In this document: one piece after another, positions 1 to 25,890 of the stretch
Position numbering within the stretch: position 1 is the stretch's first letter
Layout of the letters: every line of letters begins with the position of its first letter
DNA from: Promethearchaeota archaeon
GTDB taxonomy: Archaea; Asgardarchaeota; Lokiarchaeia; Sigynarchaeales; SOKP01
Assembly (NCBI GenBank): GCA_019057775.1
Contig: JAHLWT010000223.1
Coordinates: 1-25,890, forward strand
Direction of reading: 5' to 3'
Length of the DNA: 25,890 bases
Position numbers and translations under genes: made by a program
Notes under the pieces: generated by a model
Seen by the model: the letters and a program-made list of their open reading frames with translations, nothing else
What the model was told of the DNA's origin: nothing
Databases searched by the model: none

Positions 1-146
1 ACTGTCGAATGATCTTTCCTCAAGAATTAGACAGTTTAATGCATTATAACGGTTTTAAAATACTCCAAAAATATGGAACACATGCTAAGCATCCATTTGG
101 GAATGACTCATATGCTCAAATTATGATTTGCCAAAAGAACAATTAA
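1..146 (+). CDS. SAM-dependent methyltransferase, C-terminal fragment (cut by window edge)
   Basis: The third forward frame is open from the window edge to a TAA at 144-146. It encodes about 47 residues, including FPQELDSLMHYNGF and, near the end, SYAQIMICQK. This pattern (FPxEL..LL.Y.GF.I...YG......F...S..QI..C.K) is the usual C-terminus of class I SAM-dependent methyltransferases of the UbiE/Methyltransf_11 kind. The SAM-binding half lies outside the window, so substrate and exact family cannot be given. The next gene is on the opposite strand, so the two are convergent. Confidence 0.6.
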   Translation, partial: CRMIFPQELDSLMHYNGFKILQKYGTHAKHPFGNDSYAQIMICQKNN

Positions 147-355
147 ATCAAAAAATACAACATACAAAATCAATATTCTTTAGATTATTTTGTCTTGCTA
201 CTTTTCTGGATGAATTATTATCATCTAAATAATTGTTTTCGTCTTTATTAATAAATTCTTGAAGGATAATTTACCATTCCTACTTTTGAGTCAATTAACA
301 CTATGATTAAAGGGCTCTCAAAAATAATAATAAAAAAAAAGGTTGATTACTATCA
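147..355. other. intergenic, no gene seen
   Basis: About 210 A/T-rich bases lie between the convergent methyltransferase fragment and the GPP34-like gene (including its likely frameshifted tail). I see no convincing ORF, RNA gene or strong hairpin. A-rich and T-rich runs at about 325-340 could serve as termination signals for either gene. Confidence 0.4.
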
Positions 356-435
356 TCACTTTTTATGAATATCTTTCATTGCTTTATCTAGTTTACTCGA
401 AGCCTCAGTAATACTCTTCCCTTTAGCTAGTGTAT

Positions 436-1149
436 CTATCCATATTCTGAACTCACTAATACACTTGCTCCAGCTGTGCTAATTGTTGCTGCTCCAGCTT
501 GCACTCCTGCTCCGATAGCCTTTCTCTTCTCTACCACAATATCGAAGAATGTTATTGTTGGAATAAGTTGGGTTCGTATGAGCGCTTTGGAATAAGGAAT
601 ATCTCGCTCAGATCTACTCGCATAATATCTCCATCCATGACCATATTTAGCAAATGCAGTTAATGCCTTCAATTCTTCATCAGGTTCCTTTTTATTCATG
701 CAAACTAAGCGAACATCATTATAGAGTTGCTTTTTTAGATTTGGTTTTAAAAGTGTATGCTTTTTACCCTGATTTTTTACGATTCCTTGTTTTTCTAGGC
801 TCTCCCATAAAGCTCGTTCTGTGGATCCCTTCTTCTTATATTTATCTCGGAACCATTTTACCCAATCAACAACTGATTGAGTTGTTTCTCCTTTTTTACT
901 TTTAAAATCCTTGATAATATCTAGATATTCGTTCAAGAGGGGATGCCCTGCGGAGCTTTCATCAATGACTCGTATATGAACTGTATTTTTTTTTCCTCCC
1001 GAATCAAATAATTCTATTTTTCCTCTTAATCTTAAATCGGTAAGAACTGTGCTTGGACACCAATTTTTAAGCCCCATTCCAGATCCTCCCAAAGGTAACT
1101 TCCCATTTTCCTTTAAGATTAAGAGTAGATGTTTTTCTCCCGTTAACAT
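436..1149 (-). CDS. GOLPH3/Vps74 (GPP34)-like protein, 3' end probably frameshifted
   Basis: The 237-residue product matches the GPP34 pattern in order. An N-terminal helix (MLTGEKHLLLILKENGKL) leads to LTDLRLRGKIEL at about 37-47, which corresponds to LALRGRLQL in GOLPH3. Next come HPLLNEYLDIIKD (69-81), a WVKWF helix (96-100), ERALWESLEKQGIVK (111-125) and a C-terminal helical half. In eukaryotes this family binds PI4P and retains glycosyltransferases in the Golgi; its role in archaea is unknown, and I infer only a membrane-associated function. The frame ends in VSSEYG at 436. A neighbouring frame is open from 454 down to a TGA at 356-358 and encodes 32 residues (EFRIWIDTLAKGKSITEASS, then KLDKAMKDIHKK) that read like a genuine helical tail. 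One base therefore seems to be missing near 455-470. Confidence 0.7.
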   Translation of the reverse strand: MLTGEKHLLLILKENGKLPLGGSGMGLKNWCPSTVLTDLRLRGKIELFDSGGKKNTVHIRVIDESSAGHPLLNEYLDIIKDFKSKKGETTQSVVDWVKWFRDKYKKKGSTERALWESLEKQGIVKNQGKKHTLLKPNLKKQLYNDVRLVCMNKKEPDEELKALTAFAKYGHGWRYYASRSERDIPYSKALIRTQLIPTITFFDIVVEKRKAIGAGVQAGAATISTAGASVLVSSEYG

Positions 1150-1223
1150 AATTTAATTCTCCATTTATGTTAGTTAGTAACAAGAAATAATTGTAAAATA
1201 AATTTTATTCTTTTACTAACTAT

Positions 1224-3239
1224 TTAGACTGAAATTTTCTTACTCGTCTTGATATCTTTTATTTTATCTCTTAAATACGCAGCATCCTCAAATCTGAGTT
1301 CATTAGCTGCCATAAGCATCTTACTTTCAAGATATTGAATAATAATATCAATATCCCCTTCAACTTCTAATTGTTTTATTTTATCATGGACAGATTGTTT
1401 TAGTCTTTTAACTTCCTTTTCTTTATATTCTTGTTCTTCTGAGAGTGAAGCTAAAATATTTTTCTGTATTGTTTGAGGAGTGATATTATTTAATTTATTG
1501 TGTTTTATTTGTATATTTCTTCTCCTATTAGTTTCATCAATTGCAGCTTTCATAGCAGTAGTAATTTTTTCAGCATACAAGATAGCCCTGCCATCGACAT
1601 TACGAGAAGCTCTCCCTATTGTCTGGATTAAAGATTTTGTATCTCGGAGGAATCCCAACTTATCTGCATCTAAAATAGCCACTAATTGCACTTCTGGCAG
1701 ATCTAGGCCTTCACGAAGAAGATTAATACCCACAATTACATCAAAAGTTCCATCCCGTAATTTTCTTAAAATCTCAAAACGCTCAATGGTATTAACTTCA
1801 GAATGAAGATACTCAATTTTTATATCAAACCCAGAATAATATTCAGCAATATCTTCTGACATTCTTTTTGTTAATGTAGTTATTAATATTCGCCCTTTAT
1901 TCCTTACTACCCTTTTAATTTCTCCTAGTAAATCATCAATTTGGTTTTTTGAAGGCCTAATTTCAACCTGGGGATCTACCAATCCGGTAGGCCTTATTAT
2001 CTGTTCAGCAGAAATTCCATTACTCTTTTCTAATTCATATTTTCCAGGGGTCGCACTCATGAATATAATAAATTTGATTTTATCTTCCCATTCTTCAAAG
2101 GTTAGGGGTCTATTATCATAAGCACTTGGTAAACGCCATCCATAATCTACAAGATTTTTTTTACGAGAGCGATCTCCACCTATCATTCCATGAATTTGTG
2201 GAATAGATACATGACATTCATCAACTACAATCAGAAAGTCCTTAGGAAAATAATCTATAAGGGTCATTGGAGGGGTTCCGGGTGCTCGTAGAGAGAGAGG
2301 TCTGGAATAATTTTCAACTCCTTTACACCAACCCATTTCTCGCATCATCTCCAAATCAAATTTTACCCTTCTCTCAATTCGTTGAGCTTCAGCATACAGT
2401 TTCCTAACTTTAAAATATTTAATACGCTCTTCTAATTCATCTTCAATTAATTCCAAAGCCTTTACTTTATTATCTTCAGGTATTATAAAATGAGTAGCGG
2501 GAAAAACTCTGAAATTCTCTAAATTTCTCAAAACATTATTAGAAATGGGATGAATTTCTTGAATAGATTCAATTTCATCTCCAAATAATGAAATTCGGAT
2601 TGCGACCTCAGTGTAAGCAGGAAAAACATCAATAATATCACCATGTACTCTTACTGATCCAGGTTTAAAATCGGTTGTTTTTCTTTCATAACTAATTTTT
2701 ACTAATCTCTTGAGAATTTCAGATCTTTTAATTAACTTTCCTACTTCTAAAGATAAGGTTACAGATTCCCAATACTCTGGATCACCTACTCCATAAATAC
2801 ATGAAACTGTAGCAACAATTATAACATCTTCACGTGTTCTAATTGCATGAGCAGCTGCTAATCTTAACCTTTCTATTTCTTCGTTTACATTAAAATCCTT
2901 TTCAATGTATAACCCAGAAATGGGCATGTATGCTTCTGGTTGATAGTAATCATAATATGAGACAAAATATTGGATTGCATTGTTCGGAAATAATTCTTTA
3001 AGCTCATTATACAATTGAGCAGCAAGAGTTTTATTAGGCGCCATAATTAAGGTAGGTTTTTGGATACTTTGAATGACTTGTGCTATAGAAAAAGTTTTAC
3101 CTGTACCAGTAGCTCCCAATAATGTTTGAAACCTTTTTCCTTCTCTTATATTTTTTGCTAATGTTGCAATTGCAAGTGGTTGGTCCCCTTTTGGGGTATA
3201 CTCCGAATCAATTTTAAAATTAGAGCTCATTTTTGCCAA
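1224..3239 (-). CDS. uvrB: UvrABC excision nuclease subunit B
   Basis: UvrB is the damage-verification helicase of bacterial-type nucleotide excision repair; it is loaded by UvrA and then recruits UvrC. The 671-residue length is normal. Seen in order: Walker A GATGTGKT at 42-49; the beta-hairpin YYDYYQPEAY at 95-104 that inserts between the DNA strands; Walker B-type DECH at 340-343 (E. coli has DESH); the RPTGLVDP and GRASRN helicase motifs; and a C-terminal UVR domain at about 635-665 (LESKMLMAANELRFEDAAYLR, in part) that contacts UvrC. Start: ATG at 3239, or the internal ATG giving MSSNFKI, which fits the family better. No uvrA or uvrC lies in the window. UvrABC is patchy in archaea and generally attributed to transfer from bacteria. 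Confidence 0.97.
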   Translation of the reverse strand: MAKMSSNFKIDSEYTPKGDQPLAIATLAKNIREGKRFQTLLGATGTGKTFSIAQVIQSIQKPTLIMAPNKTLAAQLYNELKELFPNNAIQYFVSYYDYYQPEAYMPISGLYIEKDFNVNEEIERLRLAAAHAIRTREDVIIVATVSCIYGVGDPEYWESVTLSLEVGKLIKRSEILKRLVKISYERKTTDFKPGSVRVHGDIIDVFPAYTEVAIRISLFGDEIESIQEIHPISNNVLRNLENFRVFPATHFIIPEDNKVKALELIEDELEERIKYFKVRKLYAEAQRIERRVKFDLEMMREMGWCKGVENYSRPLSLRAPGTPPMTLIDYFPKDFLIVVDECHVSIPQIHGMIGGDRSRKKNLVDYGWRLPSAYDNRPLTFEEWEDKIKFIIFMSATPGKYELEKSNGISAEQIIRPTGLVDPQVEIRPSKNQIDDLLGEIKRVVRNKGRILITTLTKRMSEDIAEYYSGFDIKIEYLHSEVNTIERFEILRKLRDGTFDVIVGINLLREGLDLPEVQLVAILDADKLGFLRDTKSLIQTIGRASRNVDGRAILYAEKITTAMKAAIDETNRRRNIQIKHNKLNNITPQTIQKNILASLSEEQEYKEKEVKRLKQSVHDKIKQLEVEGDIDIIIQYLESKMLMAANELRFEDAAYLRDKIKDIKTSKKISV

Positions 3240-3278
3240 AAACGAAAAAAACTATTATGACTAATTAAATTTAAGAAT

Positions 3279-3286
3279 TATTTAAA
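3279..3286 (-). promoter_or_regulatory. TATA box candidate for uvrB
   Basis: On the minus strand the octamer TTTAAATA lies 40 bases upstream of the uvrB ATG, a typical archaeal TATA position for a transcript with a short leader. The same octamer precedes aglB and tfs in this window. Confidence 0.5.
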
Positions 3287-3373
3287 GCATAACTCTTATG
3301 AAATCTAATGAAAGATCTTTTTTGTTAATTACTATTGGTTTAAGAAAAAACTATTTGCGCTTTAAAACCATTG

Positions 3374-6300
3374 TTAAGTAATGATTTCCTCGTGAATATA
3401 CTCAGCTCCTTCTTTAGTGCGAACTAATATTTCTAATTTATCATCAACGCTAAGACCACTTAAAATAAAAGTCATCTTTATTGTTAATTCTAGCGAATTT
3501 CCAACACTTATGTTGAAGGATTGTGGGTAAAATCCGTTTAAAGAGATAAATGTATTATTAATATACACTGAATCAATGGTTATATTCTGCAATCCTTCAT
3601 TTGTAATAAGAATTGTTAAATTTCCGGCTAAAACTGAAGAAGTTCCTCCATCATCAATAGTGATATTGTAATTGGTAGAATCTACAAATCCTTTGAGAGT
3701 TGAAGTTACTTGTGCCGTAGATGTGGTTGTTATGTTAATGAGTACTTCATCTGATTTATTTATCTTAATACCAGGGATATCAAAAGTAAGAATTGCACAC
3801 TCTTGTATGTTCAAAGAAGGATTTCCATAAGTATATTCAATATTACTCATTAAAGTGTTATTAATATAGACATTATCTATTGTAATACTTTCATCTCCAG
3901 TATTTTTAATTAGCAATTCAGCCTTTTCATCTGTAAAAATAAAAGATGTGTTAATTCCGTCAATGTTTTCAATTAATTGAATGTCTGGCTTTTCCCTAAT
4001 AGTATGAATATATCCAATATTAGAAGCTACAATCGTACCATTATTTCCGAAACTTCCTGCTACGCAAACTAAAATTTCTTCATTTATTTCTCCTGAAATA
4101 TAGTCTGTAGCGTTAACAACTATAATATCTTCTTCGTTTCTCTCGAGGTTTATAGTTCCACTTTTTGTATAATAATCTTTATACTGGACTTCTGTTAAAG
4201 ATTCAGTTAAAAATATAGATTCTAAGCCTACTGCACTTTCACCTGTATTTTTCACTTTAATCTCTATTATCGTAGTTCCATTATCATATGTGAAAGCATG
4301 AGTATTATTAAAGTCAATTGGAATATGATTTCTATAATTACTGTTGAATATTGCTAGAACTTCAGGAGAAACTATTCTCTCATCACTTAAAAGTGAGAGC
4401 GAATAATTTGCAAAATTTGAACTAAAGAGTACTTCATCATTGATATCATTTCTAGCGACAACTCCAATCTTATTATATGTTCCGATAGGGAAGAACTTAA
4501 AAGGGGAGCTTGACAAATAAATACTAGATTTTTCCCCGGGTTCTAATATTGAAGTGCCACTAAGATACTCTACGTAGTCTTGATTAAACCGATTTTCAAT
4601 AGTATCATTATTAAAATAAAATCTATCTAATAAAACAACATTTTCACCAATATTTTCTACTTCTAAAATCGCTTCAATATTAGTATCATTAATTTGAATT
4701 ATTTGACTATTTTCATAGTTTATTCTTATTGATCCCTCTTCAGCCTCTTTCACAAAAAAGTTTTCAGTCGCATTATTGAATATAAAATCATTTCCTGCAT
4801 ATGCTTCTGATTTAGCAGTAATATCAATGTTAACTACATCATCTTTCTGAAAAGAGGTACCTCCAGAGTCAACATCAATCCATAATATATCTTCTTCTCC
4901 CTGAGCCAAAGTATTAGTATTTCCTCTTCCAGAAATAAAATCGCATTTATTGTTATTAATATTCACATTTGTAATCAATAACTCCTTTTTACCCGTATTT
5001 TTCACTTTAACTGTCGCATAACCATTATCAAACGCTTCAGCATTCTTTATTGAAAAGCTAGAATCTAGGACGGTATAATCAACTTTATATAATTTTACTA
5101 ATCCGTACAGAGAAAAATATTCTGGGATAAAAACCTTCAAATCATAGAATCCATTATCAGGGATGTGAGATTTCCATGAATCACCATCATCATCTAATCT
5201 TCTAGCTATTTCTTGAGCATAATTTTGGCTAAATTGATGCTGAGCATCATCAGGATTAGTAGGATAACCAAAAAACATTAATTTTGCTAATGTACTTTCA
5301 AACCAATTATCTTCCATACGTCCATTAGTAGCATTTTGATATTCAGCTTCATCAAAAACGGAATTATCTTTCCAATTATCCTCTTCCATACCCATCTTTT
5401 TATATTTCTCATAGTTATCATTACAGATTCTTACCATCCAATTCCATTTTCCTTCATCTCCACCCAATCCCGGATATAAAGCCCCAAAATATACTAAAAT
5501 ATAATCTGCACCCAATTTACGAAGAGCTTTAGCACTATAGACCTCACTAGTTTGCATCATCGCCATTCCTGTCAAACCAATTTTAGTTTGATTCTTTGTA
5601 TTATTATCATTAACAGTTGTCACATTCCCAACAGGTGTTAGCCAATACCCGTAATCCCACCAAGAAACCACTACATCTGTTCCTTTTAAATTAGTTCTCA
5701 TGTAGGTTAATGCTTCTTCCCAATCATGAATGAGTCCTCCCGGTACCATTTGAACCTGAGACATCTGATCAACAGCAATATCAGTTGTATGCACCACCTG
5801 AGCGATACATAAAAATCCAACAATCAAATAAACTACAACGACTTCTGAATTTCCCAAAGTACCTTTCAATTGCCTTTTCCGCTTCCTGCTTACTCCTACT
5901 TTTCTCTCCCCTATGAAACTGCCAAATATCCTTAAGATACTTACCAATCCATATGCTCCTACCAATGCTGCCGCAGGAGCAAAAATCAAAATAATACGAA
6001 TCATACTACCGGTGAAATAATACATTAAAATCAAAAAAACGATTAAAAAAATATCCGCCGGATATAATCTTTTAAAGCAAAAATATAAGCCTAAAGGAAC
6101 AAGTATCAGCGGAATCAATGTATTATAATAAAAAACGCTCCAAGAGCTAGGCATTTGTTCCGCTACGGAAGCGACTAAAGCTATTTGATCACGAGATAAT
6201 GGATTAAGAATGGTCCAAAATCTTGCCCCAAAACCAAATGGGATTAATTCGGGCGCTACCCACGAGATTATAGCAACGACCAATATACCTGGAATTAATC

Positions 6301-7237
6301 CCCATTTTATGATGTACAGTAGATTATTGTATAGATTTGGATGATCCTTCTTTTTAGTATGAATCATATGAAAAATTAATAATATTATTGTTAAAAGGAA
6401 AATTCCTCCTATTTCTAAACTTGAGAGTAAAGCATCATAATTAAATTTCGAATATAACGAAAATACTAATAATCCGGTTCCTTGCACTCCAGCATAAGAA
6501 ATCAAAATATTTTCATTATATTTATTTGTTAAAGTAAGAATAATACAAATAAGGGGATAAAGCAAAAAAACGAACTGATAACCACCCCAACTAAGTGATA
6601 AATAACCTAAAGCAAGACCACCAAGGATAGCATGAACAAATTTACCTGTTTTAATTGCTTTTATAAAAAACAAAAATGATAATAAAGTGGCAAAGACACC
6701 AATAGTTTCATTATCAAAAAACCCTGCTGTTGTACGTTGCAAATATCCCGGGTTAAATGCCAGGAAAAATGCTGCAAATAAGCCAGTTCCCCGGTTAAGA
6801 ACTTCTTTGCCCAAAAAATATATTACTAATACTGTCATTCCTCCCATGAAAGCTGGAAAAAAATAACAGATATCATATAAAGAGATGGATAATCCAAAGA
6901 AATTTACAATTTGGTAGATGATTACTACTGTAAATGTCAAACCCGGTCGTAAATTTCCACGTTGAATCCCTTCAGGATACCAGCTTTTAGTATCAATCCA
7001 ATGAAAATATTCATAAAGGGTGTGCTCATTTAAATACTCTGCATTATACCACTGTATCCATGGATCAAAAGCTTTAATTAATCGTATATCATATATAAGT
7101 GGACTGCATCTAATAATAATTGCGAGAGTTACTACTAAAAAGAGAGCAGTAAATAGTAAAAAATTACTAGTTTTTATAGAAATTGAGGTTCTGATGCGAT
7201 CACGGACATTTCTTATCGAATCAAAGATTTTAACCAT
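3374..7237 (-). CDS. aglB: AglB/STT3 oligosaccharyltransferase with very long extracytoplasmic repeat region
   Basis: This membrane enzyme transfers lipid-linked glycan to Asn in N-X-S/T sequons on the outer face of the membrane. The first ~490 residues hold about 13 hydrophobic segments. Catalytic landmarks: DPW at 58-60 (first acidic motif), FFDNETIG at 173-180 (second acidic motif, DNE 175-177), the SVAEQ loop at 357-361, SMIRI at 411-415, and the family signature WWDYGYW at 526-532. The globular catalytic domain runs to about 725. From about 735 to 1287 there are roughly five beta-sandwich units marked by repeats such as VKVKNTG, LEVENIG, IKVKNTG, LLIKNTG and LITNEG, each followed by an (I/V)xxVYINN-like strand; these resemble CARDB/DUF11-type domains. 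With 1287 residues it is several hundred longer than usual AglB. The protein itself is rich in sequons. Monocistronic appearance, with its own TATA box. Confidence 0.95.
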   Translation of the reverse strand: MVKIFDSIRNVRDRIRTSISIKTSNFLLFTALFLVVTLAIIIRCSPLIYDIRLIKAFDPWIQWYNAEYLNEHTLYEYFHWIDTKSWYPEGIQRGNLRPGLTFTVVIIYQIVNFFGLSISLYDICYFFPAFMGGMTVLVIYFLGKEVLNRGTGLFAAFFLAFNPGYLQRTTAGFFDNETIGVFATLLSFLFFIKAIKTGKFVHAILGGLALGYLSLSWGGYQFVFLLYPLICIILTLTNKYNENILISYAGVQGTGLLVFSLYSKFNYDALLSSLEIGGIFLLTIILLIFHMIHTKKKDHPNLYNNLLYIIKWGLIPGILVVAIISWVAPELIPFGFGARFWTILNPLSRDQIALVASVAEQMPSSWSVFYYNTLIPLILVPLGLYFCFKRLYPADIFLIVFLILMYYFTGSMIRIILIFAPAAALVGAYGLVSILRIFGSFIGERKVGVSRKRKRQLKGTLGNSEVVVVYLIVGFLCIAQVVHTTDIAVDQMSQVQMVPGGLIHDWEEALTYMRTNLKGTDVVVSWWDYGYWLTPVGNVTTVNDNNTKNQTKIGLTGMAMMQTSEVYSAKALRKLGADYILVYFGALYPGLGGDEGKWNWMVRICNDNYEKYKKMGMEEDNWKDNSVFDEAEYQNATNGRMEDNWFESTLAKLMFFGYPTNPDDAQHQFSQNYAQEIARRLDDDGDSWKSHIPDNGFYDLKVFIPEYFSLYGLVKLYKVDYTVLDSSFSIKNAEAFDNGYATVKVKNTGKKELLITNVNINNNKCDFISGRGNTNTLAQGEEDILWIDVDSGGTSFQKDDVVNIDITAKSEAYAGNDFIFNNATENFFVKEAEEGSIRINYENSQIIQINDTNIEAILEVENIGENVVLLDRFYFNNDTIENRFNQDYVEYLSGTSILEPGEKSSIYLSSSPFKFFPIGTYNKIGVVARNDINDEVLFSSNFANYSLSLLSDERIVSPEVLAIFNSNYRNHIPIDFNNTHAFTYDNGTTIIEIKVKNTGESAVGLESIFLTESLTEVQYKDYYTKSGTINLERNEEDIIVVNATDYISGEINEEILVCVAGSFGNNGTIVASNIGYIHTIREKPDIQLIENIDGINTSFIFTDEKAELLIKNTGDESITIDNVYINNTLMSNIEYTYGNPSLNIQECAILTFDIPGIKINKSDEVLINITTTSTAQVTSTLKGFVDSTNYNITIDDGGTSSVLAGNLTILITNEGLQNITIDSVYINNTFISLNGFYPQSFNISVGNSLELTIKMTFILSGLSVDDKLEILVRTKEGAEYIHEEIIT

Positions 7238-7271
7238 GAGTTTGCCTTTGAAATTAGTAATTTTTTAACGA

Positions 7272-7279
7272 TATTTAAA
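7272..7279 (-). promoter_or_regulatory. TATA box candidate for aglB
   Basis: Minus-strand TTTAAATA lies 35 bases upstream of the aglB ATG, identical to the octamer upstream of uvrB and at a similar distance. Confidence 0.5.
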
Positions 7280-7428
7280 TTTAGAATATAAAAAAATCCT
7301 TAAGATTAAAATGTTTTTCTTTAATTTACCAAGTTATACCAGTCAAAATATTATGAAATGAGTTTGAAAAATTTTGAATATCATTTTTAAAAATAATTTG
7401 AACCGAAAGAGGAGAAGCTACATATCTA

Positions 7429-8274
7429 ATGGAAAAATCTAAGTACCTCTTTAAAATTTTCTATATTGGGAAAAGAAAATATTATGGATCACAAAGACAA
7501 AGAAATACCATAACAATAGAACACTGCCTTCTAGATGTACTTAAAAAGAAAAATTATATTAAAAAAAGCGAAAATTCTGGATTTGAAGTAGCGAGTAGAA
7601 CGGATCGCTTAGTTTCTGCTAGAAGTGCTTATTTCACGTGTATTATAGAGAAAAAACCGATTCTTATGGAATTGAATAGTGCTTTACCAAAAGAAATAGG
7701 AATTTGGGCGTATGCTAAGGTGCCTTTAGATTTTTCTCCAAGATATAATGCAATTTTAAGGCATTATGTATATATTGTACCAACACCACTGTCTTACTTT
7801 CAAGACTCACATTCTTTTAATATTGATATATTGAAAGAAGCTTGTAGCCATTTAGAAGGTAGACACGATTTTATTAATTTTTCAAAAAAAGAAAAAGAAG
7901 ATAGATTAACAGTTAGAGATATGAATACTGTCAAACTATCAGTTATACAAGATTTCATGATTTTCCAATTTAAAAGCAAAGGATTCTTACGACAACAAAT
8001 TAGAAGGATAGTTACAAAGCTTTTAGAATTAGGGAAAGGTGATATTGATTATGATACTTTTTTAAGTTTGTTTGATGCAACAAAATCTTTTTCATATCAA
8101 CCAGCAGATCCTAAAGGCTTAATTTTATGGGATATCATTTATGATTCAGAAATAAATATAAAAGAAGATCTAAAATCTAAAAAGCGAATGGAAATATATT
8201 TTTTAGAGAAAAAATTGAAATTTGGTTTGAAGCACCAATTATTCAATATTTTGCATAAGGACAATCTTAGCTAA
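7429..8274 (+). CDS. truA: tRNA pseudouridine synthase TruA
   Basis: TruA isomerises uridines 38-40 in the anticodon arm. The 281-residue protein begins with YLFKIFYIGKRKYYGSQRQ (substrate groove, YxGxxYxGxQ type). Its catalytic motif SRTDRLVSA at 57-65 carries the nucleophile Asp59. Further family marks are the LRHYVYIV strand, LEGRHDFINFSK, VRDMNTVKLSV and FLRQQIRRIV. Slightly long for an archaeal TruA and with a divergent N-terminus, but all core motifs are present. Its last 36 bases overlap the 3' end of the convergent rfcS gene. A GAGGAG run lies upstream of the ATG but is spaced too far for a normal Shine-Dalgarno. Confidence 0.93.
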   Translation: MEKSKYLFKIFYIGKRKYYGSQRQRNTITIEHCLLDVLKKKNYIKKSENSGFEVASRTDRLVSARSAYFTCIIEKKPILMELNSALPKEIGIWAYAKVPLDFSPRYNAILRHYVYIVPTPLSYFQDSHSFNIDILKEACSHLEGRHDFINFSKKEKEDRLTVRDMNTVKLSVIQDFMIFQFKSKGFLRQQIRRIVTKLLELGKGDIDYDTFLSLFDATKSFSYQPADPKGLILWDIIYDSEINIKEDLKSKKRMEIYFLEKKLKFGLKHQLFNILHKDNLS

Positions 8275-9216
8275 TAAAGCTTGAAGTTGTATTACTTCTG
8301 TTCCTCCTTGACTTAATCGATATTCAAATTCAGCTAATAATTTAGATAACTCTATTTTCATTTCCTCTTTAATTTCTAATTCATATATTTCACGATGAAT
8401 ATTTTTAATTATGTTCTGTCCTGAAAGCCCATAATCTTTTATTAAATCATCCATCAATTTAATTGATAATTGTAATTGACCTTCCAAGGCGGTACGCAAA
8501 ATTTCTTTTATTTTATCTCTCGGAACTTCTCCTGCAACTCTAAAAACAATCTCTTGATCAATTTTTTTAGATATAGTTCCGCATGATTGTAAATAATTAA
8601 TTGCTCGTCTGCAATCACCCTTTGAAACATCAAGTATAGCGTTTTTCCCCCCAGGTGTCAACGCAATATTCTCTTTTTTCGCTACAAATTCTACTCTAGT
8701 TTTTATATCATCATTATTTAATGAGGAAAATCTAAAAACTACACATCTTGATTGAATTGGAGGGATTATTTTGTTAGAATAATTGCATATTAAAATCATT
8801 CTGCAATTTTTTGTATACCTCTCCATAGTTCTCCTTAAAGCCTGCTGAGCTGGCGCAGTCATATTATCTGCTTCATCTAGAATTAAAGTTTTAAAAGGGA
8901 TGCTTGTGGAAGGACGAGCTTTCGCGAAATCTTTGATATAAGTTCGTATTACATCAATACCACGAGCATCACTCGCGTTTAATTCCAAATAAGTCTTATT
9001 TATTGCCATTTCTCGGCCATATAATCCTCTTATCATTGCTAATGCTGAAGTCGTTTTTCCTGTTCCAGCAGGACCCGCAAAGATAAGATGGGGCATGGAA
9101 TTATCTTTTACAAATTGTTTTAATCGTTTAATTATCCCTTTTTGATTTACAATATCATCTAAAACTCTAGGGCGATATTTTTCAACCCAAGGTCTATTAT
9201 CAACTCTATCAGTCAT
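8239..9216 (-). CDS. rfcS: Replication factor C small subunit (clamp loader)
   Basis: AAA+ ATPase of the clamp loader that opens and loads PCNA on primed DNA. At 325 residues it has the standard length. Visible motifs: RFC box II-like PWVEKYRPRVLDDIV (9-23), Walker A GPAGTGKT (48-55), Walker B LILDEADN (111-118), sensor 1 ILICNYSNKI (141-150) and the SRC arginine-finger motif (156-158). A C-terminal helical collar follows. The large subunit RfcL is not in the window; PCNA is at 22354-23166. The 3' end overlaps truA convergently. Confidence 0.97.
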   Translation of the reverse strand: MTDRVDNRPWVEKYRPRVLDDIVNQKGIIKRLKQFVKDNSMPHLIFAGPAGTGKTTSALAMIRGLYGREMAINKTYLELNASDARGIDVIRTYIKDFAKARPSTSIPFKTLILDEADNMTAPAQQALRRTMERYTKNCRMILICNYSNKIIPPIQSRCVVFRFSSLNNDDIKTRVEFVAKKENIALTPGGKNAILDVSKGDCRRAINYLQSCGTISKKIDQEIVFRVAGEVPRDKIKEILRTALEGQLQLSIKLMDDLIKDYGLSGQNIIKNIHREIYELEIKEEMKIELSKLLAEFEYRLSQGGTEVIQLQALLAKIVLMQNIE

Positions 9217-9489
9217 TGTATCAAATCAGAAATTTAATAAAAATCCTAATCTTTAATTTTAAGAATATGAATATAATTAAAGAAATCCTTTTAAATTTGT
9301 TTTATATTATTTTAGCTTGTATAATTATAAAATAATGATAAAGTGCAATTTCAAAAGAAGACAGAATTTTTATATTTATTATGAGAAGAAAAAAATGAAT
9401 TTAAATTTTATATTGATATATTAACAATTAAATTTTCTTAATTCTTTATTAATAATCATATCAAAAATAAAATAAAAAAAGAGATTTAA
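9217..9489. other. divergent promoter region between rfcS and enolase
   Basis: About 270 bases of nearly pure A/T separate the divergent rfcS and eno genes, so both promoters must lie here. Several TATA-like elements are present, for example the TTTTTATATTT stretch at about 9368-9378 on the plus strand. None can be singled out. I see no ORF or RNA gene. Confidence 0.4.
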
Positions 9490-10794
9490 ATGACTGATTT
9501 TAAAATTACTAAAATTAAATCAAGGTGGATTTTAGATTCTAGGGGAAACCCAACAGTAGAAACAGATGTTTACGCAGGAAAGATTTTTTCAAGAGCCGCG
9601 GTTCCATCTGGGGCTTCAACAGGGGAGGCTGAGGCGCTCGAACTAAGAGATGGTGGAAAACCTTTTATGGGAAAACATGTCCTTAAGGCTGTTAATAATG
9701 TAAATAGTATACTAAGTAAAAAATTAGTAGGTTTTGACGTAAGAGAACAACAAAAAATTGATAATGAAATGATAGTTATTGACGGAACTGAGAATAAAGG
9801 TAAACTCGGTGCAAATGCGATACTATCTGTATCATTAGCAGCCGCAAAATTAGCAGCTCAATTATCTGAAAAACCATTATTTGCTCATCTCTATGACTTA
9901 GCGTATGGTAAAACAACAGAGGATTATTTACTCCCACTACCATGCTGTAATATTATTAATGGGGGAGAACATGGAGGAAATAATTTAGCAATACAAGAAT
10001 TCATGGTCTTGCCTGTAGGAGCTGAATCATTCTCTCAAGCGATACAAAATGTATCAGAAGTTTATCAAACTTTAAAAAAATTATTAGCTAAAAAATACGG
10101 TCCTTCAGCTATTAATGTTGGTGATGAGGGGGGTTTTGCTCCTAATTTATCTTTAACATCAGAAGCTGTTGATGTAATAATAGAAGCAATTGAAGCAGCG
10201 GGATTTTTAATGGGAACTGATTTTGTTTTAGGGATGGATGCAGCTGCTAGCGAATTCTTCGAAGATGGATCTTACAATATCGATGGAAGAAAATTAAATG
10301 AAGAAGAAATGTTAGAATATTATCTGGATTTAAAGCAAGAATACCCTTTCAAATCTATTGAGGATCCTTTTGATGAGAAGGATTTTCGGAATTTTGCTAA
10401 TTTAACAGCAAAAATTGATAAATCAATGCAAGTCGTCGATGATGATTTAACGGTAACCAATATAAAAATCCTTGAGAGGGCAATTAAAGAAAAAGCAGGA
10501 AATGCACTCTTACTTAAAGTAAACCAAATTGGATCTTTAACCGAAGCAATAAACGCTGCTAAAATGTCATTTGACAATGGCTTTAATGTAATGGTCTCTC
10601 ATCGTTCTGGAGAAACTGAAGACACATTTATTGCTGATCTGGCTGTAGGCTTATGTACGGGACAATTAAAAACAGGGGCCACTTGTAGAAGTGACAGATG
10701 CTCTAAATTTAATCAATTATTAAGAATAGAGGAAGCTCTAGGAGATAACGCTATATATCCAAAGGATTTAGATTCTTGGAAAAATTTCCATTAA
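9490..10794 (+). CDS. eno: Enolase (phosphopyruvate hydratase)
   Basis: Interconverts 2-phosphoglycerate and phosphoenolpyruvate in glycolysis/gluconeogenesis. At 434 residues it is full length. Active-site residues can be followed: SGASTG loop (40-45), NGGEHGGNN (157-165), substrate/catalytic Glu in IQEFMVLP (E170), GDEGGFAP (211-218), Mg ligands D250, E291 (SIEDP) and D318, catalytic K343 (LLLKVNQIG), and SHRSGETED (370-378). It stands alone on the plus strand and ends 8 bases before the end of the convergent methyltransferase gene. Confidence 0.98.
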   Translation: MTDFKITKIKSRWILDSRGNPTVETDVYAGKIFSRAAVPSGASTGEAEALELRDGGKPFMGKHVLKAVNNVNSILSKKLVGFDVREQQKIDNEMIVIDGTENKGKLGANAILSVSLAAAKLAAQLSEKPLFAHLYDLAYGKTTEDYLLPLPCCNIINGGEHGGNNLAIQEFMVLPVGAESFSQAIQNVSEVYQTLKKLLAKKYGPSAINVGDEGGFAPNLSLTSEAVDVIIEAIEAAGFLMGTDFVLGMDAAASEFFEDGSYNIDGRKLNEEEMLEYYLDLKQEYPFKSIEDPFDEKDFRNFANLTAKIDKSMQVVDDDLTVTNIKILERAIKEKAGNALLLKVNQIGSLTEAINAAKMSFDNGFNVMVSHRSGETEDTFIADLAVGLCTGQLKTGATCRSDRCSKFNQLLRIEEALGDNAIYPKDLDSWKNFH

Positions 10795-10802
10795 ATAAAC
10801 AG

Positions 10803-11450
10803 TTACACTTCTTTTGTAAACCTATAAACATCAACACTAATTTTTTTTCTTTTTTGAGTATGGAATAGATATGTATTTTCTAAGATCATATTAAAAGGAA
10901 GAATATTATCAATTTTCCACTCATATTTTCTAACATAATTCGACATAAATCTGCGAATTTTTAAACTACTGAGATGAATAGAATAAACAACATTTGAGAA
11001 AGAAAAAGCTCGATTTAAGAAAATTCTATCAGCATTTTGTGTTTGTACTCCAAAAGGAGGGTTCATGATCGTAGTGATTCTTATATTATTTGTTAACCAT
11101 GTTTTTGAGATTTCAAAATGTCCAATATCAGAGCAAATGGGAAAGATAATTTGGTCTAATGCTAAAGAATTTACATTTCTCTTTAATATCTTAATAGCCT
11201 CAAAATCAATATCAATACTCAAAACATAATTTGCGTTTAAAAATGCACTAGCAATTGATAATCTTCCTGTACCAGAGCCAAGATCAATAACAAAAGCATT
11301 GTCTATATCATTATTTTCAAAACCGGCATAGTAAATAAGATCTACAGCACAGGTTGCATTGATACAATACTGTTCGAACTCTATTTTTGGATTGTTATAG
11401 GTTTCGGTGTTTTGAATTATAGATATTAAATCTCTTTTGCTAAGTTTCAT
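10803..11450 (-). CDS. METTL5-like rRNA adenine-N6 methyltransferase
   Basis: A 215-residue class I SAM methyltransferase. FEQYCINATCAVDLIY (25-40) matches the LEQYxT...A motif of METTL5 homologues. The SAM site is VIDLGSGTGRLS (54-65) with the acidic SIDID loop (78-82). The catalytic motif IV is MNPPFGVQ (129-136), the NPPF form used for N6-adenine methylation. It is followed by the METTL5-type YSIHLSS strand. Human METTL5 modifies 18S rRNA A1832; the archaeal target is inferred to be the equivalent small-subunit rRNA adenine. Convergent with enolase and divergent from csl4. Confidence 0.85.
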   Translation of the reverse strand: MKLSKRDLISIIQNTETYNNPKIEFEQYCINATCAVDLIYYAGFENNDIDNAFVIDLGSGTGRLSIASAFLNANYVLSIDIDFEAIKILKRNVNSLALDQIIFPICSDIGHFEISKTWLTNNIRITTIMNPPFGVQTQNADRIFLNRAFSFSNVVYSIHLSSLKIRRFMSNYVRKYEWKIDNILPFNMILENTYLFHTQKRKKISVDVYRFTKEV

Positions 11451-11564
11451 CCGAAAAAATGTACCCTCTTTTAAAATTAATACAATAAATTTATTTATTT
11501 TATTTAATAATATTTACTTAAAATAGAAAGAGAATAAGAAATTAAAAGATTATTGTCGATAATA

Positions 11565-12164
11565 ATGAGTAAAAAATCTTTAAAAGATAATGACATTGCT
11601 ATCACCGGGGACTACCTCGGTGTAGTAGAAGAATTTCTTCCAGATAAACAATCAACTTTTGTAAAAGAAGGTAAAATTTTTGCTACTAAAACCGGTCTTG
11701 TTGACCTTAATAATGAAGAGAAAAAACTAAAAATAAGAACTCTTCAAGAATCTAATCGAAAAGTTGTTAAAATTGGAGATTTTGTAATTGGAACCATCCT
11801 ATTTTTACGTCAGTATTCTGTTGGGATAAGTTTCTTTACGATCAACAGAAAAGTTCATTTTAATTCAGGATACTTTGGAAATGTTCATGTATCTCAAATC
11901 TCAAATAGATATGTAGAAAAAATTCACGATGCGTTTCAAATCACCGATATAATACGCGCTCGTGTAATTGAACAGAATTATAATGAATATAAATTAAGTA
12001 CAACAGGTATTAATCTTGGAGTTTTATATACTGATTGTGTAATTTGTGGAAATTCCTTAACTAAAATAGGATTTAACAAACTAAGATGTGAACGGTGTGG
12101 AAATATCGAGACGAGAAAGCTCGCAGATGATTATGGAGATGTAAAAAAAACTTTAAGGTTTTAA
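11565..12164 (+). CDS. csl4: Exosome cap subunit Csl4
   Basis: RNA-binding cap protein of the archaeal exosome. An N-terminal barrel-like region (GDYLGVVEEFLPDKQSTFV) is followed by an S1 domain at about residues 65-155, including VGISFF...GYFGNVHVSQIS, and a zinc ribbon. The zinc ligands are two CxxC pairs, CVICG and CERCG. An in-frame TTG at 11553 exists, but the ATG at 11565 (MSKKSL, 199 residues) is the better start. It is followed at 46 bases by a 73-aa ORF and then rpoL, all on the plus strand. This is the known archaeal link between exosome and RNA polymerase genes. Confidence 0.93.
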   Translation: MSKKSLKDNDIAITGDYLGVVEEFLPDKQSTFVKEGKIFATKTGLVDLNNEEKKLKIRTLQESNRKVVKIGDFVIGTILFLRQYSVGISFFTINRKVHFNSGYFGNVHVSQISNRYVEKIHDAFQITDIIRARVIEQNYNEYKLSTTGINLGVLYTDCVICGNSLTKIGFNKLRCERCGNIETRKLADDYGDVKKTLRF

Positions 12165-12201
12165 TTTAACATTCTGTTTTTAAAAGGCGTAATAAAAGAT
12201 A

Positions 12202-12206
12202 GAGGG
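12202..12206 (+). promoter_or_regulatory. Shine-Dalgarno GAGGG supporting a TTG start
   Basis: GAGGG lies 4-5 bases upstream of the tandem TTG TTG codons at 12211/12214. No ATG is nearby, so this purine run decides the start of the 73-aa ORF. Confidence 0.6.
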
Positions 12207-12210
12207 TTTA

Positions 12211-12432
12211 TTGTTGAGAAAATCTGGAAAGCGAGTAATTCATTTTTATAATAATAGCGGCTCTTTAGAAAATGTTGTTAAATTCCTTGAAAATATTCAA
12301 AAAAAGATTAATTATCTTAATTTAAATGTCTCGGTTGAAGGAAAAAACATAAAAATAACACTTTTTGGCACAAGAGATCTCCAATATCTAGCAATTGAAA
12401 GATTAAAAGAATTAGCTAATCGTTTTTTATGA
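12211..12432 (+). CDS. small conserved-looking protein between csl4 and rpoL (Pcc1-like fold possible)
   Basis: The 73-residue protein has a TTG start backed by GAGGG. I do not recognise it with certainty. Its predicted pattern is strand (KRVIHFYN), helix (SLENVVKFLENIQKKI), two strands (LNVSVEGKNIKITLFG) and helix (RDLQYLAIERLKELANRF). That size and order would suit the KEOPS subunit Pcc1, whose last part reads roughly as a beta-strand pair followed by a helix ending in LxxL. No diagnostic residue proves it. Its place between two ancient information-processing genes supports a real gene with a role in RNA metabolism. Confidence 0.6.
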   Translation: MLRKSGKRVIHFYNNSGSLENVVKFLENIQKKINYLNLNVSVEGKNIKITLFGTRDLQYLAIERLKELANRFL

Positions 12433-12512
12433 AATTTAGAAAAACATTATAAAACCATAAAAAATTTAATTTGTCTTTAATTATTTTTATAAAGGTTATA
12501 TAATCCGAAATG

Positions 12513-12519
12513 AAAGGAG
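12513..12519 (+). promoter_or_regulatory. Shine-Dalgarno AAAGGAG for rpoL
   Basis: AAAGGAG ends 8 bases before the ATG at 12528. It lies inside the codons that would follow an earlier ATG at 12510, which argues for translation from 12528. Confidence 0.65.
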
Positions 12520-12527
12520 TTAAGTTA

Positions 12528-13016
12528 ATGGCAAAGAAAAAACTAGTTAAGTCAGAAGATGATTTAGAAGATGATTTAGAAGATGAGTTACTAGATGATG
12601 ATGAAGTTGAAATTGACATTCCTAAAGTCAAAGAAAAGGAGAAGGATGTAGATAGTACTGACATTGATGATACTGTGGAAGAGGAAGAAGAAGATTTCGA
12701 AATTGAAGAGGAACCTAGATTTACTGATTATAAATATATAGATTTGAATCTGAAAAGAGGTCCAGGAGAAAGTGATTTTGAATTAATGATTGAAGGTCAA
12801 ACACATGGCTTTTGTAATGTTTTCGTTAAACATCTTTTAGAAATTAAAGGGGTAAATATGGCAGCATATAAAGTTACCGGAATAGAACTTCCTAAAATCT
12901 ATATACGTCTCGATAATCTAAATGATTATGAAATTAAAAAAATATTATATAAAGCAATAGAATCTCTTCGAGGGGAAGTAGTGAGAGTTCAAAAAATATT
13001 CCAAAAACTTGTTTAA
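12528..13016 (+). CDS. rpoL: RNA polymerase subunit L (Rpb11) with acidic N-terminal extension
   Basis: RpoL pairs with RpoD to start assembly of archaeal RNA polymerase. From about residue 70 the protein matches RpoL/Rpb11: GESDFELMIEGQTHGFCNVFV (in part), then LLEIKGVNMAAYKVTGIELP and a final helix. Usual archaeal RpoL is about 90-100 residues. This one has 162 from the ATG at 12528, because of a lysine start (MAKKKLVK) and about 55 residues that are mostly Asp, Glu and Lys. The extension is probably disordered. The strong Shine-Dalgarno favours 12528 over the ATG at 12510. Last gene of the csl4 cluster. Confidence 0.9.
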   Translation: MAKKKLVKSEDDLEDDLEDELLDDDEVEIDIPKVKEKEKDVDSTDIDDTVEEEEEDFEIEEEPRFTDYKYIDLNLKRGPGESDFELMIEGQTHGFCNVFVKHLLEIKGVNMAAYKVTGIELPKIYIRLDNLNDYEIKKILYKAIESLRGEVVRVQKIFQKLV

Positions 13017-13096
13017 TATTATCTATTTTGAAAAAGAGTATAAAGCTTAAAAAGTCAATAATATTAACAAATTTATATATTCTGTAAATATTTTAT

Positions 13097-13666
13097 CTAG
13101 AAAATGAAGGTATCCTTTTTCTCAGACTCTCTCAAGCGTTTTTGGAGTTTTTTATAAGTTTCGAAATCTAATTCTTGAAATAAATCATCTGATTGTTCTA
13201 TACTTAGCTCATCTAGATATCCTTCTATAATTAAAAAAACCATTACGTTTAGGTTTCCATCACGAAACCTCTTTATAATTTCCTTTTCAAATACCTGCTT
13301 TGCAATTATATCACCCGCTAGAGTTAATTTCCTTAGTAATGGGAATGCTAAATTACTATGAAGTAATTGCGTATCGTATCCATGCATATACCATGCTTCC
13401 AAGTTTGATGAATGTGCCCAAAACTCGACTTCAGGAGGGATGTCATTTTCATATTCATCAATTAACTCTAAGGAATGATTCAAATTTTTAGATTGAGTAT
13501 CAATTGATAATTTTTCCAAGTTAAACTCTTTAGTTTCACTGTCAATGCTTAACTCGTTCAACAATAAGTATTTGCATTGGATTATTTTTACATCGTTAAT
13601 GTATATTATAGTTTTGTTATCCTCCAATTTAAGTTTAAGAAGATCACTAATTTCAAATTCATTCAT
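13097..13666 (-). CDS. Lokiarchaeal family protein resembling the C-terminal module of LRR proteins
   Basis: 189 residues, no signal peptide or membrane segment. An N-terminal strand part (IIYINDVKIIQCKYLLLNEL) is followed by a linker, then PPEVEFWAHSSNLEAWYMHG, YDTQLLHSNLAFPLLRKLT and alpha-helical AGDIIAKQVFEKEI segments. From memory, the motifs CKYLLLN, EFWxHxSNLxxW and YDTxLLHSNLAFPLLKKLT recur at the end of many leucine-rich-repeat proteins in Lokiarchaeal genomes. Here the module stands without repeats. Function is unknown; the helical part looks like a HEAT-type protein-interaction scaffold. Isolated on the minus strand between plus-strand genes, divergent from the RNase III-like gene. 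Confidence 0.75.
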   Translation of the reverse strand: MNEFEISDLLKLKLEDNKTIIYINDVKIIQCKYLLLNELSIDSETKEFNLEKLSIDTQSKNLNHSLELIDEYENDIPPEVEFWAHSSNLEAWYMHGYDTQLLHSNLAFPLLRKLTLAGDIIAKQVFEKEIIKRFRDGNLNVMVFLIIEGYLDELSIEQSDDLFQELDFETYKKLQKRLRESEKKDTFIF

Positions 13667-13717
13667 TGCTACTTAGTTAAAGATAATTATCTTTATCTAA
13701 TAAATATTCCACGAAAA

Positions 13718-13725
13718 CTTTATAA
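13718..13725 (+). promoter_or_regulatory. TATA box candidate, leaderless promoter
   Basis: CTTTATAA lies 24 bases before the ATG at 13750. With initiation about 25 bases downstream of the box, the transcript would start at or next to the start codon. Confidence 0.5.
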
Positions 13726-13749
13726 GAAGTCTAAATTCAACTTATCTTA

Positions 13750-14202
13750 ATGGATTACGAGTTTTTAATTAAGGATTTAAATCTTAATAAATCCCAAAAG
13801 ATTATTGGTACAGATAAGGGCTTAGCGAAAATTGGGGATGCCGTTGTAAATTTAGCTTATTCTGTAGCCAAATCTAAATACCTAACCAAAAATAATCCAA
13901 ATAATAAACCTATTAGAACAGGTAAGAAAGTAGGGAGAACAATATTAGAAGCAGCATTAAAAAAAGCTGGGTTAAAAAACTTCGCTAAAAATAGAGCAAG
14001 TGCTCATGATTTTGCTGACACAGTTGAAGCTTTAGTTGCATATGTGTGGCTTGCTAATAAAATATCTATAAAAGAAATAATTGATCTTCTAACTGAAAAC
14101 TTGGTAGGTAATCTCTATGATCGCCATGAAGAAATTAATAGTGCTACAATCGCATTTACCGAACTTCTAAATTCCATTAAAAAATTTTTACCTGAAAAAT
14201 AA
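13750..14202 (+). CDS. RNase III-domain family protein (archaeal)
   Basis: A single RNase III-type helical domain of 150 residues without a dsRNA-binding domain. GLAKIGDAVVNLAYSVA (24-40) corresponds to the LExLGDAVL signature, and HDFADTVEALVAYVWL (86-101) to the second DxxEAL signature. The metal ligands D30, D90 and E93 are kept. The first Glu of the signature (E in LEFLGD) is replaced by Ala26, so activity may be altered or the protein may act only as a binding factor. The DUF99 gene follows after 3 bases, so the two are probably cotranscribed. Processing of structured RNA is an inference. Confidence 0.8.
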   Translation: MDYEFLIKDLNLNKSQKIIGTDKGLAKIGDAVVNLAYSVAKSKYLTKNNPNNKPIRTGKKVGRTILEAALKKAGLKNFAKNRASAHDFADTVEALVAYVWLANKISIKEIIDLLTENLVGNLYDRHEEINSATIAFTELLNSIKKFLPEK

Positions 14203-14205
14203 GAA

Positions 14206-14766
14206 ATGAAAGATCACCCTATTACTATTGGAATTGATGACGCAACGTTCGAACTAAAATCGAATTCTAAAAAAACACAGCTTATCGGCGTTGTATGTCA
14301 AGGTATTAGAATGGTAAATGTAGTTAGAAAAGAAATCGAAATTGATGGAACGGATGCAACTGAAAAATTAATAGATTTAGTTAAACAAAATGAAGAACAT
14401 GTACAATTTATTCTTACACACACTATAACTTTTGGGGGTTTTAATCTAATTAATTTAAATCGAATTTATGATGAATTAAAAAAACCTGTAATCGCAGTTA
14501 ATGATCGTGAAGTAGATATTGAAGCGGTAGTAAAAGCCTTAAAGAAAAATTTTCCAAAAACCTATAAAAAAAAAATTCAGCACATAATAGACTCTGGAAA
14601 TTTATACAAAACCGAGATAAAAACCGCTGGTGGAACTTCAAATATTTATTTTCATTCAAAAGGCATTGAAATTAATGAGGTAGAATTACTTTTACAAAAA
14701 GTTTGCATAGATTCTAAACTCCCTGAGTGTATTCGCTTAGCACACTTAATAGGGAGGATATTTTAA
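14206..14766 (+). CDS. DUF99 family protein (endonuclease V-like fold)
   Basis: 186 residues, typical DUF99 length. Family marks: TIGIDDATF (7-15), LIGVVCQG (26-33), IEIDGTDATEKLIDLV (44-59), the strand ending in GGFNLINL (77-84) and KKPVIAV (92-98). DUF99 proteins are archaeal and related in fold to endonuclease V, but their substrate has not been settled as far as I know. The conserved DD and DGTDAT acids would fit metal binding. The start ATG lies 3 bases after the stop of the RNase III-like gene, which suggests translational coupling. Confidence 0.88.
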   Translation: MKDHPITIGIDDATFELKSNSKKTQLIGVVCQGIRMVNVVRKEIEIDGTDATEKLIDLVKQNEEHVQFILTHTITFGGFNLINLNRIYDELKKPVIAVNDREVDIEAVVKALKKNFPKTYKKKIQHIIDSGNLYKTEIKTAGGTSNIYFHSKGIEINEVELLLQKVCIDSKLPECIRLAHLIGRIF

Positions 14767-14806
14767 TAGCTTTCTACTACACTATAGTAGATTCACGCAA
14801 AGAATT

Positions 14807-15253
14807 TTATTTTTCAGTTGCACTTTCATACTCTAAAATTTGTTGTAATCTTTCTCTAAGATCTAATCTTATTGCAGACATTCCATAAGTACGGATCCCT
14901 AATTTGCTTTGCACCTTTTTAGCACTCAATGCTCCAGGAAGGTCTTGTTTATTGGCGATTGCAATGCTTTTAGCACTTAAATGCCGTGAAAATTTATCTA
15001 AAATCTCTTTTGTTTTATTTACGTTTTCCTCTGTTGAGTCACACACCAGTACTGTTAATCCAGCTCCTCGCAGAAAATCTTGCCACATGAATTGATACCT
15101 TTCTTGACCCCCAAAATCCCACACGTTGACTTTATTTCCACTAATTATTGAATTCTCAATTTCTAATCCCACTGTTGGATTTTTTTCTTTTGAAATGTCA
15201 CGTCCTTGAAGTAAATTTAATAAAGAAGATTTTCCAACCCTACTTAATCCCAA
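14807..15253 (-). CDS. Arf-type small GTPase, 5' end disrupted
   Basis: Ras-superfamily GTPase nearest to Arf/Sar. P-loop GLSRVGKSS (2-10), switch II WDFGGQERYQFMW, guanine specificity motif ANKQDLPGALSA and a final SAI box. NKQDLPGA and WDxGGQE are Arf-group features. The only in-frame canonical start is a TTG at 15253, immediately before the P-loop, which would delete the first beta strand. The codons just upstream do encode it (KICLL), but that frame meets a TGA before any ATG, GTG or TTG. Removing one A from a run of six at 15262-15267 joins it to an upstream TTG at 15293 and gives LIKSSLDQTKICLLGLSRVG, a normal N-terminus (161 residues in total). No lipidation motif is seen. Confidence 0.85.
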   Translation of the reverse strand: MGLSRVGKSSLLNLLQGRDISKEKNPTVGLEIENSIISGNKVNVWDFGGQERYQFMWQDFLRGAGLTVLVCDSTEENVNKTKEILDKFSRHLSAKSIAIANKQDLPGALSAKKVQSKLGIRTYGMSAIRLDLRERLQQILEYESATEK

Positions 15254-15730
15254 TAGACAAATTTTTTGTTTGGTCGAGCGAACTCTTAATCAACCTTTCT
15301 AATTTAAACGAACTTAATTAGAAAAGGCAAATAATGTTTGAAATAACAAAATGATATTAGCGTGTTACCTGAATATTTTCTGAATATCAATATTAAAAAT
15401 ATTCGTGTGTTTTCAGAGGATTATAATATTTTATGACCAAACTAAATGATATACAAATAAAAAAAATTTTTCAAAAAAACGTATATCGATATAGAGAATA
15501 AGATGATATAAAAAAAATCAAAAGTAGAGTTTTTCGATTCCAGTGCCGACGTCGATCTTAATACATCGAATGCGAAGAAGACGATGGGAAAATATATCAG
15601 GATAAACTTTTTTAATTTACTTGAAGAATTACAAATTCTTTTTACTATAAAATTGATAGATATAATTTCTAAAAATTAAATGAATTACTAATGTAAATTT
15701 AAAAAAAAATATAGAATAAAAAAGAATCTT
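15254..15730. other. 477-base gap between GTPase and EF-1A, with an unexplained GC-richer island
   Basis: Mostly A/T-rich. The segment 15262-15293 probably belongs to the GTPase gene. The island at about 15531-15600 is much richer in G/C than its surroundings. On the minus strand it is open for about 31 codons, ending in IKIDVGTGIEKLYF before a TGA at about 15523. It contains a 5-bp inverted repeat TCGAT...ATCGA. I see no tRNA fold and no known gene. The remaining DNA shows nothing I can support. Confidence 0.4.
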
Positions 15731-17080
15731 TTAGGCTTTCTTGTCTTCGACAATAGATGTACCTACGTCAATATCTTTGACAATGCCGACCGCGACTGTA
15801 CATTGAGTTTAAATGAGAAGCTCATTTAAAAGTCCCATGTCGCGGACAGCGAATCGGCCCATCTCTGGAAAATCATTATATTTTTCAAGGCACATTTTTT
15901 TGATCGGCTGTAGTTCAACAATAGCAGATTCGTTTTTCTTGAGAAACTTTGGAGAATCTTCAATAACAGCACCAGTTTTTTGATCAAGCTTCTTTACTAG
16001 ACTTACAAACTTTGCTGCTACTTGAGCTGTGTGTGCGTGAACTACTGGACAATACCCCTGTGCTAAAGCAGTGGGGTGCCAAATCACTATAATTTGTCCT
16101 GTCCATTTTCCGTTTGGGTTAATAACCTTTGGTGGATCACTTGGGTGTCCTAGACAGTCACCCCGACTAGCATCCTCAATTGTAATACCTCGAATACTGA
16201 AACCAATATTATCTCCTGGGATTGCTTGAGGAATCTCTTCATGATGCATTTCAATCGAGCGAATTTCTCCTTCAAAACCAGTGGGCATAATAATAATTTT
16301 ATCTCCTTTCTTTAAGATACCTGTTTCAACCCTTCCAACAGGAACAACACCAGTTCCTTTAATTTGATAAGAATCTTGAATAGGAATTCTTAAAGGTTTG
16401 CCAGTAGGTTTCTCAGGAAGGACGAATTGATCAATCGCTTCAATTATAGTTGGTCCATCATACCAAGCTAATTTATCACTTTTCTTTGACAAATTATCCA
16501 TGGCCATTCCTGATGTTGGGATATAGTTTACATTTTTGAAACCAATACTCTTAAGTAAATCCCCAACTGCTTGTTTACATTCATTAAAGCGCTCTTCAGA
16601 ATAATCATAGACATCAGCTTTATTGATTGCAACAACAAGTTGTTTTACACCTAAAGTTTGTGCTAAATATGCGTGTTCGCGAGTTTGACCATTTGCAGCG
16701 ATTCCAACTTCCATTTCTCCTTTCTTTCCAGAAACTACTAAGATAGCAGCATCCGCTTGTGAAGCTCCTGTGATCATGTTCTTTACAAAATCAGCATGAC
16801 CTGGAGCATCGATGATTGTGAAATATCTTGATTTAGTTTCAAACTTTCTAAAAGCCAAATCAATTGTAATTCCCCGTGCTCTTTCTTCTTTTAGTCTGTC
16901 AAAGACAAAAGCATATGACCATGAATCTCTATCAAATTCCTTTGCAAGTTTCTCCAATTCACGTGCTTCCCTTTCGGAAACAGCACCAGTTTCGATGAGT
17001 AAGGCACCCATCATTGTCGACTTGCCGTGGTCTATGTGACCGATTACTACAAGATTTAAATGTTCTTTTTCAGAAACCAT
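15731..17080 (-). CDS. tuf: Elongation factor 1-alpha (EF-1A), coding region interrupted by a 30-nt intron-like element
   Basis: EF-1A carries aminoacyl-tRNA to the ribosomal A site as a GTP complex. G1 GHIDHGKST (14-22), G3 DAPGHADFV (91-99), G4 NKAD (153-156), and domains 2 and 3 down to GRFAVRDMG (408-416) are canonical. The uninterrupted frame then gives LLNELLI and a TAA at 15809-15811 (423 residues), an abnormal end. The expected tail TVAVGIVKDIDVGTSIVEDK lies further on in the same frame and ends with KA and a TAA at 15731-15733. Removing 15802-15831 joins GGA-C to GT-ACA and yields RDMGRTVAVGIVKD, the standard EF-1A C-terminus, for 439 residues. Exons are thus 17080-15832 and 15801-15731. 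The downstream exon keeps the C-ending codons of this highly expressed gene, so it is not decaying. Confidence 0.93.
15802..15831 (-). other. putative bulge-helix-bulge intron in EF-1A pre-mRNA
   Basis: On the minus strand 15830-15821 (TTTAAATGAG) pairs perfectly with 15817-15808 (CTCATTTAAA) around a CTT loop. Outside it, UGGG (15837-15834) pairs with CUCA (15807-15804) as a 4-bp helix containing one G-U. A 3-nt bulge lies on each strand: ACU at 15833-15831 and AUG at 15803-15801. Beyond this, CCGCGAC (15845-15839) pairs with GUCGCGG (15796-15790). The exon side forms the 5' half of the central helix, as in archaeal tRNA precursors. Cuts after the second base of each bulge release 30 nt and restore the EF-1A frame and consensus. 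The element contains the in-frame TAA. Confidence 0.8.
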
Positions 17081-17393
17081 TTTTAATCAATTTCCTTTAT
17101 TTTTTATGAATTATTGATTTTAATTTTAATATTAAATATAAATTAATTTTTATATAGATGATAATTGTAAATGTCGATGAATTTATATTTTTTACTATTG
17201 TAAATGCTTTTATCTATATATTAAATTTAAAATTTTTAGTCTGTCTTCGAAAAAAGTAAAGAAGATATTCAATTAGATAATGTATTTTTCTCCATTATTA
17301 CTCACTTATTTATATGGAATTTTATAATTATTAAGTTAAAAAACTACTTTTTTAGGGTGGGCACCTCTGAGGAGGGAGATAATCTTTATGATT
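17081..17393. other. gap upstream of EF-1A, holding its promoter and a possible small RNA
   Basis: A/T-rich leader of EF-1A. A minus-strand CTATATAAAAA element at about 17146-17156 is a plausible TATA box for EF-1A. Near the other end a G-rich patch at 17354-17378 stands out. No ORF of significance is seen. Confidence 0.4.
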
Positions 17394-17408
17394 TTATTTT
17401 TTCTTTTT
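17352..17408 (+). ncRNA. possible small RNA (G-rich patch followed by T-run)
   Basis: A TATA-like TTTATAAT at 17321-17328 would place initiation at about 17352. There the sequence changes abruptly to AGGGTGGGCACCTCTGAGGA and GGGAG, followed by a T-rich run at 17391-17408 that could terminate an archaeal transcript. The patch can form small hairpins (GGTG/CACC, CCT/AGG) or a G-quadruplex. A CTGA at 17367-17370 recalls box D, but no proper box C is present. It would be antisense to the 3' end of the neighbouring gene. Tentative. Confidence 0.2.
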
Positions 17409-17861
17409 GGATTTTTCTAAATTGAAAAGATATTCTCCTTTTAAATCCTCATAAAGTTCATCCTTATTTTCTTTTATTATTCGAAAAACCTCATTGATTT
17501 CATCTTGAAAATTTATTACAGTTCCTTGAGAGTCAGAAATATCAACTACAACTTTATCTTGTAGAAACTTTTCAAAAACCAAATCAATATTATGTATGTC
17601 AATATGAGTTTCTTTAAAGAAGTCTAAGAGATGATGTAAGTATACTGCTTTTATATATCCTTTCTTTTTTTTTTTCTTCTCATAAAGATATTTTAATTGC
17701 TGGTAAATTTTAGTCTCGTTAATTTCCTCTAATCTACTGTCTTTTTTTTCATAGAACATCCAATTAAACCCATAATCTATGACTCTATTCACATAATTGG
17801 CAATATTTTTCCTCAATCCGGCTTTTTCAGCCCATTTATTATGAATATACCAATTAGGAAT
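17394..17861 (-). CDS. uncharacterised protein, start codon unusual (ATT?)
   Basis: The product is lysine-rich and soluble, with a run of K at about 62-67 of the extended form and a lysine C-terminus. I do not recognise the family. A TTG at 17816 would give 140 residues. The frame stays open upstream and encodes PNWYIHNKWAEKAG, which reads as ordinary protein and continues smoothly into LRKNIANYVNRVIDYG. It contains no ATG, GTG or TTG. Upstream of an ATT at 17861-17859 lies AAGGTGAT, a strong Shine-Dalgarno with 6-nt spacing, followed by an in-frame TGA. I therefore favour ATT initiation (155 residues), or a sequence error in an ATG. Divergent from aIF2-alpha. Confidence 0.6.
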   Translation of the reverse strand: MPNWYIHNKWAEKAGLRKNIANYVNRVIDYGFNWMFYEKKDSRLEEINETKIYQQLKYLYEKKKKKKGYIKAVYLHHLLDFFKETHIDIHNIDLVFEKFLQDKVVVDISDSQGTVINFQDEINEVFRIIKENKDELYEDLKGEYLFNLEKSKKKK

Positions 17862-17963
17862 TATTAATCACCTTATTATACCTTTATAGTTAAAAGAATA
17901 AAAAAAATAAAAAATAATAGATTATTAAGAAATATAAAGAATTAGAAAACTAAAATTAGTATT

Positions 17964-18785
17964 ATGGTAAAAAGTAGAACCAAATTTCCCCGAGAGGGAG
18001 AGTTTATAGTATGTAAAGTAACAGAAGTACAACACCAATATGTTTATGTGGATCTAATTGATTATGAGGGATTGCCATCAGAAGAATTGGCTAGAGGAAT
18101 GATTCACATCTCAGAGATTAGTTCTCGGTGGATAAAAAACATTCGAAATTTTGTAAGGATAGGACAAAGGCTTGTATTGCGTGTGTTAAGAATAGACCCG
18201 GAAAAAGGTCATATTGATTTATCATTAAGAAGAGTAAATTCTGCTCAGAAAAAAAACAGAATTAAAGAATGGAAATATGCTTTAAAATTTGAGAATTTAT
18301 TACAATTCCTTGTTGAGTCAGAAGATATTGACCTTACTCTTGATCAAGCTTATGAATTAATAGGGTTTCCTGTGCTAGATTTTTTTGATTCTTTTCAGGA
18401 AGCTGTAGAAGGAGCTAAAGAAAATGGGAAAGAATTATTATCTAATTTAGATGGCGTTTCAGAGAAAATTCAAACTACCTTATTAAAAATCATTGATGAA
18501 AACGTAAACATCTCAACTGTAAGCATTTCAGGTAAAATAAAATTATCCTTTAATTCTGAGAACGGTATTGAACTCATTAAAGATTCACTACTCGAGGCTT
18601 TAAAATTAATTGATTCAACAGAAACGAGAAATGTGAGTATTAGTTATATTGCGGCCCCTTTTTACAGGTTAGAAATTGTGTCAAAAGATTATTTAGATGC
18701 AGAGAATATTCTGTCAGATGTTTTAGAGACTATAGAGCAGAAGAGTGGAGGATCTAAAAGATTCTTTGAATTTATTAGGGATTAA
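17964..18785 (+). CDS. eif2a: Translation initiation factor 2 subunit alpha
   Basis: Alpha subunit of archaeal aIF2, which brings initiator tRNA to the small ribosomal subunit. 273 residues. An S1/OB domain at about 10-87 (GEFIVCKVTEVQHQYVYVDL ... GMIHISEIS ... VLRVLRIDPEKGHIDLSLRR) is followed by a helical domain and a C-terminal alpha/beta domain ending in the APFYRLEIVSKDYLDAE segment. SEISSRWIKNI (50-60) aligns with the region of human Ser51, with Ser53 in the corresponding place. nop10 follows after about 23 bases, the standard archaeal pairing. Confidence 0.96.
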   Translation: MVKSRTKFPREGEFIVCKVTEVQHQYVYVDLIDYEGLPSEELARGMIHISEISSRWIKNIRNFVRIGQRLVLRVLRIDPEKGHIDLSLRRVNSAQKKNRIKEWKYALKFENLLQFLVESEDIDLTLDQAYELIGFPVLDFFDSFQEAVEGAKENGKELLSNLDGVSEKIQTTLLKIIDENVNISTVSISGKIKLSFNSENGIELIKDSLLEALKLIDSTETRNVSISYIAAPFYRLEIVSKDYLDAENILSDVLETIEQKSGGSKRFFEFIRD

Positions 18786-18808
18786 TAATAAGCTTGAAGG
18801 TAACATAA

Positions 18809-19000
18809 ATGACAAAATATCTTCAAAAATGTAGGGAATGTAATAAGTACGGATTACATAATACTGAATCTAAGTGTCGCTATTGCGGAGGACGATTAGT
18901 AACCCCTCGACCTCCAAAATTTTCTTTATTAGATAAATATGGAAAATATCGTATGAAATATTTTAAAGAAGAATTTGATAAGAAGTTTAAGCGAGACTAG
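18809..19000 (+). CDS. nop10: H/ACA ribonucleoprotein subunit Nop10
   Basis: 63 residues, the usual archaeal size. The zinc ribbon has C8, C11, C23 and C26 (KCRECNKYGL, KCRYCGG). It is followed by TPRPPKFSLLDKYGKYR, the conserved segment that wraps on Cbf5. It acts in rRNA pseudouridylation guided by H/ACA RNA. Preceded by GAAGGT as a ribosome-binding site. Its stop codon overlaps that of the convergent GINS gene through a shared CTAG at 18997-19000. Confidence 0.95.
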   Translation: MTKYLQKCRECNKYGLHNTESKCRYCGGRLVTPRPPKFSLLDKYGKYRMKYFKEEFDKKFKRD

Positions 19001-19653
19001 GTTATATCTATTTCTTCTGCAAACTTTTCATAAATAAGGATTTTTGCATTTTTAGCAGGGAGATGTGCAATATCTTCTTTTTTAAAAGGACCATAATTTA
19101 TGAGATCAATTCCTACGATTGCTGGAGTTTTTTCCAGAATTCTAATGAGTGTATACTTAAGATTTTTGTCTGATGTCTTAGGTTCGATTAAATCTTCTTG
19201 AGGTATCAGATGAGAAGTTTGAGGAATTTCTGTTATTTCATTTAATTCGGTATTCGTTAACTTAGTTGATTTAGAGTTTTCCTCTTCCTCATATAATGAA
19301 ATAGCTTTTACTTTTTTATATCCTTTTAATGAACTTACAAGATTTTGAAAGAGAAGTTTTTCAGCTTCAATCATTTTATCTAAATCCATTTCTTTTAAAG
19401 ATAACGCTGATTTGATTATTTTTACTTTACGCAACTTCAAAAGATCTTTAAAAAGATATTTAATATTATCCTTATATAAATTAAGTAACTGCTCCTTTAT
19501 AATATCGCTTGAATCATCTCGGTATTCTTTGATTTGTTTAACAAACTTGTTATATTCATTATATAATTCCAGAGTCAACTTTGTTAAGTCGGAGTTTTGA
19601 AACTCTTCAAGCCAGTGATTAAAGAGCTTTTCATAATCTTCTGTTAAATCCAT
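18997..19653 (-). CDS. GINS complex subunit (Gins15/51 type)
   Basis: Replication factor that joins MCM and GAN/RecJ in the archaeal CMG-like helicase. 218 residues. The long helical A domain occupies roughly 1-115, with an acidic Ser/Glu/Thr-rich linker (120-160). The small B domain is C-terminal: YTLIRILEKTPAIVG (167-181), NYGPFKKEDIAHLP (186-199) and AKILIYEKFAEEI. The A-then-B order identifies the 15/51 class. The gene lies 51 bases downstream of priS in the replication cluster. Confidence 0.88.
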   Translation of the reverse strand: MDLTEDYEKLFNHWLEEFQNSDLTKLTLELYNEYNKFVKQIKEYRDDSSDIIKEQLLNLYKDNIKYLFKDLLKLRKVKIIKSALSLKEMDLDKMIEAEKLLFQNLVSSLKGYKKVKAISLYEEEENSKSTKLTNTELNEITEIPQTSHLIPQEDLIEPKTSDKNLKYTLIRILEKTPAIVGIDLINYGPFKKEDIAHLPAKNAKILIYEKFAEEIDIT

Positions 19654-19704
19654 AAAAATCGATAATTACATTATATATTTATTAAGTGAAAATAAAATTT
19701 TAAC

Positions 19705-20985
19705 TTATACCATTTTTGCAACACCTTTACATAATAAAAACACAGCAAAATGGTGTGGTAACTCTATTACCTCTCCTTTCATATAAGGGCCAAAGGTTTC
19801 ACCCTTCAAATTTGTGGCAGGTACTTCAAGTTCCGTAATTTCTAATTTTTGAGTGATCTTCTTTTTACTGAGAAAAACAATAGGATCAAGTCTCTCATTT
19901 CCTTCATCTAAAGGATTAAAATTATCAAGATCATCGGGATATAATTCTTGGACTTTAAACCCTGATTTACCATGTAAAGATCCGGGATATCGAATTAGTC
20001 TATGTATATCAACGCTAACAGGTATATCTACTTCAATTCCGATATCAGCAACTATTGTTTTTAGGAATTTAATCCACGTAATCAATCCAAAACCTTCGAT
20101 AGTCCAAATATTTCTCTCATTTTTCATTAACATTTTTAAAAAGTCATCCTTGTAATTTAAAAAGCTTTTGATAAGATTTTGATTGAAACCAAACCTATTT
20201 TTATTTAAAAGTAGTTCCTTTATTTCGGAATTAGGTTTTCTCAAGAATTCTTCCATTTTCCTTATTATTTTTTGAGCCCAACCAATGTTTTCACCAGAAA
20301 ACCCAAAGATCGTTCCCTGTTTTTCTTGTAAGCCCAAAATATCGAAAGAAATATTCTCTCCAGTAATATAATCAATAATATCTCGCCGTTCTTCACTAGT
20401 TAAGGTTCTTACTTTATCATTCTCAATTTTTAGGTGATATCCCCTATGTCCTGAGAAGGCAATTTTAATTTGCCCTATATCAATACTAAAATCAGGGATC
20501 AAGAATTCATATATTAGCCTTTTAATCTGAGTTTTCGCTTCATTTAAACAATCTTTGCAAATCCATGTTAATGTACTCAGTTTTTGTTTTTTACAACTGG
20601 GGCATTTTTTTGGCATACCTTTTCCACTCTTGCCACATTCTTTACAATGCCAAATATCATGGTCATCTTTACAGGGGGTATAAAAGTGATCTACATCAAT
20701 GTCAATAATCAAATCGCAACCTTGATAGCCTTTACCTTCCATGTCTTGAATTTCTGGTTGTAAATAAAGTGAACCACTACTGTATGCATGTTTGGGAGTG
20801 TTAGTTATAAGATATTTCTTTAAATTTGTAGGTACACTAAATCCAATATGCCTATTCATTATTTGCTTCTCCCATGGAATGAATCCAAATTCTCGCTGCT
20901 CAATAAGGTTAATAATAGGAATTTCGGATTGTTTCTCTCTGTAATATGCTTGAAACAATCGTTTCAAAAAAATATTATCACTCAT
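19705..20985 (-). CDS. priS: DNA primase small (catalytic) subunit PriS
   Basis: Catalytic subunit of the archaeal/eukaryotic primase that makes the RNA primer. 426 residues. The metal-binding motif is DIDVDH (95-100) and the nucleotide-binding motif SGHRGYHLKI (178-187). A VDIHRLIRYPGSLHGKSGFK region (in part) gives the third catalytic acid and His. Between 105 and 146 there are three CxxC pairs (C114/117, C128/131, C143/146), more than a single zinc site needs. Its first 8 bases overlap the end of priL, indicating translational coupling. Confidence 0.96.
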   Translation of the reverse strand: MSDNIFLKRLFQAYYREKQSEIPIINLIEQREFGFIPWEKQIMNRHIGFSVPTNLKKYLITNTPKHAYSSGSLYLQPEIQDMEGKGYQGCDLIIDIDVDHFYTPCKDDHDIWHCKECGKSGKGMPKKCPSCKKQKLSTLTWICKDCLNEAKTQIKRLIYEFLIPDFSIDIGQIKIAFSGHRGYHLKIENDKVRTLTSEERRDIIDYITGENISFDILGLQEKQGTIFGFSGENIGWAQKIIRKMEEFLRKPNSEIKELLLNKNRFGFNQNLIKSFLNYKDDFLKMLMKNERNIWTIEGFGLITWIKFLKTIVADIGIEVDIPVSVDIHRLIRYPGSLHGKSGFKVQELYPDDLDNFNPLDEGNERLDPIVFLSKKKITQKLEITELEVPATNLKGETFGPYMKGEVIELPHHFAVFLLCKGVAKMV

Positions 20986-22156
20986 TTTCTTTTAGGTCCT
21001 GATTTGTTGTTTTATGTTTTTTTCTTGTAGTGCGATATTGCTGTATTCGAACATACGCTAAAGGATGAGCGATTTTTCGTTGTTTTTCTTGTATTTTTGA
21101 ATAGTATCCTTCTAAGCACAATTTGTCTTTATATTTTGATGCCATACATAAAATGTTAGACTTCAAAGTTTGACATGAATATGGAATATATCCTTTTTTC
21201 TTTGCATATTTTACTTGGTAAGCTGTTTTTTCTCTATTAAAATCTGGAAGTGTTGAAAAAACTTCAACTATCATTTCTTCAGGATACTCAAGTGCATTAA
21301 GAAACCATACGATAAATAACCTTTCAGTGTGGATTAGATTCTGTCCTTCCTTGGCTTTGGTTAGTATTTCTTTAATGCAAGGTGGAAGGATTTGACCCAT
21401 GTCTTCCCCTTTCTTAAATTTTATATCAAAAGAATAATCAAATTCTTCCTTTTTATATTCCCATATTGCTGATATTGTATCGTAGATATCCTTAAATTCC
21501 TCAATATTAAATAGATCATTAAATTTACCAAGATTATTGGAATTATGAGACAAAAATTTCAACCGTACATATTCCTGTATTAAACGATTAAGACTTTTTG
21601 GTTGTATATAAACATAACCATCCATTAAAGCATTATTTACCAATTTCCTGTTTTCATCTTTAAGATTAGAGGCGAGTTTTAAATAATCGATGAAATGGAT
21701 CTTAAAATTTGTACTGATTGACTCTTGTTGGCCTTTTAGAACTTTTTTTTTGTAAATGACTGGTTGTTCCTCATATTGAACTTCTAAATTTAAATCCTTA
21801 TATATATAAAATAAATTATATTCGTTTTCCTTATTTAACTCCTTATACGTAGTTTTAGAATATATGTTAGCTACTCGATTAGATATAATTCGATTATCTA
21901 AAATATAAAGTAGTATTCTTAAAAATAAATATAGGTGGATGTTACTTTCATCCCCTTCATAATCCGATATCTCTTCAATATTTTCAAATGCCTGATTGAA
22001 TAAATTCAAAATTTTATTTTTTAAGTCTTGGAAAGATTCAGATGTGCTAATATCTTTAATAAATTCTATAGGATTTTTTGATGCTAAATCAGAATAATAT
22101 TTTATTAATGAGGGAAGCCAAGGATATCTTTTTACTAGGTTAAAAATGTCACTCAT
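20978..22156 (-). CDS. priL: DNA primase large subunit PriL (Fe-S)
   Basis: Regulatory primase subunit with a C-terminal 4Fe-4S domain. 392 residues. The helical N-terminal half is divergent. The cluster cysteines appear to be C260 (ILPPCIKEIL), C328 (YIPYSCQTL), C337 (SNILCMAS) and C347 (DKLCLEGYY), followed by the HPLAYVRIQ segment. Lies between PCNA and priS, the latter overlapping by 8 bases. Confidence 0.93.
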   Translation of the reverse strand: MSDIFNLVKRYPWLPSLIKYYSDLASKNPIEFIKDISTSESFQDLKNKILNLFNQAFENIEEISDYEGDESNIHLYLFLRILLYILDNRIISNRVANIYSKTTYKELNKENEYNLFYIYKDLNLEVQYEEQPVIYKKKVLKGQQESISTNFKIHFIDYLKLASNLKDENRKLVNNALMDGYVYIQPKSLNRLIQEYVRLKFLSHNSNNLGKFNDLFNIEEFKDIYDTISAIWEYKKEEFDYSFDIKFKKGEDMGQILPPCIKEILTKAKEGQNLIHTERLFIVWFLNALEYPEEMIVEVFSTLPDFNREKTAYQVKYAKKKGYIPYSCQTLKSNILCMASKYKDKLCLEGYYSKIQEKQRKIAHPLAYVRIQQYRTTRKKHKTTNQDLKENE

Positions 22157-22317
22157 TATCCTTAAAATTCTTTATTTCTGAGGTTATTTCTTAAATATTA
22201 ACATTAGTCTTAACTTTAATAGATTAAGAGTAAATTAGTTTATTGACAATTTGAATTAAACTATTAACAAACTAATACTTGTTAATTGAACTTATAATTG
22301 ATGGATTTTCGATTATT

Positions 22318-22345
22318 TCATCGTAATTACATCATCGTAATTACA
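22318..22345. repeat. two perfect tandem copies of a 14-bp unit
   Basis: TCATCGTAATTACA occurs twice head to tail, at 22318-22331 and 22332-22345. Each copy holds the palindrome GTAATTAC. The pair sits just beyond the PCNA stop codon, between PCNA and priL. Confidence 0.85.
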
Positions 22346-22353
22346 ATTTACAG

Positions 22354-23166
22354 TTAAAATTCGTCCATATCATCATCATCATCTTCAAATTCAGCTTCTT
22401 CTACTCGCGGAGCTAAGAAATAACTTAATTCGCCACCCTCAAGAAGATTAAAAATCATTTTTAACGGATGATCAGTTTTTAGTGATATCTCGAGTTTCTC
22501 TGTTATAGAGGCTATTTTTAATATCGCTTTTAGAAATGTAAGAGAATATGCTCCATTGCTAGATCCTTCAATAGCAGTCTCAATTAAATCATCTTCACTA
22601 AGGTTATACTCCATTTCACCAATTTGTCCTGTAGAGGTGAAAATAAGACCCTTACCTTCATTTGCAGCGATATTAAGTATTTCAGAATAGATTTCTGCGT
22701 CTTTTATGGCTTCGACTAAAAACCCTGGTTCAATCACCCATTTTGAGGGGTATTCAATTTTTAATAAATTATCCATCGGGATTTCTTCTATTTCTATATC
22801 TAATAATGCCAAGCTAAATGTTCTTGTGCGGGACATTCCTTCTCGTTGCATCTTGATCTTTATTTTTTGATCAGTCTCATTAAAGTTAATTTCGACTGAG
22901 TCATTAGCAGCACTTCTTTTTAAGATCTTATCAAGATCATCTAAGTTTAATCCTACTTTTGATTCTTTATTACATTGGTATTCATCAAAATTCTCTTTTT
23001 TTAACGAAAGTTTAAGCAAACAGATCCGGCTAGGATCCATTGCTGAAATTGTAAACTCTTTAGGAGTTACTCGAAATTCTGTTTCATCAATAATACTGGC
23101 AAGAGTTTCGACTATTCCTTTCAATATCCGACTATTTTCTAATTTTAACGTAAAACTCATATTCAT
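22354..23166 (-). CDS. pcn: Sliding clamp PCNA
   Basis: Trimeric DNA sliding clamp. 270 residues from the first ATG; the second ATG at 23160 (MSFTLKLENS, 268 residues) is the likelier start. Recognisable parts are the N-terminal strand and helix ILKGIVETLASIIDETEFRV, MDPSRICLLKLSL, the interdomain region after ALLDIEIEEIP, and the C-terminal GGELSYFLAPRV, which ends the second domain and binds PIP-box partners. After it comes an acidic tail (EEAEFEDDDDDMDEF) longer than usual. First gene of the minus-strand cluster pcn-priL-priS-GINS. Confidence 0.95.
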   Translation of the reverse strand: MNMSFTLKLENSRILKGIVETLASIIDETEFRVTPKEFTISAMDPSRICLLKLSLKKENFDEYQCNKESKVGLNLDDLDKILKRSAANDSVEINFNETDQKIKIKMQREGMSRTRTFSLALLDIEIEEIPMDNLLKIEYPSKWVIEPGFLVEAIKDAEIYSEILNIAANEGKGLIFTSTGQIGEMEYNLSEDDLIETAIEGSSNGAYSLTFLKAILKIASITEKLEISLKTDHPLKMIFNLLEGGELSYFLAPRVEEAEFEDDDDDMDEF

Positions 23167-23335
23167 TCAGCGCAATTATTTAGTTATAATTAAGATAATA
23201 TAGTTTTTTTCACATTATTAATAATATTTGATATTAGTCTTTTAATAATGACAATTTTAGGTTTTAAATTAATTATTTATACTTATCTTAAATTTTCAAT
23301 TTTGTATTAAATAATATTTTGAGTTTTTAAAAAAA

Positions 23336-23662
23336 ATGTCTGAACAGTATGCTAAGCAAAGGATAGTAAAAGATATCTCCAATAATGATATAAGAATTCA
23401 AGTAACAGGTTATATTAGGAGTCAAATAGATGATGATATTATCATTTTGGATGACAAAACTGGTGAAGTTAGAGTAAATAAAGCCAATATTGATAATTTT
23501 AAGTTTAAGCAAAATGATCTAATTAACGTAATTGGAGATCTGGAATTCCATTCTGATGGAGAAAAAATAATCAACGCTGAAATTGTTCAGGATATGAACA
23601 AATTAAACTTTGAATATTATCAGAAGATATATCAAATGAGAAAAGAACTAGATTCTGATTAA
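23336..23662 (+). CDS. small OB-fold nucleic-acid-binding protein (RPA32/SSB-like)
   Basis: 108 residues. A beta-barrel pattern typical of OB folds: IRIQVTGYIRSQ, DIIILDDKTGEVRV, LINVIGDLEFHSDGEKIINA and EIVQDMNKLN, then a C-terminal helix (EYYQKIYQMRKEL). The order VTGYI...ILDDKTGEV...VIGDL resembles the core of RPA32-type and archaeal small RPA subunits. It is divergent from PCNA and the primase-GINS cluster, which favours a role in single-stranded DNA binding at the fork. Not assigned to a named family with certainty. Confidence 0.75.
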   Translation: MSEQYAKQRIVKDISNNDIRIQVTGYIRSQIDDDIIILDDKTGEVRVNKANIDNFKFKQNDLINVIGDLEFHSDGEKIINAEIVQDMNKLNFEYYQKIYQMRKELDSD

Positions 23663-23691
23663 AAGCATTATCTTTTTTAAATTTCTTTTAC

Positions 23692-24046
23692 TTAATCCAA
23701 AAATTCTTGAATTTCTATTGTATAACCATTAGGATCTTTAAAGAAGAAGTGATAAATATTAAATTTATGATTAATTTTAGGCTTCTCTGTAAGATTCAAT
23801 CCTTGCTTCAATTAATCTATTGTAGATTTCATCAACTTCCTCGGCAACAAATGTTAGAATTGGATTTTTATCCTCATGAAGAATTGACATGTGTGAGCAA
23901 AATCCGATTTTGCTTTGAGAGTTTACATTAAATATTAAACAAACTCTTTGATCCTTATAGATTGTTAACCCTAGAATATTTTGATAAAAATCTGAAGTCT
24001 CTTTGAGATCTCTCGCTCCTAAAAATGTAATAAATTCTTTAAACAT
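23692..24046 (-). pseudogene. VOC (glyoxalase-like) family gene with a single-base frameshift
   Basis: The N-terminal part MFKEFITFLGARDLKETSDFYQ (in part) ... NILGLTIYKD ... LTFVAEEVDEIYNRLIEARI is a typical VOC half-module. The frame ends prematurely at ESYREA with a stop at 23777. One base on (dropping the base at 23782), the frame continues as PKINHKFNIYHFFFKDPNGY and TIEIQEFLD, with a TAA at 23692-23694. That is the exact family C-terminus, including the metal-ligand Glu of the YTIEIQ strand. The corrected protein has 117 residues from the ATG at 24046. It is either a recent loss or an assembly error; the tail is otherwise undamaged. Substrate is not predictable. Confidence 0.8.
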
Positions 24047-24144
24047 CATCAAAATCACGAAATAATAATCAATTATGTTAAAAGTTTAGATTACTTTACA
24101 TTCATATAAAAAATTCATATACATTTATCGATAAGATAAAATTT

Positions 24145-24152
24145 TTTAAATA
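24145..24152 (+). promoter_or_regulatory. TATA box candidate for tfs
   Basis: TTTAAATA, the same octamer as upstream of uvrB and aglB, lies 50 bases before the ATG at 24203. Initiation would be expected near 24176. Confidence 0.45.
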
Positions 24153-24202
24153 CTAATGCATTATACAGTTAATGTTTGATAAGATACGGAATAGTAATTG
24201 AT

Positions 24203-24541
24203 ATGGTTGATTTTTGCCCCGATTGTTCAAACCTTCTCCGCAAAAGAAAAGAAAACGATGAAAATTTTTTAGTTTGCAAATGTGGCTTTCAGAAGGAAAT
24301 ATTTGTTGATGAGATTAAAAGAGAAAAGAACGTTCAAAAAAAGAAACAAGCTTTAGAAAACAATCTTTTAATTGTTTCTGAGAAAGATAAAATTTCAGTT
24401 TATCCTAAGACTAAGAAATTCTGCCCTAAATGTAATAATAAGGAAGCTGAAACCTGGCAACAACAAATGCGGAGTGCTGATGAACCAAGTACTCATTTTT
24501 TTAGATGCACTAAATGTAAACATGTTTGGCGGGAATACTAA
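24203..24541 (+). CDS. tfs: Transcription elongation factor TFS
   Basis: Archaeal TFIIS-like factor that stimulates RNA cleavage by backtracked RNA polymerase. From the ATG at 24203 the protein has 112 residues, the usual length; the TTG at 24176 would only add a non-homologous stretch. The N-terminal zinc ribbon has C5, C8, C25 and C27. The C-terminal ribbon has C74, C77, C102 and C105, with the catalytic hairpin RSADEP (90-95) whose acidic pair enters the polymerase active site. It lies near PCNA and the primase cluster, a frequent archaeal neighbourhood. Confidence 0.95.
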   Translation: MVDFCPDCSNLLRKRKENDENFLVCKCGFQKEIFVDEIKREKNVQKKKQALENNLLIVSEKDKISVYPKTKKFCPKCNNKEAETWQQQMRSADEPSTHFFRCTKCKHVWREY

Positions 24542-24704
24542 TATAGTTTACATAAATAAGAATTCAATTAATAAATCGATTTTTCAATAAAATTGAAAGA
24601 GAATCGTTGTTTAAACACGCTTTTAGAAAAAGATAAAAAATAATATTAATTCTGATATATAACGCTATAATTATCTTATTTACTCTTATTTTCTCTCGAT
24701 TTAT

Positions 24705-25820
24705 ATGAAACGATTAAAAAGCCTTGATATGGTTAGAGGATTAGCAATGGTATATATGATAGTGGGACACTTGATTACATGGTGGCCTGTTCCTGAAGAA
24801 AAATGGATTTTAATTAGTTATGTATCTATTCTTTCCACATTAGGAGCTGTTGGATTCACTTTTATATCTGGAATAAGCACTATGATATCGTATAGGAATA
24901 GAATTATAAAAGTTGATAAAGATGAAAATTATAGTTATCCTCAAGTAAAATATGAATACCTTTTTAGAGCGGCGTTCATAATAACTCTGGGTTTAATTTA
25001 TAACATATTTGTAGCGATCATGTTCATGGATCCCTCTCTAATATGGACGTGGTTCATATTATTGACGATAGGTGTATGTCTTTTTATGTCGTGGCCACTA
25101 TTAAAGACATCAAAAGCATTTAGAATATCTATTGGAGCTCTTATTTGGATATTTAATCAAATAATCTTAGTTCTATTGACTCCATTTAAGGGACAATTTA
25201 ACTTATTCGGTATTTTATATCATATCTTATATAATAGTATAGACCAAAATATTATATTATCATTTTTCACGTTATTTTTAATAGGAACAGTTATAGGTGA
25301 CATAATCTATGACTTCTCCCTTATTGAAAATGAATTGGAGAAGAGGAAAACAGTAAAAAAAAAGCTGTTATTCCCCTCTTTTTTAATAGGGACAATTCTA
25401 ATTGTCATCAGTTTTTATTTTTTATTACCTTTTTTATTTACGGAAGAAATCTTATCAGCAAAATCAAATTTATGGTGGTTAATTTATTCTTTAGGAATAG
25501 AGATAATTTTTATTTCAATTTTCGTCACCATTGATGTGTATGAATTATTTAAACCTAAAAAGAGCTATAGGTTTTTATATTATTTTTCTTACTATTCCCT
25601 AACTGTTTACCTAATACAAAATATTAATTATTTCCTTTTTTATCAATCTTTGCATTGGTATAATCTTTGGTTTTTTATTCTAATAACAGTAATACTTTAC
25701 GGAATATTTTTAAGGTTCTTCCATCATAAATGGAGTTCGAAACTGTCTTTAAAGATACAGATTGGAAGATTAGCATCAGGAGCGACTCGAAGGGTTATGA
25801 AAAAATCTAAATATAATTAG
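24705..25820 (+). CDS. multi-pass membrane protein, DUF1624/acyltransferase-like
   Basis: 371 residues with about 10 hydrophobic helices and a basic C-terminus. The start RLKSLDMVRGLAMVYMIVGH, with D8, R11 and H22, is the signature of the DUF1624/HGSNAT and acyltransferase-3-like membrane superfamily, which moves acyl groups across or onto sugars at the membrane. The donor and acceptor cannot be read from the sequence. A GATATATAACG element about 45 bases upstream is a possible TATA box. Not in an operon in this window. Confidence 0.75.
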   Translation: MKRLKSLDMVRGLAMVYMIVGHLITWWPVPEEKWILISYVSILSTLGAVGFTFISGISTMISYRNRIIKVDKDENYSYPQVKYEYLFRAAFIITLGLIYNIFVAIMFMDPSLIWTWFILLTIGVCLFMSWPLLKTSKAFRISIGALIWIFNQIILVLLTPFKGQFNLFGILYHILYNSIDQNIILSFFTLFLIGTVIGDIIYDFSLIENELEKRKTVKKKLLFPSFLIGTILIVISFYFLLPFLFTEEILSAKSNLWWLIYSLGIEIIFISIFVTIDVYELFKPKKSYRFLYYFSYYSLTVYLIQNINYFLFYQSLHWYNLWFFILITVILYGIFLRFFHHKWSSKLSLKIQIGRLASGATRRVMKKSKYN

Positions 25821-25890
25821 TGTGAATAATTTTTAATTTAAATTCTTGAGTTTATAAGTTATTACTTCTTCATAACTTCTTCTCTCTGTA

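Follow-up and report, generated by a model that had tools for sequence, protein, structure and literature searches.

How a complete EF-1A could be made from a gene whose frame stops short of its conserved C-terminus is the question raised by the window (the whole 25,890-nt stretch of DNA analysed here). The gene lies on the minus strand with its start at 17080 and matches the profile TIGR00483 at 579.5 bits (cut-off 540.1). As it stands its frame reads ...EMGRFAVRDMGLLNELLI-stop, with an in-frame TAA at 15809-15811, seven codons past the conserved RDMG, and the same frame then gives TVAVGIVKDIDVGTSIVEDKKA-stop downstream. The original prediction had held that the frame breaks after RDMG, resumes in the same frame, and recovers the EF-1A consensus once 15802-15831 are excised as a bulge-helix-bulge (BHB) intron; re-reading of the minus-strand frame bore this out. 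Removal of these 30 nt yields ...RDMGRTVAVGIVKDIDVGTSIVEDKKA-stop, a full-length EF-1A of 439 aa, and among trial excisions of 10-89 nt with starts near the site a single one restored the consensus, namely the one with BHB geometry. Position, length, frame, geometry and comparison with relatives all support this reading, and we conclude that the 30 nt are very probably a BHB intron of a Lokiarchaeon EF-1A pre-mRNA, one of a recurrent class of ~30-nt Asgard introns whose cutting and joining we infer from sequence.

Among named records, the window's best EF-1A relatives are Lokiarchaeota MAGs, with up to 88% identity, and the best among records of the L001-L033 type align as far as residue 415-416 of the window ORF. 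When the window frames of at least 80 aa were compared with 200-kb stretches of two genomes of the class (G042 and G051), 29 of 37 matched well (at least half covered, 45% identity). Throughout, "the class" is that of G006, the genome containing locus L011 (Lokiarchaeota), represented by 83 genomes that are mostly draft bins.

Anatomy of the interruption in the window EF-1A gene

The features of the locus, all on the minus strand, are as follows.

15832..17080, minus strand: EF-1A (aEF1A, tuf) exon 1, 1249 nt; codons 1-416 and the first base of codon 417 (Arg); TIGR00483
15802..15831, minus strand: putative 30-nt BHB intron, phase 1; in-frame TAA at 15809-15811; no counterpart in P0003-P0005
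15731..15801, minus strand: EF-1A exon 2, 71 nt; remainder of codon 417 to the stop, RTVAVGIVKDIDVGTSIVEDKKA
15834..15837, minus strand: BHB central helix, exon strand UGGG; pairs with 15804-15807 (CUCA), one G-U pair
15804..15807, minus strand: BHB central helix, intron strand CUCA; partner of UGGG 15834-15837
15831..15833, minus strand: 5' bulge ACU; predicted cut 15832/15831, from the BHB rule
15801..15803, minus strand: 3' bulge AUG; predicted cut 15802/15801, from the BHB rule
15808..15830, minus strand: intron hairpin; 10-bp inner helix 15821-15830 / 15808-15817, loop CUU
15839..15845, minus strand: outer helix, 5' strand CCGCGAC (exon 1); partner 15790-15796
15790..15796, minus strand: outer helix, 3' strand GUCGCGG (exon 2); partner 15839-15845
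15797..15799, minus strand: one-sided bulge ACA, which with the lone pair A15838-U15800 separates the outer helix from the BHB

Every structural element claimed originally (the hairpin, the UGGG/CUCA helix, the ACU and AUG bulges, the 7-bp outer helix, the A-U pair and the 3-nt bulge) was found. A 4-bp central helix with two 3-nt bulges on opposite strands is present, and a cut after the second base of each bulge yields the mature sequence, with a junction that agrees with the intronless protein P0003. The outer helix is of a relaxed form, its 7 bp being set off from a single pair at the BHB by a one-sided bulge of 3 nt. The minimum-energy fold of 15770-15860 (-29.1 kcal/mol, z -3.18, with 2 of 200 shuffles as good) contains the inner hairpin and the 4-bp central and 7-bp outer helices without the lone A-U pair, and the centroid structure of the same segment lacks the 4-bp central helix. 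Taken alone, the window's central helix is only moderate evidence for a BHB, because four of four central pairs arise at this fixed boundary with a chance of 0.012 at random gene places and 0.112 when the intron is shuffled; the comparative evidence is stronger.

Other kinds of intervening sequence were considered for the insert. Spliceosomal introns have GT-AG ends, and group I and group II introns have a catalytic core of hundreds of nucleotides; the insert is 30 nt long, starts with UU and ends with AU, which rules out all three. An intein is ruled out by the in-frame stop at 15809-15811 inside the insert. Nor is the insert, which sits in EF-1A, homologous to the intron that Crenarchaeota carry in cbf5 at the codon for the catalytic Asp.

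Comparison with related genes, both with and without the insertion, had been proposed originally, and both kinds exist. P0003 (99% identical, 439 aa) has no insert and reads RDMGRTVAVGIVKDIDVG, the predicted joined sequence, at the site; the 23 residues of exon 2 are identical to it save for one D/E. P0004 and P0005 (97%, 439 aa) likewise lack the insert and read RDMGRTVAVGIVKDIDVG. P0002 (96%, 423 aa) ends in RDMGLLNEILI, one residue off the window's truncated tail. Truncated EF-1A proteins of this kind are present in the protein database: among the best 120 of 7,959 protein relatives, 14 (the window's own included) stop just past RDMG and 106 continue, with three rows that continue RTIAVG counted as uninterrupted. 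Nine different stopped tails occur in this set (LLNELLI, LLNEILI, LLIETLN, SII, RTI, RIA, RIS, SVA and SLS). At the DNA level, 31 of 33 archaeal EF-1A loci (L001-L033) are uninterrupted at the window's site, and L011 carries an unrelated 31-nt insert with BHB geometry in the same codon, one base further on. The contig of L012 (G007, JAGXNU010000012.1) breaks off precisely at the RDMG codon of EF-1A, the site of introns in relatives; a polymorphic intron may have interrupted the assembly there.

We placed these states on a quick EF-1A tree of 73 rows (49 loci and 24 database proteins, the window's included), in which 22 of 67 inner branches are open and the intron states of the database proteins rest on tails alone; L122 was left out of the counts because its contig stops at the site. 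The window's nearest set of five comprises two sequences with the intron and three without. All intron states together need at least 17 changes, a count that cannot separate gain from loss. The distribution of EF-1A introns is, as read from these sequences, patchy even between near-identical alleles.

Recurrent ~30-nt inserts in Asgard core genes

We surveyed EF-1A, EF-2, aIF2-gamma, RNAP A' and RtcB across the class, recognising inserts from stop codons, surplus length or a broken frame and without regard to structure (the window's own excepted). At least one such intron occurs in 36 of the 83 genomes with G081 left out, a lower bound because only odd-looking loci were opened. EF-1A has a match in 73 genomes; for 50 loci both gene ends were read where they lay on the contig and the middle was judged by stop counts and length, and the remaining 23, judged by rows alone, show no inner stop. 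Nine class genomes carry an EF-1A insert, five of them at one site (a slash marks the point of insertion).

HIDHG/K: G039, G045, G056, G059, G062
GH/IDHG: G060
LV/IIG: G050
HAD/FVK: G047
RDMG/R: G006 (L011)

Across the phylum, where EF-1A has matches in at least 202 of 227 genomes, a 30-nt insert at DFI/KNM is present in at least three genomes outside the class (G190, G194 and G212). A loose re-search of the ten class genomes without an EF-1A match found no full EF-1A and one C-terminal fragment (G070); we take most of these absences to be gaps in the bins. One of these searches concerned G049:C1, a single contig of 3,343,605 bases, which in strict and loose searches yielded other translation GTPases and no EF-1A.

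The other genes behave similarly. EF-2 has matches in at least 82 class genomes, and introns are present in 16 of the 17 loci opened because of a stop or an unusual length, the exception being L185; at L182 (G042) a single EF-2 gene holds two separate 30-nt BHB introns. For aIF2-gamma, matched in 76 genomes, a P-loop insert is present in each of the 18 loci opened because of a stop or a truncated start. All four fetched loci of RNAP A' (76 genomes) have inserts, two with four of four and two with three of four central pairs. RtcB, found in 74 genomes, carries a 29-nt intron at GVGYD in L188 (G032) and L189 (G007). Many inserts lie at invariant motifs, chiefly the GTPase P-loop (EF-1A, both EF-2 paralogs and aIF2-gamma), with further hits in the EF-1A G3 region, RNAP GHFGH and RtcB GVGYD. 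Odd rows for EF-2 in G014 and G013, RtcB in G015 and EF-1A in G118 stand outside these counts. The RNAP A' genes of G012:C111, G033:C88 and G076:C31 are split at profile position ~446-454 by ~1.5 kb in one long frame, inserts that look intein-like. No Cbf5 row among the 81 class genomes with a match has an inner stop, and only that of G081 is split. In G081 (L253, L252, L251), which may be a chimeric bin, an intron interrupts Cbf5 at the codon for the catalytic Asp, the position known from Crenarchaeota, and RtcB and EF-2 carry inserts as well.

For structural comparison we used 57 inserts from EF-1A, EF-2, aIF2-gamma, RNAP A', RtcB and Cbf5, the window's included, which are not independent because many share ancestry and which represent ~18 distinct gene/site combinations (table read by eye). 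Six of 63 called inserts had been dropped as short and in frame or as lying in the low-complexity RNAP A' C-terminus. With boundaries taken from the protein alignment, which leaves 1-4 equivalent cuts per insert, four of four central pairs can form in 50 inserts (all Watson-Crick in 26), three in six and none in one, as compared with 2.87 inserts with all four expected from shuffled introns and 2.73 from random places. With G081 left out, the counts are 49 of 54 with four pairs and five of 54 with three; L251 of G081 has no BHB in the geometry used. Most inserts are 29-30 nt long, with 55 of 57 between 29 and 33 nt, one of 50 and one of 65, and in 29 the length is not divisible by three. Codon phases at the BHB cut are 19/36/2, which supersede a count by aligner placement (18/14/25). 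The contiguous outer helix beside the bulges is only 0-4 bp in all 57, the window adding its 7 bp beyond a bulge. By a strict rule the contiguous inner helix falls below 3 bp in 15 inserts, 14 of which hold a stem of at least 4 elsewhere in the intron.

In three sets of EF-2/EF-1A introns, changes on both strands preserve the helices. At the EF-2b site DSD/DEE, 94% of cells are paired versus 28-49% in slid registers; at other EF-2b sites the values are 97% versus 28-48%, and six pairs change on both sides (five sequences from two pooled sites); and at EF-1A DFI/KNM they are 93% versus 23-73% (three sequences). For aIF2-gamma introns 68% are paired versus 33-59% slid, the assumed distal helix being a misfit for that family. 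Likeness between introns of different genes reached 34 and 32 for EF-1A against aIF2-gamma P-loop introns (shuffled 95% level 30, null maximum 34), values that are suggestive only, because the common CCCAT is forced by exon pairing. EF-2a and RtcB introns, at 30, were not above the null level. Intron mobility is supported by the patchy EF-1A pattern and weakly by this cross-gene similarity, and the ~30-nt introns have probably been gained and/or lost many times in Asgard core genes, chiefly translation GTPases.

A pairwise survey of the window and 200 kb of G042 and G051 addressed genes at large. From 475 of 487 ortholog alignments (12 were dropped for length) it returned 24 insertions, and the combination of an interruption, four of four pairs and an inner helix of at least 2 bp occurred only in the window EF-1A, found twice, and in two cases in G042 EF-2, indicating that the introns are concentrated and not spread over the whole genome. 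Three other four-pair calls (63, 24 and 16 nt, with inner helices of 2, 0 and 1) were taken as chance. A de novo BHB scan bridging window frames gave 4 and 5 hits on the two strands versus 4-9 and 4-16 with shifted cuts, no excess; it could not show the window intron because exon 2 is below its 40-codon minimum, and homology-based spliced alignment was used in its place.

Two neighbouring frames in the window also drew attention. At 14807-15253 (minus strand) lies a small Arf-like GTPase gene whose frame begins behind a stop and offers no ATG ahead of the G1 motif. Its orthologs L004, L020, L088, L089, L098, L108, L115 and L116 do likewise, with an in-frame TTG only in L004, L115 and L116, and L003 has an ATG. 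A similar hairpin (CCTTTTCTAATTAA...TTAGAAAGG) lies upstream in the window and several orthologs; an intron was suspected here, and none with a BHB and an upstream ATG was found. At 23777-24058 (minus strand) a 93-aa frame faces a 122-aa ortholog in G051; the spliced aligner proposed a 16-nt gap with an inner helix of 1 bp, and a frameshift or variable end is the more likely cause of the length difference.

Splicing machinery and alternative explanations

A splicing endonuclease and RtcB, which had been named originally as what such an intron calls for, are both present in relatives' genomes. PF01974 (splicing endonuclease) matches in nine of ten genomes searched, with two matches in six of these, and RtcB in the 74 of 83 given above. 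In G006, the alignment of subunit 1 with the solved splicing endonuclease 3p1z_B (E 2e-35) covers query 27-207 and reaches the end of the chain, and the Tyr, His and Lys regions, which we take to hold the catalytic residues, are retained; subunit 2 (best match 1a79) is without the His at the matching place. By sequence the pair has the make-up of a heterotetrameric (alpha-beta)2 endonuclease. Broad substrate specificity is reported for (alpha-beta)2 enzymes, the M. kandleri enzyme being constrained, in one study (PMC6379350).

We propose that UGGG, at the end of exon 1, would pair with CUCA, at the intron's 3' end, to form a helix flanked by two 3-nt bulges, that the archaeal splicing endonuclease (EndA) would cut past the second base of each bulge (15832/15831 and 15802/15801), and that RtcB or another RNA ligase would join the exons into codon CGT (Arg) followed by the last 23 EF-1A residues. 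The 30-nt intron would be set free, possibly in circular form. Translation of mRNA left unspliced would yield an EF-1A that lacks the final 23 residues and has the tail LLNELLI rather than TVAVGIVKDIDVG. Cutting by EndA and joining by RtcB appear to be by far the best explanation for the Asgard inserts generally.

Were the ribosome instead to skip the 30 nt on an unspliced mRNA, as in the translational bypassing of T4 gene 60 and the byp elements of Magnusiomyces mitochondria, no splicing would be needed, and short hairpin inserts in coding frames are byp anatomy too. Those elements stay in the RNA, need matching landing codons and leave codons unsplit; in the matching and splitting of codons the Asgard inserts depart from them. 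A ribosome that lands on a complete triplet could not decode a junction inside a codon, and in 10 of the 57 inserts, including the window's, such a junction is left by each of the cuts that recover the protein, which speaks against bypassing. Where a codon-boundary cut is possible (47 inserts), the take-off and landing codons are the same in none and share their first two bases in two; in the window, GGA is the last codon ahead of the gap and TGT the triplet that precedes ACA, where reading resumes. Nor would a bypassed segment be expected to have BHB geometry, and we consider bypassing extremely unlikely.

A decayed EF-1A, with an intact copy elsewhere, would fit the absence of the insert from near-identical alleles, and the window organism's copy number is read from relatives' genomes only. 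A second intact gene had been named originally as a finding that would tell against the intron; in relatives with an EF-1A intron the expectation of a single gene stood, with one EF-1A match each in nine class and three other Asgard genomes. Exon 2 past the stop still fits the consensus, and similar inserts with BHB structure recur in several core genes, so that decay is very unlikely. That the insert is an assembly or sequencing artefact is scarcely conceivable: the data are of metagenome type and the L012 contig does end exactly at this codon, but a random 30-nt error would lack BHB geometry, independent records (P0002 and P0010) have similar truncated tails, and comparable inserts are found in the 36 class genomes, some of them MAGs of differently named isolates (L001 from G001, L011 from G006).

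Relation to known introns and significance

The nearest known case is the BHB intron of crenarchaeal cbf5 pre-mRNA (Watanabe et al. 2002; Yokobori et al. 2009, PMC2738675), which likewise lies inside a protein gene and is cut between the second and third bulge base. It splits the codon of the catalytic Asp, measures 33, 36 or 39 bp in some species, has been lost in some lineages and is processed by hetero-oligomeric EndA (PMC2738675). Insertion into invariant codons in Asgard parallels this split; whereas the cbf5 system, as described there, comprises one gene and one site in one archaeal group, the Asgard inserts occupy many sites in EF-1A, two EF-2 paralogs, aIF2-gamma, RNAP A' and RtcB. The same source notes predictions for further genes, as well as putative introns of 12 bp in a virus of archaea (PMC2738675). 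In Haloferax, the HVO_1309 mRNA is reportedly cut by EndA at BHB sites in its 5'-UTR (PMC7714728), an untranslated region where the Asgard inserts lie in the coding frame; that 2020 report gives cbf5 mRNA as the only further such archaeal BHB intron. Archaeal tRNA BHB introns are described as abundant in some Asgard genomes (PMC11291895) and as proposed to spread to new sites in Thermoproteales (PMC4090602); they share the motif and presumably the enzymes with the inserts studied here, in tRNA there and in mRNA here. ARAGORN found no tRNA genes in the 400 kb scanned. In the accessible part of the open literature, which leaves out most subscription papers and all preprints, no BHB introns are reported in Asgard protein genes, EF-1A, EF-2 or aIF2-gamma, in agreement with the original remark that none was known in EF-1A.

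The proposed introns often interrupt invariant motifs within a codon. Such positions are expected of elements that persist because their targets are conserved and their imprecise removal kills the host, as is the case for inteins and group I introns. In these genomes the EF-1A, EF-2, aIF2-gamma, RNAP and RtcB genes come out of gene callers truncated or frameshifted, and markers of this type are used to place eukaryotes in the tree. The affected Asgard core genes are mostly single-copy, and, with presence patchy among near-identical alleles, the gain and loss of introns can be tested over short time scales.

Where the RtcB gene itself has an intron (G032, G007), its expression would need RNA ligation, and the pre-mRNA is perhaps joined by its own product, so that RtcB supply would depend on that product. 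Regulation through EndA and RtcB is possible, most strikingly in these genomes. If the introns are spliced, mRNA splicing by tRNA enzymes would be ordinary in close archaeal kin of eukaryotes. A wider picture, plausible and yet one that we hold tentatively and rate somewhat on the doubtful side, is that Asgard archaea harbour a family of mini BHB introns (~30 nt) in mRNA that is still active and mobile and repeatedly re-enters the same invariant codons, so that a routine EndA/RtcB maturation step would gate the supply of the translation machinery as a form of pre-spliceosomal mRNA splicing.
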